Of a stretch of DNA of 64,000 bases, positions 1 to 64,000 are shown piece by piece (within the stretch, counting starts at the first letter, position 1; each line of letters begins with the position of its first letter). Source of the DNA: Terriglobia bacterium (GTDB taxonomy: Bacteria; Acidobacteriota; Terriglobia; Bryobacterales; Bryobacteraceae); contig JAJPHN010000051.1 of assembly GCA_021325235.1 (NCBI GenBank), forward strand, positions 1 to 64,000, written 5' to 3'. The position numbers and the translations under genes are program-made. A model generated the notes under the pieces. That model was not told where the DNA came from. It made no database searches and saw only the letters and a list, made by a program, of their open reading frames with translations.

Positions 1-28
1 GAATGGGATTGCTAAGTTGTTGAAACTT

Positions 29-104
<76 letters not shown>

Positions 105-407
105 TTGCGGGCTAAAGATACATTCTCGAACGAAGTTGTCGCGAAAGTCAATTCATGTGATTGCAATAGCGCAGTTTACCAGGGCGAATCCTCTCGGCGG
201 CAACTTCCGCCACCTATTCCGTCTTTGTGTCAAGCACATTAATTCGTTTTGCCACAATAACTTACACGGCCAGCAGAATTCGCTTTGTAATATTCGGGGC
301 TGTGTTAGACTGATCTTTCCGAGAACGGAAACTTCCTCACAACGCTGCCGAGCGCAGCGGCTCAGCTCACATCCGACGCGCTGTTTTCCACAAACAGTGG
401 AAAATGT
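105..407. other. Upstream region of dnaA, candidate oriC / dnaA control region
   Basis: No protein gene is convincing in this 303-bp stretch. It has a perfect DnaA box (TTTTCCACA, 384-392), an inverted 8/9 copy at 396-404, a further 8/9 site at 407-415 and another at 248-256 (TTTGCCACA). A weak promoter-like pair is TTTGTA (284-289) with TAGACT (306-311). Position next to dnaA and the boxes fit an origin or dnaA autoregulation. There is no obvious AT-rich unwinding stretch, so which spacer is the real origin stays open. Confidence 0.5.
384..404. promoter_or_regulatory. Inverted pair of DnaA boxes
   Basis: TTTTCCAC at 384-391 and GTGGAAAA at 397-404 form a perfect 8-bp inverted repeat with a 5-bp spacer. 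The left copy matches the TTWTNCACA consensus exactly; the right copy differs only in its last base. The pair lies 3 bases before the GTG at 408 and 51 bases before the alternative TTG at 456, a place where DnaA binding could repress its own gene. Confidence 0.6.
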
Positions 408-1790
408 GTGGGAAAGTTTTGCGTTCTCGAATGTGAGTGGAGGCAGAACCCGAAGTTGACCGACGCTTGGACCCAGATCAAGCAATGGCTGGCCGCAAAA
501 CTTGGCGGTTCTGCATACGAGAACTGGATCTCGCAGACCGAATTCGGCACGCTACAAAATGGCGAACTCACGGTTCTCGTTCCGAATGAAACCACCGAGG
601 CCTGGATCCGCCAGGAGTACTCATCACTGATCCGGTCGGCGATTCAGGAACTCAAGATTCCGGTCCGCAGCATACGGTATCAGGTCGAAGCGGTTCCCGC
701 GCACATGGCCGCTGCGGCATCGGCCTCCGGCACCGGCACCAGCTCCTCGGCAGAGCCTGTTTTTGAAAACACTGCCTCCTGGCTCAACCCCCGGCTGACT
801 TTCGATACGTATGTAGTCGGCTCTTCGAATCAGCTGGCGCATGCCGCGGCGCAGGCGGTGGCGAAGATGCCCTCGCGCAGCTACAATCCGCTGTTCATTT
901 ATGGCGGCGTCGGAATCGGCAAAACACATCTGATGCATGCCATCGGCCGCAGCCTGCTCGATCACTACTCGGGCTTAAACGTGGTCTACACATCGAGCGA
1001 GCGCTTCATGAACGAGATGATCTCGTCGATCAAGCTCGACCGCATGCCGCTCTTTCACCGGCATTACCGCTCGGCCGACGTTCTGCTGATCGACGACATT
1101 CATATCATTGCCGGCAAGGAGCGCACGCAGGAAGAGTTCTTCCACACGTTCAATGAGTTGTACGATCACCGCAAGCAGATTGTGATTTCGAGCGATTCGG
1201 CTCCAAACCAGTTGTCGGGACTGGTGGAGCGGCTGCGATCGCGCTTCGAGTGGGGTCTGATGGTGGATATTCAGCCGCCGGATCTGGAGACCAAAATGGC
1301 GATCCTCGACAAGCGCGCCGAAACGGAAGGCGTGCAGTTGCCGCAGGATGTGCGCATCTTTATCGCCACGAAAACCAAATCAAACGTGCGCGAGCTCGAG
1401 GGCGCGCTGACGCGTTTAATCGCGGTCTCTTCGGTCACCGGGCAGCCGATTACGCTGCCCATGGCGCAGCAGACGCTCAAGCACCTCAACGGGATTCCCG
1501 AGCGCCGCATCACGGTGGAATCGATCCTGCGCGCGGTCGGCGAGCACTTCTCGCTGCAGCCTTCACAGCTCAAAATCAAGAGCAACACGCGGCAGATCGC
1601 CTACCCGCGCCAGATTGCCATGTACCTGGTGAAAGAACTGACGCACGCCTCGCTTCCCGAGATCGGCCGCTACTTCGGCGGCAAGCATCACACCACCGTG
1701 CTGCACTCGGTGCAGAAGATCGAGGATCTGCGCCAGCGCGATGAGGATCTGAACAACCTCATTCAGAAGCTGACCGATACGCTGCACTGA
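408..1790 (+). CDS. dnaA: Chromosomal replication initiator protein DnaA
   Basis: DnaA binds DnaA boxes at the origin and, in its ATP form, opens the duplex. The 460-residue frame shows domain I, a short linker rich in Ala/Ser/Gly, an AAA+ domain with Walker A GGVGIGKT (about residue 166) and Walker B LLIDDIH (about 226), and the C-terminal DNA-binding helix with GKHHTTVLHSV (about 425). The longest frame opens with GTG at 408, right behind the DnaA boxes. A TTG at 456 has GGAGG at 439-443 and gives an N-terminus (TDAWTQIKQWL) closer to usual domain I, so the true protein may be 444 residues. dnaN and gyrB follow on the same strand. The family assignment is certain; the start is not. Confidence 0.97.
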   Translation: MGKFCVLECEWRQNPKLTDAWTQIKQWLAAKLGGSAYENWISQTEFGTLQNGELTVLVPNETTEAWIRQEYSSLIRSAIQELKIPVRSIRYQVEAVPAHMAAAASASGTGTSSSAEPVFENTASWLNPRLTFDTYVVGSSNQLAHAAAQAVAKMPSRSYNPLFIYGGVGIGKTHLMHAIGRSLLDHYSGLNVVYTSSERFMNEMISSIKLDRMPLFHRHYRSADVLLIDDIHIIAGKERTQEEFFHTFNELYDHRKQIVISSDSAPNQLSGLVERLRSRFEWGLMVDIQPPDLETKMAILDKRAETEGVQLPQDVRIFIATKTKSNVRELEGALTRLIAVSSVTGQPITLPMAQQTLKHLNGIPERRITVESILRAVGEHFSLQPSQLKIKSNTRQIAYPRQIAMYLVKELTHASLPEIGRYFGGKHHTTVLHSVQKIEDLRQRDEDLNNLIQKLTDTLH

Positions 1791-2163
1791 TTTCGCCGAT
1801 GTGGAATGACTTGCGGGCCACGATACCAGGTTTTCAACAGTATTATCCAGAAGCTAACTGCTCGTGTTTACCACAGTTGCGGTTCACTTTCACAGCGCGC
1901 TCCCGGAGGCGGTTGTGGGCGGCTGTCGAAGCCCGGCCGGGGCTCTGGTTTTCGAGATTTCGTGCGATCGTTTTTCACTCCCCCGGATTTCGCCAAGCAC
2001 TCGATTTTGCTATAATTTAGGGAGAAATCAACAATTCCACAGCTCCTACGAATCCGGTTCTCTTTTAGCATGTATCGAATAGACGATTAGAAGAGATACC
2101 GGAGCGTTCTGAAGCCGGAAGCGTGCCGGAAAATAGACCGAGGACCTCTCGAACTGCACCGAT
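1791..2163. other. dnaA-dnaN intergenic region with weak DnaA-box-like sites
   Basis: This 373-bp spacer has no believable gene. One-mismatch DnaA-box-like sites are TTTTCAACA (1831-1839), TTATCCAGA (1843-1851) and TTTACCACA (1867-1875). A promoter-like TATAAT sits near 2011. Many bacteria keep oriC between dnaA and dnaN, so this is the second origin candidate, but no site here matches the consensus perfectly. Confidence 0.4.
2008..2016 (+). promoter_or_regulatory. Extended -10 promoter upstream of dnaN
   Basis: TGCTATAAT is a perfect extended -10 (TGN plus TATAAT). The -35 position (about 1988-1993, TTTCGC) is poor, as is common for extended -10 promoters. Transcription would start near 2023 and give a leader of about 140 bases before dnaN at 2164. 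Confidence 0.5.
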
Positions 2164-3276
2164 ATGGAATTTACAGTCAGCAAGGCAGATCTTGTCCGCG
2201 AGCTCGGACTGACGCAGGGAGTGGTGGAACGCAAGACCACAATCCCGATCCTCTCGAACATCCTGGTTGAGACCGATCACGATCAGGTCTGGCTTACCGC
2301 AACCGATCTGGAACTCGGCATTCGGTGTTCGTGTCCGGCCCGCATCAAGAAAGAGGGTGCGGGCACGATTCCGGCGCGCAAGCTGCTCGACTATGTGCGG
2401 CTCCTGCCCGATGCCGATCTGCAGGTCAAGCTCGCCGAAAATCAATGGGCCAGCTTTGTGTGCGGCCGCTCGCGCACGCGCATTGCGGGCATGTCGCGCG
2501 AGAGTTTTCCAGAGCTGCCCGAGATGCCGGAGACGCTCGCGCAAATTCCGCTGAGCATTCTGTCCCAGATGATCGCGTCCACCATCTTCGCGATCTCGTC
2601 GGAAGAATCGCGCTTCACACTGAACGGCGCGCTGTTGATCCTCAAGGACTCGGGCCTGGTGATGGTCTCAACCGACGGGCACCGGCTGGCGCTTATCGAA
2701 AAGCAGCTCTCACTGCCCGGCCTGAGCGGTACGTTTCGCGCGCTGCTGCCGCGCAAAGCCATGAGCGAGATTCAAAAGCTTGCCAGCGACGATGGCGAGA
2801 AGCAGATTGAGTTCTCGGGCAACGACAATCATCTGTTTTTCCGCATCGATAAGCGCCTGCTGCTCAGCCGCAAGCTGACCGGAAATTTTCCCGATTATGA
2901 GCGCGTGCTGCCCAAAGACCAGCCGCATTCGATCGTGCTCTCCCGCGACGATTTCAAGAGCGCAATCGAACGGGTCGCCCAGTTTGCAGACGAGCGTTCG
3001 CGAGCGATCCGCCTGCAGATGCTCAAAGGCGAGTTAAAGATTCATTCCTCCATTTCCGAAACGGGCGAAAGCGAGGAGACGCTGCCGGTCGAGTACGACG
3101 GCCCGGATACCGAGATTGGTTTCAATGCCCAGTATCTGCTCGATTTTCTACGCTCGGCGAATTCGAGCGAAGTCGAGTTCCGTTTCAAAGATGCCAACAG
3201 CGCCGGTGAGCTGCGTCCGCAGCCGGCCGTGCCCGAAACGGTGTACCGCTATGTCGTGATGCCGATGCGCATTTGA
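2164..3276 (+). CDS. dnaN: DNA polymerase III beta subunit (sliding clamp)
   Basis: The clamp dimer encircles DNA and tethers DNA polymerase III. The 370-residue length matches the family. The N-terminus (MEFTVSKADL, then QGVVERKTTIPILSNI) and the C-terminal VYRYVVMPMRI, which corresponds to the usual 'VVMPMR' ending beside the hydrophobic binding cleft, are characteristic. It lies downstream of dnaA and upstream of gyrB, the classic origin order. The ATG start is consistent with the family N-terminus; no strong ribosome-binding site is seen. Confidence 0.97.
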   Translation: MEFTVSKADLVRELGLTQGVVERKTTIPILSNILVETDHDQVWLTATDLELGIRCSCPARIKKEGAGTIPARKLLDYVRLLPDADLQVKLAENQWASFVCGRSRTRIAGMSRESFPELPEMPETLAQIPLSILSQMIASTIFAISSEESRFTLNGALLILKDSGLVMVSTDGHRLALIEKQLSLPGLSGTFRALLPRKAMSEIQKLASDDGEKQIEFSGNDNHLFFRIDKRLLLSRKLTGNFPDYERVLPKDQPHSIVLSRDDFKSAIERVAQFADERSRAIRLQMLKGELKIHSSISETGESEETLPVEYDGPDTEIGFNAQYLLDFLRSANSSEVEFRFKDANSAGELRPQPAVPETVYRYVVMPMRI

Positions 3277-3314
3277 TCCATCGCCGGCAGGCGTGTTTCG
3301 CTTGCCCCGCGTGA

Positions 3315-5759
<2,445 letters not shown>

Positions 5760-5762
5760 ACC

Positions 5763-6806
5763 ATGTTGTTGCGTCCGGTTTCCCGTCGCTATCGAAACTG
5801 GATGAACCGCTGGGAAAACGATCTTTGCTTTCGGGCGAATGATCGGGTGGTGCGTCCGTTCGAGCTGGGCGCGGAGTGGTCGGCGAACTGGCTGAGCGGT
5901 GTTGGACCGATCGCCAGCGCCGAAGAGCTGATCGAGCTCAACCATACCCTCATCAGCCGCAGCGAAGAATTTTTTGGATACAGCAGGCCCTCCGATTTTA
6001 AGCTTGCCCCCGATAACTGGCTTCGCTTCACTTCGCCGGTCCGAACGCCATACATTCAAAACAACACCGTGCAAGCGCTCTGGTATCCAGCCCGGAACCA
6101 AAACAAAAAAGCAGTTGTTCTGCTACCGCACTGGAATTCAAAGCTTCCGCAGCACAACGCGCTGTGCGCCGGATTGCAGCGCCTCGGCATTTCGACTCTG
6201 CGCCTGAGCCTTCCGTATCACGATGCGCGCATGCCGGCCGGCCTTACACGTGCCGATTATGCAGTCTCTTCGAATATCTGCCGCACGATCGATGCTACGC
6301 GCCAGGCCGTCATCGACACACGCGCCTGCTTCGACTGGCTCGAGCAGCAGGGTTACAGTGACTTCGGCATCGTCGGCACCAGCCTCGGCTCCTGCTATGC
6401 GTTTCTGGCGAGCGCGCACGATCCGCGTATTCGCGTGAATGTCTTCAACCATTGCTCAACGTATGTGGCCGACGTGGTTTGGGAAGGCCTTTCGACGCGG
6501 CACATCCGGCAGAGTCTCGAAACCGCGCTCGATCTGCCAACGCTGCGCAAACTCTGGCTCAGCGTCAGCCCGCCGAGCTACTGGGATCTCTTCACACACA
6601 AGAAGAAGCGCTCCAAGTTCATCTACACACGCTACGACACAACATTTCCAGTTCACCTCTCACGGCAGGTCATTCAGGGAGCGCGGCGGCATAACTGGAA
6701 TCACGATGTAGCCGTGCTGCCATGCGGGCATTACACGCTCGGCGCATTTCCCTTCAAGTACATGGCCGGTTACGAGATCTGCTCATTTCTGAAACGCGAG
6801 CTGTAA
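5763..6806 (+). CDS. Alpha/beta hydrolase
   Basis: 347-residue protein without a signal peptide, starting 3 bases after the gyrB stop, so probably co-transcribed with it. The nucleophile elbow GTSLGS (GxSxG) lies near residue 205, after a strand typical of alpha/beta hydrolases (DFGIVGTSLG). A final His within PCGHYTLGAFPF would fit the catalytic triad. The N-terminal 90 residues carry many charged and aromatic residues and no motif I know. It resembles the ABHD18-like group, but the substrate cannot be deduced. Confidence 0.75.
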   Translation: MLLRPVSRRYRNWMNRWENDLCFRANDRVVRPFELGAEWSANWLSGVGPIASAEELIELNHTLISRSEEFFGYSRPSDFKLAPDNWLRFTSPVRTPYIQNNTVQALWYPARNQNKKAVVLLPHWNSKLPQHNALCAGLQRLGISTLRLSLPYHDARMPAGLTRADYAVSSNICRTIDATRQAVIDTRACFDWLEQQGYSDFGIVGTSLGSCYAFLASAHDPRIRVNVFNHCSTYVADVVWEGLSTRHIRQSLETALDLPTLRKLWLSVSPPSYWDLFTHKKKRSKFIYTRYDTTFPVHLSRQVIQGARRHNWNHDVAVLPCGHYTLGAFPFKYMAGYEICSFLKREL

Positions 6807-6846
6807 CGACGGGCTTGGTTATTCTGGAGGAGTCCGCGCCTCAAGA

Positions 6847-8334
6847 ATGCCTTTTTTCCAAAAGACTGCGCCGTTTGTGATCAGCTTCGCACTCGCCTCG
6901 GCGGCTTACGCGCAAGCTCCGGGAGCACCGGCTGCGCCCGCATCGCAAACCGGAATGCAAGCGAGCAGCGGCGCTTCTTCTGCGAGTACAGCGCCACAGA
7001 TACCCAGCAGCCTGCAGGATTTTCAGGCCAGTGTTCCGCAGGGGACCGCCTCGGCCACACCAATCCCACTCACGATCGGTGATGCGATCTCGCGCGGGCT
7101 ACGTGCCAACCTCGGGCTTCTTACGAATGAGCAATCCAGCCGCGAGATTCGTGCGCAGCGCATACGCGCGCTCAGTGCGTTGCTGCCAAAGGTCACCGGG
7201 CAGGCGAACGCGGTCGAGCAGCAGATCAATCTGCAAACGGTCGGTTTTCTTTTCTCTTTTCCCGGCGCGGCCGTTCCGAAGATCATCGGTCCGTATGGCT
7301 ATCAGTCAGTGCAGGCCAACGCGGATGTCACTCTCTTCGACTGGAGCGCGATCAGCCAGTACCGCAGCGCTCGCGAGCAAACCAAGGCCGCGGCTCTCGA
7401 TGTGAAGAATGCCCGGGACCTGGTCGTGCTTTCGGTCGGATACGCGTACCTGCAGATCATCTCCGATGCGGCTCGCATTACCGCTACGCAAGCCGAAATC
7501 GATGCCGATAACGCGGTCTACACGAATGCACTCCGCCGGCATGATGCAGGAACGGCGATCGGACTCGATGTACTGCGCTCGCAGGTCGAACTAAAGCAGC
7601 GGCAACAGCAACTGGTGGCTGTCACGAATCAGTTTGCCAAAGACAAGCTCACGTTGGGCCGCGTGATCGGTCTTCCAGTCGGACAGGATTTCACGGTTGC
7701 CGATCCCTCGCCCTCGGTGCCATTGGCAACCGTTTCGCTCGAGGAAGCTCTTCGTCAGGCTTACGAACACCGCCCCGATTATCAGGCGGCGAAAGCGCGT
7801 GTGCTGGCGGCTGAGCTGATGCTGCGCTCCGCAAAAGCCGAGCGCTATCCAACGTTGACGGCGGACGGCTATTACGGTGATGCCGGTCTGCATTTGTTCA
7901 CCAATTCGCACGGCGTCTTCAACGTGACGGGCTCGCTCAAGTTCAACATCTTCGACGGCGGCCGCATCAAGGCCGACATTCTTCAGCAGGATGCCGAACT
8001 GCGCAACCGCCGCAACGAGCTCGAAAATCTGCGCGGCCAGATTGATTTCGATGTGCGCGGCGCGCTGCTCGACCTGAATTCAGCCAAAGCGCAGCTCGAT
8101 GTCGCGCAGAGCAACGTTCAGCTTGCCACGGAAACGGTGAAACAATCGCGCGACCGTTTCGCTGCCGGCGTTACCAACACGGTTGAAGTCGTGCAGGCGC
8201 AGCAGTCGCTGGCGGACGCGAATGAAAACCTGATCTCGGCGCAATACCAGTACAACGTGGCAAAGGTATCGCTAGCTCGCGCGCTCGGCCTCGCCGAACA
8301 GGCGATCGCAACGTATTTCGCAAAGCAGCCCTGA
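6847..8334 (+). CDS. TolC-family outer-membrane efflux protein
   Basis: TolC-type proteins trimerise into a beta-barrel plus long periplasmic alpha-helical tunnel that works with RND, ABC or MFS pumps. The 495 residues begin with a signal peptide ending near AYAQAPG, then an Ala/Ser/Pro-rich linker, then two repeats of the OEP domain with long helices (for example EEALRQAYEHRPDYQAAKARV and the C-terminal DRFAAGVTNTVEVVQAQQSL). GGAGGAG lies 14 bases before the ATG. No inner-membrane pump or adaptor is adjacent, so its partner is probably elsewhere. Confidence 0.9.
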   Translation: MPFFQKTAPFVISFALASAAYAQAPGAPAAPASQTGMQASSGASSASTAPQIPSSLQDFQASVPQGTASATPIPLTIGDAISRGLRANLGLLTNEQSSREIRAQRIRALSALLPKVTGQANAVEQQINLQTVGFLFSFPGAAVPKIIGPYGYQSVQANADVTLFDWSAISQYRSAREQTKAAALDVKNARDLVVLSVGYAYLQIISDAARITATQAEIDADNAVYTNALRRHDAGTAIGLDVLRSQVELKQRQQQLVAVTNQFAKDKLTLGRVIGLPVGQDFTVADPSPSVPLATVSLEEALRQAYEHRPDYQAAKARVLAAELMLRSAKAERYPTLTADGYYGDAGLHLFTNSHGVFNVTGSLKFNIFDGGRIKADILQQDAELRNRRNELENLRGQIDFDVRGALLDLNSAKAQLDVAQSNVQLATETVKQSRDRFAAGVTNTVEVVQAQQSLADANENLISAQYQYNVAKVSLARALGLAEQAIATYFAKQP

Positions 8335-8336
8335 TT

Positions 8337-9279
8337 ATGCCTCGGCTGCTCGCCCCTGCCCTGCTGATTTCGCTTTGCACACCGTCGCTTTTTGCGCAGG
8401 ATACACAGCATTTTCAATACAGGCAGCACGGGCCGCCGAGTGCCGATGTTGATCCGCAGGGAACCCCGTTTCGAAGTCCACGAGGTCTTTTACAAGAGCG
8501 CGAACGGCACACGCGTGCCAGGTTATTTGGTCGAGCCGAACAAAGAAGGAAAATTCGCCGCCGTCATCTGGGGGCATTGGATGATGCCCGGTTCACCCAC
8601 CGCGAATCGGAAGGAGTTTCTGGATGAGGCGATCGCCATCGCTCCGGCCGGCGTCATCTCGCTGCTGATCGATGCGCCGTATGTTCGGCCCGGCTTCAAG
8701 GCGGATCCCCATCCGCTCAGCTCGCAGCACCCGGATGTGCTCGCGGAGCAGGTTATCGATCTGCGGCGCGGAGCCGATATGTTGTCGGCGCTCAACAATG
8801 TTGATGCGAACCGGATTGGGTATGTCGGCCACAGTTTCGACGCGGCCGCGGGCGCCATTCTCGACGCGGTCGACAAGCGCTTCAGGGCGTTCGTCTTTAT
8901 GGGCGGTCCGCAATCGATTCGCGAATACGTGCTTACGGCCAGTACGCCCGATGTGACCGAGTTCCGCAATTCGGTGCCCCGACCCGAGCTCCTCGCCTAC
9001 CTGGATCGCTATGCCTGGGCCGATCCGGGTACGTATGTGAAGCAACTGGGCCCCGCTCCGGCATTTTTCCAGTACGCGCTCAATGACGATTACGTGCCTG
9101 TCGCGGACGCAAAACGCTTCTACCAGATGTGCTCAGGGCCGAAGAAGATTGAGTTCTACAACGCCACTCACGCACTGAATGCGCACGCGCGGCGCGATCG
9201 GTTCGAATTCCTGCGCGAAAAGCTGAATTTGGCGAACTTGCCCGCCGGTGCCTTGGATGCCGTGCCCGAGATCAAATAA
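8337..9279 (+). CDS. Exported alpha/beta hydrolase (dienelactone hydrolase-like), apparently frameshifted
   Basis: The hydrolase body (frame of 8392-9279, 295 codons) has a GHSFDAAAG nucleophile-elbow region, DEAIAIAPAGV, an acid-residue region (NDDYVPVADAKRF) and a final His in NATHALNAHAR. Its family is usually exported, but the body frame starts without a signal peptide. A clean one (MPRLLAPALLISLCTPSLFAQ) begins at ATG 8337, three bases after the tolC stop, in a different frame that continues openly into the body until 8627. A one-base insertion or two-base deletion between about 8425 and 8480 would join them. Either the gene is recently broken or the sequence has an error; initiation at 8392 would give a cytoplasmic form. 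The elbow has Ser-Phe-Asp rather than the usual Ser-x-Gly. Confidence 0.7.
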
Positions 9280-9283
9280 GAAA

Positions 9284-10861
9284 CTATTTCTCCAGATAAA
9301 AATTTCCAGCAAACAGCGCATCGATACCAGACGAGTAGAAACTGCGCACGGCATCGCGCGGCGTGCAAACCAGCGGATCGCCGAAGAGATTGAAGCTGGT
9401 GTTGTACAGCACCGGCAAGCCGCACTCGTTCCCCATCGCGGTGAGCAGTGAATGATAGAGCGGATTTTCGTCGCGCCGCACGACATGGACGCGGATCAGA
9501 TCGCCGCTCAGAATAGCCGCCGAGAAGCGCTCTCGATGTTCCGGCCGAACTTTGCCGACGGTGGCGAGAAAACGACCGTTCGGGCCGACGCGGAAGTATT
9601 CGTCCGCGACTTCCTCCGGCACCGAAGCCGCGAACTTTCGAAACTTCTCCCGGTGCTTGATGTACACATTCAGATTTTCGGTCGAGTACGGATCGAGTGG
9701 CGAAGCGAGAATGCTGCGATTCCCCAGCGCGCGCGGGCCGAATTCCATGCGCCCCTGCATCCAGGCGACAATTTTGTTTTCGCGGAGAGCCCGGATCGCC
9801 TCCGCGATCAGATCCTGTGCAGTAAGCAGATAGCGGAAGCGGAGCTTGCAGTTTTCGAGCACGCGCTTAATATCAGGAGCCGTGAATTCAGGGCCAAGGC
9901 ATAGGGTCGAAAATGGAACACGAGCGCTCTCCCCTAGCCGGCTATGCCAGGCGTAAAGCGCGGCCCCAAGCGAGGTTCCCGCGTTTCCGGCGACCGGCTG
10001 CACAAACACATTGTGAAAGCGCTGTTCCAGCGAACGAACCAGCAGCGCATTGAGTGCGAGGCCGCCTGCAAGGGCGACGTTCTCTGTTTCACCCAGCATG
10101 GCGGCCACGGTCTCTTCGATTACGAACTGCAGACTGCTTGCCAGATCCGCTTTCTGTTTAGCGGTGAGCGGCGCTTGGGAATCGATGCCGATTGCTTTGA
10201 AGAAATGGCTGCTGAAAGCGCCCTCGCGCAGGCGGTCGGAATCGAAGTAGCTGCGCTCGAATTTCGGCCAGCCGTTGCGCGCATTCACAATGGCCCGAAA
10301 TACGTCAGCGTAAACCGGCTCGCCGCCAACTGATAACCATTGCACTTTGTGCTCATCGGCGCGCGCCTCGAAACCGAGCAGTTCCGTCAGGCGGTTGTAG
10401 AGATCGCCGAGCGAGTCGGGAAAATACAGCTCGCGTACGCGCTCGAGTCGTGTGCCCCTGCCGCGATAGAGCACGGCTGAGCGGAAGTCGCCGGCGCGGT
10501 CGATACTCAGCACAGACGCTTCTTCGAAGCCCGAGAGATAGAAGGCGGAAGCCGCATGCGCGCCGTGATGATCGGCCACCACGACTTCGCTTTGCGGAAA
10601 TCGCGCACGAAGGTCTAGTAAGAAGGAGGCCTCGTCATTCGTCGCGAAGGGCCGTGCAATCGCGACGCAACCGATTTGGTTCGCCTCGACACCAGCACTC
10701 GCCAACGCCGTCGAAAACGCTTCATCGGGAAATGCGCCGGGCCGGTCGTGCCGGCTCAATTTGGCCTGCTCCACGGCTGCTGCGAGTTCGCCCTCGCGAA
10801 TCACCACACAGGCGGGGTCGCTGAGCAGTCCGCCTAATCCGACAACCGTTTTGTTCGCCAT
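9284..10861 (-). CDS. NodU/CmcH-family carbamoyltransferase
   Basis: Enzymes of this family transfer carbamoyl groups from carbamoyl phosphate to sugar or antibiotic hydroxyls. The 525-residue protein has the N-terminal ASKHA-like domain with ADHHGAHAASAFYLSGF (about residue 95-111) and LSIDRAGDF, and the C-terminal domain with the hallmark QGRMEFGPRALGNRSIL. It starts 4 bases after the gltX stop. With GT2 genes nearby it probably decorates a surface glycan; this role is inferred from context. Its stop lies 5 bases from the convergent hydrolase stop. Confidence 0.88.
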   Translation of the reverse strand: MANKTVVGLGGLLSDPACVVIREGELAAAVEQAKLSRHDRPGAFPDEAFSTALASAGVEANQIGCVAIARPFATNDEASFLLDLRARFPQSEVVVADHHGAHAASAFYLSGFEEASVLSIDRAGDFRSAVLYRGRGTRLERVRELYFPDSLGDLYNRLTELLGFEARADEHKVQWLSVGGEPVYADVFRAIVNARNGWPKFERSYFDSDRLREGAFSSHFFKAIGIDSQAPLTAKQKADLASSLQFVIEETVAAMLGETENVALAGGLALNALLVRSLEQRFHNVFVQPVAGNAGTSLGAALYAWHSRLGESARVPFSTLCLGPEFTAPDIKRVLENCKLRFRYLLTAQDLIAEAIRALRENKIVAWMQGRMEFGPRALGNRSILASPLDPYSTENLNVYIKHREKFRKFAASVPEEVADEYFRVGPNGRFLATVGKVRPEHRERFSAAILSGDLIRVHVVRRDENPLYHSLLTAMGNECGLPVLYNTSFNLFGDPLVCTPRDAVRSFYSSGIDALFAGNFYLEK

Positions 10862-10865
10862 GAAA

Positions 10866-12287
10866 TCAGACCCGACTCAGGCGCTCGATCGCGCGCTCGC
10901 GGCCAATACAGACAAACACCGCAAACGCGCTTGGGCCCACGCTTTGTCCGGTCAATGCTGCGCGGCTCGCGTTGATAAGCACGCCCGCTTTGACGCCGTG
11001 CTCCTCAGCCAGCTTGCGCAGATCGGTTTCTACGCTTGCTTCCGTGAACTCCGGATTCGCTTCGATACGCTTGGCCAGCTCGCGCAATAGTTCGCGTGCG
11101 CCCGGAGCGTTGAGCTTGTCTTCGGCCTGCTTCTCGATATGAAAATCATCGGCGAAGTAGGCGCGTCCTTTCGTTGGAAAGTCGAGCAGCGTCGAATAGC
11201 GGGAGCGAATCATATCGACCACATGCCGGAAAAAGTCGTCATCACCGTATGGCGCAAGCTTGTGCTCTTCTAACGTTTTTCTGACCATGGGCGCGAGCGT
11301 GTCCACCGGCACGGTCCGCAGATGCTGCGAATTCAGCCATAGCGCCTTTGGGTCGATCGGATCGCTCTCGCTGAAATTCACCACTGCGTTGCTGCGGTTG
11401 ACTCCTTCGAGTGAAAACGCCGATACCAGCTCGTCGAGCGTCATCTGCTCACGATTGTCTTTGGGCGACCAGCCAAGCAGGCATAAGAAATTCGTGTAAG
11501 CGATCGGTAGAAAGCCGTTGTCGCGATAAGTAAGCACACTCACTACGGGCCCGTGTTTGCGCTTGGAAAGTTTGGCTCCATCGGGCGCGATGAGGAGAGG
11601 CAGATGCGCAAAATTCGGCATGGGACCGCCCGCAGCCTCAAACAGCAGTACGTGCTTGAACGTATTCGAAAGATGGTCCTGCCCGCGAATGATATGTGTG
11701 ATCTTCAGATCGATATCATCGGCACACGAGGCCAGATGATAGGTCGGCATACCGTTGCTGCGGAGCAAAGCGAAATCTTCGATATCGCTTGTGAGCTTCG
11801 ATTGCCCGCCATACACTTCATCGGTGAACTTGACCGCGCGCACCGGATCGCGCTCCACTCGAAAGCGAATCGCAAACGGCTCTCCCGCTGCAGCGCGGCG
11901 ATCGCTCTCTTCGCGCGAAAGCACCCGCATCTCCGGATTGCAGAGCCAGGGACCTTCGCCATGCCCACGCTCTTCGAGATCCTGCGCCGCCGGCGTGAAA
12001 TCGCGGTATGCCAAGCCCTTTTCAAGCAGGCCGTAAGCCAGTTTGCGATGCAGGTCGAGCCGTTCGGACTGGCGGTAAAATTCATCCCAGCCGAGATCGA
12101 GCCAGTTCAGCCCTTCGTAGATGGAATTGAGCGACGCTTCGGTGTTGCGATCGACATCGGTATCGTCAATGCGCAACACCATCGTGCCCTTGTTTTTGCG
12201 CACGTAGAGCCAGTTGAAGATGAAGGTGCGCGCGCTGCCGATATGCAAATAGCCCGTCGGCGACGGCGCAAAACGAGCACGAATCAT
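10866..12287 (-). CDS. gltX: Glutamyl-tRNA synthetase (GltX-type)
   Basis: Class I aminoacyl-tRNA synthetase that charges tRNA-Glu (or both tRNA-Glu and tRNA-Gln in organisms using the amidotransferase route). The 473 residues contain the HIGH-type motif PSPTGYLHIGSART at residues 8-21 and the KMSKS-type motif KLSKRKHGP near 245. Length is normal. The usual RIEDTD motif reads RIDDTDVDRN here, a conservative Glu-to-Asp change. A GlnRS is unlikely because of the KLSKR form and length. It lies between rsmA and the carbamoyltransferase on the same strand. Confidence 0.93.
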   Translation of the reverse strand: MIRARFAPSPTGYLHIGSARTFIFNWLYVRKNKGTMVLRIDDTDVDRNTEASLNSIYEGLNWLDLGWDEFYRQSERLDLHRKLAYGLLEKGLAYRDFTPAAQDLEERGHGEGPWLCNPEMRVLSREESDRRAAAGEPFAIRFRVERDPVRAVKFTDEVYGGQSKLTSDIEDFALLRSNGMPTYHLASCADDIDLKITHIIRGQDHLSNTFKHVLLFEAAGGPMPNFAHLPLLIAPDGAKLSKRKHGPVVSVLTYRDNGFLPIAYTNFLCLLGWSPKDNREQMTLDELVSAFSLEGVNRSNAVVNFSESDPIDPKALWLNSQHLRTVPVDTLAPMVRKTLEEHKLAPYGDDDFFRHVVDMIRSRYSTLLDFPTKGRAYFADDFHIEKQAEDKLNAPGARELLRELAKRIEANPEFTEASVETDLRKLAEEHGVKAGVLINASRAALTGQSVGPSAFAVFVCIGRERAIERLSRV

Positions 12288-12328
12288 GAAATATCAGTGT
12301 ACTGGCCGCTGGGCGCAAGTCCGTTGCA

Positions 12329-13072
12329 TCAGCGTTGGTAAATACGCCGGTACAGCGCTTCGAAATCGTGCACCGCAATCTGCTCGGCCCGCAAACCCGC
12401 TTCTGGCAATGCGTCCGCGCGCTCGCCGTAAGCGCCGTGCAGGTTATTTCGCAGCGTTTTGCGTTTCTGGCGGAAACAGAGGCTCACAAAATCGAGCAGT
12501 TCGGAAAGGTTCGAGGGTTGCTCGGTGCGCCTTGATAAACGCACCGCACCCGAATCTACTTTGGGCGGCGGACGAAAAGCTTCCGGCGGCACTTTGGCGA
12601 CCAGCTCGACTTCGCAAACCAGTTGCGTCGCAACGGTCAGATATCCGTAATCGCGGCTGCCCGGCGCTGCCGTCAGACGTTGAGCTACTTCCCATTGCAT
12701 CAGAAACACAGCCGTCTGAAAGCGCGCATCAAGCGCCAGAAATTTCTCGATAATCGGCGATGTTATGTAATACGGCAGATTGCCCGTGATCACCGCACTG
12801 CCCCACTGCGAGAGATCGGTCGCGAGCACATCGCCTTCCTGCACGTGCAGCTTGGATTCGGCGCCGAATTGCTCGCGCAGATATGCGGCAAGCTTCGCAT
12901 CCAGCTCCAGCGCATGCAGCTCATCAGTACGCGGCAGCAGATGACGAGTGAGCGCGCCGCGACCGGGACCGATCTCGATCACTCGCGGCGTAAGCTTTCC
13001 GCAAGCAGCTCCTGCGAGCCGTTCGAGCACGGAATCACGAATCAGGAAATGCTGTCCGAGCCGTTGCGGCAC
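12329..13072 (-). CDS. rsmA: 16S rRNA dimethyladenosine transferase RsmA/KsgA
   Basis: Dimethylates two adjacent adenines near the 3' end of 16S rRNA during 30S maturation, using S-adenosylmethionine. The 247 residues start with the family motif LGQHFLIRD, followed by the SAM-binding EIGPGRGALT and the catalytic NLPYYITSPII (family N-L-P-Y). Because GQHFL is the normal extreme N-terminus, the 31-base overlap with the end of the upstream GT2 gene appears real. Confidence 0.95.
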   Translation of the reverse strand: MPQRLGQHFLIRDSVLERLAGAACGKLTPRVIEIGPGRGALTRHLLPRTDELHALELDAKLAAYLREQFGAESKLHVQEGDVLATDLSQWGSAVITGNLPYYITSPIIEKFLALDARFQTAVFLMQWEVAQRLTAAPGSRDYGYLTVATQLVCEVELVAKVPPEAFRPPPKVDSGAVRLSRRTEQPSNLSELLDFVSLCFRQKRKTLRNNLHGAYGERADALPEAGLRAEQIAVHDFEALYRRIYQR

Positions 13073-14472
13073 AATCCCTCGATGAATGGTGAATACACAA
13101 CGCGCGCCCCGAGCCTGCGTGCGATCAGACCGGCGCGCGAGGCAAACTCTTCCGGCTTACGAATTTCGTCCAGCACCCTCAGCAGAAACTCTGAGCGTAC
13201 GATTGCCAGTTGCGGCGAGGCAGTGCCGATCGTACGCTGTTTCCAGAGCTGTCCGAAGTAGCCGGGATCACTCACGCGCTTTCCGCGATGCGGATTCAGA
13301 ACATTGCCTTGGGCATCGAGATCGAGCCCCGATTCGCGCAGCACTCCGCGATCATCGCGAATGCGCCCGGCAATCATTGCCGTATCCGGATGTAGATCAA
13401 AGATGCCAGTCGCCTCCCACATCCAATACTCGCCGCACAGCTCCACATCCTTTCCGATCAGCGCGACAAAACTAGTTTGACTGGCTGGTTTCCCCCACTC
13501 GCTCATTTCCTCACCACATGCAATACCCACGCTCGGCACGCCCGCCGTCTTGCGCTGAAAGTGCCAGTGCGCGCCGCCCGCGAACAACGGACTCGGCTCA
13601 AGCGTAAACAATTTTCCTTCTTCTCTGCTGTCCAGAAAACGCTGCAGTACTGCCCGCTGCGAGTTCGCAATGTATGCTTTACTCGCGTCGTCATCGGCGG
13701 TGGACGAAGAATGCACACGCCAGCTATAGACCACCTCCGGCACATGCACCGCGCCTTCGCCGCTAATCAGAAAGCGCACGAACAAATCCCAATCAGGACT
13801 TCCCTCGGTTGCCGGATCGCTGTATGCCCCAAGCGCGAGCGCCTTCTCGCGATCAATCACACCCAAGTGCGCGATGTAAGCCGAATTCAGCAGCAGTACC
13901 GGATCCCATTCCGGCTTGAAATACGGCTGGTAACGCCGCCTGCCGATCACTTTATCTTCATCGGTGTAGAGCAGCGCGGGATATTGATTCTCGGCAAGCG
14001 CCGTTGCAACCACTCGCAGCGCATCGCGATCGAGGCGATCATCTGCATCCACCGGCAGCACATAGCGGCCGCGCGCTTCTTCCAGACAACGGCGCAGGCC
14101 GCGTGTGATGCCGAGATTCTGCTCCACGCGCACGACGCGAACCCAGGCGAACCGTGAGATCTCGCGCATAAACGACAGCAACTCGGGCCGCGCGCAACCG
14201 TTGTCGAGCACCACCCATTCCGTGGCTCCCGTTGCATTCTGCCGCTGGATGCTCTCCGCCAGTTCGCGCAGGTACGCGAGCGGGCTGCCATCCCAAACCG
14301 CTGTCAGGATAGAAAACAAGCCGGGCTCCGGCTCACGCGTGTATATGTTCTGGCGCGCGTCGATCCGGGCGCGAATCCAGGCCTCATATTGGCGCATTTC
14401 GTGCGAGGGCCAGAATGCATCTTTCGCGCGCCGCAGCGACCCTTTCATCTGCCTTTTCAGCGAATCGATCAA
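13042..14472 (-). CDS. GT2-family glycosyltransferase
   Basis: 476-residue protein. Residues about 50-280 form a GT-A fold with FSILTAVWDG, VVLDNGCARPEL, RVEQNLGITRGLRRCLEEARGR and the nucleotide-sugar/metal site VDADDRLDR. A downstream region has WRVHSSSTADD, seen in O-antigen and rhamnan-type transferases. No transmembrane segment is obvious, so it is probably cytoplasmic. The gene overlaps rsmA by 31 bases and diverges from the larger GT2 gene across only 29 bases, so the two probably share a control region and act on the same glycan. Confidence 0.88.
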   Translation of the reverse strand: MIDSLKRQMKGSLRRAKDAFWPSHEMRQYEAWIRARIDARQNIYTREPEPGLFSILTAVWDGSPLAYLRELAESIQRQNATGATEWVVLDNGCARPELLSFMREISRFAWVRVVRVEQNLGITRGLRRCLEEARGRYVLPVDADDRLDRDALRVVATALAENQYPALLYTDEDKVIGRRRYQPYFKPEWDPVLLLNSAYIAHLGVIDREKALALGAYSDPATEGSPDWDLFVRFLISGEGAVHVPEVVYSWRVHSSSTADDDASKAYIANSQRAVLQRFLDSREEGKLFTLEPSPLFAGGAHWHFQRKTAGVPSVGIACGEEMSEWGKPASQTSFVALIGKDVELCGEYWMWEATGIFDLHPDTAMIAGRIRDDRGVLRESGLDLDAQGNVLNPHRGKRVSDPGYFGQLWKQRTIGTASPQLAIVRSEFLLRVLDEIRKPEEFASRAGLIARRLGARVVYSPFIEGLCRNGSDSIS

Positions 14473-14501
14473 GCAGTCTCCCTTGGTATTGTTCTATATG
14501 A

Positions 14502-16823
14502 ATGCCCCGGCAGGACACGCCTGAAACGCTCGAAGCCGCCAATGACGCACTGCGCCAGGTGCAGGCCGAATTGCGCGCTTCGCAGCGGCAGCTCAAGCGC
14601 GTGCTCGAGCTGGTCGAAAAGCATCAGGCTCAACTGAACGCGCACGAATCATCCATCGCGCGGCTCGATCGCATTCTGATGGAAATTCTCACCGGGCGCG
14701 TTTGGCGCACGCTGCGAGCGGCGGGCGATCTGGCCAAGCGCTTCGTGCCGCGCGCCCGCGGCGGCAACACAGCCGAGAGCGTTGTGCTCAACTCCCGGCA
14801 GCGCTCGTTTCTGGTTTGCGACGAACCGAAGCCCAGCGATCTCGCGCTGCGCAGCGGCAACATCACGGTCAAAGGCTGGTGTGCGGCCGAGCGCGGCGTC
14901 GATTGCGTACAGATCGATATTGCCGGTATTCCGCGCATGCAGGTTGTCCCCTCGATCCCGCGCCCCGACGTGAAGAAGCATCATCCCGATCTCGACACCA
15001 CGGGACGCGCCGGCTTTGCTGCTGATTTCGATTCGCTCACTTTGCCTAACGGCCGGCACGTGATCACGCTCCGGCTCATCTCGCAGGGCAAGCCCATTCG
15101 CGAGACGCGCAGCGCCGTCCAGATCGATCACGAGCACGGCTTCTCCTCCGACTACTATCGCTGGATCCACGATTTTGAAGAGCCCGATGACGATCTGATC
15201 TCGCTCAAACTGGTAAGCTTTGCCTCCCGGCCCACTTTCAGCATTCTGATGCCGGTCTACAACACGAAGCCCGACGAGCTGACAGCTGCAATTGAATCCG
15301 TGATCGCGCAATCGTACAGCAACTGGCAGCTCTGCATTGCCGACGATTCTTCATCGAGTGCTGAAACGCGCGCTGTCCTAGAACGCTATGCTGAAAATCC
15401 GAAGATTCGCATAGCTTATCAGCGCGAACGTGGCGGCATCTCACGCGCGACCAATGCTGCCTGGCAGCTGGCAACCGGCGATTATCTCTGCCTGCTCGAT
15501 CACGACGATACGCTTTCTCCCCACGCGCTCGCCTGGATCTGCGAAACGCTCGATCGTCATCCCGAGGCCGACCTGCTTTACAGCGATGAGGACAAAATCG
15601 ACGCCAAGGGCAAGCGCTTCGATCCGTTTTTCAAGCCGGACTGGTCGCCCGATCTGCTGCTTTCGGAGAATTACGTCTGCCATCTGCTGACCATCCGCCG
15701 CGATCTCGCCGAGAAGCTCGGGCATCTCAACCCCGATTGCGACGGCAGCCAGGATTACGATCTGATTCTGCGCGCGGTTGAGCACGCTCGCGACATCCGC
15801 CACATCCCGCGCGTTCTCTACCATTGGCGCGCGAGTGAAGGCTCGACTGCGGTGACCCAGGAGAACAAGAATTACGCGCTCGATGCTGCTAAGCGCGCGC
15901 TTCAATCGTACGCCGCTCGTACCGGCGCGGCTCACAGCATTGAACCGGGCCGCGTACCGGGCCGCTGGCGCGCACGCTACCCGATTCCCGCAGGCACGCG
16001 CGTCAGCATCATCATCCCGTCCGGCGGCAAGCTCGATGTGCTGCGTACGAATCTCTCGAGCTTGTTCACCAAAACGAGTTATCGCGATTACGAAGTCGTC
16101 ATCATCGACAACTCGAAGCACAATGCGATCGAAAACTACGCACGCGAGCTCATGAGCGAGCACTCGAACGTGCGCTATATTGACTGGCGGCACAAGCCGT
16201 TCAATTTTTCCGCCATCTGCAACGCTGCCGCCAAGACCTGCGATTCGCCTCTGCTGCTTTTTCTGAATGACGATACTTCGGTGATCGAGCCGGGCTGGCT
16301 CGAAGCGCTGGTCGAGCTTGCGGTTCGTCCCGAGGTTGGTGCGGTGGGCGCGAAACTGCTCTATCCCGATGGCCGCATCCAGCACGCCGGTGTTGTCATG
16401 GGGCTCTACGACAACTGCGGCCACGCCTTCAAGGGTCTGGATGGTTCATCGAGTCACTACTTCGACTTCACCGACGTGATTCGGAATGTCAGCGCGGTGA
16501 CGGGTGCCTGCCTCATGACTCGCGCCGATGTCTTTTGGAAAGTCGGCGGATTCGATGAGACGCAGTTTGCCGTGGCATTTAACGACATTGATCTTTGTCT
16601 CAAGATCGGCAATGCCGGATACCGCGTGCTCTATACGCCGCACGCCCTGCTCTATCATCACGAGGCATTCTCGAAAACATCGAAGGATCTGGTGCCGCAT
16701 CCGCAGGAGGTCGAAGCCATGCGCCTGAAATGGGAAGCCATCATCGACGCCGACCCGTACTACAACCCAAACCTCACCCGCAACGACGAAGATTACTCTC
16801 TGAAGACTCGCGGATCCGGATGA
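14502..16823 (+). CDS. Tandem-domain GT2 glycosyltransferase with N-terminal coiled coil
   Basis: 773 residues with three parts. Residues 1-60 form a heptad-like coiled coil (LRQVQAELRASQRQLKRVLE). The first GT2 domain begins near 244 (FSILMPVYNTKPDELTAAI) with LLDHDDTLSPHAL as its DxD region and YSDEDKID. The second begins near 500 (RVSIIIPSGGKLDVL) with LFLNDDTSVIEPGW, AVGAKLLYPDGRIQHAGVV and FNDIDLCLKIG. Two catalytic domains in one chain suggest alternating addition of two sugars, as in O-antigen or S-layer glycan polymerases. It diverges from the other GT2 gene. Acceptor and sugars are unknown. Confidence 0.88.
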   Translation: MPRQDTPETLEAANDALRQVQAELRASQRQLKRVLELVEKHQAQLNAHESSIARLDRILMEILTGRVWRTLRAAGDLAKRFVPRARGGNTAESVVLNSRQRSFLVCDEPKPSDLALRSGNITVKGWCAAERGVDCVQIDIAGIPRMQVVPSIPRPDVKKHHPDLDTTGRAGFAADFDSLTLPNGRHVITLRLISQGKPIRETRSAVQIDHEHGFSSDYYRWIHDFEEPDDDLISLKLVSFASRPTFSILMPVYNTKPDELTAAIESVIAQSYSNWQLCIADDSSSSAETRAVLERYAENPKIRIAYQRERGGISRATNAAWQLATGDYLCLLDHDDTLSPHALAWICETLDRHPEADLLYSDEDKIDAKGKRFDPFFKPDWSPDLLLSENYVCHLLTIRRDLAEKLGHLNPDCDGSQDYDLILRAVEHARDIRHIPRVLYHWRASEGSTAVTQENKNYALDAAKRALQSYAARTGAAHSIEPGRVPGRWRARYPIPAGTRVSIIIPSGGKLDVLRTNLSSLFTKTSYRDYEVVIIDNSKHNAIENYARELMSEHSNVRYIDWRHKPFNFSAICNAAAKTCDSPLLLFLNDDTSVIEPGWLEALVELAVRPEVGAVGAKLLYPDGRIQHAGVVMGLYDNCGHAFKGLDGSSSHYFDFTDVIRNVSAVTGACLMTRADVFWKVGGFDETQFAVAFNDIDLCLKIGNAGYRVLYTPHALLYHHEAFSKTSKDLVPHPQEVEAMRLKWEAIIDADPYYNPNLTRNDEDYSLKTRGSG

Positions 16824-16842
16824 AACTCCGCACCAGAACAGG

Positions 16843-17397
16843 CTATCGATCGGATGATGGATGTACAAAGCCGCTGATCCGTCCCGTTTTCCGATCTCTG
16901 TAAGCTCCTATCGCTGCGTGTGGCGGCTTAAACCCACCTGCCGGGAAATATAGTCCCCATCCCTGGGCTTTCAAGGATAGCGACGGTACATCATTCTGTA
17001 AATCGCCCGGCCCGAGATACATGACCTGATCGTCTGTGTTTCCAGCCAGCCAGATGCTAGGCCCCGGACCTGTTTGGGCTGCATTGATCCAGATGCTGTC
17101 CCTCTCACCAGGCCCAGCGAACCGCAACGTTGTTGACCCGTCCCGGTCCTGCTCGATGACGCTGTTTTTCTTTCCGGTGATATCCGTAAGTTGCATTTGG
17201 GCGGTGCCGGCCGAATCCGTTGACAGGACGATTCGAGTGTGACCACTGGAGTCCTGAATCTCGAGGCGCCTGAAAATCGCCTCCGTTCCCGCCGCGCTCT
17301 TGTGTGAAGCTACCGATCTAAGCGCTACAGCGAGGCTGCCGATCAGCGCAATGTATGCAAACCGTTCCAGAGCTTTCATCCCTGCTACTTCAGACAC
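16843..17397 (-). CDS. Hypothetical exported protein
   Basis: 184 residues. A hydrophobic segment (AYIALIGSLAVALRSVA) follows a short charged N-terminus, so it is anchored or exported. The start may instead be the Met at residue 7 (17379). The rest is rich in beta-forming residues with IVLSTDSAGTAQMQLTD, STTLRFAGPG and PGPSIWLAGN, reading like repeated strands of a beta-helix or beta-sandwich. I do not recognise the family. Its stop is 19 bases from the convergent glycosyltransferase stop. Confidence 0.65.
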   Translation of the reverse strand: MSEVAGMKALERFAYIALIGSLAVALRSVASHKSAAGTEAIFRRLEIQDSSGHTRIVLSTDSAGTAQMQLTDITGKKNSVIEQDRDGSTTLRFAGPGERDSIWINAAQTGPGPSIWLAGNTDDQVMYLGPGDLQNDVPSLSLKAQGWGLYFPAGGFKPPHAAIGAYRDRKTGRISGFVHPSSDR

Positions 17398-17499
17398 CGT
17401 CGCAAACCTGAGGTTCCCGAGCGGTAGTACCCGGCCATGCCAGACTCCTTCACGTGCGTATCGAAATCAAGTTATGCTGAAGGCAGAGGGCTTCTGCGA

Positions 17500-17682
17500 A
17501 TGGCGAAATCCGGCGACGAGCAACTCACCTACACGACCTGGGAAGGCAGAACGATCACCAACGTCGACGTGCTCCTGCGCGATCCCAAGGTGCAGGAGAT
17601 GATTCGCAAAGGCTCCAAGAACCGCCAGCAGCCTTCCAAAAAAGGCTACATCGCCGTCGTCCGTTACCGCAAGCCCGAATAG
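17500..17682 (+). CDS. Small hypothetical protein (60 residues)
   Basis: Starting at ATG 17500 the protein is MAKSGDEQLTYTTWEGRTI and so on, charged and without a membrane segment, ending IAVVRYRKPE. An in-frame ATG at 17437 would add 21 residues of poor composition, so the shorter form is preferred. The stop is 15 bases before the next gene, suggesting co-transcription. No family recognised. Confidence 0.55.
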   Translation: MAKSGDEQLTYTTWEGRTITNVDVLLRDPKVQEMIRKGSKNRQQPSKKGYIAVVRYRKPE

Positions 17683-17697
17683 CGCCGGTCGCGCTCC

Positions 17698-18411
17698 ATG
17701 CCGTACAACCTGCTACTGCTGCCATTGCTGGGCGGGTTCCTCTTCATTCACCTCACACACTACTTCCGGTTCGCGGCCCAGCGGCTCGATGGCTACCGAT
17801 TGCTCATCCAGGCCGCCATCGCCGGTACGTGTCTGGCTGCGCTGGCGCGTCTGATCGAGCTCTTCTTCGGATACGTCGCCGGAATCGACATCGATCGCAT
17901 CTGGAGCTACTTCCTGAACCTGCCGTTCCTGGGCACCAGCGCCTTCGCCTTCGTTCTCGGCCCCGTCTGCGCCTGGATCTGGAATTTATTTGTTGACCGG
18001 GAACGCGCCAAAGCCCTCGAAATCGATCGCCACGGGAACGCCTTCACCAAATTGCTGCTGCGCAGCCAGAAAGAGAAACAGCTGCTCTCTGTGACGCTCG
18101 ATAACCGCAAATGGTACGTAGGCTGGATCACCGAAAGTCCGAATCTCGACCCGCAGGAGCTTTATTTTCGCCTGCTGCCGTATCGCAGCGGCTATCGCGA
18201 TAAGGACAATCTCAACCCCGTCGCGACAACCTATTACGATGGCGCGCTGCGCGAGCCCGCTTTCGATCAGAACGACCTGATTATCACGCTTCCGCTAAAG
18301 GACGTGAAGACGGCAAATCTCTTCAACGAAGATCTCTACAACGACTACTTCGCCGAGCCGCCCGCCCCGCCGGAGGATCCCACGCCCAGCCATCGTCACC
18401 ACGAGTCTTGA
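17698..18411 (+). CDS. Hypothetical membrane protein
   Basis: 237 residues. The first 110 contain three hydrophobic segments (LLLLPLLGGFLFIHL, AAIAGTCLAALARLIELFF, FAFVLGPVCAWIWNLFV). The remaining cytoplasmic part is soluble and strand-rich (LLSVTLDNRKWYVGWITESP; NDLIITLPLKDV) and ends in a Pro/His-rich tail. The layout resembles small DUF6338-like membrane proteins, but that is only an impression. It follows the 60-residue gene by 15 bases. Confidence 0.65.
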   Translation: MPYNLLLLPLLGGFLFIHLTHYFRFAAQRLDGYRLLIQAAIAGTCLAALARLIELFFGYVAGIDIDRIWSYFLNLPFLGTSAFAFVLGPVCAWIWNLFVDRERAKALEIDRHGNAFTKLLLRSQKEKQLLSVTLDNRKWYVGWITESPNLDPQELYFRLLPYRSGYRDKDNLNPVATTYYDGALREPAFDQNDLIITLPLKDVKTANLFNEDLYNDYFAEPPAPPEDPTPSHRHHES

Positions 18412-18460
18412 AGGAGGGCGCAAGCGTTTCCAGTTTGATCGCCGAAGTTTCGCGAACACT

Positions 18461-18940
18461 CTACACACCGAACTGGCGCAGATGATGATCCAGATGTTTG
18501 TACATCAAGACAGCCCATTCGGCGGGTGTCAAAGGGCCGAAAAACGGATGAGGATGGACGGTGCAGGCCGATGGTCCACCGGAAACGAACCGGTCGATCA
18601 GCGACCAAAGACGCGAGCGCTCCGTATCCAGATCGCATTTGCCGCTGACCACCAGATCGCGCATCGTCGGCGCGTTGCGGCGGAACGGCTCGTCATTCCC
18701 GACAACGCGGGGCTTGATGATAAAACCGATCAGCCGCCCCAGCAGCGCGCGAGGCGGCCTGATCTCGCCCAGAGCCATCTCGAGTGCTGATGCGCAATGA
18801 GCCATCATCTGCGCTACACTCATCCGACCCCACTGCCGCTGGCTGTCGATGCGTAAGCAGTCGATGCGCTGCTTGACTTGATTTGCCAGCGCAACATCGA
18901 ACAGGTTCTTCAACTCAGGGTGCCCTGGCTCAAACGCCAT
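18461..18940 (-). CDS. DUF1569 / DinB-superfamily protein
   Basis: 159 residues, about the usual DinB-like length. The pattern WGRMSVAQMMAHCASALE near residue 40 and the C-terminal HLDHHLRQFGV give the conserved His residues of the four-helix DinB fold that binds a metal. Members often act as thiol-dependent transferases or have unknown function. Its start overlaps the end of the DoxX gene by 11 bases, so the two are coupled. Confidence 0.8.
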   Translation of the reverse strand: MAFEPGHPELKNLFDVALANQVKQRIDCLRIDSQRQWGRMSVAQMMAHCASALEMALGEIRPPRALLGRLIGFIIKPRVVGNDEPFRRNAPTMRDLVVSGKCDLDTERSRLWSLIDRFVSGGPSACTVHPHPFFGPLTPAEWAVLMYKHLDHHLRQFGV

Positions 18941-19346
18941 CGAGACTGTAGCGGCCCGGACCCATGATCAGGATCGAAATCGCCCAGAAGCAAAACAGAA
19001 GAGGCAGCTCACCGCTGTGAGGCCCGAAGATCGACAATTTGTGCACCAGCACAAACGCCGCGCCAGTATTGATGGCCACGATCAGCGCCGCCCAGCGGGT
19101 ACCGAGCCCGAGCACAATGAGCAGCGAGCAGATCAGGTCCGAAAGAATTGCGAACATCAGCGTAAATTTCGAGCCGATATGCAGTGGATCGGGGAAATGG
19201 CCGGCCATATCCGAGAAATGAACTACTTTGGACCAGCCGTGGACAATACAAAGAGTCAGGCCGAAAACCACCCGCAAAACGAGCACGCCGAAATCAAAGT
19301 GCCGGGGCACAAAACCGAGCCGCACGAAACTGTTCATGCTGTGCAT
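18930..19346 (-). CDS. DoxX-family membrane protein
   Basis: Starting at the Met 19346 (MHSMNSF) gives 138 residues; an upstream start at 19388 would overlap the divergent gene. Four hydrophobic helices are visible: VLVLRVVFGLTLCIVHGW, FTLMFAILSDLICSLLIVLG, AALIVAINTGAAFVLVH and ELPLLFCFWAISILIMG. The first carries the DoxX-type R-x-x-x-G-x-x-x-x-x-H-G pattern. DoxX proteins sit in the inner membrane and are often linked to redox functions. It is coupled to the DUF1569 gene. Confidence 0.82.
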   Translation of the reverse strand: MHSMNSFVRLGFVPRHFDFGVLVLRVVFGLTLCIVHGWSKVVHFSDMAGHFPDPLHIGSKFTLMFAILSDLICSLLIVLGLGTRWAALIVAINTGAAFVLVHKLSIFGPHSGELPLLFCFWAISILIMGPGRYSLDGV

Positions 19347-19376
19347 TGTACGTGAATGTGGCTGTATGGTAAACAC

Positions 19377-19862
19377 ATGAGCTCTCAAAGCGCGTTCTCG
19401 CGCTCGTCACAACGAGCCATGCCGGGCGGAGCAGCCGATCGCGCGAATCTGCCGAAAGGGCCGAACGGGCGTCATCTCTGCCGCTGGTGCAGCCTCGAAG
19501 TTCCAGCCGGGCGCCAGACCTTCTGCTCCGACTGGTGCGTTGAAGAGTGGAGACTGCGCAGCAACCCAGGACATCTGCGCGAACGAGTCTTCGAGCGCGA
19601 CCGCGGCATCTGCGCGCAGTGCGGACTCGATTGCATTGCCGAATTTCGCCGCATTCGCAGGCTGCGCGGTCCGGCGCGTCTGCGGGCATCCGCTGAATGG
19701 CGTCTCGGCTCGCGCAAATCGCTCTGGGATGCCGATCATGTCGTGCCGGTTGTCGAGGGCGGGGGCGAATGCGATTTGTCCAATATGCAAACGCTGTGCC
19801 TCAAATGCCATCGCGCCCGCACCGCTCAGTTGGCAGAATCGCGCCGGCGCAAACCGGCATGA
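19377..19862 (+). CDS. HNH endonuclease-domain protein
   Basis: 161 residues from ATG 19377 (MSSQSAF). An N-terminal zinc-ribbon-like part has CRWC followed by CSDWCVEEW and later CAQCGLDC. The HNH motif is DADHVVPVVEGGGECDLSN with QTLCLKCHRART, so H, N and H and the structural cysteines are all present. Such single-domain HNH proteins are common outside mobile elements and often act in DNA repair or defence; no partner is next to it. It diverges from DoxX across 30 bases. Confidence 0.85.
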   Translation: MSSQSAFSRSSQRAMPGGAADRANLPKGPNGRHLCRWCSLEVPAGRQTFCSDWCVEEWRLRSNPGHLRERVFERDRGICAQCGLDCIAEFRRIRRLRGPARLRASAEWRLGSRKSLWDADHVVPVVEGGGECDLSNMQTLCLKCHRARTAQLAESRRRKPA

Positions 19863-19882
19863 GTGTGTTCATCATATGAGGA

Positions 19883-20515
19883 ATGGAGATTCACGCGCCC
19901 GAAGGTCCGGTTCATAACTGGCGAGAGTTTGCGGTTCATATCGCGATTGTGACGATCGGTATCCTGATCGCGCTTTCGCTCGAAGGCATACGCGAGAGCA
20001 TTCACAACCGGCATGTGGTGCGGGAGGCGCGCGAGAACTTCAGCCGCGAACTGGAGATCAATCGCGAACATATGAATCAGGAAGCCCCGGCCGTGAAGCA
20101 GGCCAACAAGGATCTGAAGGCGCTGGTTGCGGATTTACCGGCGCTGGCACAGCATCCTGGCGATCTGAAGAAGAAAATCGACGCGATCCACAATCCGTTC
20201 TACTTCTTTAATCTCGGCTCCTGGCAGAGCGCGCTTTCGACCGGCGCGCTGGGACATATGAACACGGACGAAGTCTCGCTTTACGCGATTGCCGAGGAGG
20301 CCACGCGCGTCTACAGCAATCTCCAGTCGGACACCATGCGCGCCGAGAACAATGCCGTCGCGTATGTGGAGTCTCATCCCGATCCGACTCCGGCAGAGCT
20401 GCGCGAAGCAAGCGAGCGCCTGCTGCTTTGGTCCCGCAGCGAACAGACGCTGGCGTATGTGGTCGATCAGTTTCAGCCGGAAATCGAAGCGGCATACAAG
20501 AAGGCGAAACAGTAA
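19883..20515 (+). CDS. Hypothetical single-pass membrane protein
   Basis: 210 residues. It starts MEIHAPEGPVHNWREF followed by one transmembrane helix (VHIAIVTIGILIALSLEGI) and a long helical periplasmic or cytoplasmic part. The 'EIHAPxGPxxxWxxFxxH' opening followed by a single helix recurs in proteins of unknown function from acidobacteria and xanthomonads as far as I recall. It precedes the lipid A operon but is separated from it by a promoter-like site. Confidence 0.7.
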   Translation: MEIHAPEGPVHNWREFAVHIAIVTIGILIALSLEGIRESIHNRHVVREARENFSRELEINREHMNQEAPAVKQANKDLKALVADLPALAQHPGDLKKKIDAIHNPFYFFNLGSWQSALSTGALGHMNTDEVSLYAIAEEATRVYSNLQSDTMRAENNAVAYVESHPDPTPAELREASERLLLWSRSEQTLAYVVDQFQPEIEAAYKKAKQ

Positions 20516-20530
20516 CGGGATCGCCGCGAT

Positions 20531-20539
20531 TGTTATAAT
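20531..20539 (+). promoter_or_regulatory. Extended -10 promoter upstream of fabZ
   Basis: TGTTATAAT is a perfect extended -10 element. No -35 match is seen 17 bases upstream (AGTAAC at 20511-20516). The predicted start point is about 12 bases before the fabZ ATG at 20558, giving a very short leader for the fabZ-lpxA-lpxI operon. Confidence 0.5.
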
Positions 20540-20557
20540 CACAGTTCTTCCGCGCTC

Positions 20558-21001
20558 ATGCCGTCGCTCAACATCGAAGAGCTTACTCGAGTACTGCCGC
20601 ATCGCTATCCGATGTTGATGGTGGATCGCATTCTGGAAGTTACCGGCGATTCGGTTGTCGGCATCAAGAATGTGACCGTGAACGAGCCCCATTTCACCGG
20701 GCATTTTCCCGATTTCCCGGTGATGCCGGGGGTGCTGATCATCGAAGCGATGGCGCAGGTGGGCGGCATCCTGATCGGGCATGTGAATGAGTACGCTCGC
20801 GGCAAAATCATGTTCCTGGCCTCGGTGGATGAAGCGAAATTCCGCAAGCCCGTCATACCCGGCGACCAGCTGCGCATCGAGATGAAGATCCTCAAGATGA
20901 AGCATACGGTGGCGAAGCTGCAGGGCATAGCGAAAGTTGACGGGCAGATCGTAGCCGAGGCGACGCTGATGTGCAAAGTCGCGGAACGGGAAGCGGCCTG
21001 A
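20558..21001 (+). CDS. fabZ: (3R)-hydroxyacyl-ACP dehydratase FabZ
   Basis: Dehydrates beta-hydroxyacyl-ACP in fatty acid elongation and competes with LpxA for the same hydroxyacyl-ACP pool. The 147 residues show PHRYPMLMVDRILE and the catalytic FTGHFPDFPVMPGVLIIEAMAQ with its His and Glu. Length is normal. It opens a run of six genes with very short gaps, and lpxA follows after 7 bases. Confidence 0.96.
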   Translation: MPSLNIEELTRVLPHRYPMLMVDRILEVTGDSVVGIKNVTVNEPHFTGHFPDFPVMPGVLIIEAMAQVGGILIGHVNEYARGKIMFLASVDEAKFRKPVIPGDQLRIEMKILKMKHTVAKLQGIAKVDGQIVAEATLMCKVAEREAA

Positions 21002-21008
21002 AGTTCCG

Positions 21009-21785
21009 GTGGCCATTCATCCCACTGCCATCATCGATCCCGACGCCGACATTTCCCGCGAAGCGGAGATCGGTCCGTACTGCATCATCGGCAGTGGCGT
21101 AACAATCGGCGCGCGCACTCGCCTCGTGGCGCAGGTTTACCTCGAAGGCAAATTGACGATCGGCAGCGATAACATTTTTTATCCGTACAGCTCGATCGGC
21201 GTGGCACCGCAGGACAAGAAGTACAAGGGCGAGCCGTCGGAGACGCGCATCGGCGATCGCAATTCGATTCGCGAATTTGTCACGATTCATCGCGGCACCG
21301 AAGGCGGCGGCATGGTGACTGCGATCGGCGACGGCAATCTGCTGATGGCCTACGTTCACGTCGCGCACGATGTTATCATTGGGAATCACACGATCATCGC
21401 CAACGGCGTGACGTTCGCTGGGCATGTGACCGTAGAAGATTTCGCCAATATCGGCGGCCTTTGCGCCATTCATCAGTTTGTTCGCATCGGGCGGCATGCG
21501 ATGGTCGGCAGCAGCAGCGTAATCAAGCAGAATGTGCTGCCATTTTCGATCACGGCCACCGATCACAAGGCGGAAGTCTACGGCGCGAATCGCATCGGAC
21601 TCGAGCGCAAAGGCTACGATGCCAATGCAATTGAACCTTTGCAGAATGCGTTTCGAATGCTGACGCGCGCGGGACTGAATACGTCGCAGGCGCTGGGCCG
21701 CATTGAAGAAGAATTGCCGCAGACGGACGAAGTTCGCGAGCTGCTCGATTTCGTGCGTGCGTCGCAGCGCGGCTTCGTCAAGTAA
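21009..21785 (+). CDS. lpxA: UDP-N-acetylglucosamine acyltransferase LpxA
   Basis: First enzyme of lipid A synthesis: moves a hydroxyacyl chain from ACP to UDP-GlcNAc. 258 residues, starting at GTG 21009. The N-terminal left-handed beta-helix of hexapeptide repeats (IHPTAIIDPDADI, IGPYCIIGSGVTIG) contains the catalytic His in MAYVHVAHDVIIGNH, and the C-terminal helices start near LERKGYDANAIEPLQ. Lies between fabZ and lpxI, so a diderm envelope with lipid A is implied. Confidence 0.96.
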   Translation: MAIHPTAIIDPDADISREAEIGPYCIIGSGVTIGARTRLVAQVYLEGKLTIGSDNIFYPYSSIGVAPQDKKYKGEPSETRIGDRNSIREFVTIHRGTEGGGMVTAIGDGNLLMAYVHVAHDVIIGNHTIIANGVTFAGHVTVEDFANIGGLCAIHQFVRIGRHAMVGSSSVIKQNVLPFSITATDHKAEVYGANRIGLERKGYDANAIEPLQNAFRMLTRAGLNTSQALGRIEEELPQTDEVRELLDFVRASQRGFVK

Positions 21786-21808
21786 ATGAAGTACGGGGCG
21801 GGACGCGG

Positions 21809-22630
21809 GTGAAGTACGGAATGATCGCGGGCAACGGGAGATTTCCGCTGCTGGCGCTTGAAACCGCGCGGCGCGAAGGGCACGAGATCAGCGTGGTCGC
21901 GATCGAAAACGAAGCTTCGCCGGAACTGCAGCCGCTGGCGAGCACGTTTCACTGGGTCAATATCGGCCAGCTCGGCAAGATCATCGACATTCTGAAGCGT
22001 GAAGGCGTGACAGAAGTGATGATGACCGGGCAGGTGAAGCACGTGAGCCTGTTCAGCGGCTTGACCCCCGACTGGCGCTTGCTCAAACTGCTCACGTCTT
22101 TGAAAGAAAAGAACACGGCCGCGCTGATTGCGGGGGTACAGCGGGTACTGGAACAGGAAGGCATCGCGCTGGTGGATTCGACGCGCCTGTTGAAACCGCT
22201 GCTTGCGCCTGAGGGCGTGCTGACGAAGCGGAAACCATCGAAAGAGGAAGAAGAGGACATTCGCTACGGGCGCCGGATCGCGTCGATTCTGGCGACGGCG
22301 GATATCGGACAGAGCGTCGCGATCAGCGAGAAGGCGTGCGTGGCCGCGGAGGCGATGGAAGGAACGGATGCGATGCTGCGGCGCGCGGCTTCGCTGACGA
22401 ATGGACGGCCGCTGCGGCTGGTAAAAGCCTCGAGCGGGCGCGGACATCTGCTGTTCGATGTACCGGTGGCCGGGCTGACCACCGTGAAAACGATGGTGGA
22501 GACGGGCACGACGGCGCTGGCGGTGGATGCCGGGCGGACGCTGCTGCTGGATAAAGACGCCATGATCGCGCGAGCGAACCAGGCCGGGATCGCGATTGCC
22601 GGATACGAGCCGCTGGAGAGCACGAAATGA
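21809..22630 (+). CDS. lpxI: UDP-2,3-diacylglucosamine pyrophosphatase LpxI
   Basis: Hydrolyses UDP-2,3-diacylglucosamine to lipid X; LpxI (former DUF1009) replaces LpxH in many non-enteric bacteria. The 273 residues begin KYGMIAGNGRFPLLALETA and contain MMTGQVKHVSLF, matching the family. The chosen GTG at 21809 is needed to keep KYGMIAGNG; an ATG with the same following bases at 21786 is in another frame. The stop overlaps the next start by ATGA. Confidence 0.93.
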   Translation: MKYGMIAGNGRFPLLALETARREGHEISVVAIENEASPELQPLASTFHWVNIGQLGKIIDILKREGVTEVMMTGQVKHVSLFSGLTPDWRLLKLLTSLKEKNTAALIAGVQRVLEQEGIALVDSTRLLKPLLAPEGVLTKRKPSKEEEEDIRYGRRIASILATADIGQSVAISEKACVAAEAMEGTDAMLRRAASLTNGRPLRLVKASSGRGHLLFDVPVAGLTTVKTMVETGTTALAVDAGRTLLLDKDAMIARANQAGIAIAGYEPLESTK

Positions 22631-23649
22631 TTCGCGCGGCCGTGGTCGGGGCAGGCGCATTTGGGAAGAACCATGCGCGTGTGCTGAGCCAGTTGCCGGA
22701 GGTGCGTCTGGCAGCCATTGTGGATCTGGATCTGGCGCGGGCGCAGGCGCTGGCGACGCAGTACGGCACGGAGGCTTTCAGCGATGTGCGCGACGTGCTT
22801 GGCCACATGGACGCCGCTATCGTCGCGACCCCGACGGTAACGCATGAGACCGTGGCGGAAGCGCTGCTGAGCGCCGGGGTGGATGTGCTGGTGGAGAAGC
22901 CGATCGCGGATTCAGCCGAGGGCGGCGCGCGGCTGACGCAACTGGCGGAGCAGAATGGCCGGATTCTGCAGGTGGGGCATCTGGAGCGCTTCAATCCGGC
23001 AGTGGTGGCGCTGGAGCGTGCCTGCACTCTTCCCCTTTTCTTCGAGGTCCACCGCCTGAGTGTATTTACGCCGCGGAGCCTGGATGTGGACGTGGTGCTC
23101 GATCTGATGATCCACGATCTCGACATCGTGCTGCACCTGGCAGGCGAAGAACCGGCGGAGATCCGGGCTGCTGGGATCTCGATACTTTCGCCCAAAGTCG
23201 ACATCGCGAACGTTCGCCTTTCCTTTGCAAACGGCTGCGTGGCGAACCTGACGGCGAGCCGGGTCTCGACCGAGCAGGTGCGGAAGCTGCGCATGTTTCA
23301 GCCGGGGGAATATCTGTCGGTGGACTACGGGCGGCAGGATTTGGCGCGGCTACGAATTTTACCAAACGAACTCTTGACCCGCGATTTTTTAAGGAACGAA
23401 CCCAATACCGAACAACCCTCTATAAATCAGCAACATAGGATTGGTTTTGAGCAGGTTCCGGTGGAGCGGAGCGAGCCTCTCGAGCGCGAGCTGAGTTCGT
23501 TTTTTCAAACTGTGCGTGAGCGTTCGAAGCCGCTGGTGGATGGCTGGCAGGCGACGCGCGCGCTGCGTCTGGCGGAGGAAATCCTTGGTACGATCAAGGT
23601 GCACGCGCAGACCGTTTCCGAGACCATCGCGCGCCGCATCCATTCGTGA
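22627..23649 (+). CDS. Gfo/Idh/MocA-family oxidoreductase
   Basis: NAD(P)-dependent sugar or inositol dehydrogenase family. 340 residues with the Rossmann motif VVGAGAFGKNHARVL at the N-terminus, VEKPIADSAE (the EKP motif) near residue 95 and IHDLDIVLHLAGEEP in the C-terminal domain. It overlaps lpxI by four bases and tonB by four bases. In acidobacteria and relatives such a gene often sits beside lpxI, suggesting work on a nucleotide-sugar of lipid A; the substrate is not known. Confidence 0.88.
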   Translation: MIRAAVVGAGAFGKNHARVLSQLPEVRLAAIVDLDLARAQALATQYGTEAFSDVRDVLGHMDAAIVATPTVTHETVAEALLSAGVDVLVEKPIADSAEGGARLTQLAEQNGRILQVGHLERFNPAVVALERACTLPLFFEVHRLSVFTPRSLDVDVVLDLMIHDLDIVLHLAGEEPAEIRAAGISILSPKVDIANVRLSFANGCVANLTASRVSTEQVRKLRMFQPGEYLSVDYGRQDLARLRILPNELLTRDFLRNEPNTEQPSINQQHRIGFEQVPVERSEPLERELSSFFQTVRERSKPLVDGWQATRALRLAEEILGTIKVHAQTVSETIARRIHS

Positions 23650-24686
23650 ACGCCGCTGTTTCGCCCTCTGCTGCCGATGAGCTGAACCTTCTGCTCGAGT
23701 GGCCGGAGGCACGAACCCGGCCGCAATGGGCGGCAATCTTCGGCAGCTCCATCGCGCTTCACATTCTCTTTTTCTTCGCTGCCGTGCGGATTCCAACACT
23801 GGTTGGAAGGGAGCAGCCTGCACCCGTTCTGCACGTTCAGCATGTGACGCTCTATCTGCCGAAGGAGCTGATGACCCAGAAAGCGCCGAATCGCGCACCG
23901 GTGAGCAAGCAGATCGATCTGGCGGATCTGATGTCTTCGCGCGAGGCGGCAAACAGAGGCGCAGAGGCACGAAGGCCGAGCGTGAAGCGTTTCGAACTGC
24001 CGAAGCAGGACGAGCCGAAACCGGTGGCGAAGAACACGCCGCCGCAGATTCTGCCGGAAGCGCCGAAGGTGGATTCGACGGGGAACGCACCTGCTGCGGG
24101 AATCGCGGGCGGATTACCGGTACCGCCACCACCGGCGCCGAAGCCGAGCGAGAGCCCCTTTCAGAATGTCGGCTCGGCAGTTCCGCCGAACCCGCATCCG
24201 ACGCTCGCGCCTCCCAAAAGCGCGGTCAATGCACCGGTGGACGGGCTGGTGCAGAGCCAGAACAATCGCGAGCTGGTGATCAGCGACGATGTGCCGCAGC
24301 AGAGCGCGCCGGGAAGTCTGGGAACCAACGCGCAGGCTCCAGCGCAGCATGCGGCGGTGGAGCTGCAGAGCGATCCGACAGGCGCGGATTTTCGAGCGTA
24401 TCTGCGGCAGATTCTGTTGATTGTGCGTACGAACTGGCGGCGCGTGGTGCCCGAGAGCGCGCGCATGGGGATGCTGAAAGGGCGCACGGTGGTGGAGTTC
24501 GCGATCAACCGCGACGGCAGCATCCCGAAGATGGTGGTCGCCGACACGTCGGGATCAATGCCGCTCGACCGGGCAGCGGTCGCGGGACTGAGTATGTCGA
24601 ATCCGCTGCCGCCTTTGCCGGCCGACTACCGTGGCATGCAGGTGCGGCTGGCGTTTACGTTCGCCTACAACCTGCCGGCCAAATGA
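23646..24686 (+). CDS. TonB-family energy transducer
   Basis: 346 residues from GTG 23646, overlapping the previous stop as GTGA. One N-terminal transmembrane helix (IFGSSIALHILFFFAAV, about residues 31-47) is followed by a Pro-rich linker (GGLPVPPPPAPKPSE near residue 155) and a C-terminal TonB-like domain (KGRTVVEFAINRDGSIPK to MQVRLAFTFAYNLPAK). TonB couples the proton-motive force to outer-membrane transport; no ExbB/ExbD or receptor gene is in the window. A frame overlapping it on the same strand is long but lacks such features. Confidence 0.85.
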   Translation: MNAAVSPSAADELNLLLEWPEARTRPQWAAIFGSSIALHILFFFAAVRIPTLVGREQPAPVLHVQHVTLYLPKELMTQKAPNRAPVSKQIDLADLMSSREAANRGAEARRPSVKRFELPKQDEPKPVAKNTPPQILPEAPKVDSTGNAPAAGIAGGLPVPPPPAPKPSESPFQNVGSAVPPNPHPTLAPPKSAVNAPVDGLVQSQNNRELVISDDVPQQSAPGSLGTNAQAPAQHAAVELQSDPTGADFRAYLRQILLIVRTNWRRVVPESARMGMLKGRTVVEFAINRDGSIPKMVVADTSGSMPLDRAAVAGLSMSNPLPPLPADYRGMQVRLAFTFAYNLPAK

Positions 24687-25447
24687 ACCAGGCCGGAAGG
24701 GTGCTGTTTGGCGCAGCAGCTGTGCTGTTCGGCGTGATCGCTCTGCTCTGGCACGATCCGGAGACCTGGCAGAACGTACAACATATCTGGCGTTTGCCAT
24801 TTGGCGTGGTGGTTGGCGGATGCCTGATGGCGGCTCAGATTGCCGGTGGGATTGGGATCCAGGTCTGGCGCACGCGAAAGGTGGCAGCGATCCTGCTTTC
24901 AATCGTTTATCTCTGCTTTTCACTGGCCTGCGTGCCCGACATCGTTGCGGCAGCGAACGTCTATGAGCGCTATGGAGGAAGCTTCTTCCTCTTCTTCTCG
25001 CTGTTGTGCGGCGCGATTGCGGTATATGCAAGCACCGGGCCAGAAAGGGAAATACTGCTCGCGCGCGTGGCACGTTTGGGAATCGGTGTCTGCGCGATTT
25101 CGTTTGCCTTAGGACAGGCACTTCTGCTGCGGCAAACGGCGCAACTGGTTCCGAAATGGATTCCGCTGAATGGAATGATCTGGGCAGTGCTTACAACCAG
25201 CGCATTTGGACTGGCAGCGATTGCCATTCTGATCGATCGTTACGCGAGGCTCGCGATGCGGCTGATGGCGCTCATGCTGGCGCTTTTCGGCGTACTGGTG
25301 TGGCTACCGCATGTAATCGCCAGCCCGACGAAGCATTTCCTCTGGTCCGAATGCGCGCTGACGTTCCTGGTGACAGGCGCGGTCTGGACGATTGCCGATT
25401 TGGAGCCGCGTTCCGGCGAGGGCCGGAGGCGCACCACCGCTTCGTAA
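24683..25447 (+). CDS. Multi-pass membrane protein of unknown function
   Basis: 254 residues from ATG 24683, overlapping the TonB stop by ATGA. About seven hydrophobic segments are visible, including VLFGAAAVLFGVIALLW, VVVGGCLMAAQIAGGIG, AAILLSIVYLCFSLACV, FFLFFSLLCGAIAVY and LMALMLALFGVLVWL. It resembles DoxX-like or other small uncharacterised membrane families but no signature is decisive. It closes the six-gene fabZ operon. The same frame extends open upstream through tonB; that extension is not believed. Confidence 0.7.
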   Translation: MNQAGRVLFGAAAVLFGVIALLWHDPETWQNVQHIWRLPFGVVVGGCLMAAQIAGGIGIQVWRTRKVAAILLSIVYLCFSLACVPDIVAAANVYERYGGSFFLFFSLLCGAIAVYASTGPEREILLARVARLGIGVCAISFALGQALLLRQTAQLVPKWIPLNGMIWAVLTTSAFGLAAIAILIDRYARLAMRLMALMLALFGVLVWLPHVIASPTKHFLWSECALTFLVTGAVWTIADLEPRSGEGRRRTTAS

Positions 25448-25480
25448 TGCAATCAGGTACGCTTATACGTACGCCTGCCT

Positions 25481-28400
25481 ATGAAGTCCGTCCTTGTCAT
25501 CTCGATCTGCGCACTCGCTCCGGTATTTGCCTCGGCTGCGGCTGAGAATAATCCACCGCTTCTGCTGCGCAGCCCTTCGCTTAGCAAGACGCAGATTGTC
25601 TTTGAGTATGCAAATGATCTCTGGACGGTGCCGCGCGAGGGCGGGGAAGCGACGCGGCTGACCAGCGGCATCGGGCGCGAATTTAATCCGCACTTTTCGC
25701 CAGACGGTTCGCAGATTGCATTCAGCGGTGAGTACGACGGCAATGTGGACGTGTACGTTGTACCCGCGAGCGGCGGCGTGCCTCGACGGCTGACATATCA
25801 TCCCGGGCCGGACGTGGCGATCGGCTGGACACCCGATGGAAAGCGCATCCTGTTCAACTCGCGGCGCGAGGCGTATGCCGATAGCGGCCAGCTGTACACA
25901 ATTGCGGTGGACGGCACGTTTCCGGACCGACTGCCGCTGCCGACTGCCGAAGACGGCTCGTTCTCGGGGGACGGCTCGCACATCGCGTATGTACCGGTGT
26001 TCCAATGGCAGGCCGCGTGGAAGCGCTATCGCGGCGGACAGACAACCAAAATCTGGCTGGCCGATCTGTCCGATTCGAGCATCGTCAAAATCCCGCGCGA
26101 GAATTCAAACGACTTCAATCCGATGTGGGTCGGCAGGAAGATTTACTTTTTGTCGGATCGCAGCGGAGCCGTGAGCCTCTGGTCGTATGATACGGAATCG
26201 GGAAAAATCGCCGAGGCCGTAAAGAACGAAGGGCTCGATTTCAAATCGGCCTCCGACGGGCCGGGCGCGATTGTATACGAGCAGTTCGGGGCGATCTATT
26301 TATATGACCTCAAGTCGGGCAAATCGCATCGCGTGGATATTCATGTGGCCGCTGATCTGCCGGAGGTGCGTGGCCATTTTGAAAAGCTCAGTGTGGCAAA
26401 GATTGAAAATGCGGCGATCTCGCCGACCGGGCAGCGCGCGGTATTTGAAGCGCACGGCGAGATTCTTACCGTTCCCGCGGAAAAAGGCGATATCCGCAAT
26501 CTGACGTCGACGCCCAGCATAGCGGACCGCGATCCCTCGTGGTCACCGGACGGAAAATCGATTGCTTACTTCTCCGATGAATCGGGCGAGTACGCGCTGC
26601 ACATCCGCGATCAGAACGGCCTCGGCACGATTACGAAGATTCCGCTCGGCGATCCGCCGTCGTTCTTTTATTCGCCCACCTGGTCGCCCGACAACAAGAA
26701 GATCGCGTATTACGACAAGCGGCTGAATCTCTGGTATGTCGATGTTGCGGCGAAGACGCCGGTGAAGGTCGATACCGATCGCTTCGACAGCCCATCGTAC
26801 GATTTTCATCCGCGCTGGTCGCCGGACAGCCGCTGGCTCGCGTATTCCAAGCAGCTGGAAAACCATCTGCACGGAGTTTTTGTCTATTCGCTGGCCGATA
26901 AACAGGCGCACCAGCTGACGGATGGCCTAAGCGATTCGACTTCGCCCGAATTCGACAAAAGCGGCAAATACTTGTACTTCGTCGCGAGCACAACAGTCGC
27001 GCTGAGCGGCGGCTGGATCGATATGTCGAGCATCGGGCATCCGGTGACGAGCGCGATTTACGTAGCGGTGCTGCGCAAGGATCAGCCCTCGCCGCTCGCT
27101 CCGCAGAGCGACGACGAGAATGCGGACAAAAAGGACGAGCCCAAGAAGGATGACGCGAAAAAGGACGCGAAAGAGAAGGAAGCGGCACCCGAAACGCGCA
27201 TCGATTTCGATAATCTCAGCCAGCGCATTCTCGCGCTGCCGCTGCCGGAGAAGAACTACTTCGCGGTAACGCCGGGCAAAGAGGGCGTTGTCTTTGTGCA
27301 GGATGGGCCACTGGTCGACATGCAGAACGGACCGCGGCCGATCACGGTGAACAAGTTCGATTTTAAGACACGCAAGACGGACAAGATTCTGGAAGGCGCG
27401 ACGGCGTTTGTGCTTTCCGATAACCGCGAAAAGGTGCTCTATCGGGAAGGGCAGCAGTGGTTTATCACGGGCGCGGAAAGCGCAGTGAAGCCCGGAGACG
27501 GAGCGCTGAAGCTGGGCGAGATGGAAGTGTATGTGGATCCGCGCGCAGAGTGGAAGCAGATGTATCACGAAGTCTGGCGCATCGAGCGCGACTTCTTCTA
27601 CGACCCGCATTTTCACGGGCTCGACCTGAAATCGGCGGAAGCGTTTTACACGCCGTGGGTGGCCGGCGTTTCGTCGCGCGCGGATCTGAATTATCTGTTT
27701 GAAGAGATGCTCGGCAACATGACGGTTGGGCACATGTTCGTAGGCGGCGGCGAATCGCCGGAACCGCCGAAGCTGAAAGTGGGACTGCTCGGCGCCGATT
27801 ATAAGGTGGAAAACGGCCGCTATCGTTTTGCGAAAGTCTACAACGGCGAGAACTGGAATCCGCAGCTGCAGGCGCCGCTCACGCAACCAGGCGTTAACGT
27901 AGTGGCGGGCGAATATCTGCTGGCGGTGCGCGGACGCGAGCTGCACAGCACGGACAATCTCTACAGCTTTTTTGAAGAGACCGCGGGGAAGCAGATTGTG
28001 CTGCGCGTGGGGCCGAATGCCGATGGCAGCGGCGCGCGCGAAGTTACGGTGATTCCGGTGGACAACGAAACCAATCTGCGCCATCTGGAATGGATCGAGA
28101 GCAACCGGCGTAAAGTGGATCAGCTGAGCAACGGGCTGCTGGCGTATGTGCATCTGCCGGATACTGCGATGGGCGGATTTACCAGCTTCAACCGCTATTT
28201 CTTTGCGCAGATCGGCCGGGAAGGCGCCGTGATTGATGAGCGCTACAATCACGGCGGCGATATTGCCGATTACATCATCGACTATCTGAACCGCAAGCCG
28301 ATGGGCCGCATTGCGAGCCGAGAAGGCGAGGACATCACCGATCCGACGCAGGCGATCTACGGACCGAAGGTGATGATCATCAATCAATTCGCGGGTTCGG

Positions 28401-28762
28401 GCGGGGACGCGATGCCGTGGTATTTTCGTAAGGCGCATGTGGGCCCGCTGGTGGGAATGAAGACATGGGGCGGGCTGGTCGGCATCGGCGGATATCCGGC
28501 GCTGATCGACGGCGGCCATGTGACGGCTCCGCGTTGGGCGTTTTACGGCATTGCCGGACAGTGGGAAGTGGAGAACCACGGCATCGCGCCGGATGTGGAA
28601 GTGGATCTCGATCCGAAGGCGATGCGCGCAGGGCACGATCCGCAGCTGGAGCGCGCGGTGGACGTGGCGCTGGAACTGCTGAAGAAAAATCCGCCGCAGA
28701 AATTCGAGAAGCCGGCTTATCCGGACTATCATCAGCAATTCCCAACGGGGTCGTCGCGCTAG
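25481..28762 (+). CDS. Tricorn-type protease (S41 family, WD40-like propeller plus PDZ)
   Basis: Tricorn proteases are large oligomers that degrade peptides released by other proteases. The 1093 residues start with a signal peptide (about 1-20), then beta-propeller repeats with the NPHFSPDGSQIAFSG pattern across about 30-560, an acidic/Lys-rich segment near 547-572 (DDENADKKDEPKKDD), a PDZ region near 770-860 and a C-terminal S41 core. By analogy the catalytic residues are His751 (VGHMFVGGG), Ser973 (NQFAGSGGDAM) and Glu1031 (WEVENHGIAPD). The signal peptide means a periplasmic or exported enzyme, unlike cytosolic archaeal tricorn. Length matches the family. Confidence 0.93.
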   Translation: MKSVLVISICALAPVFASAAAENNPPLLLRSPSLSKTQIVFEYANDLWTVPREGGEATRLTSGIGREFNPHFSPDGSQIAFSGEYDGNVDVYVVPASGGVPRRLTYHPGPDVAIGWTPDGKRILFNSRREAYADSGQLYTIAVDGTFPDRLPLPTAEDGSFSGDGSHIAYVPVFQWQAAWKRYRGGQTTKIWLADLSDSSIVKIPRENSNDFNPMWVGRKIYFLSDRSGAVSLWSYDTESGKIAEAVKNEGLDFKSASDGPGAIVYEQFGAIYLYDLKSGKSHRVDIHVAADLPEVRGHFEKLSVAKIENAAISPTGQRAVFEAHGEILTVPAEKGDIRNLTSTPSIADRDPSWSPDGKSIAYFSDESGEYALHIRDQNGLGTITKIPLGDPPSFFYSPTWSPDNKKIAYYDKRLNLWYVDVAAKTPVKVDTDRFDSPSYDFHPRWSPDSRWLAYSKQLENHLHGVFVYSLADKQAHQLTDGLSDSTSPEFDKSGKYLYFVASTTVALSGGWIDMSSIGHPVTSAIYVAVLRKDQPSPLAPQSDDENADKKDEPKKDDAKKDAKEKEAAPETRIDFDNLSQRILALPLPEKNYFAVTPGKEGVVFVQDGPLVDMQNGPRPITVNKFDFKTRKTDKILEGATAFVLSDNREKVLYREGQQWFITGAESAVKPGDGALKLGEMEVYVDPRAEWKQMYHEVWRIERDFFYDPHFHGLDLKSAEAFYTPWVAGVSSRADLNYLFEEMLGNMTVGHMFVGGGESPEPPKLKVGLLGADYKVENGRYRFAKVYNGENWNPQLQAPLTQPGVNVVAGEYLLAVRGRELHSTDNLYSFFEETAGKQIVLRVGPNADGSGAREVTVIPVDNETNLRHLEWIESNRRKVDQLSNGLLAYVHLPDTAMGGFTSFNRYFFAQIGREGAVIDERYNHGGDIADYIIDYLNRKPMGRIASREGEDITDPTQAIYGPKVMIINQFAGSGGDAMPWYFRKAHVGPLVGMKTWGGLVGIGGYPALIDGGHVTAPRWAFYGIAGQWEVENHGIAPDVEVDLDPKAMRAGHDPQLERAVDVALELLKKNPPQKFEKPAYPDYHQQFPTGSSR

Positions 28763-28765
28763 GCG

Positions 28766-30256
28766 ATGAGCGACTCCGCCGCTATGCTGGAGCGCTCACA
28801 AGATAGTGAACTCCGCAAATCGCGACGCGCCTGGTACTGGCTCGGGGCCGTACTGGCCGCATTCGCAGCCGGGTATCTGGTCTATTCGCAGACAACGGCG
28901 TTCGTCTGGGATGAAGGTTTTCATCTCGTTGCGGCGCAGCTGATTGCGTGGGGCAAGACGCCGTACATCGATTTCGCCTTTCCGCAGACGCTGCTCAATG
29001 CGTACTTCAATGCGGGAGTGCTGCGCGCAATCGGGGATAGATGGCAGGCGGTGCATGTGTTCGATGCGCTGTTCACCATCGCAACCATTGCGCTTGCGGC
29101 GATTTACGTGATGCGGCGCTTCCCCGAGCCGCGCTGGCGATTAGCCTGCGCCGTTCTGACGGCCTGCCTCATCGGACTGAACACAACGGTGGTCGGCTTC
29201 GGGCCAATCGCACAGGCATACGGCAGCGGCATGTTTCTACTCTTTACGGCGTATCTGCTGGCGGTCGCGAAGGCGCGCGGTGGGAGTGCCTGGGCTGCTT
29301 TTGTGATCGCTCTGCTGGCAGGCGCGGCCGCCGGTTCGACGCTGCTGACCGCGCCCGCGGTACCGGTTCTGTTCGTCTGGGTTCTGCTCAACTCGCGCGG
29401 CTCGATGCGTACACGCAACGCGATTCTGTTCATCGCCGGGGTGCTGATTGCGTTTACTCCGGAGATTGTTCTTTTTGTTCGCGCGCCGCAGCAGACCTGG
29501 TTCAACGTGGTTCGCTACCAGGCGATGTTCCGGCGCGTGAACTGGGGCGATGTGGGCGCGCACGATTTCGACGTGCTAACCGACTGGAGCGCTTCAGCGG
29601 AAACGCTGCTGCTGGCCGGGTTTGCGCTGCTGGGACTTTTGTACATCAGCAAGCGCAGCGGCTGGCCGCGCGACGTGCGCCGCGAACACTATCTCGCCTT
29701 CGCGATTGCGCTGGCGCTCGGGATCTACATTGCGACGGCCCATCCGACCTTCGGCCGCTATTTCATCTTTATGATTCCGTTTCTGGCGATTCTGGCGAGT
29801 GCCGGTTTCTATCACGCCAGCACGCGGCTGTTCGATCCCGAGCGGCCGTTCTGGCCGAGCGCGCTTCTGGTGCTTGTGCTTGCCACTGCAGCGGCCAAGT
29901 TTCTGTTTGACGATCGCGACGCGACTCACTGGAGCGATTACGAAAAGATCGCCGCGAAAATTCATGAGGTCACACCGCAAGGCCAGGAATACTTTGCCGA
30001 CGAGATGGTGTATTTCCTGCTGAAGCAGCAGCCGCCCTCGGGCATGGAGTTTTCGTATTCGCACAAAATCGAGCTGGCGGCCAAAGAGGAGGCGCTGTAC
30101 CACACCATTTCGCTGAAGGAGCTGAAAGAGCAGGTGGCGCACGGCCGCTTCTTCACGTTTGAAACCTGCAAGGACGAGATCATGGACGATTTCGAGCTCG
30201 ACAAACACTACCCTCATAAGCAGGAGTTTGACGATTGCACCGTTTACTGGCGTTAA
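28766..30256 (+). CDS. GT-C membrane glycosyltransferase (GT39-like)
   Basis: 496 residues with about ten transmembrane helices. The first extracytoplasmic loop has VWDEGFH at about residues 48-53, the acidic D-E motif of GT-C enzymes that use lipid-linked sugars. The soluble C-terminal tail (residues about 400-496) is rich in charged residues. It starts 3 bases after the tricorn stop, and the next gene begins inside its end. No acceptor is evident. Confidence 0.8.
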   Translation: MSDSAAMLERSQDSELRKSRRAWYWLGAVLAAFAAGYLVYSQTTAFVWDEGFHLVAAQLIAWGKTPYIDFAFPQTLLNAYFNAGVLRAIGDRWQAVHVFDALFTIATIALAAIYVMRRFPEPRWRLACAVLTACLIGLNTTVVGFGPIAQAYGSGMFLLFTAYLLAVAKARGGSAWAAFVIALLAGAAAGSTLLTAPAVPVLFVWVLLNSRGSMRTRNAILFIAGVLIAFTPEIVLFVRAPQQTWFNVVRYQAMFRRVNWGDVGAHDFDVLTDWSASAETLLLAGFALLGLLYISKRSGWPRDVRREHYLAFAIALALGIYIATAHPTFGRYFIFMIPFLAILASAGFYHASTRLFDPERPFWPSALLVLVLATAAAKFLFDDRDATHWSDYEKIAAKIHEVTPQGQEYFADEMVYFLLKQQPPSGMEFSYSHKIELAAKEEALYHTISLKELKEQVAHGRFFTFETCKDEIMDDFELDKHYPHKQEFDDCTVYWR

Positions 30257-32901
30257 CTCTCGCGGCGGTTAGCGCGCTAGGCGCTGGTAAACCGCTGACG
30301 ACCCCCAAAGAAGCGCTGGGATTCGAGATTGGAGACGATTACCACGTCGCCAACTATACACAGCTGGAGGCGTGGTGGAAGCAGCTCGCCGCCGAATCGG
30401 ATCGCATGAAGCTGGTGGATATCGGTCCGACGGCGGAGGGGCGGCATCAGTACATGGCGGTTATTTCGTCGCCCGAGAATATGCGGCACCTGGCGCACTA
30501 CAAAGAGATTTCGGCGCGACTGGCGCATGCCGAGGGACTCACGGACGAGCAGGCGCGAGCGCTGGCGCACGAAGGCAGAGCAGTCGTTTGGATCGATGGC
30601 GGCCTCCATGCGAGCGAGACGGTTGGTTCGCAGCAGCTGATGCAGCATGTCTGGGAGATGGTGAGCCGCAGCGACACGGAGACGATGCGCTTTCTGAACG
30701 ACACGATTCAGCTGTGCGTGCTGGCGAATCCGGACGGGCAGGAACTGGTGGCGAACTGGTACATGCGCGAGCCGAATCCGGAGAAGCGCTCGCTTTCGTA
30801 CTTACCGCGGTTATTTCAGCATTACATCGGCCACGACAACAACCGCGATTTCTACATGTCAAATATGCCGGAGACGACCAACATGAACCGGCAGATGTTC
30901 ATCGAATGGTTTCCGCAGATCGTCTACAACCATCATCAAACGGGACCGGTGGGAGCGGTGATCTTTATGCCCCCGTTTCGCGATCCGTTCAACTACAACT
31001 TCGACCCGCTGATTCCACTGGGAGTGGAAGCGGTGGGCACGGCGATGCACGAACGACTGGTGGAAGAAGGCAAGGGCGGTTCAGCACAGCGCAGCGGGGC
31101 GAATTACTCGACATGGTGGAACGGCGGGCTACGCACGATTGGCTACTTCCATAACGTGATTGGCATTCTGACGGAGATCATCGGTAATCCGACGCCGATG
31201 GAGATCCCACTGGTACCCGACCGGCAGTTGCCGACAGGAGATTTGCCGCTGCCGATTGCCCCGCAGAAATGGCACTACCGGCAATCGATCGAGTACGAGC
31301 TGACCAACAATCGCGCCATTCTGGATTACGCCTCGCGCAATCGCGAGACGCTGCTCTACAACATCTATCGCATGGGCCGCAATTCGATCCGCAACGGCAG
31401 CGAGGCTCACTGGACGATCACGCCGGATCGCATCGAAGCCTTGAAGAATGCCGCGGGCAACGAACACGCGCGCGCTCCCCTAGCGCTCTATGAGAAAGTT
31501 CTGCGCGACCCTGCGCATCGGGATCCGCGCGGCTATATTATTCCTTCCGATCAGCCCGATTTCGCCACGGCCACGCGTTTTGTGAACGCGCTGCTCAAGA
31601 CGGGGATCACGGTTCTCGAGGCCGACCAGGCGTTCGCGGTGAACGGCAAGCAGTATGCAGCGGGTTCGTACGTGGTGAAAACGGCGCAGGCATTCCGGCC
31701 GCACGTAATGGATATGTTCGAGCCGCAGCATCACCCGAACGATTTCCAATACCCGGGCGGTCCTCCGATTCCGCCTTACGACAGCGCTGGATGGACGCTC
31801 GCGTTGCAGATGGGCGTACAGTTTGACCGTGTTCTGGACGGATTCGATGGACCGTTTCATCGAGTGGATGGATTGCTGAAACCGCCCGCGGCGCCGCTTA
31901 CAGCTATGGAAAGAGCGAAGCGCTACTGGATCAGCCATCGCGAAAACAACAGCTTCATCGTGGTGAACCGGTTATTGAAAGCGGGCGTGGAGGTTTACTG
32001 GCCGGATAAGGAGCGCATCGCGGTGGCTGCTTCCGCGGGTGCGCTGCCGGTGCTGGAGAAGGGCGCGGCGGAATTGGGAGTGGCGGTGCATGGGGACAAC
32101 AGCGATACGGCTGGAGTGCGAATTCGCTCCGCACGCATCGGACTCTACGATCAATATGGCGGGCTGATGTCGTCGGGCTGGGATCGCTGGCTGTTTGAGC
32201 AGTACGAATTTCCGTTCGAGGTTGTTTATCCGAAGACGCTGGATGCGGGCGATCTCAATAAGCGCTTCGATGCGCTGGTTTTTACCGATGGCGCTTTCGG
32301 GAGTACGGAACGGCGCGGCGAGGAACCGAAACCGGAGCAAATTCCGGCCGAATACCGTTCGTGGCTCGGCCGTATCACGCGCGAAAAGACCCTGCCGGAG
32401 CTGAAGCGTTTTGTGGAAGCGGGCGGGACGCTGGTAGCGGTGGGAAGTTCGACGGCGATGGGCGAATTGCTGGGGTTGCCGGTGGAAAATTATCTGACGG
32501 AAGTCGAGCCGGACGGCAAACGCAAGCCGCTCGCGCGCGAGAAGTACTACATTCCGGGCTCGCTGCTGAAAGCTACTGTGGACAACACGAATCCGCTCGC
32601 GTACGGAATGCCGGATTCGGTGGATTACTTCTTCGACAACAGCCCGGTTTTCAAACTGCTGCCGGATGCTCCGCTTGCGCACACGCGCGCTGTGTCGTGG
32701 TTCTCGAGTGCTGCGCCGCTGGTGAGCGGCTGGGCGTGGGGACAGCAGTATTTAGAGGGCGGAACAACCGTGGTGGAAGCGCGGCTGGGAAAGGGGCGCG
32801 TGATTTTGCTGGGTCCCGAAGTGACGTTCCGCGCACAGCCGCACGCGACGTTCAAGCTGCTGTTCAATGCACTCGAGCTGGCAGGTGCGCCGGCGGCTTA
32901 G
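30235..32901 (+). CDS. Exported M14-family zinc carboxypeptidase
   Basis: 888 residues, opening at TTG 30235 within the last 22 bases of the previous gene. A signal peptide (MHRLLALTLAAVSALGAG) is followed by an M14 domain with zinc ligands His125 and Glu128 (GGLHASETVG), a His at 233/234 (YNHHQTGPVG) and the catalytic Glu314 (GILTEIIG). A 500-residue C-terminal part has no motif known to me. Together with tricorn it suggests stepwise peptide breakdown outside the cytoplasm. Its stop shares TTAG with the convergent gene. Confidence 0.88.
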   Translation: MHRLLALTLAAVSALGAGKPLTTPKEALGFEIGDDYHVANYTQLEAWWKQLAAESDRMKLVDIGPTAEGRHQYMAVISSPENMRHLAHYKEISARLAHAEGLTDEQARALAHEGRAVVWIDGGLHASETVGSQQLMQHVWEMVSRSDTETMRFLNDTIQLCVLANPDGQELVANWYMREPNPEKRSLSYLPRLFQHYIGHDNNRDFYMSNMPETTNMNRQMFIEWFPQIVYNHHQTGPVGAVIFMPPFRDPFNYNFDPLIPLGVEAVGTAMHERLVEEGKGGSAQRSGANYSTWWNGGLRTIGYFHNVIGILTEIIGNPTPMEIPLVPDRQLPTGDLPLPIAPQKWHYRQSIEYELTNNRAILDYASRNRETLLYNIYRMGRNSIRNGSEAHWTITPDRIEALKNAAGNEHARAPLALYEKVLRDPAHRDPRGYIIPSDQPDFATATRFVNALLKTGITVLEADQAFAVNGKQYAAGSYVVKTAQAFRPHVMDMFEPQHHPNDFQYPGGPPIPPYDSAGWTLALQMGVQFDRVLDGFDGPFHRVDGLLKPPAAPLTAMERAKRYWISHRENNSFIVVNRLLKAGVEVYWPDKERIAVAASAGALPVLEKGAAELGVAVHGDNSDTAGVRIRSARIGLYDQYGGLMSSGWDRWLFEQYEFPFEVVYPKTLDAGDLNKRFDALVFTDGAFGSTERRGEEPKPEQIPAEYRSWLGRITREKTLPELKRFVEAGGTLVAVGSSTAMGELLGLPVENYLTEVEPDGKRKPLAREKYYIPGSLLKATVDNTNPLAYGMPDSVDYFFDNSPVFKLLPDAPLAHTRAVSWFSSAAPLVSGWAWGQQYLEGGTTVVEARLGKGRVILLGPEVTFRAQPHATFKLLFNALELAGAPAA

Positions 32902-33788
32902 TGCGTCATGGCGTAGACGATATAGTTGACGCCGAGCCGCACGCCGAGCGCGGAATACTTCTCCGGGTACTCGGGTTCGTCGGCCCATTCCCAGGAATCG
33001 CCGACGTCCGAGTTATAGGTGATGGCGACCATGACGCGGCCTTTGTCGTCGTAGATGCCGCGCCAGTGCGCCACGTACCCATCGAGCTTGTGACCCTCAT
33101 GAAGATGTTCGGCGCCGACGATCTGGTAGCGGTCGTCGAGATCGTAGACGGTGTGAAAAATCGGATCGCTCGATGGAATCTCGACGATCGGGCGATCCGG
33201 AAACACGCGCTTCATGCTCTCTTCGAAGACCTGCCATTCGGTGGTGCCGTGAAAATCGTCGGCCATGAAGAAGCCGCCGCGCAGGAGGTAATCGCGCAGC
33301 TTGTGCGCCTGCTGATCGGTGATGCCCCACTCGCCGACCTGCACGGCGTAGAGCCAGGGCCAGTTGTAGACCTGATCGTCGTCGTCGAGATTGACGGCCT
33401 GTTCGACCGAGCGAACCTGAATGCGCGTGAGGCGGCGGACAGCTTCGGAAAAGTGGCGGTCGGCGCGCGGGTAGTCCTGGGTCCAGAGACAAAAGCCTTC
33501 GCGCCAGTCCCATTCGCCGCGTCCTGCGTAGCCATCGTTCCAGCCGCCCGGATACATGAGGCGCGCAAAGGTCCATTCGGCGGTCTCGTTGGCATCGGGT
33601 GGTAGAGGAATGGAGCCGCGCTGATACTCGATTCCGACATATTCCTGAAAAGGTTTGGGCAGGGAACGGTCGAGCGCATGCCCGATACCGGGGGGGTGAC
33701 CTGTGCCGAGTGCGTAGGCAGTGCCGATACAGACGGCGGCCGTGCCGAGTAGCGCGATAGTCGTGCTGCGGGTCATCGCGATGTGCAC
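32898..33788 (-). CDS. DUF4159-domain protein
   Basis: 296 residues, or 292 if the Met at 33776 is used. A short signal-anchor (TTIALLGTAAVCIGTAYA) is followed by the DUF4159 pattern: EWTFARLMYPGG, a conserved TQDYPRADRHFSEAVRRLTRI, LRDYLLRGGFFMADDFHG and VAITYNSDVGDSWEWAD. Members lie in the periplasm and are thought to have a glutamine-amidotransferase-like fold. Its stop is interleaved with the convergent M14 gene. Confidence 0.85.
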   Translation of the reverse strand: MHIAMTRSTTIALLGTAAVCIGTAYALGTGHPPGIGHALDRSLPKPFQEYVGIEYQRGSIPLPPDANETAEWTFARLMYPGGWNDGYAGRGEWDWREGFCLWTQDYPRADRHFSEAVRRLTRIQVRSVEQAVNLDDDDQVYNWPWLYAVQVGEWGITDQQAHKLRDYLLRGGFFMADDFHGTTEWQVFEESMKRVFPDRPIVEIPSSDPIFHTVYDLDDRYQIVGAEHLHEGHKLDGYVAHWRGIYDDKGRVMVAITYNSDVGDSWEWADEPEYPEKYSALGVRLGVNYIVYAMTH

Positions 33789-33843
33789 GCCCTCTCGCTT
33801 GCGAGCATAGCACTGAGCGGCCGAGGCGAAGCGCTGTTTCCGC

Positions 33844-33849
33844 TACACT
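33844..33849 (+). promoter_or_regulatory. Candidate -10 box for a leaderless mRNA
   Basis: TACACT (33844-33849) lies 8 bases before the ATG at 33858, so the predicted start point falls within a few bases of the start codon. No -35 hexamer or Shine-Dalgarno sequence is visible between them. This is an inference from spacing. Confidence 0.35.
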
Positions 33850-33857
33850 AAAACTTT

Positions 33858-34016
33858 ATGTCTCACGCGACTTCCGATAAGCTCAAGCAGAAAGAAAACA
33901 TATACGAAGCCGAATACCTGGGCAGCGGCACGTTCAAGATTGTGAAGCCGAAGCGGCAGGACCGCAAGCGCCGTCAATCGGTGCTCAAAGGCACCACGCG
34001 CGGCGCCCGCAAGTAG
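33858..34016 (+). CDS. Small basic protein (52 residues)
   Basis: Reading ATG to TAG gives MSHATSDKLKQKENIYEAEY and so on, with LGSGTFKIVKPKRQDRKRRQ and ending KGTTRGARK. It is strongly basic at the C-terminus, lacks a hydrophobic segment and looks like a small nucleic-acid- or ribosome-binding protein. Codon use and the sequence pattern (an acidic start, a GTFKIV strand and a basic tail) look genuine. It ends 7 bases before the convergent SIS-domain gene. No family recognised. Confidence 0.6.
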   Translation: MSHATSDKLKQKENIYEAEYLGSGTFKIVKPKRQDRKRRQSVLKGTTRGARK

Positions 34017-34022
34017 TCAATT

Positions 34023-35096
34023 CTAGAGATTCTGCGTCACTTTATTTAACGATCTGGGCCGGTCCGGATCGAGCCCCTTCACTTCCGCCAGACTCGCTGC
34101 GAATAACTGCGCCGGGATGACGTAGGGAATGGGCGTGTAGAGATCTTCGGGCAGCTTCCCACCTTTTTGAGCCAGCGCAGCCGGAACGGTTAACGGCGGG
34201 TGGCGCAAGCCTTCGAGACGCGCGGCGTCGCGGTTGCTTTCGTCGGTGATGATGACGGTCTCGGCTTCGATGGAGCGTAGTTTGGCGTAGAGTTCCTGCA
34301 TGGCTTTCCAGGTCACGCCCGAGGGGCAGAACAGAAACGCCGGAAACGACTGATCGAGCATGGCGATGGGGCCGTGCAGCAGGTCCGCGGATGAGAAGCG
34401 CTCGGCCACTACGTAGCACGTCTCCATCAGCTTGAGCGCAAATTCAAACGAGTTCGAATAATTCAGGCCGCGTCCGACGCAGACCGCGTGGCGCATGAAG
34501 CAGTAGCGCTCGGCGCGCTCGCGTATTTCGTTTTGCAGATCGAGCGCACGCGAAGTCCAGCCGGGGATCTGCTTCAGGTCTTCGAGTGCGAACGGGCTGC
34601 CGAGCGCGTGCGCCAGCAAATAGAGACAGGTGAGCTGACCGGTGTAGGTCTTGGTGGCTGCGACGCTCTTCTCTTTGCCGGCGCGCACGAGGAATGTTTC
34701 ATCCGCCAGGCGCGCCAGGGTGCTGCCGCTTTCGTTGGTGATGCCTATGGTGAAGGCGCCGGCTTTCCTGGCGTGCTCGAGAACGATGTTGGTGTCGGTG
34801 GATTCGCCGGATTGCGAGATGGCGACCACCGCTGTTTCTTTCAGATCGAGATTGGAATCGTAGAGCGTGAAGACGGAAGGCGCGGCGAGCGAAGCGGGAA
34901 TGCCGGTGGAAATCTCGAACAGATAGCGGCCGAACTGGGCTGCGTTGTCGGATGTGCCGCGGGCGGCCAGCACGACCATGCGCACGCGATTACGCTCGAA
35001 GTGTTTCCGCAACTTTTCGGCGCGCGCCGATTCCTCGTTGAGGGTGCGCTCAATGGCCTCGGGCTGCTGGCAGATCTCTGCGCGCATCGTCGACAT
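34023..35096 (-). CDS. SIS-domain sugar isomerase (GlmS isomerase-like)
   Basis: 357 residues from ATG 35096; the frame extends upstream without family similarity. Two SIS domains are present: VLAARGTSDNAAQFGRYLFE with ISQSGESTDTNIVL in the first, and VGRGLNYSNSFEFALKLMET in the second. It lacks the N-terminal glutaminase domain of GlmS, so it resembles GlmS-like deaminase/isomerases such as AgaS or FrlB, acting on glucosamine- or related sugar-6-phosphates. The gene follows the secretin gene by 20 bases. Confidence 0.85.
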   Translation of the reverse strand: MSTMRAEICQQPEAIERTLNEESARAEKLRKHFERNRVRMVVLAARGTSDNAAQFGRYLFEISTGIPASLAAPSVFTLYDSNLDLKETAVVAISQSGESTDTNIVLEHARKAGAFTIGITNESGSTLARLADETFLVRAGKEKSVAATKTYTGQLTCLYLLAHALGSPFALEDLKQIPGWTSRALDLQNEIRERAERYCFMRHAVCVGRGLNYSNSFEFALKLMETCYVVAERFSSADLLHGPIAMLDQSFPAFLFCPSGVTWKAMQELYAKLRSIEAETVIITDESNRDAARLEGLRHPPLTVPAALAQKGGKLPEDLYTPIPYVIPAQLFAASLAEVKGLDPDRPRSLNKVTQNL

Positions 35097-35116
35097 GCTG
35101 TGACGATAGCAAAGGG

Positions 35117-36733
35117 TTACAGCAGAATGCGCTGGCCGCGATGAGTGCCGAGCAGAAATTGCGGACTGAAGGCTTCGCTCATCGGCAGTCGCGTAATGGT
35201 TGGCTTGATGACCAGCAGCGTGTTCGATTTCTGGGTGTCGCGGGTGTGCTCGGCGAGCAGCTGATTCAGCCCTGGAAGATCTGCAATGCCTGCGATGCCG
35301 TTGCGTGTCGAGCTGTCGGAGAACGCATCGATGCCGGCCAGAATGGCCCATTCTCCTTCGCGCAGGTTCACGGTTCCTTTGAACGACCGCTCAGCAACGG
35401 ACGGCACGGAATCGATGGTCACCGAGCCGAGCGTGCGGTACTCAGCTTCCAGATCGATGCCGATATCGCCGTCGCCACTGATATGCGGCGTGAGTTTGAG
35501 CACGAGGCCGAGATCCTCCATGGTGATCTGCGGCGCCGGATTGTAAATCGACGCCAGTCCCTGCGAATAGCCGGTGTAGAGCGAGGTCGGGATCGGGTAT
35601 TTGTCGCCGATATGGAAATTGGCTGTGGAGCGATCCGCTACGACGACGGTGGCATCGAAGAGCGCCTGGGTGACGGACTTTGAATAGGTAGCAAAGGCCT
35701 GGGCATCGGCCACACCGACACCGAAAAGCGTCGCGCCGCCGCCGAATGTCAGGAACTTCGAGGATCCGACGATGACCGGGAGCACGCTCTTGATCCCGCC
35801 GATTTTGCCGAAGTCAATGAACTGATACAGCGTCTGCAGACTGGCGCCCCAATGATAGCTGCGCTCGGTATCAACCGTCAGAAACTGCACATCGATCGAG
35901 ACCTGAGCGCGCGGCAGCAGCAGCGATTCGAGCAGCGAGCGCGCTATTTCGGCCCGGCCCGCGCGATCGCGAATCATCACCATGCGGTTCTGGCTATCCC
36001 AGCCGACAGAACGGATGTTCAGCAGAGAGCGCACGCTGTTGGCGGCCTCGATGAGATCCTTTTCGGACAGCGCCTCGGGTAGAGGAAAAGTGAGCACGAC
36101 CACCGGTTCGAGCTCATTGCGCTTCATCTCGGTATCGGGCGCAAAATAGGCAACCGTGCTGGTGATTGGAAATTGGAAAGTGCCGGTGGCGGCGGTGACG
36201 GCCTCGAGCGCGCTGCGAAAATCGGCCCCGCTCAGCTCGAAGTGAATCTGTTTCTGGTGATCGACGCCGGGATCGGCGAGCGCGCGGACGCCATAGGCGG
36301 CGCAGATTTGCTCGACGAGTGCTTTCGCATCGGTTCGCAGATCAAAGTCGTGCAGAGCGGGATCGTAACGCAGGTGGGGTATGGGCGCGAGATCGGGATG
36401 CTGCCACTCGGCCGGGGAGATACGCTCGAGCGGCGGCGGCCCCTGCGCGGCTTCCTTTTCGGCCGCGGCAATATCCGGTGCTATATCGGCCGTCTCGACC
36501 TGCGCTTTGGTCAGCAGCTTGACGGCGGGCTCGAGCGCGTCACGATTGGCGCGCCAGGTGAGGCTTTCGGGATCGCGGGCGGCCGCCTCGGCAAAAAGCA
36601 TGTAGGCGCGCACGGTCTGGCCGGAATCTTCCGCCTTTTTCGCGAGCTTCGCCAGGCGCGCGGCCACTGCGCGATTATTCGGTGCCGCCGTAGCCAAAAG
36701 CCCGGCCACGAGAAGGCAAACCAGCAGCTTCAA
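35117..36733 (-). CDS. Secretin-domain outer-membrane protein (type II/III secretion-like)
   Basis: Starting at TTG 36733 gives 538 residues with a canonical signal peptide KLLVCLLVAGLLATAAP; the longer form from 36802 overlaps yggX. Residues up to about 90 are helical and TPR-like, then come small N-domains, and the C-terminal secretin core includes QVSIDVQFLTVDTERS, MEDLGLVLKLTPHISGDG and REGEWAILAGIDA. The motif family fits GspD/PilQ-like pores. No other secretion or pilus gene adjoins it. Confidence 0.8.
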   Translation of the reverse strand: MKLLVCLLVAGLLATAAPNNRAVAARLAKLAKKAEDSGQTVRAYMLFAEAAARDPESLTWRANRDALEPAVKLLTKAQVETADIAPDIAAAEKEAAQGPPPLERISPAEWQHPDLAPIPHLRYDPALHDFDLRTDAKALVEQICAAYGVRALADPGVDHQKQIHFELSGADFRSALEAVTAATGTFQFPITSTVAYFAPDTEMKRNELEPVVVLTFPLPEALSEKDLIEAANSVRSLLNIRSVGWDSQNRMVMIRDRAGRAEIARSLLESLLLPRAQVSIDVQFLTVDTERSYHWGASLQTLYQFIDFGKIGGIKSVLPVIVGSSKFLTFGGGATLFGVGVADAQAFATYSKSVTQALFDATVVVADRSTANFHIGDKYPIPTSLYTGYSQGLASIYNPAPQITMEDLGLVLKLTPHISGDGDIGIDLEAEYRTLGSVTIDSVPSVAERSFKGTVNLREGEWAILAGIDAFSDSSTRNGIAGIADLPGLNQLLAEHTRDTQKSNTLLVIKPTITRLPMSEAFSPQFLLGTHRGQRILL

Positions 36734-36782
36734 ACCAGTAGGGACGTTTCGAGAGCAACGGGCGTGCAGACGGGCGGGAGGT

Positions 36783-37088
36783 TTAGTGGCCCGGCGCCAC
36801 ATATCCGGGCGGATGCGCCGCTCCTTCGCCGAAGAAGTACTCTTCCATCTGCTTGAGAAGAAATTCCTGCGCTTCGGGGGTACCGAGATTGAGCCGGTAC
36901 TCGTTCATGATCATTTTCATCTGCTCGACCCACATACGCCACGCCTCTTTTGAGACGTTCTCGTAGATGCGCTGGCCAAGCGGATGCCCGTCAAAGGGAA
37001 CTTCATCCAGCCCCGGCAGCTCTTTATGCAGCTTGACGCAGTAAACCTTACGTTCCGGTTTCGGGCCTGCACCCGGAGTTGTTGCCAT
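36783..37088 (-). CDS. yggX: YggX-family protein
   Basis: 101 residues aligning by eye with E. coli YggX, implicated in protecting Fe-S clusters from oxidants and in Fe(II) trafficking. Shared features include the early Cys (VYCVKLHKELPG), LGQRIYENVSKEAWRMW, the MNEYRLNL stretch and the C-terminal MEEYFFG. The protein has a ten-residue N-terminal extension relative to E. coli. It lies upstream of the secretin gene on the same strand. Assignment is good; physiological role is borrowed from enterobacteria. Confidence 0.9.
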   Translation of the reverse strand: MATTPGAGPKPERKVYCVKLHKELPGLDEVPFDGHPLGQRIYENVSKEAWRMWVEQMKMIMNEYRLNLGTPEAQEFLLKQMEEYFFGEGAAHPPGYVAPGH

Positions 37089-37183
37089 TCGCTATTTCCT
37101 CGATTCTAAATTCGAGGATAACCGAGCGGCGGCGTTGGCCGGGCCTGTTCGGGCGGCGAAGCGGGCGTATTCAGAAAAGCGGA

Positions 37184-39814
37184 TCAGCCTTCCTCGCGCA
37201 GCACCGTCATCGGGCTGACGTGGGCGGCACGAGCCGCGGGTACCCAGGCTGCCAGCAGACCGATCAGAATCATGAAAACGGCTGCGGCGGCGAGCGCTGC
37301 CGGATCGAGCGCCGACACATGAAACAGGAGAGTTTTCAAAACCCTGGTGAGCGCAAAGGTTCCCGCCAGTCCCACCGAGAGGCCAACCAGCAGCATGGAA
37401 AGCGCGCTGCTCAGAATGTGTGACAGCACATCACGGCTAGAAGCGCCGATGGCCATGCGAATACCGATCTCCCGCCGCTGCTGGCTGACGGCATGCGCCA
37501 GAACGCCGTAAAGTCCGAGCGCGGCCAGCAGTGCGGCGAGCGCGGCGAAAGCGCCAATTACCCAGGTGGGCTGCCGCATCCAGAGCGTGCTCTGCTGCTT
37601 TACCTGTTCCATTGTCCTGACGTCGGCCAAGGGTAAGTTCGGATCGATCTCATGTACCGCTGCCCGGATTGCGGCTATGGCGGCAACCGGGCTGCTTCGT
37701 GTTCGAACCACCAGGTTCACATCCTGCCGCGGAGCCTGCGCCAGCGGCATATAGGCCACTAACTCGAGCGGTGTGTTCAGACCATTGGTCCGCTCGCTGC
37801 GAACGACCCCGATAATTTCTGTGTTCACCGGTGATTCCGGTACAGTGCCGTAGCCGGGCACGTCGAGCATGACCCTTTGCCCGACTGGTGAGGTCATTTT
37901 AAATGTTTTCGCGAGTTGCCGGGCGAGTTCCTGGTTGATGACGACCGCCGGAGTGGTGCCCGCGCGATCGCCGGCCCCAATTCCGCGGCCGGTCAGGACA
38001 GGAATCCCGAGCGCGCCGAAATAGCCGGGATCGATTAGTTTCAAGCGAACCAGAACCGGTTCCGGCACTCCCGGCAGGCGCATGTACTCGCCCCATTGCA
38101 CCCCAGTTAGCGGCAGGCCCTGCGAAACGGCCGCACGTTCGACACCGGGCACCGCCTCGAGCTTGCGTGTGATCGTTCGGTAGAACTGGATCGCGCTTTG
38201 GGGAGATGGATAGGCGGCGAGAGGAAGATCGACCGACATGGTGAGAATATGATCGATCCGCACACCCGGGTCGACTTCCTGCAGTTTTGCGAGGCTCTTG
38301 AACAACAGCGCAGCGCCCGAGATCAGAAGGACGGAAGCGGCAACTTCGCCGATGACGATGGCGCGCCGGATCGGCGCATGCGAACCGGACGATGTACGTC
38401 CCGATTGATTCAGGGTTTTCGTGAGGCTCCCGAAGGATGTCTTCAGCGAAGGAAGCAATCCGGTAAGAAGCAGGACGCTCATGACGGCCAAGGCCGTGAA
38501 AGCCAGCACGCGCAGATCGATGCCCAGGTTGGCGGTAAAGGGCAGCGAGGACGCGACCCACGGGCTGGCAGCACGGAGGAGCAGGTCCGCCAGTGCGATG
38601 CCGGCCACGGCTCCCAACAGACAGAGAACCAGGTTTTCCGTGAGCAACTGGGCGATTAAACGTCCGCGGCTTGCTCCGAGTGCCGCCCGGACCGCCATTT
38701 CTTTACGGCGGCTGACGCCCCTGGCAAGCGCCAGGTTCGTTACGTTCGCGCAGGCAATCAGCAGCACCATGGCCACCGCTCCAAAGGCCAGGTAGATGGA
38801 CCGGCGCAGCGTATCTCCGACCAGCATTCTGGCGAAAGGATCGACCGCGAAGCCCCAGTCCTTTTGATAGATGACGTCGTTCAGATTCGCTCGTAAGGCG
38901 GTCATTCGGGCTTGTGCCTGTTCGAGACTCACGCCGCGCCGCAGCCGGCCAATCGGAGCAAGCCAATGCTGACCGCGGTTCATCTGATCGCGGGTGAAGA
39001 TCAAGGGCTTCCAGAAAACGGCATCCTCGCGATCGAAACTACCCGCCGGTAAAATCCCGATAATTTTGTGCGGCTCTCCATCGAGCATCAGTTCGCGGTT
39101 CAGAATGCCGGGATCGCCCGCGAAGTGCGTTTGCCAGAAGGCGTGGCTCAGGATCACGACCGGCGCTGCTCCCGGCTGATCTTCTCCGGGCGCGAAGCTT
39201 CGTCCCAACTGCGGCTTGACACGAAATACCTGAAAGTAATCGGTCGAAACCAGTTTGCCGGAAACGCGCGCCGGATCACCCCCGACGCTCGTGGCGGCTT
39301 TTACCGGAGACTCCACCGACAGCGCTTCGAAGATGCCGGTCTGGCGCTTCCAGTCCAAAAACGTAAGCGTGGTGGTCGGGTTGCGTCCCATCGGCGTCGA
39401 TTCCCACACCCGTACCATTCGCTCGGGCTCCGGGAACGGAAGCGGCTTCAGCAGAACCGCATCGACGAGACTGAACATGGCTGCGTTGGCCCCAATACCG
39501 AGCGCGAGCAACCCGATGCAGATGGTGGCGAATGCAGGATCTCGCGCCAAAGCGCCTATGCCGTAACGGAAGTCCCGGACCAAATTCTCGAGCCATTGGA
39601 CACTGCGCTGATCGCGATGAGCTTCCTTCATCTGCGCGATGCCGCCAAATTGCCGCTGAGCTGCGCTGCGGGCTTCTGCCGGTGAGAGTCCGGCGGCGAG
39701 CGCTTCCTGCTCGGCGGCCTCCAGATGGGCCAGGATTTCGCCTTCCAGTTCCTGTTCGAGATTTCGTTTGCGGAACAGCGCGAGCAAGCGAGTGACCGTC
39801 CAGCGAAGATTCAC
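37184..39814 (-). CDS. ADOP-type permease (MacB/FtsX-like)
   Basis: 876 residues with the acidobacterial duplicated permease layout: an N-terminal helical prefix (RKRNLEQELEGEILAHLEAAE), MacB periplasmic and FtsX regions, then a repeat. FtsX-type segments are ATICIGLLALGIGANAAMFS and, near the C-terminus, ALLAALGLYGVLAHAVSQ. The protein lacks an ATPase domain. These genes pair with PadR regulators in acidobacteria; here padR overlaps the start by ATGA. Substrate unknown. Confidence 0.9.
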   Translation of the reverse strand: MNLRWTVTRLLALFRKRNLEQELEGEILAHLEAAEQEALAAGLSPAEARSAAQRQFGGIAQMKEAHRDQRSVQWLENLVRDFRYGIGALARDPAFATICIGLLALGIGANAAMFSLVDAVLLKPLPFPEPERMVRVWESTPMGRNPTTTLTFLDWKRQTGIFEALSVESPVKAATSVGGDPARVSGKLVSTDYFQVFRVKPQLGRSFAPGEDQPGAAPVVILSHAFWQTHFAGDPGILNRELMLDGEPHKIIGILPAGSFDREDAVFWKPLIFTRDQMNRGQHWLAPIGRLRRGVSLEQAQARMTALRANLNDVIYQKDWGFAVDPFARMLVGDTLRRSIYLAFGAVAMVLLIACANVTNLALARGVSRRKEMAVRAALGASRGRLIAQLLTENLVLCLLGAVAGIALADLLLRAASPWVASSLPFTANLGIDLRVLAFTALAVMSVLLLTGLLPSLKTSFGSLTKTLNQSGRTSSGSHAPIRRAIVIGEVAASVLLISGAALLFKSLAKLQEVDPGVRIDHILTMSVDLPLAAYPSPQSAIQFYRTITRKLEAVPGVERAAVSQGLPLTGVQWGEYMRLPGVPEPVLVRLKLIDPGYFGALGIPVLTGRGIGAGDRAGTTPAVVINQELARQLAKTFKMTSPVGQRVMLDVPGYGTVPESPVNTEIIGVVRSERTNGLNTPLELVAYMPLAQAPRQDVNLVVRTRSSPVAAIAAIRAAVHEIDPNLPLADVRTMEQVKQQSTLWMRQPTWVIGAFAALAALLAALGLYGVLAHAVSQQRREIGIRMAIGASSRDVLSHILSSALSMLLVGLSVGLAGTFALTRVLKTLLFHVSALDPAALAAAAVFMILIGLLAAWVPAARAAHVSPMTVLREEG

Positions 39815-40164
39815 GCTTTCGCCTCCAGAAAGCGGGCGACCAGGGCTGTGGCTCTCTCCCAGTTCGCTACTTCGATACCGAGTTGCTTCGCTCCGGCCCG
39901 CGTGAGTGAGTAAACCTTGACCTTACGTTTCGTCTCGGAGACACCCCACTCGGTGCGAATCCACCCTTGCTGCTCGAGACGCATGAGGGCCGGATAAATC
40001 GATCCCTGATTCAGACGCAGAAGATTTTCCGCTACCTGCTCGATGCGCCGGGCGATGCGATAGCCGTGCAGCGGTCCCAACGTGTCCAGGGTTTTCAGGA
40101 TCAGGAGGTCCAGCGTTCCGTAGGGGACGTCCGCTTTTATGTTGGACAGGTTGGCAGCCGCCAT
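39811..40164 (-). CDS. PadR-family transcriptional regulator
   Basis: 117 residues forming a winged helix typical of PadR: GTLDLLILKTLDTLGPLHGY, RIEQVAENLLRLNQGSIYPAL, the 'GSIYPALMRLEQQGW' wing and KVYSLTRAGAKQL. PadR proteins repress neighbouring genes until they bind a ligand. It overlaps the ADOP permease by four bases and probably controls itself and that gene. Confidence 0.93.
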   Translation of the reverse strand: MAAANLSNIKADVPYGTLDLLILKTLDTLGPLHGYRIARRIEQVAENLLRLNQGSIYPALMRLEQQGWIRTEWGVSETKRKVKVYSLTRAGAKQLGIEVANWERATALVARFLEAKA

Positions 40165-40284
40165 ATCCGGTAGTTTACGTGCTTACCGGTAGGCTGTCAA
40201 CAGGTGTCGATCAGCGGCTCAAGATTTAAGCGGCACGGATCCCAGCGTGCCCGACTTGATGGATAGCGAGTAGGGCGAAGAAGT

Positions 40285-40611
40285 TTAGCTGGCGCGCGGG
40301 AGGCTGACGCGATGGACGCTCGGCTGAACGGCCCGGCGAGAGCGCGGGTCGCTTTCGAAGAATTCCGAGAAGCGCATGGGCGCGGCCGCACCCGAGGCAG
40401 CCTGCTGCTCGACAGTGCGCAGATAGCGGCGCAAAACTTCCGGCCGCGACGATTTCCGCATGCGCGTCATCTGCAGATCTAGCAGCAGCCGCATCTCCCA
40501 TGGCGTGAATACGTTACGGCGCACCGGGCCGCCGATCAGCTGTTGAACGAGCTGGCAATAGGCAGCCCAGTCCGATTTATTTCCGATCCCCTGATCCAAG
40601 CTTCGAAGCAA
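40285..40611 (-). CDS. Hypothetical protein
   Basis: 108 residues, no hydrophobic segment. A helical stretch NVFTPWEMRLLLDLQMTRMRKSSRPEVLRR is followed by a disordered C-terminus. Reading suggests a soluble helical protein; similar patterns occur in acidobacterial hypothetical proteins to my recollection. It is separated from padR by 120 bases and diverges from the NfrB-like gene. Confidence 0.55.
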   Translation of the reverse strand: MLRSLDQGIGNKSDWAAYCQLVQQLIGGPVRRNVFTPWEMRLLLDLQMTRMRKSSRPEVLRRYLRTVEQQAASGAAAPMRFSEFFESDPRSRRAVQPSVHRVSLPRAS

Positions 40612-40707
40612 TCTTCAACTCACCCTTCGATTTAGTGTCCGGACTGCGGAAAACTCTAAGGATTTTCTGCAATTCCGGGCAGCCGGCGCGCACTTCTCGA
40701 AAGAAGC

Positions 40708-42483
40708 TTGTTCGCCTTTCACACAGCTCTGGAGGCATTTCTCGGCTCGCTCGCCGTGCTGCTGCTTACTAGCGGTATCGACGATCTCATCCCCTTTTTC
40801 ACCCTGATTGCGGGTATGGCACTCGGAAAAAAGAAAGCGGCTACCGGGGCTGACGAGCTTCCCGAGCGCCGCATCGCGATCTTCGTGCCGTGCTGGCGGG
40901 AATCGGCCGTGATCGGCAACATGGTCCGGCATAATCTCTCGGTGATCCGCTATCACAACTTCGATTTTTTCCTCGGTGTGTATCCGAACGATCCCGACAC
41001 CGTGCATGTGGCGGAGCAGCTGGCAAGCGAGTTTTCGAATGTGCATGTGGCGATCTGTCCGAATCCGGGGCCGACGTCGAAAGCGGACTGCCTGAACACG
41101 GCCTACCAGCGGATGGAGCTTTTCGAAGCCGAGCAGGATGCCCGCTTCGACACGGTCGTGCTGCACGATGCGGAGGATCTGATCCATCCGCAAGCTTTCC
41201 GGGTGATCAATCGCGAGCGTGCGCATTACGAGATGGTGCAGATTCCAGTCTTGCCGCTTCCGACCGGGTTCTCGGATGTGACGCATGGCGTGTATATGGA
41301 CGAATTCTCGGAATATCAGTTCATTGATATGCGGGCGCGAGAGATCAGCGGATCGTTCATTCCGTCGAATGGCGTTGGCACCGGGTTCGCGCGCGAAATT
41401 CTGGAGCGGCTGGCGCGGGATCACAACGAGCAGCCTTTCGATCCGGCGAGTCTCACGGAAGACTACGAGATCGGCGTGCGCATTCACGAAATGGGCTACC
41501 GGCAGACGTTTGCCTCACTCGCTCGAAGCGAACAGGGGCTGATCGCCACGCGCGAATACTTCCCCCGCAACACGCACGCAGCGATCCGGCAGCGCACGCG
41601 CTGGATTACCGGCATTGCGCTGCAGACCTGGGAACGGCATGGCTGGCGCGGATCGTGGCGCACGAAATATTGGTTCTGGCGCGATCGCAAGGGGCTGTTG
41701 ACGAATCCGATCAGCGTGCTGGCGAACCTGGTCTTCTTCAGCGGCGTGCTCGATTATTCGCTGGCGAAACTGTTACATCACCCGTGGCATTTCACCGTGC
41801 AGAGCTCGACGGTCGCACGGCTCTGCGCAACGACTCTCGGCCTGCAGTGGTTCCGTACCGGGCTTCGCTCGCTATGCGTGGGCCGTATCTTCGGCTGGCA
41901 GACCGCGGCGGGTGTGCTGCTGCGCGTCTTCCATGCAAACCTGATCAACTCGGCGGCGACTGTCTGTGCCTTGCGCAATTATGTGCAGGCGCGCCGGCGC
42001 AAGCACACGCTCTCCTGGAACAAGACCGATCACCATTACCCGCAGCGCGACACACTGCATGCGCACCGCCGCGAACTGGCCGACGTGCTCATCGGGCAGG
42101 GTTATCTGTCGGCCGATCAGATTGCGGACGCGCAGGCACAGGTCGAGGTGGGCGCCACGCTCGATCTCTTGCTGCTGGCGAACCGGCTGATCGACGAGCA
42201 GTCGCTCTGTAAAGCGATGAGTTTGCAATCGGGCTTGCCGGCGGCGCGCCTCGACACGCCCAAAGTGAGCGCGCACGTGCTGCGCTCCCTGCCATTGCAG
42301 CTACGTCATCAATGCGGCGTAGTTCCGTTTGCCGTGAAATCGGGCAAACTGCTGGTGGCCACGCCTTCGGTCCCCTCGACCGACATCTTCGACCGCGTGC
42401 AGGAGGTGAGTCATCTCCCGATCGAATTTCAACTCGTCACGCCCAGCGTCTTCCGGCAGCTCTGCGAGCACGCGCACAATTAG
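40708..42483 (+). CDS. NfrB-like glycosyltransferase with C-terminal MshEN-like domain
   Basis: 591 residues from TTG 40708. The GT2 core has VPCWRE, LHDAEDLIHP (the DxD-like motif), SLTEDYEIGVR and RQRTRWITGI, the QxxRW signature of processive enzymes. Residues about 452-591 match the MshEN/GspE N-terminal fold with LADVLIGQGYLSADQI and LDLLLLANRLIDEQSLCKAM. E. coli NfrB has this architecture and its MshEN domain binds cyclic di-GMP to drive secretion of a polysaccharide. Here the usual leading Arg-Leu-Gly of each repeat is Glu-Leu-Ala and Thr-Leu-Asp, so binding is uncertain. No NfrA partner is adjacent. Confidence 0.85.
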   Translation: MFAFHTALEAFLGSLAVLLLTSGIDDLIPFFTLIAGMALGKKKAATGADELPERRIAIFVPCWRESAVIGNMVRHNLSVIRYHNFDFFLGVYPNDPDTVHVAEQLASEFSNVHVAICPNPGPTSKADCLNTAYQRMELFEAEQDARFDTVVLHDAEDLIHPQAFRVINRERAHYEMVQIPVLPLPTGFSDVTHGVYMDEFSEYQFIDMRAREISGSFIPSNGVGTGFAREILERLARDHNEQPFDPASLTEDYEIGVRIHEMGYRQTFASLARSEQGLIATREYFPRNTHAAIRQRTRWITGIALQTWERHGWRGSWRTKYWFWRDRKGLLTNPISVLANLVFFSGVLDYSLAKLLHHPWHFTVQSSTVARLCATTLGLQWFRTGLRSLCVGRIFGWQTAAGVLLRVFHANLINSAATVCALRNYVQARRRKHTLSWNKTDHHYPQRDTLHAHRRELADVLIGQGYLSADQIADAQAQVEVGATLDLLLLANRLIDEQSLCKAMSLQSGLPAARLDTPKVSAHVLRSLPLQLRHQCGVVPFAVKSGKLLVATPSVPSTDIFDRVQEVSHLPIEFQLVTPSVFRQLCEHAHN

Positions 42484-42943
42484 GGTGCGTTGTTCTGGTG
42501 AACAGAATCCCGTTCACTGGCCATCTGCTCAAGCCTGCTTTGTATGTCGAGGCGCATTTGATTCTGAAGATAGACTTCGAGCCCGCTTCGATTTCCTACG
42601 TACTTGTCATTCATGGGAAGCGGAAGGCCTTCGCGATCGAGCGAGCGCGGGTATCAGTACTTCTTGCGAAAGCGACGGATTGATTCCGGCGCAGGATTCT
42701 TCCACTCGCAGGCTGACGATTGCCGTGTAACAAAACGCGAGCACTCTTGAGGAATCGGGGCGCGCGAACTCCCAGCCGGCTAAGCGCAGCATTCCGCTCC
42801 ACGAGCAATCCACGCTTTCTCATGGTAGTCTGCGCGGCTGCATCCCAAATGGGATAGATGCACTGTAGATCCGTACGGGAGATCAGAAAACTCCCTGTAA
42901 TTGACCGAAGCGCACGTCTCTCTTTACGCTCGAAGAGTCTTTT
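42484..42943. other. Intergenic region, no gene found
   Basis: In this 460-bp stretch none of the frames looks like a real protein. A short hairpin (TGTTC/GAACA around 42491-42504) follows the NfrB-like stop but lacks a T-tract. TTGACC (42901-42906) and TACGCT (42925-42930), 18 bases apart, could be a weak promoter for the PEP-CTERM gene. Confidence 0.4.
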
Positions 42944-43540
42944 ATGCGTCTCCGATCTTCTCTCACCGCTCTTTCTATTGTTTCTTGTCTCTCTCTCTTC
43001 GCTGGTATGAGCCGTGCGGACAGCACGGTCACGCTGCATGTGCAGGGCGTGTACAGCGACTCTACAACGTTCTCGGGCTCGCTCGTCTACGATCAGCCGG
43101 CCCAGGCTTTCATCGGCGGAAGTATCACTGACAGCGCACCGCTGAGCGCCTGGGGTATGAGCTTCGATCCGCAGACCTACACCGGGCAGAATGCGTATAC
43201 GATCACGCTTCCTGGCTGCGTCTTGGGCTGCGATCAATTCGGCGCTGAGTTCTATACCAGCGGGAACCCCTATGGCTTGCCCTATCTCGATCTGTATTTC
43301 GCGGGCGATCCGAGCACGTTTGCGGGCGGCCCCATCCAGCCGATTCAGACGTACGTCGGCTATTTCGGGCCGGAATCGAACACGAGCCAGGAAGTGATCG
43401 GCGAAGGCGCTACGCGGCAGGTGATCTCCGGCAGTTTGTGCGCTGTTTCGGATGCGCCGGAACCGGCCACCTGGCTGCTGTCACTGCCGGGACTGGCGCT
43501 GGCGGGCATCGTGCGGCGGTCGCGCCGACCGGTTCGCTAA
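42944..43540 (+). CDS. PEP-CTERM sorting-domain protein
   Basis: 198 residues with a signal peptide (LSIVSCLSLFAGMSRAD), a beta-rich middle with Thr/Ser/Gly stretches, and a C-terminal sorting tag: PEPATW at residues 172-177, a hydrophobic helix (LLSLPGLALAGIV) and a basic tail (RRSRRPVR). Exosortase cuts such tags during export to the cell surface, often with exopolysaccharide. It is next to the polysaccharide gene, which suits the usual association, but no exosortase is in the window. Confidence 0.88.
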   Translation: MRLRSSLTALSIVSCLSLFAGMSRADSTVTLHVQGVYSDSTTFSGSLVYDQPAQAFIGGSITDSAPLSAWGMSFDPQTYTGQNAYTITLPGCVLGCDQFGAEFYTSGNPYGLPYLDLYFAGDPSTFAGGPIQPIQTYVGYFGPESNTSQEVIGEGATRQVISGSLCAVSDAPEPATWLLSLPGLALAGIVRRSRRPVR

Positions 43541-43543
43541 CGC

Positions 43544-43996
43544 CTATCGTGCGGGAATTTGCGCTGAGGGATCGAAGATATCAATCGGCGCAAATTCCAC
43601 GATCTTCCATTTGCCTTTTTCGCGCCGGAACCGGACGGTAATGTCAGCCGCACGCTGGATGCTGAAGGTGTGCTGCGCGTCGCCGAGCGTCATGGTCCAG
43701 TGGACGTGCATTTCCGGCTCATCGCCCTCGCTTGGATCGTCGAGGAAATTGACTTCGTTCGTGATCTGGTACCCGTCGGCGAGTCCGGTGAAATCGCGCC
43801 GCAGTTTGTCGTAGTCTTTGCAGGATTTGGAGAAGACTTCCATCGCATCCGGCCCGTTGGCGGCAGAGATCGCGTTCGATACCTGCATGACGCGCTCGCG
43901 CAAATCGCCTGCCTGATCGGCGCGCGCGCCGGTCGTAAGTACGCAGAAGAGTGCTGCGACGGCGAGCGAACGGAAATTACGTGCGGTAACTGCCAT
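43544..43996 (-). CDS. Exported protein, possible NTF2-like fold
   Basis: 150 residues with a signal peptide (RSLAVAALFCVLTTGARAD). The remaining region has helix VMQVSNAISAANGP followed by strands (EMHVHWTMTLGDAQ, FSIQRAADITVRFRREKGKWKIVEF), a pattern common in SnoaL/NTF2-type domains. Function is unknown. Its start lies 20 bases inside the end of argJ, so it probably forms the tail of that operon. Confidence 0.65.
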   Translation of the reverse strand: MAVTARNFRSLAVAALFCVLTTGARADQAGDLRERVMQVSNAISAANGPDAMEVFSKSCKDYDKLRRDFTGLADGYQITNEVNFLDDPSEGDEPEMHVHWTMTLGDAQHTFSIQRAADITVRFRREKGKWKIVEFAPIDIFDPSAQIPAR

Positions 43997-45155
43997 TGAT
44001 CTGAATGTAGCCCTCGGTGAGATCGCAGGTGAAGAAGCGCGCCTCGCTCTTGCCGGATCCTTTCAGCTCGATGCGGATGCGGACCTCGGCCTCATCCAGT
44101 TTCTGCTTGAGCGCTGCTTCATCGAAATCCGCCGCGAGACCGTCTTTGCAGACCAGCGTGCGCTGCAGATAGATGTCGACCTTGCGCGGATCGAAGGCAA
44201 TGCCCGAATAGCCGGCTGCGCACAGAATGCGGCCCCAGTTGGGATCGCTACCCGCGATCGCGGTCTTCACAAGCGGCGAATTGGCCACGGCGCGCGCTAC
44301 CTGCCGGGCGTCGTCCGTTGTTTTAAAACCGACCGTCCGCACCACGATCAGCTTGCGCGCGCCCTCGCCGTCAGCCGCAATCTGTTCGGCCAGGCTTTCC
44401 ATCACCCAGGTCAGAACTTCTTCGACCACTTTGCGTTCTTTTGCGTCCGGCGCAACGCCCGAAGCTCCGCCCGCCAGCAGGACCACGGTGTCGTTGGTCG
44501 ACATGTCGCCGTCCACGGTGAGCGAATTATAGGAACGCTCAGTAGCGTGCGCGAGCATCGGCTGCAGATGCTTTGCTTCAATGGCGGCGTCGGTCATAAC
44601 GAAGCCGAGCGTGGTGGCCATATTCGGATGAATCATGCCCGCCCCTTTGGTCATGCCAGCGATGCGCACGGTTCCGTTGCGTAGCTTCACTTCTTCGCTG
44701 GCGACTTTCATGCGCGTATCGGTGGTCAGAATCGCACGCGCGACGTCTTCGAAATGCTCGGGCGCGAGCTTTGAGGCGAGATGCGGAATCGCAGCGGTGA
44801 TCAGCTTCGGTTCCAGTTCTACGCCGATCACGCCGGTAGAGGCCGGTACTATCTGCTGCGGCTTCGCGTTCAAAGCTTTCGCCGCCGCCTTGCAGGACGC
44901 AAGCGCGACTGCATCGCCGGTGCGGGTTGCGCAATTCGCGTTGCCGGCATTGATCAGAATCGCAGCCGCTCTTCCTTTGCTGGCTCGCAGATGCTTGCGC
45001 GCCAGCCGCACCGGAGCCGCCTGGACGACGTTGGTGGTGAAGACGGCCGCTGCCGCTGCAGGCTGATCCGGCACGATCAGCGCCAGATCATCGCGTTCCT
45101 GCTTGCGAATGCCCGCATAGACCGCGGCATAGCGAAATCCAATCGGAAGATTCAA
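43977..45155 (-). CDS. argJ: Glutamate N-acetyltransferase / amino-acid acetyltransferase ArgJ
   Basis: Transfers the acetyl group from N-acetylornithine to glutamate in the cyclic arginine pathway, and may use acetyl-CoA. The TTG at 45155 overlaps the fmt stop and puts LNLPIGFRYAAVYAGIR at the N-terminus as in the family; 392 residues is a normal length. The self-cleavage site reads GMIHPNMATTLGFVMTDA, with the nucleophile Thr after Ala. The usual Met after Thr is Thr here. Confidence 0.93.
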   Translation of the reverse strand: MNLPIGFRYAAVYAGIRKQERDDLALIVPDQPAAAAAVFTTNVVQAAPVRLARKHLRASKGRAAAILINAGNANCATRTGDAVALASCKAAAKALNAKPQQIVPASTGVIGVELEPKLITAAIPHLASKLAPEHFEDVARAILTTDTRMKVASEEVKLRNGTVRIAGMTKGAGMIHPNMATTLGFVMTDAAIEAKHLQPMLAHATERSYNSLTVDGDMSTNDTVVLLAGGASGVAPDAKERKVVEEVLTWVMESLAEQIAADGEGARKLIVVRTVGFKTTDDARQVARAVANSPLVKTAIAGSDPNWGRILCAAGYSGIAFDPRKVDIYLQRTLVCKDGLAADFDEAALKQKLDEAEVRIRIELKGSGKSEARFFTCDLTEGYIQINGSYRT

Positions 45156-46084
45156 GCCTCGCTCCCAAAGAATTCGTTTTCCCGCACAGAGTAGCCGTTC
45201 AGGAATGCTTCCACCGACATGCGATTCTTTCCAGCCGGCTGCACTTCGAGCAACTCGAGCGCAGTATTCGCGCCGCAACCCGCCAGCAGGCGCTTCTTTT
45301 CCACGCACAGCTGACCCGGAGACAATCCGGCAGAATCGGCTGGCCGCGCGCGCACGATAGAAAGCTGCGCACCGCGAAAGCTCGTGTAGGCGCCGGGCCA
45401 CGGTGTGAAACCGCGCAGCCGGTTGTAAATCTGCGTTGCGGTTAGCGTCCAATCGACGCGTCCGTCTTCCTTACGTAGAATCGGTGCGAGTGTGGCTTCG
45501 CGATCGTCCTGCTCTTCGCGATGCACGGTGCCGTCCTCGATGCGCCGGATCGTCTCAACCAGCAGTTCCGCACCGATATCGGCCAGGCGCGCGCTCAGTT
45601 CGGGAGCGGTTTCATCGGGCTCGATGCTCACGGCCTGCGCGGCCAGCATGTCGCCCGTGTCGAGACCGGCATCGATCTGCATGATGGTCACGCCGGTGCG
45701 CGCTTCCCCATTCGCGATCGCCCATTGAATCGGAGCCGCGCCGCGGTACTTGGGCAGCAGCGAGGCGTGCACATTCAATATGCCGTGCTTCGGAATGTCG
45801 ATAATGTTCTGCGGGATGATCTGGCCGTAGCCGACCACCACGGCGATCTCGGGTGCGAGGCTTTCGATGAGCTCGGGACTGGGCGAGCGCCGGATGCGCT
45901 CCGGCTGCAGGACGCGGATGCCGAGCGCAGCGGCGGCCTGCTTCACCGGCGGTTCGACAAGTTTGTTGCCGCGTCCCTTCGGCCGGTCGGGCTGAGTGAA
46001 GACGGCCAGCACGTTGTGATCGCGGGCGAGCGCGCGCAGCGACGGGACTGCAAATTCCGGCGTGCCGAGAAAAATCGCGCGCAT
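45152..46084 (-). CDS. fmt: Methionyl-tRNA formyltransferase
   Basis: Formylates initiator Met-tRNA using 10-formyltetrahydrofolate. 310 residues. The folate-binding motif is VVGYGQIIPQNII, and the catalytic stretch NVHASLLPKYRGAAPIQWAI has the conserved Asn, His and Arg; the catalytic Asp is in DAGLDTGDML. A C-terminal tRNA-binding domain follows. It is next to def and coupled to argJ by a 4-base overlap. Confidence 0.97.
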   Translation of the reverse strand: MRAIFLGTPEFAVPSLRALARDHNVLAVFTQPDRPKGRGNKLVEPPVKQAAAALGIRVLQPERIRRSPSPELIESLAPEIAVVVGYGQIIPQNIIDIPKHGILNVHASLLPKYRGAAPIQWAIANGEARTGVTIMQIDAGLDTGDMLAAQAVSIEPDETAPELSARLADIGAELLVETIRRIEDGTVHREEQDDREATLAPILRKEDGRVDWTLTATQIYNRLRGFTPWPGAYTSFRGAQLSIVRARPADSAGLSPGQLCVEKKRLLAGCGANTALELLEVQPAGKNRMSVEAFLNGYSVRENEFFGSEA

Positions 46085-46096
46085 CTCAGCGAATGC

Positions 46097-46612
46097 CTAA
46101 TCCCACTCGCCCGCCCGCTGCAGCTTTTTGATCTTGCGTCGGATAATATCCCGCTTGAGCGCGCTCAGATGATTGATGAACAGTACGCCGTTGAGATGAT
46201 CGATCTCATGCTCGAAGGCCCGCGCCAGCAGCTCTTCGCCGTCGAGCTCGATCGTTTCGCCCTTTTCATTTTGCGCACGCACCTTCACGTGCATGGCGCG
46301 TGTCACGGGCTCGCGAAATCCGGGGATGCTCAGGCAGCCTTCTTCGCCGGTCTGCTTGCCTTCCCGGAACGTCACTTCGGGGTTGATGATGACGATCTTC
46401 TTCGATTCGTCCTCCCCCACGCTGACATCGATCACCGATATCCGTTTCTTTGAGCCGATCTGCGGGGCCGCCAGGCCCACGCCTTTGGCCGCGTACATGG
46501 TCTCCCACATATCCGCAATCAGATTGCGCAGCTCCGGCGTGTCGAATTCGGTGACGGGTTCGGCGACCTCTTCCAGAATCGGTTCGCCGTACTTCAAAAT
46601 CGTTCTGACCAT
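46097..46612 (-). CDS. def: Peptide deformylase
   Basis: Removes the N-formyl group from nascent proteins. The 171 residues show all three motifs: GVGLAAPQIG, EEGCLSIPGF with the metal-binding Cys, and HEIDHLNG with two metal-binding His and the catalytic Glu. It sits 12 bases before fmt in the common def-fmt pair, and immediately after aroC. Confidence 0.97.
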   Translation of the reverse strand: MVRTILKYGEPILEEVAEPVTEFDTPELRNLIADMWETMYAAKGVGLAAPQIGSKKRISVIDVSVGEDESKKIVIINPEVTFREGKQTGEEGCLSIPGFREPVTRAMHVKVRAQNEKGETIELDGEELLARAFEHEIDHLNGVLFINHLSALKRDIIRRKIKKLQRAGEWD

Positions 46613-47776
46613 CTAATAACTTCTGACCTGCGCGACGTATCCGTCGTAATTTCGCTTTGTTTCGGCCAGCGAATCGCCTCCAAATTTTTCGAGGAATGCC
46701 GAGGCCAGGGTGATCGCTACCATGGCCTCTCCGATCACACCCGCGGCTGGTACCACGGCCACGTCGCTTCGTTCGTAAGCGGCAAGGGCTGGTTCGCGAG
46801 TGGGCAGATCGACCGATTCGAGCGGGCGCCGCAAGGTTGAAATCGGTTTCAGAAACCCGCGCACAACGACATCCTGGCCGTTGGTAATGCCGCCTTCCAG
46901 ACCGCCGGCGCGATTCGAGCCTCGCTGAAATTCGCGCTCGCCTTTGTCGTAACGAATGGTGTCCTGCACTGCCGAGCCGTACGACATGGCGCCCTCTTCG
47001 GCGAACCCGATCTCGACGCCCTTCACCGCCTGAATCGAGACAATCGCCTGCGCCAGCCGTCCATCGAGCCGCGTATCCCACGCAATATGCGAGCCGAGAC
47101 CGGGGGGAAGACCGTGCGCGACGACTTCGAAAATTCCGCCAATCGTATCGCCCGTGCGATAGGCGTGATCGACGGCTTCTTTCATGCGCTGCTCTGTGTC
47201 GTGATCTACACAGCCCAGCAGAACCGCATCGCGCTCGCCGAGCGCCGCAATTTCGCTCCAGGCTGCCGCGCGCTCGAGCCGCACCGGACCCACGCCAATG
47301 ACATGGCTCAACACTTCGATGCCGAACTGCCGCAGAAAAGATTTGGCAAGCGCTCCCACCGCCACGCGCGCCGTTGTTTCGCGAGCGCTCGCTCGTTCGA
47401 GGATGAAACGCGCATCTTCGAAGTTGTATTTCAAAACACCGGCCAGATCCGCATGTCCGGGGCGCGGCCGGTGGACCGGTTTCGATTGCTCCGGCTCGCC
47501 TTCAACCGGCAAAATGTTTTCCCAGTTCTTCCAGTCTTTGTTTTCGATCAGAATCGCAATTGGGGAGCCGATCGTTTTCGAATGGCGCACGCCCGAAACC
47601 AGCCGCGCGCGATCGGTCTCGATCTTCATCCGGCCGCCGCGGCCATAGCCCTGTTGCCGCCGCCAGAGCTGCCGGTTCACATAGTCGAGCGACACGGGCA
47701 CGCCCGCGGGAAGACCAGTCAATGTCGCGACGAGAAACTCTCCATGAGACTCTCCCGCCGTTTCAAAACGCAGCAT
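46613..47776 (-). CDS. aroC: Chorismate synthase
   Basis: Last step of the shikimate pathway, converting EPSP to chorismate with reduced FMN. 387 residues, beginning MLRFETAGESHGEF with the conserved GESHG motif and GRGGRMKIETD. The FMN/substrate region is RASARETTARVAVG. Length fits the family. It leads the aroC-def-fmt-argJ run with no gap to def. Confidence 0.96.
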   Translation of the reverse strand: MLRFETAGESHGEFLVATLTGLPAGVPVSLDYVNRQLWRRQQGYGRGGRMKIETDRARLVSGVRHSKTIGSPIAILIENKDWKNWENILPVEGEPEQSKPVHRPRPGHADLAGVLKYNFEDARFILERASARETTARVAVGALAKSFLRQFGIEVLSHVIGVGPVRLERAAAWSEIAALGERDAVLLGCVDHDTEQRMKEAVDHAYRTGDTIGGIFEVVAHGLPPGLGSHIAWDTRLDGRLAQAIVSIQAVKGVEIGFAEEGAMSYGSAVQDTIRYDKGEREFQRGSNRAGGLEGGITNGQDVVVRGFLKPISTLRRPLESVDLPTREPALAAYERSDVAVVPAAGVIGEAMVAITLASAFLEKFGGDSLAETKRNYDGYVAQVRSY

Positions 47777-47953
47777 GGGAAGACTTTCATGGTAACGAAA
47801 GCCTCTAATCGGAATACGGCTTGCGGCGGGGATTCGCGGCGTTCTTCAGAAATACTCACTCGCGGCTGCGCAGCGAGGACCGCGATTTCTACTCCTATGC
47901 TTTCATCCAAATCGCGGCGGTACGTGCCATAATCCCGGGTAGGGCGGCTCGTT

Positions 47954-49399
47954 TTGAAGAATCCCGTTGAATTACTGGTAGAGACGGCCGCCCGGCGCCA
48001 TCTTTATCTCTCGGCGCTCGAACATTCCGCGCTCGCCCTCGGTGCGGTTCTCACCGGGGTCATTCTGCTGCTGCTGCTTGGAACACAGATTCTCAACTGG
48101 CCCTGGCTCGTGCTGCTCGCAGCGGCCGGCCTGACGCTGGCTTTCGTTCGTATACGGCGCGGCCTGCTAAGCGAATATCGCATTGCGCAGCTGGTGGATC
48201 ACAGGCTGCGGTCGCACGATGTTCTCTCGACTGCCTGGTTCCTTCTGCGCGAGAGACCGGCATTGCCGGATGCTTTCGCGCGATCCCAGATTCAGACGGC
48301 GGAGCGGCTTGTCCCCGGCGTTGAACCGCGCTCGCTTTTCCCACTCGTCTGGCGGCGCTCGTGGACGTTCGTGTGTGCGCTGGCGGCGGTGGCCTTCGGC
48401 CTTTTTGCGCTCCGCTATCTGGTCACGCAGAGTCTCGATTTTCGTGCTTCGCTTTTGCCTGTGCCGGCCTTTTCGCCCGTGGTTGCGCTCGAGCGGCTCG
48501 AAAGGCTGCTCGCGCCGCATCACACTGGCACCCCCGACGCGGACCAGCTTGCGAAGTTGAACCTGCCCGAAACGGGCCTGCCGCGCGACCATGAATCGCC
48601 CTCGCACCAGAGCGGCAAATCGGTTGCTTCGCAGCAGCCGGGCCAGAGAGCGGGCGATAAACAAAGCGCTGCTTCGGGCCGGGCCGATTCCAAAGGCGAT
48701 GCCCGGGCACGTAACGGCGATGCTCCTTCGCCTTCCTCGCAATCGCGCGACAAGAACGGATCGGCAGAGCAGACGAATCGGTCGTCCGATGGAAATAAAT
48801 CGTCGCCCTCGAGCCTCTCCGATCGCATGCGCGATGCGCTCTCCGGACTGATGGAGAAGATGCGCTCGCAATCGAACAACAGCGGCAATCGCGAGCAGGG
48901 CGGACAGCAAGCCTCGAATCAGAACAACGGCGGCGATACCCGCAATCCGCAGGCGGCCGAGAACGGGCAGACTTCGCAGACGAACAGCCAGGGGGCGAAT
49001 CGCGAGCAGAACGCACAAGCGGCCGGGCAGCCGCAGGCGATGGAAAAAGCCGCGCCCCAGAGCGCGAGCGCGGCCCAGGGCGGGAGCAAGAAGGGTTCGG
49101 ACTCGCAATCGGGCATTGGCCGGCAGGATGGCGAGAAGACTCTGCGCGAAGCCGAGCAGCTGCGGGCCATGGGGAAGCTCGACGAGATCATCGGCAAGCG
49201 TTCGGCTGCGCTTACCGGCGATATGAAGCTCGAAACTCGCTCCTCGCAGCAGCAGCTGCAAACGCAGTATTCGGGGCGCATCGGGCATCATACCGATTCA
49301 GGCGGGCTGATCGAGCATGAGGATGTGCCGCTCGCGCTACAGAATTACGTTCGGACGTACATGGAACAGGTCCACAAACAAGCGAACGAACCGCGCTGA
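47954..49399 (+). CDS. Membrane protein with long Gln/Ser/Asn-rich region
   Basis: 481 residues from TTG 47954. Two close transmembrane helices (LGAVLTGVILLLLLG and WLVLLAAAGLTLAF) and a third near residue 140 (TFVCALAAVAFGLFAL) are followed by a low-complexity Ser/Gln/Asn/Gly segment (about 205-400), then a helical tail (KTLREAEQLRAMGKLDEII). The family resembles DUF4175-like proteins found beside MoxR/von Willebrand genes, though no such neighbours are here. A weak promoter element CATAAT lies at 47928-47933. Confidence 0.65.
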   Translation: MKNPVELLVETAARRHLYLSALEHSALALGAVLTGVILLLLLGTQILNWPWLVLLAAAGLTLAFVRIRRGLLSEYRIAQLVDHRLRSHDVLSTAWFLLRERPALPDAFARSQIQTAERLVPGVEPRSLFPLVWRRSWTFVCALAAVAFGLFALRYLVTQSLDFRASLLPVPAFSPVVALERLERLLAPHHTGTPDADQLAKLNLPETGLPRDHESPSHQSGKSVASQQPGQRAGDKQSAASGRADSKGDARARNGDAPSPSSQSRDKNGSAEQTNRSSDGNKSSPSSLSDRMRDALSGLMEKMRSQSNNSGNREQGGQQASNQNNGGDTRNPQAAENGQTSQTNSQGANREQNAQAAGQPQAMEKAAPQSASAAQGGSKKGSDSQSGIGRQDGEKTLREAEQLRAMGKLDEIIGKRSAALTGDMKLETRSSQQQLQTQYSGRIGHHTDSGGLIEHEDVPLALQNYVRTYMEQVHKQANEPR

Positions 49400-49421
49400 A
49401 ATAGAATTGTTTACACGCGCT

Positions 49422-49670
49422 ATGGACGAGCAGCTTGTCGGCACCCTCCGGCACGAGAACTACACGGCCGAGATCTTCAGTATCAGCCTTCCGGGAGAAT
49501 TCAGAGTTGTCTATCGCGACCCGCAGGGGCAGGCGATCGAGGAGGCGATGCTCACGGGCATCAGCAGCTACAAGCAGCGCGAAGCCGAGATTCATCGGCG
49601 GCTGGAGAAACTCGCGCATGGCGCCGCGCCTTCGGAAACAACGGATCGCGGCGATTCTGGCGAGTATTAG
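49422..49670 (+). CDS. Small hypothetical protein
   Basis: 82 residues from ATG 49422 (MDEQLVGTLRHENYTAEIFS); an upstream frame would overlap the preceding gene and lacks similarity in composition. Strand-rich (FRVVYRDPQGQAIEEAML) with a helical tail. No hydrophobic segment. It starts 22 bases after the membrane-protein stop and its TAG is shared with the convergent gene through a TTAG. No family recognised. Confidence 0.6.
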   Translation: MDEQLVGTLRHENYTAEIFSISLPGEFRVVYRDPQGQAIEEAMLTGISSYKQREAEIHRRLEKLAHGAAPSETTDRGDSGEY

Positions 49671-50152
49671 CGGTCGGCGATAGCCACTCGTTTCAGTTCC
49701 GCCGCAAAGCGCATGGCGTCTTCGGCCAGCACGCGCTCGAGAATCTTGAACCGGTAGCGCCGGGTGAACAAGTCGACAGTTCCAAAGCCGTCCCAATGGA
49801 TGCGCGGCCGGACATCGTCGACCTCGTCCAGTCTTACCGTTCGCTCCCGAGTCCACCACTTCGTTTGCCAGCCCCAACGTACAACGCCGGCTTCAACGCG
49901 CACGAATTGTTCTCCGGTCTGCTCTTCGATCGCGCTTCGCACGAAGAGGAACAGCAGCAAACTCAAGAAACAGGCGAGCAGGATCAGAACAGCGACATTT
50001 CCAGGCGAATGCATATTGAGCAGAATCGAGCCGAAGAAGCCGCAAGAGATGGCAATCATCGACAACGCAATAGGAATCGCGCCCAGTGTGCTGCCGGTGT
50101 ATCGAGGATGCCGCACACGAATGGACAAGTCTGTGTTCTGCCGTTCGAGCAC
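49667..50152 (-). CDS. Small membrane protein of the VgrG island (third PH-like copy)
   Basis: 161 residues. Two transmembrane helices (LGAIPIALSMIAISCGFFGSI and VLILLACFLSLLLFLFV) precede a soluble part of strands (RVEAGVVRWGWQTKWW, ERTVRLDEVDDVRPRI) and a C-terminal helix (LAEDAMRFAAELKRVA). That layout, two helices then a pleckstrin-homology-like core, is the same as the 149- and 176-residue proteins in this run. It lies 89 bases after the 149-residue gene and may be its co-transcribed third copy. Confidence 0.6.
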   Translation of the reverse strand: MLERQNTDLSIRVRHPRYTGSTLGAIPIALSMIAISCGFFGSILLNMHSPGNVAVLILLACFLSLLLFLFVRSAIEEQTGEQFVRVEAGVVRWGWQTKWWTRERTVRLDEVDDVRPRIHWDGFGTVDLFTRRYRFKILERVLAEDAMRFAAELKRVAIADR

Positions 50153-50241
50153 TCCGCGATGCCAGCGTTTGGCCTGACGAAAGATACCCTACTCCATTCT
50201 TTCCACTTGCATAGCTCTTAGTGAAACCGCTGGTCGCGGAA

Positions 50242-50691
50242 TCAGTCGCGTCCGAGAAAGTGGTTGATTTCCTGTACAGCCCGCTCTTTTCCGCCCGCTT
50301 GATTCAGTTCCGATAATAGGCGGACCGATCCGTCTTCGAACTCGAGCTGGATCTGGCTGGTGGTCGATCCGGTGCGCAGCGATGCGCGCTTGAGCGACGA
50401 AAGCTCGTAACGCTCGGTAGTCCAGTGAAACAGGAAATAGTTTCGCAAAACCGCCGTGTTGAAGGTCTTGTCGAGTGTCAATTCGGCGCCTGAGGGCAGA
50501 AGAGCGAAGGCGAGCACTCCGAAGATCGAGATCGTGATCAACTTCCCTTTGGGCAGGGGCTTCCGCCTCGCCAGCACGGCGACGGGCCAGATGGTTGCTG
50601 CTCCGAGTACTAGCAGCAGCAGAATATTGATCGGACAGACAACTACGATCCGGTTCGATGATGCTAGCGAGTGAATGCTGAAACCAAGCAT
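50242..50691 (-). CDS. Small membrane protein of the VgrG island (paralog B)
   Basis: 149 residues with two transmembrane helices (PINILLLLVLGAATIWPVAVL, LITISIFGVLAFALLP). The core reads LDKTFNTAVLRNYFLFHWTT, then YELSSLKRASLRTGSTTSQIQ, ending VQEINHFLGRD. The C-terminal halves match the 176-residue protein at 53218: LDRSSNSAVVQ...RLDNIERAVLEY...VNAINSFLGAK. So this is a diverged duplicate. Function unknown; membrane location and duplication within a spike-protein operon allow an immunity role, an inference. Confidence 0.6.
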   Translation of the reverse strand: MLGFSIHSLASSNRIVVVCPINILLLLVLGAATIWPVAVLARRKPLPKGKLITISIFGVLAFALLPSGAELTLDKTFNTAVLRNYFLFHWTTERYELSSLKRASLRTGSTTSQIQLEFEDGSVRLLSELNQAGGKERAVQEINHFLGRD

Positions 50692-50757
50692 GTTCTCCTT
50701 GCAACGCTACCGCGAGCACAATGCCGGCCTTGTATCGCTGCTGATGGGCCTGTGCAA

Positions 50758-51054
50758 TCAGCGCGATGCTCGTTCCCGCGCCAATCGCGCCTGCTGCTCG
50801 ATACCGGCGCGGAAACGGCGCCTGATCTCCGGACCCAGCGACTGAAGCGGCGCATTATCGGCGAAAGTCGACAGATGATGGTCAACCGCTCTTTCGGCAA
50901 AGGCAATCGCGGCTTCCACGCTGATCGGGTCGCCGGGCTCCATGGTGCAGGACATCAGATCGCCGTTTACTCGCGCGATCACTTCCTCGAAATCTTCTTT
51001 GAGTTGCGCGGCTTCTTCCCCGCTTGCTACAGAAACATGAATATCGTCAGACAT
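50758..51054 (-). CDS. Small helical protein of the VgrG island
   Basis: 98 residues from ATG 51054 (MSDDIHVSVASGEEAAQLKE), overlapping the end of the previous gene by 8 bases. It is charged and helical (EDFEEVIARVNGDL, EAAIAFAERAVDHHL, RRRFRAGIEQQARLARE) without a hydrophobic segment. An upstream extension of the frame is unlikely because it runs through the neighbouring gene. The size and acidity would suit an adaptor or chaperone, which is a guess. Confidence 0.55.
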   Translation of the reverse strand: MSDDIHVSVASGEEAAQLKEDFEEVIARVNGDLMSCTMEPGDPISVEAAIAFAERAVDHHLSTFADNAPLQSLGPEIRRRFRAGIEQQARLARERASR

Positions 51055-51853
51055 TATGACCATCCAGATCAGCGGAATGCTGCAGGGCCCACGAAGAATT
51101 CCCGCTCCCGCTTGCAACCGGATGCAGACCCGCCGCTCGCAAAACCGGGTCGAGGTCGTTGCGCGAAAGCAGCACCACCTCCTGCGTATCGAAACATTCA
51201 CGCAAATAGAGCTCGCCATTACCGAGCCACTGGCTAATCGCTTCGCCCGCACCGGCTATGGTTTGTGACGTCAGCAGTGGCAGATAAAACGGGAACGTTT
51301 GGAAATGTCCGGGCGACATCATCGGCCGGAACGCCTCACGGCTGTGGTGGCAGAACGAAGCGGAACCCTGCGCAAGCTGTGCGTCATTCTCGGCAGCGAA
51401 GTACAGCAGCGTAGCGACACCACCCCCGGCCAGCAGCCGGTACGCAGACATGGTCTGAGGATGCGCCGATACCCGGATGGCGGAGCGATCGTGAATTTTC
51501 GGAGGCGTGCCGTAGTCCACGTCCATCAGATCGGAAAGCAGCAGCGGTCGCGGAGGGGGCCCGGCCGGATCGAAGCAAAATCCCATCTCGGGCGACCAGG
51601 CGCGCGCATGGGTGCTGTACAGCTTCGCCTGCCCCCCGTGATGCAGCGGCTGCGTATCGATCCAGAGCGTCGGTCGCAGCGACAACTGCGCGGCGATGGC
51701 ATGCGTCAGCGCATCGACCATTGAGAAAAGCTCCGCGCGTGCATCACTCGAAAGCGGAAAGGCGCCTGTTTCAAGCCGGTACGCGTACCAGCCCCCGCCG
51801 GCGGCGGCCGCTTCCAGCAGCAGCGACGGAGTCTTCGCGCCGGTCTTGCTCAT
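51047..51853 (-). CDS. VgrG-island protein, second of a tandem paralog pair
   Basis: 268 residues from ATG 51853, overlapping the upstream stop as ATGA; a longer start at 51868 is less likely. No signal peptide or known motif. It shares spaced features with the 307-residue neighbour: GWYAYRLETGAFPLSSD versus SLYWLPAGEFPLRSD, a later YSTHARAWSPEMGF versus FEYRPITGLL, and a common C-terminal layout around SPGHFQTFPFYLPLLTSQ. The copies have diverged strongly, as expected of old duplicates under changing selection. Function unknown. Confidence 0.6.
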   Translation of the reverse strand: MSKTGAKTPSLLLEAAAAGGGWYAYRLETGAFPLSSDARAELFSMVDALTHAIAAQLSLRPTLWIDTQPLHHGGQAKLYSTHARAWSPEMGFCFDPAGPPPRPLLLSDLMDVDYGTPPKIHDRSAIRVSAHPQTMSAYRLLAGGGVATLLYFAAENDAQLAQGSASFCHHSREAFRPMMSPGHFQTFPFYLPLLTSQTIAGAGEAISQWLGNGELYLRECFDTQEVVLLSRNDLDPVLRAAGLHPVASGSGNSSWALQHSADLDGHNV

Positions 51854-52773
51854 TGTGGATCCTGCCACCCTTCTTCGCGCATCGCATCCAGAATCGCGAT
51901 CAGCCGTTCGTCGAATTTGGGCTCTTTAAAGCAGAAGAGAACACCGCGATCGGCTTCGCTCTCGATCGCGTAGGCAGAGAAAATCTGAAGCCAGCGGCTG
52001 CGAATCTCGGGTGTGGCCTCGAAAAAGTGCGCGCTGCGAAGTTTCGGAAGAACAAAGATAGCGTGGCGCTTTGCGGGTCCATCGGTCAGATGCGCCGCGA
52101 AGAGCTCCCGGCTCGCTTTGAGGAATGGATGCTGAAGCCGGTTGCCTTTGCGCAGCAGCTCGTCAAAGTCGACGCCCTTCATCGCCGGATGCGTTTGGAT
52201 GACGCGCGGCACATCAAATTGCGGAATGGCTGCTTCCTGCCCCTCCTCGATCCAGATGAACAACATGCCTCCGAAGCCGAAGAAATCGTTGCGCTGCTCC
52301 TGCGGCTTCGATCCCGAAAACCAGGCGCAGTAATCGGGAACGAGATGATCAAGGTTCAGTGTGCCATCCGGGCCGTGACTTTCGGTGAGCTGCTTGACTT
52401 CGAGCGAGGTGGGCGGTTTCGGAAGCTGCTGCCCCGGCGCAAGCAGTAGCCCGGTTATCGGGCGATACTCGAACAGCGTATTGGTGAAACGCTCGTTCAG
52501 ATCGGTTCGCGTGTATTTCAACTGCAGGAATTGTTCCACCGCCAGCTTGTCCTTGCGCAGTTCCTTGTCGAGCCGCGTGAAGAACTCGAGCATCCAGCGG
52601 CGGTGATCGGAGCGTAGCGGAAATTCGCCGGCCGGTAACCAGTACAAAGAAACATCGTCGATTGCCCTGGCCCGAACAAATGGCCGCAGGTCGCGCGCGC
52701 TCTTTACCTCGGTAAGCCGCTGCCGCCGGTGCGGCGGACTGGCGATTACTCCTTCTGTCTTCGGATCAGCCAT
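51850..52773 (-). CDS. VgrG-island protein, first of a tandem paralog pair
   Basis: 307 residues from ATG 52773 (MADPKTEGV), one base after the previous stop. Soluble, with FPLRSDHRRWMLEFFTRLDKEL near residue 50 and a C-terminal RWLQIFSAYAIESEADRGV. It looks related to the 268-residue protein that follows but not to any family I know. An effector, adaptor or immunity protein of the neighbouring spike are all possible; nothing in the sequence decides. Confidence 0.6.
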   Translation of the reverse strand: MADPKTEGVIASPPHRRQRLTEVKSARDLRPFVRARAIDDVSLYWLPAGEFPLRSDHRRWMLEFFTRLDKELRKDKLAVEQFLQLKYTRTDLNERFTNTLFEYRPITGLLLAPGQQLPKPPTSLEVKQLTESHGPDGTLNLDHLVPDYCAWFSGSKPQEQRNDFFGFGGMLFIWIEEGQEAAIPQFDVPRVIQTHPAMKGVDFDELLRKGNRLQHPFLKASRELFAAHLTDGPAKRHAIFVLPKLRSAHFFEATPEIRSRWLQIFSAYAIESEADRGVLFCFKEPKFDERLIAILDAMREEGWQDPQ

Positions 52774-52774
52774 A

Positions 52775-53221
52775 TCAGCGCGAACAGGCCCCAAAGCGAA
52801 TCGTGGTGTTCAGCCTGGCGCCGTTCTTCCTGCAGATCAAAGTTTCCTTGCCTGGCTGCTTGGCGCTCGGAGCGGCAAAGTTGAACGTGTCGCATTGCGA
52901 TCTCTCGAAACGCACCGGACCGTCCGGCGGATACACGAACGCATAGGCACTTGTGCCTGCGGCATTGAGCTTCAGCGCCGGAGCGGAATCGCCCAGGCTA
53001 AAGCTAAACACGCCTGAATCGTCTAGCCGGCAGCGATTGACATGCTGATCCCAGTAGCTAGAATCATTGCGCTGATAATTGACTGCGCCGATCGCTTCGC
53101 CTGGCGCAAACGTTCGTTTGTCGGCGTTTTCGACCATGTTGCCGAGCCGGTCGACGTTGCAGGCCGCCGCCAAAGAGAAGAGCGCAACAGTGAAGACCGT
53201 GAACGCGTTGGGCCTGATCAA
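52775..53221 (-). CDS. Lipoprotein-like protein of the VgrG island
   Basis: 148 residues from TTG 53221, sharing TTGA with the previous stop. A signal-peptide-like segment (FTVFTVALFSLAAAC) ends in Cys, reading like a weak lipobox (Ala-Ala-Ala-Cys). Several more Cys occur later (NRCRLDD, RSQCDTF, ETLICRK, GACSR), suggesting disulfides outside the cytoplasm. Family unknown; it lies in the middle of the coupled run. Confidence 0.55.
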   Translation of the reverse strand: MIRPNAFTVFTVALFSLAAACNVDRLGNMVENADKRTFAPGEAIGAVNYQRNDSSYWDQHVNRCRLDDSGVFSFSLGDSAPALKLNAAGTSAYAFVYPPDGPVRFERSQCDTFNFAAPSAKQPGKETLICRKNGARLNTTIRFGACSR

Positions 53222-53748
53222 TGCGTTTCCTTGGCTCCCAGGAAAGAATTGATGGCATTTACGGCTTCCTGTTGTCCGGGCCTTCCGCTCCAGAGGGGAT
53301 ACGCAAGATCACTACCGTGGTTAGCGATTAAGCGAATGCGACGGGCGTTTGGCTTGTATTCGAGAACAGCTCGCTCGATATTGTCGAGTCTCGTGCTTTG
53401 CGTTTGCGCGGGCAAAAAGAACGTCATCCGCGCCTGCACGACGGCGCTGTTGCTGGAGCGATCGAGCACAATCGAGCCGCTGCTGTAGGAGACAGCCCAG
53501 AAAAGCAGCAAGCAGGCGAGCATACCGCCAATTCCAATCAGCCAGAATCGCTGCATGGCGGCGGACACCTCTGCTGGAGTTTTGGAAAGAGAGAAAACTC
53601 GCCGTGCCGACCGGCTGGCCGGGTAACCGATCGCTAGTCCGAAAAGAACCAAAATAATCACGAGCCAGGGGGAAACCAGCGATGTGCCCGGCGCGGCGAT
53701 CACGAGCCGGTCCGGAGCCGGATGAGCGATCCGAAATTCGGCGGCCAT
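53218..53748 (-). CDS. Small membrane protein of the VgrG island (paralog A)
   Basis: 176 residues. Two transmembrane helices (LVSPWLVIILVLFGLAIG and FWLIGIGGMLACLLLFWAV) are followed by strands SSGSIVLDRSSNSAVVQ, RLDNIERAVLEYKPNAR and a closing helix AVNAINSFLGAK. The last part resembles the 149-residue protein at 50242, so the island has a duplicated gene. A pleckstrin-like core is a guess from the strand pattern. Confidence 0.6.
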   Translation of the reverse strand: MAAEFRIAHPAPDRLVIAAPGTSLVSPWLVIILVLFGLAIGYPASRSARRVFSLSKTPAEVSAAMQRFWLIGIGGMLACLLLFWAVSYSSGSIVLDRSSNSAVVQARMTFFLPAQTQSTRLDNIERAVLEYKPNARRIRLIANHGSDLAYPLWSGRPGQQEAVNAINSFLGAKETH

Positions 53749-53751
53749 CTC

Positions 53752-54495
53752 TCAAGCCCAGGGACTGTCGATGTGAACCGCGATGCAGATGCCGACTCGA
53801 ACCGGCATGATGATCGTACGAGCGGCGCCAATCTGTGCGTTCAGGGCGGCGATGTCGTTGTGCACGCCTTTCATCTCCTCTTCGGCCGCCTTTTCCTTTA
53901 CATCGAGCGCGACTGCTTCATTCGCAAAGCCGCCGGCACCCACCTGCGCGCCCCACGCTTCCGCACCTGCGCCCCAGGCTTCGGCTTTGGCGACTGTGGC
54001 ATCGAGCACTATACCTTTTGCTTCGATGCTCGAAGCCTTGACCGCGAAATCGATGTTCTTGTATTCGCCTTCGACATTAAGGATGTCGAAGGTGTGAGTG
54101 GGGTTGATCTGGTGGTCCTGCTCGTGATGCAGATCGGTGTGCTCGCCGATGTACTCGAAGCGGCTGCCGGAGTGATAGTATTCCTTCACTTCGCCGATGC
54201 GATTGTCAGTCGTCTCGCCGTTTACTTTGAAGTCGAGATTGTCCTCAATCGTCCATTGCTGGTTCTGCAGGATGTGCGTCTTCAGATCGTTCTTGATGTT
54301 CTCCGTCTGATTACCCTGAATTTCCTGCCAGCGGTCGCCATGTATCAGCTTGCTATCCACTCCGTTGGTACCGCTGACGGCTGTCACCGAAGTCATCGCG
54401 CCGAGATTCAAGGCGCCGAGCTTCGGAGTAGCGCTGTCCCGCGAGATGCCGTTCGAAGCAGTTGGCGTATGAACATTGCCCTGGAAAACGCTCAT
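53752..54495 (-). CDS. VgrG-adjacent protein with beta-helix-like segment
   Basis: 247 residues. After a low-complexity start (MSVFQGNVHTPTASNG), residues about 50-100 read HGDRWQEIQGNQTENIKN, DLKTHILQNQQWTIEDNLD and FKVNGETTDNRIGEVKEY, a run of short alternating polar strands like the octad repeats of gp5/VgrG needle domains. The C-terminus is Ala/Gly/Glu-rich and ends with a hydrophobic stretch (RTIIMPVRVGICIAVHI). It begins 38 bases after vgrG ends, so it is probably made with the spike and could extend it or load onto it; this is an inference. Confidence 0.55.
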   Translation of the reverse strand: MSVFQGNVHTPTASNGISRDSATPKLGALNLGAMTSVTAVSGTNGVDSKLIHGDRWQEIQGNQTENIKNDLKTHILQNQQWTIEDNLDFKVNGETTDNRIGEVKEYYHSGSRFEYIGEHTDLHHEQDHQINPTHTFDILNVEGEYKNIDFAVKASSIEAKGIVLDATVAKAEAWGAGAEAWGAQVGAGGFANEAVALDVKEKAAEEEMKGVHNDIAALNAQIGAARTIIMPVRVGICIAVHIDSPWA

Positions 54496-54533
54496 GATTT
54501 ATAACTCTCTTTCAGCAGCGAAAGCAAATATAA

Positions 54534-56096
54534 TCAGCCCACTTCGCGAGAAAAGAACTTCGACTGGATATGCACGCGCCCGTCGGGCGCAGAGAGAACG
54601 ATGTCGCCTGCCGATTGTAGCGTGATCAAAGTGCGCCCGGTGCCGTCGGATTTTTCGGTCAGGCTGATCGAGGAAGAGTTCGGGGTCGCGACCACAATCG
54701 TCTCTTTACCCTTCTCATCCACAAATTGCACACGGTTTCCGCTCTTGGTCACGATGCGCTTGATTTCGTTCGGCGCGATATTGTTGCCGAAGAATTCCTG
54801 CCGCGGCGCCTGCTGGACACCGTTCCAGAGGGAACCCAACACGATGGGCCGCTCGGGATCGCCATCCTCGAATGCCACCGCGACTTCGTCGCCCACCTCC
54901 GGCATGAACATGAATCCACGGTCGGGTCCGGCGTGCGGCGAGACCGTTCGCGCCCAATGTGTCGAGCCGTCGTTCTGCCAGAAAAACTGAACCTTGATCC
55001 GGCCCATCTTTTTCGGATCGTTGTGCTCGACCACGCGCGCCGGAACAACACCGTACCAGGCGCGCAGAGCCGGCTGCCGCGGATTGCGATATTTTCGCCA
55101 CGGCGTGCAAACGAATTCATTGAAATAGCCGGCGGACTCCCAGCGATGCACCACTTTGATCAGCCCATAGCTGCCCTGCGCATCCAGCACGCCTTCCACG
55201 CGCACCGTATCGCCGGCCTGCAACTGCTCATTGCGGCTGCGACCTGAGGCCGTGATGCTGGCACCAATCGAACGCTGGCTCTCGCCCTCGAGATTCTGCT
55301 GGTAGTCCGCGAGCGTCATAGCGCGAGCTCGCTGCGGCGCAAATCCCGCCGGCAGCACATTCGGCGACTTATTCATTACGGCGGTGGTGAGCCGCTCACT
55401 GGAGGAAAAGAAATCCGGCTCCGCGCCTACCCGTTCAAAGACGTTCGACTCCATGGCGTGATGGTCGTAATGCGATCCATCGAAGCTCGCCGGGGATAAT
55501 CGGCCGTTCACTCTGAAATCGATCAGGTCGCCTTCCGCGCGGAATTCGAGCGAATGGCTGGCCTGGAACTGATCGAAGATTGCAACCCCGTTTTGCGACG
55601 GGCGCAGCCAGCATCCGTAATCGTCCACGATCCGGTTGAGGAACGAAAAATCCGTTTCGCCGTATTGCACGTAGTTGAGCGGCTTTTGCGAGCTGGCCGA
55701 AACGGTGGCCGAAAGTCCGGCGCGGCCCGTAACCGCGCTCGCGATCTGCTCCAGCGTGGAATCGGCATAGTATTGCTTGCGCGCTGCGACGTCCAGTTTG
55801 TAGGATTCCGAGACGCAAATCAGGCGCGCCGTGTACGTTCCCCAGACTTCGTAGGCCAGCTCGACATCGAGCACGAAGCCGGTGAAATTGACATGAACCG
55901 CGCCGTCCTCGCCGGTGGTGGTTACCTGGACCGATTCGCCCAGGAAGCTCTCAATGGGAATGCGGCGATCGGTGCTCTGGCGGCAGTAGATCGTGCACCA
56001 CCAGTGCTGATTGAGCTCCTGTACGATCTCGACCGAGCCAAGCAGAGCGTCCTGGAGAAGATTGTCGCCAATCGTAATGTGGGCTGGTGAACTCAC
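54534..56096 (-). CDS. vgrG: VgrG-type spike protein
   Basis: Trimeric spike at the tip of type VI secretion and related contractile injection systems. The GTG at 56096 has GGGGGAG just upstream and gives 520 residues. The gp27-like part (AHITIGDNLLQDALLGS, then YGETDFSFLNRIVDDYG) leads to the hallmark gp5 OB-fold stretch: KMGRIKVQFFWQNDG, WARTVSPHAGPDRGFMFMP, VGDEVAVAFEDGDPERP and IVLGSLWNG. A short strand-rich tail ends SAPDGRVHIQSKFFSREVG. No C-terminal effector domain is attached and no tss, sheath or baseplate genes are in the window, so the apparatus must be elsewhere or absent. Confidence 0.92.
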   Translation of the reverse strand: MSSPAHITIGDNLLQDALLGSVEIVQELNQHWWCTIYCRQSTDRRIPIESFLGESVQVTTTGEDGAVHVNFTGFVLDVELAYEVWGTYTARLICVSESYKLDVAARKQYYADSTLEQIASAVTGRAGLSATVSASSQKPLNYVQYGETDFSFLNRIVDDYGCWLRPSQNGVAIFDQFQASHSLEFRAEGDLIDFRVNGRLSPASFDGSHYDHHAMESNVFERVGAEPDFFSSSERLTTAVMNKSPNVLPAGFAPQRARAMTLADYQQNLEGESQRSIGASITASGRSRNEQLQAGDTVRVEGVLDAQGSYGLIKVVHRWESAGYFNEFVCTPWRKYRNPRQPALRAWYGVVPARVVEHNDPKKMGRIKVQFFWQNDGSTHWARTVSPHAGPDRGFMFMPEVGDEVAVAFEDGDPERPIVLGSLWNGVQQAPRQEFFGNNIAPNEIKRIVTKSGNRVQFVDEKGKETIVVATPNSSSISLTEKSDGTGRTLITLQSAGDIVLSAPDGRVHIQSKFFSREVG

Positions 56097-56362
56097 GCTC
56101 CCCCGCTTTCTCGCTCCATCATACTCTCGGTTGGCCGGTACGAATACGTGGTTGTCGCGGGCTGCGCAGGTCGAAGCCAGCCATTCTCTAACTTTCGAGA
56201 TCGAGAACCGATCCGGATGGGACTGGTAAACCGTAGGCCGTTGCTTGCGATCTATGCGGCCGTAGGTCATCCAGTTTCCGTATTGCCGGGGGGAGCCGGC
56301 CTCAACCGGAACGAAAGTTTACGCGGAAACTGCTGATGCGAGGAATCGAACCGAGGGCGCCC
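56097..56362. other. Spacer between vgrG and the winged-helix/TPR regulator gene
   Basis: No gene is convincing in this 266-bp stretch. The island's promoter is expected here, but no clear -10/-35 pair was found. AGTTT and AAACT flank ACGCGG near 56318-56333, a short inverted repeat of unknown meaning. Confidence 0.35.
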
Positions 56363-57658
56363 CTAACTCGCCCACACGCGTCGAGCCCGTGCGGTGAGCT
56401 GCTCCGCAGTATTTAGCAACGTGAGAAAGCTTGTATTAGCGCGGACGGACTCGAGCCAAGGATCGCATCGTAGCGTATAGGAAGCGCAGACAAACCCCGA
56501 TGCCGTCGCCTCGCGAATGGCGGTTATGGCTCGGTCGGGTCGCCTGATATATGCATAATGACGGGCGAGGTAGAAGAGCATTTCGGGTTCCGGTAGATGA
56601 CCTCTCGTGTCCATCAATGTCACGGCATCGTCGAATCGTTCTTCCGCGATCGCGAGGAGTGATGTCATCGCCATACTCATCATTTCGGAGCAGCCCGTAG
56701 CGGGTAGCCGCTGCCGCAATAAAGCGCGCGTTCGTTCCATGTCTCCCAAGGCGGCCCACGCTGCGGCGTCAAGATAAAAGGCGGCTCGACCGCCATAGCG
56801 CTCGACCGTCGTTTTGTAATCTCCCTTCAGAAAATATGTATGCGGCACGCTTGTGACGATCGTGGGATCTATGTCTTGCGCCCTCCTGTGAGCTTCAATA
56901 GATTCATCGAGCAAGCCGCAATAGCGGAGCGCTTGTACAAGTCCAGCGAAGCTTTCAGGTTCCGACGGGTGACCCGACAGCCTTCGACGGAGCCTCTCCA
57001 AGGCTTCGAGCGCTTCTCCCAGATCCGCCTGAACGGGCGTGTAGAACTGGTGTGCGCAGGCGAGATCGGGGTCTATTGCAAACGCGCGCCTAAACGCGGC
57101 CTGGGCTAATTCCATCTCACTCTCCGCATTCTTGTTGCTGAATTTCGCGAGGATCGCGCAGGTTCTGCCGAGCCATGCCCAGGCGAGCGCGAACGTCGGG
57201 TCCTTGGCGATGCACAGCCAATACAGTTCTCGGGCTCGCATCACTCCTTCCAGCGAGCGGTTAGCGGTCAACTCCTTGGCTCGAGAAAAGATTTCGTAGG
57301 TATCGCGCGCAACACCGGGTTCGCCATGCACGGGCAGTTCGAAACGATATCCGTGTTTCGAAACTGTCCGAATTGCCTCACGTCCGATCGCTTTGCGTAA
57401 GCTGACCATGGCATTGGTCAGATTGGCCTCGGCGACGAAGGTCGATGGCCAAAGGGTCTGCATCAGTTCGTCTTTCGTGACGAGCCGGCCCGCTTTGCGG
57501 ACAAGACAGACAAGCGCATCGAAGCTCTTGGGAGTAAGGGAGACTGGTGCATCCTGTCGCTTCAGCAGGCGTTCTGCGGGATACACTTCGAATTCGCTGA
57601 AGCGGTAGGCCGTCTCAGGGCGCGTTTGATTTTTGTTTGATATTTCGTGTGCGGCCAT
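56363..57658 (-). CDS. Winged-helix (OmpR-type) transcriptional regulator with TPR region
   Basis: 431 residues. The N-terminal DNA-binding domain spans about 19-115 and is OmpR/CadC-like: YRFSEFEVYPAERLLKR, LTPKSFDALVCLVRKAGRLV, and ANLTNAMVSLRKAIGREAIR as the recognition helix. The rest is a helical repeat region (for example ALAWAWLGRTCAILAKFSN and the ELYWLCIAKDPTFAL unit), TPR-like. There is no transmembrane helix, so it differs from CadC and is probably cytoplasmic. It lies directly upstream of the VgrG island on the same strand, 266 bases away, so it may or may not control it. Confidence 0.85.
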   Translation of the reverse strand: MAAHEISNKNQTRPETAYRFSEFEVYPAERLLKRQDAPVSLTPKSFDALVCLVRKAGRLVTKDELMQTLWPSTFVAEANLTNAMVSLRKAIGREAIRTVSKHGYRFELPVHGEPGVARDTYEIFSRAKELTANRSLEGVMRARELYWLCIAKDPTFALAWAWLGRTCAILAKFSNKNAESEMELAQAAFRRAFAIDPDLACAHQFYTPVQADLGEALEALERLRRRLSGHPSEPESFAGLVQALRYCGLLDESIEAHRRAQDIDPTIVTSVPHTYFLKGDYKTTVERYGGRAAFYLDAAAWAALGDMERTRALLRQRLPATGCSEMMSMAMTSLLAIAEERFDDAVTLMDTRGHLPEPEMLFYLARHYAYIRRPDRAITAIREATASGFVCASYTLRCDPWLESVRANTSFLTLLNTAEQLTARARRVWAS

Positions 57659-57752
57659 TAGGACTTCACCGCGGACGCCGCTCTACTCTGCTCTTAGCCG
57701 CCGAGCGTACCACGGAACGAGCGCACCTGGCGAGCATTGAAAGGAGACGAAG

Positions 57753-58208
57753 ATGCGTTTAAGAGGATTGCTGTTTTTACTCGTCAGTTCCTGCTTGTTT
57801 GCCGAAGGCGAGCAGGCGTGCCACAAAGTTGGCGGCGGGATTAGCACGAATTTCGTCGATGCGGTCGACACCCTGGGCAGTGCCACCGGAGATTTGGCCG
57901 GCGGTCTGGGGGTGCATGTGATCGGGCAGGAAGCTGGTCCGAACGGATCCATCGTTTTGACAGTGCATCACCACTGGGTGACCGTCACCGGCGACACTGT
58001 TTCGCTTGACGAAGCGAAAGCGACTCTTTTCCCGACACCGGTGCCGGGCTTTTACGCCGCTATATACCTGGACGGGGTGAATGTGAACGGGTCAGGCACG
58101 GGGAAGTTGGCGGGCGCGAGCGGAAAGATCCACGCATGGGGCGCGGTTGACCTGAACAAGATGGAGCTTACGCTGCGCTATTCGGGACAGATCTGTCATA
58201 ACAAGTAG
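57753..58208 (+). CDS. Exported hypothetical protein
   Basis: 151 residues with a signal peptide (LLFLLVSSCLFAEGEQ). The mature part is Gly-rich with strands (GLGVHVIGQEAGPNGSIVLT, GKIHAWGAVDLNKMELTLRY) and two Cys (QACHKVG, QICHNK) that could pair. Its ATG follows AAGGAGA by 7 bases, an excellent ribosome-binding site. It diverges from the regulator gene over 94 bases. Family unknown. Confidence 0.7.
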   Translation: MRLRGLLFLLVSSCLFAEGEQACHKVGGGISTNFVDAVDTLGSATGDLAGGLGVHVIGQEAGPNGSIVLTVHHHWVTVTGDTVSLDEAKATLFPTPVPGFYAAIYLDGVNVNGSGTGKLAGASGKIHAWGAVDLNKMELTLRYSGQICHNK

Positions 58209-58426
58209 CGCAACCCAGAGCTGAAGTGAGCCGTTTCTCGCCAGCGGGGGCAGCTATTTCGATGTCGGCCCATTGCGGCGCGCGAACACAGTCTCTCGGG
58301 AGTGACGGGAACCGCGACAATCACCACGCCAGGGACGTATATGACGCGCGTCTATGGGGCTAATTCCGCCGTTTGCGTGCTCATGGACCCTGGTGACATC
58401 CGTCGAATACCAGAAAAGAGCAACTT

Positions 58427-59203
58427 ATGAATAAACTATCGATCCTAGTCCTCATGTCGATTCTGCCCGTTTTGGCACAAAGCCCGTTTGCCGGAACCTG
58501 GCGAGCCGACTTGTCGCAATCCCAATGGCCGCAGAAGCCGTTCCAATATGAACTTGCAAACGGCACATTCAAGTTGTTGCACAGCGACCCGCCCGTTGCT
58601 GTACCGGCCGACGGCAGGGACCATGCCGTCTCGGGACATCCATCCTACGACAGTGTGAACGTGCGCGTAATCGATGAGTACACAGTCGAGGTGATCCGAA
58701 AGAGAGCCGGTAAGCTCTACGTGAACGAAAACTTCAAGGTTGCTCCGGATCACATGTCAGTGGCGGACAGCTTCAGTATCTATCCGGAAGCCGGAAAGCC
58801 CGGCCATGTTACGGCGACACTTCGCCGAATCGGGAAAAGCGTCCCGGGCGCCCATGCGTTATCCGGCGCATGGATACAGGAAAACGCCGAAAGTGTTTCC
58901 GAGCACCTTATATCATTCACCATTACGGACACGCCCGATGGAGGCGTGGATGTCAGGGCCGCTACCGGAGAGCACTATCAGGCCAAATTCGACGGCAAGG
59001 AATATCCGTACGAGGGCGATCCCGAGATCGACACGGTCGTCCTAAAAAGACCTCAGCCACGAGTCCTGGAAGAAACTCTTAAGCGCAACGGCAAGATACA
59101 GCGAGTTACGCTCATGACTGTCTCCGAGGAGGGCACGACCTTGACGATGGACATACACGAACACGGCGGCTGGCAATCCAAATACGTGTGGAAAAAACAG
59201 TAG
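58427..59203 (+). CDS. Exported hypothetical protein
   Basis: 258 residues with a signal peptide (MNKLSILVLMSILPVLAQSP). The body opens FAGTWRADLSQSQWP, a lipocalin-like opening common in exported acidobacterial proteins, then alternating strands (YTVEVIRKRAGKLYVN, HVTATLRRIGKSV, LISFTITDTPDGG) and ends WQSKYVWKK. A likely beta-barrel or sandwich of unknown role. The 218-bp spacer before it has no clear gene. Confidence 0.7.
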   Translation: MNKLSILVLMSILPVLAQSPFAGTWRADLSQSQWPQKPFQYELANGTFKLLHSDPPVAVPADGRDHAVSGHPSYDSVNVRVIDEYTVEVIRKRAGKLYVNENFKVAPDHMSVADSFSIYPEAGKPGHVTATLRRIGKSVPGAHALSGAWIQENAESVSEHLISFTITDTPDGGVDVRAATGEHYQAKFDGKEYPYEGDPEIDTVVLKRPQPRVLEETLKRNGKIQRVTLMTVSEEGTTLTMDIHEHGGWQSKYVWKKQ

Positions 59204-59554
59204 CATTCCATGGGCTAGCCCCGCCAACAAACACTGGCATGGGACCGTGCGACAACTGGATTCACTCTATTACTCGCTGGTAGTCAGCTAGTGTTCACAA
59301 ACCGGTGCGAGACGACTGAATGCTATTCAGGTCGCGCGTAGGAGGCGAGACTCGTATCCGGCACGGCAGCGGGCAGCATTCATCCTTCGCTGACGCCGCT
59401 TCTCACGCGACGCGACACGGACGCGCCGTCTTGCTGAGGTGCGCTTCCTCAGGCGTTCGTTAACGGTGGTTAAGCTACGTTTCTCAAAACAGCCTGAGTC
59501 TCAGCCTTCAGAGCTAGCCGGCTCGCCTCGACGAAGTAGCGTGTGACTTCGAAC
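59204..59554. other. Intergenic region, no gene found
   Basis: This 351-bp stretch contains no believable protein. A 6-bp hairpin (CTGAGG 59434-59439, CCTCAG 59447-59452, 7-base loop) is the only structure I saw; without a T-run it is a weak terminator candidate between convergent genes. Confidence 0.4.
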
Positions 59555-62005
59555 CTACTCCGCCCGCAGCGCCTGCATCACATCCACTCGCGCGGCGCGC
59601 CGGGCCGGTAAAAACGAAGCCACCAGCGCAGCAGCGAGCAGTACGGCCATCGCGCCCGCGATCGGCAGAAAACCCGGCATCCGGATTCCTTCGAAAGAAC
59701 TGCGCAGCAACAGAGCAACCACAGTTCCACCGAGCGCGCCGCTCAACAAACCCAGCGCCGTCATGGTCAGGCCTTCTTTGATGACACCGCGCACCAGATC
59801 GCCCGGCTGCGACCCGACCGCCAGCCGGATGCCGAACTCGCGCGTACGCCCGCTCACCGAAAACGCCAGCACACCCGCCACGCCCACCACCGCAATGATC
59901 AGCGCCACCGCCGCGAAGATGCCGAAGACCAGCGTGTTGAGCCGCTCCGGCGTCAGCACTTCGGCGCGCACGTCGGCCAGCGTGGCTGCGTGCTCAATCG
60001 GCTGGTCGGCCGAAAGCTGCCGGATCGCGCTCTCGATCTGCGGCACCAGTGTGTACGGATTCGCCAGCGCGGTATGCACGAACAGCCGCCCGCTCCACAG
60101 CTCGAGCTGACCCATTGGATGATAAACCGTCACGGAGGGCCCGGGTACCAGGTCTTCATCATCGGCATCGGCCGCCACGCCCACGATCCGGCGCGGCCCG
60201 GTGCTGATATCGACAAACTTCATGATCGGGTCCGTCCACATCAGATGATGGTTAAGCGCATCGCCGTTCGGAAACATGCGCCGCGCCAGACTCGCGCTCA
60301 CGATCACAACCGGCTCGCTGCCGGAGCGGTCGGAATCATTGAAGTCACGGCCAGCGATCAGCGGCACACCCACCGCCGCAAAGAAGCCCGGCGAAACGGT
60401 ACGCAACTGGGCGCGCGGATACTCCTCGCCCGGCGCCCGCACATAATTCTCCGTCGAAAATTCGAAGCCGGGCCCGAACTGATGGCCCTCTTTCCAGGGC
60501 GTCATAATGCCGAGCGCCGCGCCGCTCACGCCCGGCAACTCTCGAACGCGCCGAACCATCTCGCGATACAAATTGTTGATCTGCTCCTGCGTGCGCCCAT
60601 AGGAAACGGGCGGCACATTCACCGTCAGCACGTGGCGCGTGTCGAAGACGGTCTTCACGGTCTGCAGCGAAAGCAGCGTTTTCACCAGCATGGCCGCACC
60701 GGCCAGCAGCACGAAAGAAGCCGCGACCTGCGTAATGGCAAAGATCTGCAGGCGGCGATTGGTGCCGCCCGTTACACGCGGTGTACTTCCGGACTGGCTG
60801 ATGCCCTGCGCCGTGTTCGAACCGGGCAGGCGCGGCACAAAGGCCAGCAGCACCGACGCAATCACGGCCAGCAGTGCGCCCACCCACAGCAGGCTCATGT
60901 CGATATGCAGATCGAGCGCGCGCACCGAGAAGCGAGCGGCATAGCGCGCCAGTACCGCCACCAGCGGACTCGCGATCAACAGACCCAGACCCGCGCCAGC
61001 CAAAGAAAGCAGCAGACTTTCCGCCAACAGCACCCGCCGCAGCGCGCCCGGACTCGCCCCCAGCGCCGCCCGAATCGCCAGTTCGCCTTCGCGCCGCACC
61101 GAGCGCGCCAGAATCAGGTTCGCCACATTCGAGCAGGCGATCACAAACACCAGCGCCGAAGCGGCCAGCAGCACCCAGAGCACGGTGCTCGCCCCGGCGG
61201 TCACCTGATCGCGCAGCTTCACCGTATGCAGCTCGGCCTTGCCGCGCTTCGGGTAGGCTTCCGGATGTTCCTTCACCATCTGGTCGTAGACGCCGCGCAG
61301 CTCCGCCCGTGCGGTCTCGATGGTTGCGCCCGGAGCGAGCCGCCCGAAAAGCTCTGTCATCCGATGCACGCGTCCGGTGACCATGGTGGCCGACAGATGA
61401 TGCGGGCTGGTGACGATATTCGCGATCAGCTCGGTATCGGCCGGATACGGGATCGCGGGCTCGAGTACACCGACAATCGTCGCGGTGCGCGTGCTGAGCC
61501 GTACCGTCTTGCCGATCACCGACGGATCGCTCTTGAGCACCGTACTCCAAAAGCGGTAGGTCAGTACCGCCGCGCCCGCCGCTTTCGGGCCGTCATCCTG
61601 GGGACCAAGCAGCCGCCCCAGTACCGGGCGAAGTCCCATGGTCGAGAAATATGTCCCATTCACCACGCCAGCACGCACCTCGCGCGGCTGGCCCAGGCCC
61701 AGCATGGTGAAGCCGATGGTCGAGAAGTCGCCCCATTCGTTGATGGAATGCGTTCGCTCGCGAATGTCGAGAATCTCGGGAACCGAAAACGGACCCTCCG
61801 GCATGCCCGGACCGCTCTGGTAGAGGTAGACCAGCCGGTCCTCGTCCCGATTCGTCAGCGGCTTCAGCAGGATCCCGCGCACCAGCGTGAAGATCGCCGC
61901 GTTGGCGCCGATGCCGAGCGCCAGAGTCAGCACCACCGTAAGCGCCATCCCTTTGCTGCGCCACAGCGATCGCCAGGCAATCTTCAATTCACGCAAAAAA
62001 GTCAT
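59555..62005 (-). CDS. ADOP-type permease (MacB/FtsX-like), second copy
   Basis: 816 residues with the duplicated-permease layout but without the long N-terminal prefix of the first copy. It opens MTFLRELKIAWRSLWRSKGM and has FtsX-type segments (LTLALGIGANAAIFTLV, VLWVLLAASALVFVIACSN, AVALIIAVVGVAGVLAFSV) and two MacB periplasmic regions. The C-terminus ASFLPARRAARVDVMQALRAE is the usual ending. No PadR or ATPase gene is beside it. Substrate unknown. Confidence 0.9.
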   Translation of the reverse strand: MTFLRELKIAWRSLWRSKGMALTVVLTLALGIGANAAIFTLVRGILLKPLTNRDEDRLVYLYQSGPGMPEGPFSVPEILDIRERTHSINEWGDFSTIGFTMLGLGQPREVRAGVVNGTYFSTMGLRPVLGRLLGPQDDGPKAAGAAVLTYRFWSTVLKSDPSVIGKTVRLSTRTATIVGVLEPAIPYPADTELIANIVTSPHHLSATMVTGRVHRMTELFGRLAPGATIETARAELRGVYDQMVKEHPEAYPKRGKAELHTVKLRDQVTAGASTVLWVLLAASALVFVIACSNVANLILARSVRREGELAIRAALGASPGALRRVLLAESLLLSLAGAGLGLLIASPLVAVLARYAARFSVRALDLHIDMSLLWVGALLAVIASVLLAFVPRLPGSNTAQGISQSGSTPRVTGGTNRRLQIFAITQVAASFVLLAGAAMLVKTLLSLQTVKTVFDTRHVLTVNVPPVSYGRTQEQINNLYREMVRRVRELPGVSGAALGIMTPWKEGHQFGPGFEFSTENYVRAPGEEYPRAQLRTVSPGFFAAVGVPLIAGRDFNDSDRSGSEPVVIVSASLARRMFPNGDALNHHLMWTDPIMKFVDISTGPRRIVGVAADADDEDLVPGPSVTVYHPMGQLELWSGRLFVHTALANPYTLVPQIESAIRQLSADQPIEHAATLADVRAEVLTPERLNTLVFGIFAAVALIIAVVGVAGVLAFSVSGRTREFGIRLAVGSQPGDLVRGVIKEGLTMTALGLLSGALGGTVVALLLRSSFEGIRMPGFLPIAGAMAVLLAAALVASFLPARRAARVDVMQALRAE

Positions 62006-62144
62006 CTCGTCCTGCCTTCTCTACAGCAACGTCGTTTGTAATCCGGCCCAATCGACACCCGCATCGATTTTTTCAGGCATTCTCTACAGGTAATCGAGAT
62101 CGAACGCCGCCGTCAATGGCTGTATCGGCGCGTACCATGAAGGA

Positions 62145-62945
62145 GTGAAGCGCGCTGCACTCCCCCTGAGCTTCGCCCTCGTCCTCGCCGCCCTGCTGTT
62201 TCTCGATTTCAAGGGCTATCAGAGCCTGAAGCGCATGGAGCAGAAGATGGCCGCCCTCAGCGACCGTGTCGACGACGCCAGCCGTCTGGCACAGGAAGAA
62301 TCGAGCGCCGCCGCAGCCGCCAGCCGCCGGGCCGATGAAGCCGCCGCACGCGCCGAAGTTGCCGCCGGAGCGCGCCGCCAGGCCGAAGAGCAGAAGCAGC
62401 AGGCCGAGCTTGGGCAGGCGCAGGCGCAGACCGCCGCCCAGCAAGCCACCGCTCAGGCGCAACAGGCGCAGGACGAGCTGGCCCGCATCCGCCGCGAACG
62501 CGAAGAAGAGCTCAACCGCATGCAGGAAGCTCTGAACCGCGTGGTCGAAACCAAGCGCACCCCGCAGGGTATGACCATCATCCTGCCCGACTCGACGTTC
62601 CGCTTCGATTTCGACAGCGCCGAGCTCTCGCCCAAGAACCGCGAACTGCTCAGCCGCGTGGCGGGCATTCTGCTGGTTTCGAAAGGTTATGGGCTGTCGG
62701 TCTTCGGCTACACCGACGACGTCGGTACCGCTGACTACAACCAGCAGCTTTCCATGCGCCGGGCCGCTGCCGTTCGGCAGTACCTGGTCCAGTCCGGGCT
62801 CGATCCGGCCATCATCAATGTGAAGGGCTACGGCAAGACCAGCCCGCTGGTGGCCGGAACCACGGCTACGGCCCGCGCACGCAACCGCCGCGTCGAGATC
62901 GCGCTTACCGACAGCCAGATCCACTTTGAGTCTTCGCCTCGCTGA
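62145..62945 (+). CDS. OmpA-domain envelope protein with coiled coil
   Basis: 266 residues from GTG 62145. An N-terminal hydrophobic anchor (LPLSFALVLAALLFLDF) is followed by an Ala/Gln/Glu-rich coiled coil (about 30-135) and an OmpA C-terminal domain (about 145-258) with FDFDSAELSPKNRELLSRV, GYTDDVGTADYNQQLSMRRA and NRRVEIAL. The conserved Asp and Arg that hold peptidoglycan are present. It probably tethers the cell wall. Adjacent genes give no operon clue. Confidence 0.88.
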   Translation: MKRAALPLSFALVLAALLFLDFKGYQSLKRMEQKMAALSDRVDDASRLAQEESSAAAAASRRADEAAARAEVAAGARRQAEEQKQQAELGQAQAQTAAQQATAQAQQAQDELARIRREREEELNRMQEALNRVVETKRTPQGMTIILPDSTFRFDFDSAELSPKNRELLSRVAGILLVSKGYGLSVFGYTDDVGTADYNQQLSMRRAAAVRQYLVQSGLDPAIINVKGYGKTSPLVAGTTATARARNRRVEIALTDSQIHFESSPR

Positions 62946-62964
62946 GAACCGCGGGCTTATCCAT

Positions 62965-63786
62965 TCACTGGCGAAGCGCGGTGAAATCCTTACCGTAAAC
63001 ACGGACGACGAGGCCGGCCACCAGCCATAGCAGGGCTGCGTAAAGTCCGTACCACATCACCTCCTGCGCCGCCGTCACCCGCGGAGGACTGAAGATCACC
63101 AGCGATCCGGTGGAGCTGATATGCATAAGCTGCGCCAGCAAGACGCTTGCCGTATTGCTGTAAAGCCAGCAGATGAGTACGCGCATGGCCGTCATAGCCA
63201 CCGTGAAGACCAGAAAGAAAGGGAACCAGTAGCGGCCATGCGGGGTGGCGGTGCCCAGGTAATTGATGACAGGTAAGTGCCACGTGCCCCAAAGCAAGCC
63301 CAGAAGCACACTCGCGGCAAGAGCGCTATTCCGCCGGCGCATCTTTGGGAACACGTAGCCGGTCCAGCCGATCTCCTCCAAGAGCCCCGCCGGAACGCCA
63401 AAGAAGATACCCGTCAGAAAATGGTTCGGCGCGTACTCCGGAGAGAGGAATCGTTCCAAAACAAGGAGAAGGACCACAATCAGCGCCGGAGGGATGAGGA
63501 ATGCTGCATACCACCGCCCGGGAATACGGCGGCCGAAAATCCGGTGCACGAGATCCCGCAGGCCGCTCTTTCCATCCACAATCATCGTCAGAATGACGCC
63601 GGTAAGACTCGGGCCCAGAAGCATGGCCGGAAACATTAAAATGCCGGTCGTTTTCGACAACGGTGTGTGGCGCAGAAGCTGAGGCGCAGCCACCGCGAAC
63701 GCACCGATCCACGAAATCGCAAAAGTCATGACGAAATAGCTCAGGACATCGCGGTTTCGGATGCAGTTTGCGAGGCGAGCGCGCAC
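62965..63786 (-). CDS. CPBP-family intramembrane protease
   Basis: 273 residues and about eight transmembrane helices. The CPBP/Abi motifs are EEIGWTGY (Glu137-Glu138), LLWGTWHLP with His170, and LMHISSTGS with His222. The first motif usually reads EExxxR and the third HxxxN; here Arg and Asn are replaced by Thr and Ser-like residues, so activity is uncertain though the two His and Glu pair remain. The family includes Rce1-like proteases and bacteriocin-immunity proteins. It converges with the OmpA gene. Confidence 0.85.
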   Translation of the reverse strand: MRARLANCIRNRDVLSYFVMTFAISWIGAFAVAAPQLLRHTPLSKTTGILMFPAMLLGPSLTGVILTMIVDGKSGLRDLVHRIFGRRIPGRWYAAFLIPPALIVVLLLVLERFLSPEYAPNHFLTGIFFGVPAGLLEEIGWTGYVFPKMRRRNSALAASVLLGLLWGTWHLPVINYLGTATPHGRYWFPFFLVFTVAMTAMRVLICWLYSNTASVLLAQLMHISSTGSLVIFSPPRVTAAQEVMWYGLYAALLWLVAGLVVRVYGKDFTALRQ

Positions 63787-63794
63787 CGGTAGAA

Positions 63795-64000
63795 CTATAG
63801 TTTACGGCTGGCTTTTTCTCCGCGGAAGAACCGGTTTTCATGCGCCTTCATGTCCACCCGCTTGCCGCGAAAGCGCACGCCTTCCAGCTCGAGACGCATG
63901 CGCTGCTCCAGGTTCCAGGGCGCCGGCGTCTTCAGCTGGCCGCCCGCGCCGAGCACCCGGTGCCACGGCAATCGCTCGCCGTACTTGCCGAGCACCTGCG
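63795..64000 (-). CDS. Alkyltransferase-like (ATL) protein, partial at window end
   Basis: The visible 68 codons are the C-terminal part; the frame continues beyond the window, so the start is missing. The key motif is LPWHRVLGAGG, where the PCHR active site of O6-alkylguanine-DNA alkyltransferase has Trp in place of Cys. ATL proteins bind alkylated guanine without repairing it and hand the lesion to nucleotide excision repair. EQRMRLELEGVRFRG is a further family feature. Confidence 0.82.
   Translation of the reverse strand, partial: QVLGKYGERLPWHRVLGAGGQLKTPAPWNLEQRMRLELEGVRFRGKRVDMKAHENRFFRGEKASRKL

What the first reader, a model, noticed from the sequence alone, without database searches (positions are those of the whole stretch)
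49667..56096. VgrG island with duplicated genes of unknown family and no secretion apparatus
vgrG is followed on the same strand by eight genes: a beta-helix-like protein, a membrane protein, a lipoprotein-like protein, two paralogs of an unrecognised family, a 98-residue protein and two more membrane proteins. Five successive genes from 53748 to 50758 overlap or abut within one base. None has a toxin domain I know, yet the mix of soluble and membrane proteins downstream of a spike is the usual shape of effector-immunity modules. With no tube, sheath or baseplate genes in 64 kb it could be a new orphan-spike system.
Basis: partly seen in the sequence, partly recalled or inferred. Interest (0 to 1): 0.8.

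Follow-up and report, generated by a model that had tools for sequence, protein, structure and literature searches.

The report
Split-needle spike cassette of a T6SS
This gene island looks like a swappable spike tip for a little-known type VI secretion system of soil Acidobacteriota, in which the needle is a separate protein followed by two partner proteins of an undescribed family, and the usual tip cap (PAAR) appears to be missing.

Summary
The nine genes are real and in the order described. "No secretion apparatus" fails: contig C43 of the same genome has a divergent T6SS core (TssB, TssC, TssG, TssK, ClpB/V-like and FHA by family models in it or close relatives; Hcp, TssE and TssF only by position). 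Its TssC belongs to the Bacteroidota-type family PF17541. g2 is a stand-alone phage-gp5-like needle. g5 and g6 are paralogs without a significant Pfam, NCBIfam, PDB or fold match. The order g2-g5-g6 holds in 36 of 36 g5 copies from 20 genomes; 30 are headed by vgrG. In 399 class genomes g5 and this TssC each occur in 20, 19 shared. PAAR is missing from 17 of 20 g5 genomes, against 1 of 11 genomes with only the classical T6SS. Best reading: an exchangeable split-needle spike cassette, with VgrG as hub, g2 as needle, g5/g6 as a two-protein loading chaperone, and membrane genes g3/g8/g9 as possible immunity proteins. The window's cassette probably came from an Acidobacteriaceae-like donor. A new variant of T6SS spike, not a new orphan system.

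The parts
54534..56096 (-). g1 vgrG: hub (gp27-like) plus OB domain, without a recognisable needle; ORF open from 56270
   Evidence: Pfam Phage_base_V 1.9e-27, Phage_GPD 1.7e-14, no Gp5 model up to E 1; TIGR01646 4.7e-39; alignment with relatives
53752..54495 (-). g2: separately encoded gp5C-like beta-helical needle with a variable C-terminal part
   Evidence: profile A11 against PDB: phage baseplate central spike 9f4a E 7.7e-8, T4 gp5 6e-6; Gp5_trimer_C 0.0011, below cut-off, for this copy and 1.4e-60 for the longest relative
53218..53748 (-). g3: small membrane protein; candidate cognate immunity protein
   Evidence: hydrophobic segments; 52% to its L055 counterpart, beside a g2 whose C-terminus is 72% identical
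52775..53221 (-). g4: lipoprotein-like exported protein, function unknown
   Evidence: N-terminal hydrophobic segment followed by LAAAC, read by eye; 26% counterpart at the same place in L055
51850..52794 (-). g5: conserved partner of the needle, new family; likely chaperone/adaptor
   Evidence: no Pfam match in 34 of 34 members; AF2 pLDDT 83.7, pTM 0.80; no significant PDB or BFVD fold match; 36 of 36 copies after a g2 and before a g6
51047..51868 (-). g6: paralog of g5, the next gene in 36 of 36 sets; likely heteromeric partner
   Evidence: A9 against A10 probability 99.4; no Pfam match in 33 of 33 members; AF2 pLDDT 86.6, pTM 0.85; no significant PDB fold match
50758..51054 (-). g7: 98-residue soluble protein, unknown
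   Evidence: 51% collinear counterpart in L055, the only good match among the loci searched
50242..50691 (-). g8: g3-family membrane protein; looks like an orphan immunity protein matching another cassette
   Evidence: 64% to the g3 of L067, whose g2 C-terminus is only 20% identical to the window's
49667..50152 (-). g9: divergent membrane protein, at most weakly g3-like
   Evidence: found by an iterated profile whose seed included it; no BLAST relative in the family set

Best explanation
The island is one of several exchangeable spike cassettes serving a divergent T6SS whose core genes lie on contig C43 of the same genome. VgrG forms a trimeric hub and OB collar but lacks the needle. The needle is g2, a separate trimeric gp5C-like beta-helix that would dock end to end on VgrG and carry a variable C-terminal part at the tip, where other T6SSs use a fused needle capped by PAAR. 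g5 and g6 would form a cytosolic two-protein chaperone that keeps the loose needle from aggregating, loads it on VgrG and thereby licenses baseplate assembly. The g3-family membrane proteins (g3, g8, perhaps g9) would protect the producer and kin from the g2-borne activity. Shown by computation: T6SS core genes, needle homology, needle and hub in separate genes, g5/g6 as one family, synteny, co-occurrence, missing PAAR matches. Inferred: trimer, docking, chaperoning, secretion, toxicity and immunity.
For: T6SS core genes in the same genome (TssB and TssC of C43 over Pfam cut-offs). g2 profile matches phage spike needles in the PDB; relatives of 849-1090 aa are mostly Gp5 repeats. g2-g5-g6 in 36 of 36 copies, inside tss operons in Bryobacteraceae. 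g5 and PF17541 TssC: 20 and 20 of 399 genomes, 19 shared, Fisher p 3e-30. PAAR_motif in 3 of 20 g5 genomes against 10 of 11 with only classical TssC (p 6e-5); PF13665 0 of 31. Two own VgrGs with long C-terminal extensions (C42, C20) have no g2/g5/g6 beside them. A Bacteroidota VgrG (L132) shows the usual fused state: Gp5_trimer_C 4e-11 in its C-terminus, also found by the g2 profile. Known analogy: DUF2169 chaperones help mount a non-canonical tip (PMC11883445, abstract and passages).
Against: No interaction, secretion or killing data, and no predicted complex. g5 and g6 share no family or fold with known T6SS chaperones, so the role rests on position. In Gemmatimonadota with the same core, where I expected a fused needle, the g2 profile found nothing in L123, L126, L127 and L128, and Gp5_trimer_C gave only sub-cut-off hits in L123 (0.019) and L127 (0.0022), none in L126 or L128. 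Three of 20 g5 genomes do have PAAR, and a divergent cap could escape the models; PF13665 was also 0 in the 11 classical genomes, so it discriminates nothing. Hcp, TssE and TssF of this system have no family match over cut-off and no PDB match. Co-occurrence is phylogenetically clustered, so the p values overstate independence. Bryobacteraceae sets lack g3, which weakens the immunity part.
Confidence: 0.55

Rival explanations
1. A true effector-immunity module: g5, g6 or the g2 C-terminus is a new toxin delivered on VgrG, and g3/g4/g8/g9 are immunity proteins.
For: VgrG of L067 is 64% identical to the window's while its g2 C-terminus is 20% and its g5/g6 37/27%: cassette exchange behind a conserved VgrG. 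g8 matches the g3 of a different cassette (64%), and L062 holds several g3-like genes, like the immunity arrays described in V. cholerae (PMC5361080, title and start of abstract in a search listing).
Against: No toxin family in Pfam, NCBIfam, PHROGs or PADLOC for the island's proteins. g5 and g6 are kept as a pair in 36 of 36 sets, and the 11 Bryobacteraceae loci have no g3-family gene.
Confidence: 0.27
2. g5 and g6 are structural tip or collar proteins that leave with the spike and replace PAAR directly.
For: They track the PAAR-less spike and sit among structural genes.
Against: Predicted as mixed alpha/beta proteins of 314 and 273 residues, much larger than the 70-position PAAR model; no fold match.
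Confidence: 0.13
3. An independent orphan-spike system working without any T6SS.
For: No core gene found in the 64 kb window; no classical TssC or phage sheath over cut-off in the genome.
Against: A PF17541-type T6SS core lies on C43 of the same genome; g5 without that TssC was seen in 1 of 399 genomes, an assembly in 340 contigs.
Confidence: 0.03

Closest known systems
Type VI secretion system type iii (Bacteroidota)
   Same: TssC of family PF17541 (2.7e-26 in L069; 1.9e-21 in the window's genome); the nine plasmid records hit by this TssC are Bacteroidota at 23-25% identity (phylum recalled).
   Different: Acidobacteriota/Gemmatimonadota hosts; needle and hub in separate genes; g5/g6; none of ten proteins near the core scanned in one genome matched a Tss family.
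Tvp / DUF2169 spike-tip chaperone complexes
   Same: Genes next to vgrG that help mount a non-canonical tip, with more than one accessory protein and a trimeric spike mimic (PMC13373197, abstract and passages; PMC11883445, abstract and passages).
   Different: No DUF2169 or pentapeptide match among the nine island proteins, none for g5/g6 relatives, no PF13665 in these genomes; g2 is a needle without an OB-domain match.
Phage T4 gp5 needle
   Same: g2 aligns with the gp5 beta-helix.
   Different: In T4 the needle is part of gp5; here it is its own gene, 227-1090 aa long apart from one 123-aa fragment.
VgrG effector-immunity islands with immunity arrays
   Same: Conserved VgrG followed by exchangeable genes and multiplied small membrane genes.
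   Different: The exchanged core is a needle and a paralog pair rather than a recognisable toxin.

Membership tests
Type VI secretion system | VgrG/TssI spike hub | tested here: met
   Pfam and NCBIfam matches over cut-off
Type VI secretion system | TssB/TssC sheath in the same genome | tested here: met
   C43 (L106): PF05591 25.7 bits (cut-off 24), PF17541 76.9 bits (cut-off 25)
Type VI secretion system | TssG, TssK and a ClpV-type ATPase | tested here: met
   G000 proteins are 54, 63 and 72% identical to L071 proteins that match PF06996 and PF05936 over cut-off and ClpB/ClpV models strongly but below NCBIfam cut-offs
Type VI secretion system | Hcp tube, TssE and TssF | tested here: inconclusive
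   candidates at the usual places only; no Pfam match over cut-off (TssF candidate: Baseplate_J 0.006, TIGR02243 1.6e-4, both below), no PDB match
Type VI secretion system | TssJ/L/M membrane complex | not tested
   no search with these families; ten proteins near the core in G162 gave none
Type VI secretion system | PAAR or PAAR-like tip | tested here: not met
   PF05488 absent from G000 and from 17 of 20 g5 genomes; PF13665 0 of 31. It lowers 'canonical spike', not 'T6SS'
T6SS type iii | PF17541-type TssC | tested here: met
T6SS type iii | TssN/O/P/Q/R membrane complex | tested here: inconclusive
   no match in ten proteins near the core of one single-contig genome; not searched genome-wide
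Extracellular contractile injection system | gp19-type tube and phage-type sheath | tested here: not met
   G000 has neither over cut-off; gp19 in 4 of 20 g5 genomes and 5 of 20 others
Tvp / DUF2169 chaperone system | DUF2169 protein with DUF4150 tip | tested here: not met
   no Pfam hit for 34 g5 and 33 g6 members; PF13665 0 of 31; DUF2169 not searched genome-wide
DUF4123 (Tap/TEC) or DUF1795 (Eag) adaptors | Pfam domain or fold | tested here: not met
   no Pfam hit; no significant PDB fold match, which alone is weak evidence
T6SS effector-immunity pair | toxicity neutralised by a cognate protein | not testable with these tools
   needs expression assays

The most novel reading that the evidence does not exclude
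A T6SS branch of Acidobacteriota has given up the PAAR cap: the spike needle is cut off VgrG and made a separate, length-variable (227-1090 aa), horizontally exchanged protein, mounted by a heteromeric chaperone of a new fold and paired with a membrane immunity family.
Probability: 0.36. Interest if true: 0.75.

Novelty: new variant of a known kind. Interest (0 to 1): 0.6.

Why it matters
PAAR is called an essential T6SS core part in EAEC, although the same paper notes reports that it is not always needed (PMC10715212, passages). A natural T6SS lineage that seems to lack it and uses a detachable needle would show what PAAR is for, and gives two unannotated families (g5, g6) a testable role. 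It also gives soil Acidobacteriota an injection system that the PF05943 TssC model does not detect.

Tried and rejected
Orphan system: rejected once PF17541 TssC was found in the genome; PF05943 alone had misled. eCIS: no sheath or gp19 tube over cut-off in G000. Plasmid or phage origin: no g5 match by tblastn in the plasmid and phage collections. A scan of genome contigs with g6 alone found nothing. Profiles of g5 and g6 against PDB sequences gave only E of 0.18 or more. Sub-cut-off Pfam hits (FtsX, Fasciclin, DUF2218, GH131) are ignored. Fold hits of g5/g6 (best E 0.08, 0.26 and 0.56, low TM-scores) are treated as no match. Fused needle in Gemmatimonadota VgrGs: I first read it by eye as clear; the g2 profile and Pfam give only weak support, so it no longer carries weight. 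A metal-binding apex in g2: one column has His in 17 of 27 filled rows, suggestive only.

Limits: G000 is a draft (60 contigs, 95.7% complete). The g5 tree is a quick one without bootstraps. Co-occurrence tests ignore phylogeny. g2 detection is weak for some copies (lowest 14.3 bits, L056); in L072 the second g2 was seen only inside a 583-aa frame that overlaps vgrG. G011, which has classical TssC, was not among the genomes. The own VgrG on C46 runs into the contig end, so what follows it is unknown.
Full report
OBSERVATION. The nine minus-strand genes are present as described. Of the nine proteins only VgrG matches curated Pfam or NCBIfam models above cut-off; PHROGs gave only weak hits for g2 and g7 besides VgrG and PADLOC nothing for g2-g9. 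g5/g6 and g3/g8 are paralog pairs. No T6SS core gene was found in the window with reference proteins from relatives.

THE GENE ORDER RECURS. In the same genome (G000; the window is on contig C4) g5 has two further copies, at C8 and C45, each in a g2-g5-g6 set without a vgrG directly upstream. In 399 genomes of the class a g5 profile matched 20. The places fetched (and the window) hold 36 g5 copies scoring over 90 bits. In 36 of 36 a g2 homolog precedes and a g6 homolog follows on the same strand; a vgrG lies within 2.6 kb upstream in 28, and in two more (L080, L082) it heads the set but is further away because g2 is 910 and 1090 aa long. The other six (L015, L016, L057, L058, L079, one set in L073) lack a vgrG directly upstream; L079 begins at a contig edge. 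20 of 20 genomes have a vgrG in the stretches read. Named relatives with the set include Granulicella sp. S156 and S190, Edaphobacter modestus, Terriglobus and Bryobacter MAGs and Bryobacteraceae MAGs. Contig lengths equate several G handles with these records, so I call family f11 Acidobacteriaceae and f1 Bryobacteraceae (taxonomy). In a phylum-wide sample 6 of 396 genomes matched, all in the same class.

IT BELONGS TO A T6SS. In Bryobacteraceae the set sits inside an operon. Locus L129 reads TssB-TssC-(168-aa protein)-Hcp-Hcp-TssE-TssF-TssG-vgrG-g2-g5-g6-TssK-ClpV-FHA, by my labels; L071 has a second vgrG-g2-g5-g6 after FHA. The labels rest on: TssB PF05591 8e-6, TssC PF17541 2.7e-26, TssG PF06996 1.4e-12, TssK PF05936 2e-5, all over cut-off; a ClpB/ClpV-type ATPase; an FHA domain. 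Hcp, TssE and TssF are my names by position and appearance: the TssF candidate has only sub-cut-off baseplate hits, and Hcp and TssE have no family match over cut-off and no PDB match. The classical TssC model PF05943 misses this system: it has no match over cut-off in G000 and none in 17 of 20 g5 genomes, against 12 of 20 comparison genomes that match. With PF17541, 20 of apparently the same 399 class genomes match, and 19 of these are g5 genomes; g5 alone is seen in G048 (340 contigs), PF17541 alone in G102 (920 contigs, 85% complete) (Fisher p 3e-30, ignoring phylogeny). G000 has the core on contig C43: homologs of FHA, ClpV, TssK, TssG, TssF, TssE, two Hcp, TssC and TssB; its TssB and TssC pass the Pfam cut-offs themselves. 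So 'no secretion apparatus' holds for the window, not for the genome.

g2 IS A SEPARATE NEEDLE. A profile of g2 and relatives matches a phage baseplate central spike (9f4a, E 7.7e-8), gp5 needle constructs (1.7e-7 to 4e-7) and T4 gp5 (6e-6) in the PDB. Relatives in L061, L080 and L082 (849, 910, 1090 aa) consist largely of Gp5 trimerisation repeats. The window VgrG shows no Gp5 model up to E 1, and it and its aligned relatives stop at about the same place, mostly ...SREVG or ...REIG. I looked for the fused state elsewhere. A Bacteroidota VgrG (L132) has Gp5_trimer_C at 4e-11 after its OB domain and is hit there by the g2 profile. Gemmatimonadota VgrGs beside the same core (L123, L126, L128) run on past the common end, and no g2, g5 or g6 was found in those stretches (6-21 kb); but the g2 profile does not match their extensions, and Pfam gives only a sub-cut-off Gp5 hit in L123 (0.019) and in L127 (0.0022). 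So a needle split in Acidobacteriota is likely, but the Gemmatimonadota comparison is weak. Two other VgrGs of G000 (C42, 888 aa; C20, 749 aa) carry long C-terminal extensions and have no g2/g5/g6 in the stretches read; the C42 extension holds a G-Y-S-K-G stretch like a lipase motif (by eye, motif recalled; no Pfam hit there). A further one, on C46, is cut by the contig end.

PAAR IS MISSING. PF05488 matches 3 of 20 g5 genomes, 10 of 11 comparison genomes with only classical TssC, and 0 of 5 with neither. Two of the three (G327, G394) also have classical TssC, with a PAAR about 12 kb from it; in G187 the PAAR lies 4-5 kb from gp19 tube genes. G260 has classical TssC but no PAAR match. PF13665 matched 0 of 31 genomes, classical ones included, so it adds only that no such domain was missed. 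Two single-contig genomes listed as 100% complete (G162, G204) have g5 and PF17541 TssC but no PF05488, PF13665, PF05943 or gp19 match.

g5 AND g6. No Pfam family matches any of 34 g5 or 33 g6 members at E 0.01. Profiles find nothing significant in PDB sequences. AlphaFold2 gives good models (g5 pLDDT 83.7, pTM 0.80; g6 pLDDT 86.6, pTM 0.85) with largely the same order of strands and helices, but no PDB match (best E 0.08 and 0.56) and, for g5, no viral one. The closest functional analogy is the DUF2169 chaperone that helps mount a non-canonical tip on VgrG (PMC11883445, abstract and passages) and the multi-protein Tvp complexes (PMC13373197, abstract and passages); g5 and g6 match neither. 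I infer a two-protein needle chaperone from position, pairing and the missing PAAR, not from homology.

MEMBRANE GENES. g3-family proteins (hydrophobic segments, then a beta-rich-looking end) were found in 14 of 17 Acidobacteriaceae loci and in none of 11 Bryobacteraceae loci (L069-L079), but in three G000 sets. The window's g3 resembles that of L055 (52%), whose g2 C-terminus is 72% identical to the window's. g8 resembles the g3 of L067 (64%), whose VgrG is 64% identical but whose g2 C-terminus is only 20%. An extra protein matching a different cassette is what an orphan immunity gene would look like; L062 carries several. This part is suggestive only.

ORIGIN. Locus L055 (G187) has the collinear series vgrG-g2-g3-g4-g5-g6-g7 at 69/69/52/26/60/42/51% identity, just beyond its own ClpV, FHA and PP2C-like genes (PP2C label by eye). 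On a quick tree the window g5 pairs with L055 (SH-aLRT 100) inside a six-row clade whose other five rows are Acidobacteriaceae (98), and the three G000 copies fall in three places. None of the 16 other same-genus genomes searched has a g5 match. Horizontal gain of the cassette is the simplest reading.

LITERATURE. Searches (open-licence PMC only; listings of at most 25 papers each) showed no description of this T6SS branch, of a needle encoded apart from VgrG, or of g5/g6. One survey notes one Acidobacteria and one Gemmatimonadetes plasmid T6SS forming a clade within i4b by TssB (PMC9113992, passages); whether it is this system I did not test, and g5 gave no plasmid hit.

VERDICT. A real, recurrent spike cassette of a divergent T6SS: a new variant of a known kind, not a new orphan system. 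The strongest new points are the separate needle, the missing PAAR and the undescribed g5/g6 pair.

Noticed in passing
L107 2244-4795 (G162); L106 9381-11474 (own contig C43): Next to this T6SS core in G162 lies a ThiF (E1-like) gene, a RING-like gene (just below cut-off), a gene that looks ubiquitin-like by eye and an E2-like gene (below cut-off). The window's genome has a ThiF protein and the same small gene family there. A link between the two is unexplained.
   Followed up: partly
L015 11166-12011(-), L057 11339-12340(-), L119, L120; L016 7830-8708(+): A DapD-like gene (name recalled from its sequence, not tested) stands directly before g2 in sets without an upstream same-strand vgrG in four loci, and lies downstream on the other strand in a fifth.
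   Followed up: no
L061 6684-9233, L080 5965-8697, L082 10151-13423: Needle relatives of 849-1090 aa made mostly of short Gp5 repeats, far longer than the usual 227-273 aa.
   Followed up: partly
G000:C20:21854-23287 (in L020): A degraded vgrG in pieces with stops in frame.
   Followed up: no
L062 (G394): A second set in fragments (VgrG 113 aa, g2 123 aa, g6 86 aa) mixed with several g3-like and other small membrane genes.
   Followed up: no
L107 8279-10438: A 719-aa protein with caspase (Peptidase_C14) and TPR domains, plus two DUF4384 proteins, near the T6SS core of G162.
   Followed up: no
L127 1-2397: A Longimicrobium MAG VgrG with a weak CHAP-domain match at its C-terminus (6.8e-5, below cut-off).
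   Followed up: no
window 56363-57658(-): A regulator with an OmpR-type DNA-binding domain and TPR repeats lies directly upstream of vgrG on the same strand; possible regulator of the island.
   Followed up: no
L122: The public record is titled Arcobacter sp., yet its genes are this Bryobacteraceae-type T6SS; its contig length equals G142:C123, so the title looks wrong.
   Followed up: no
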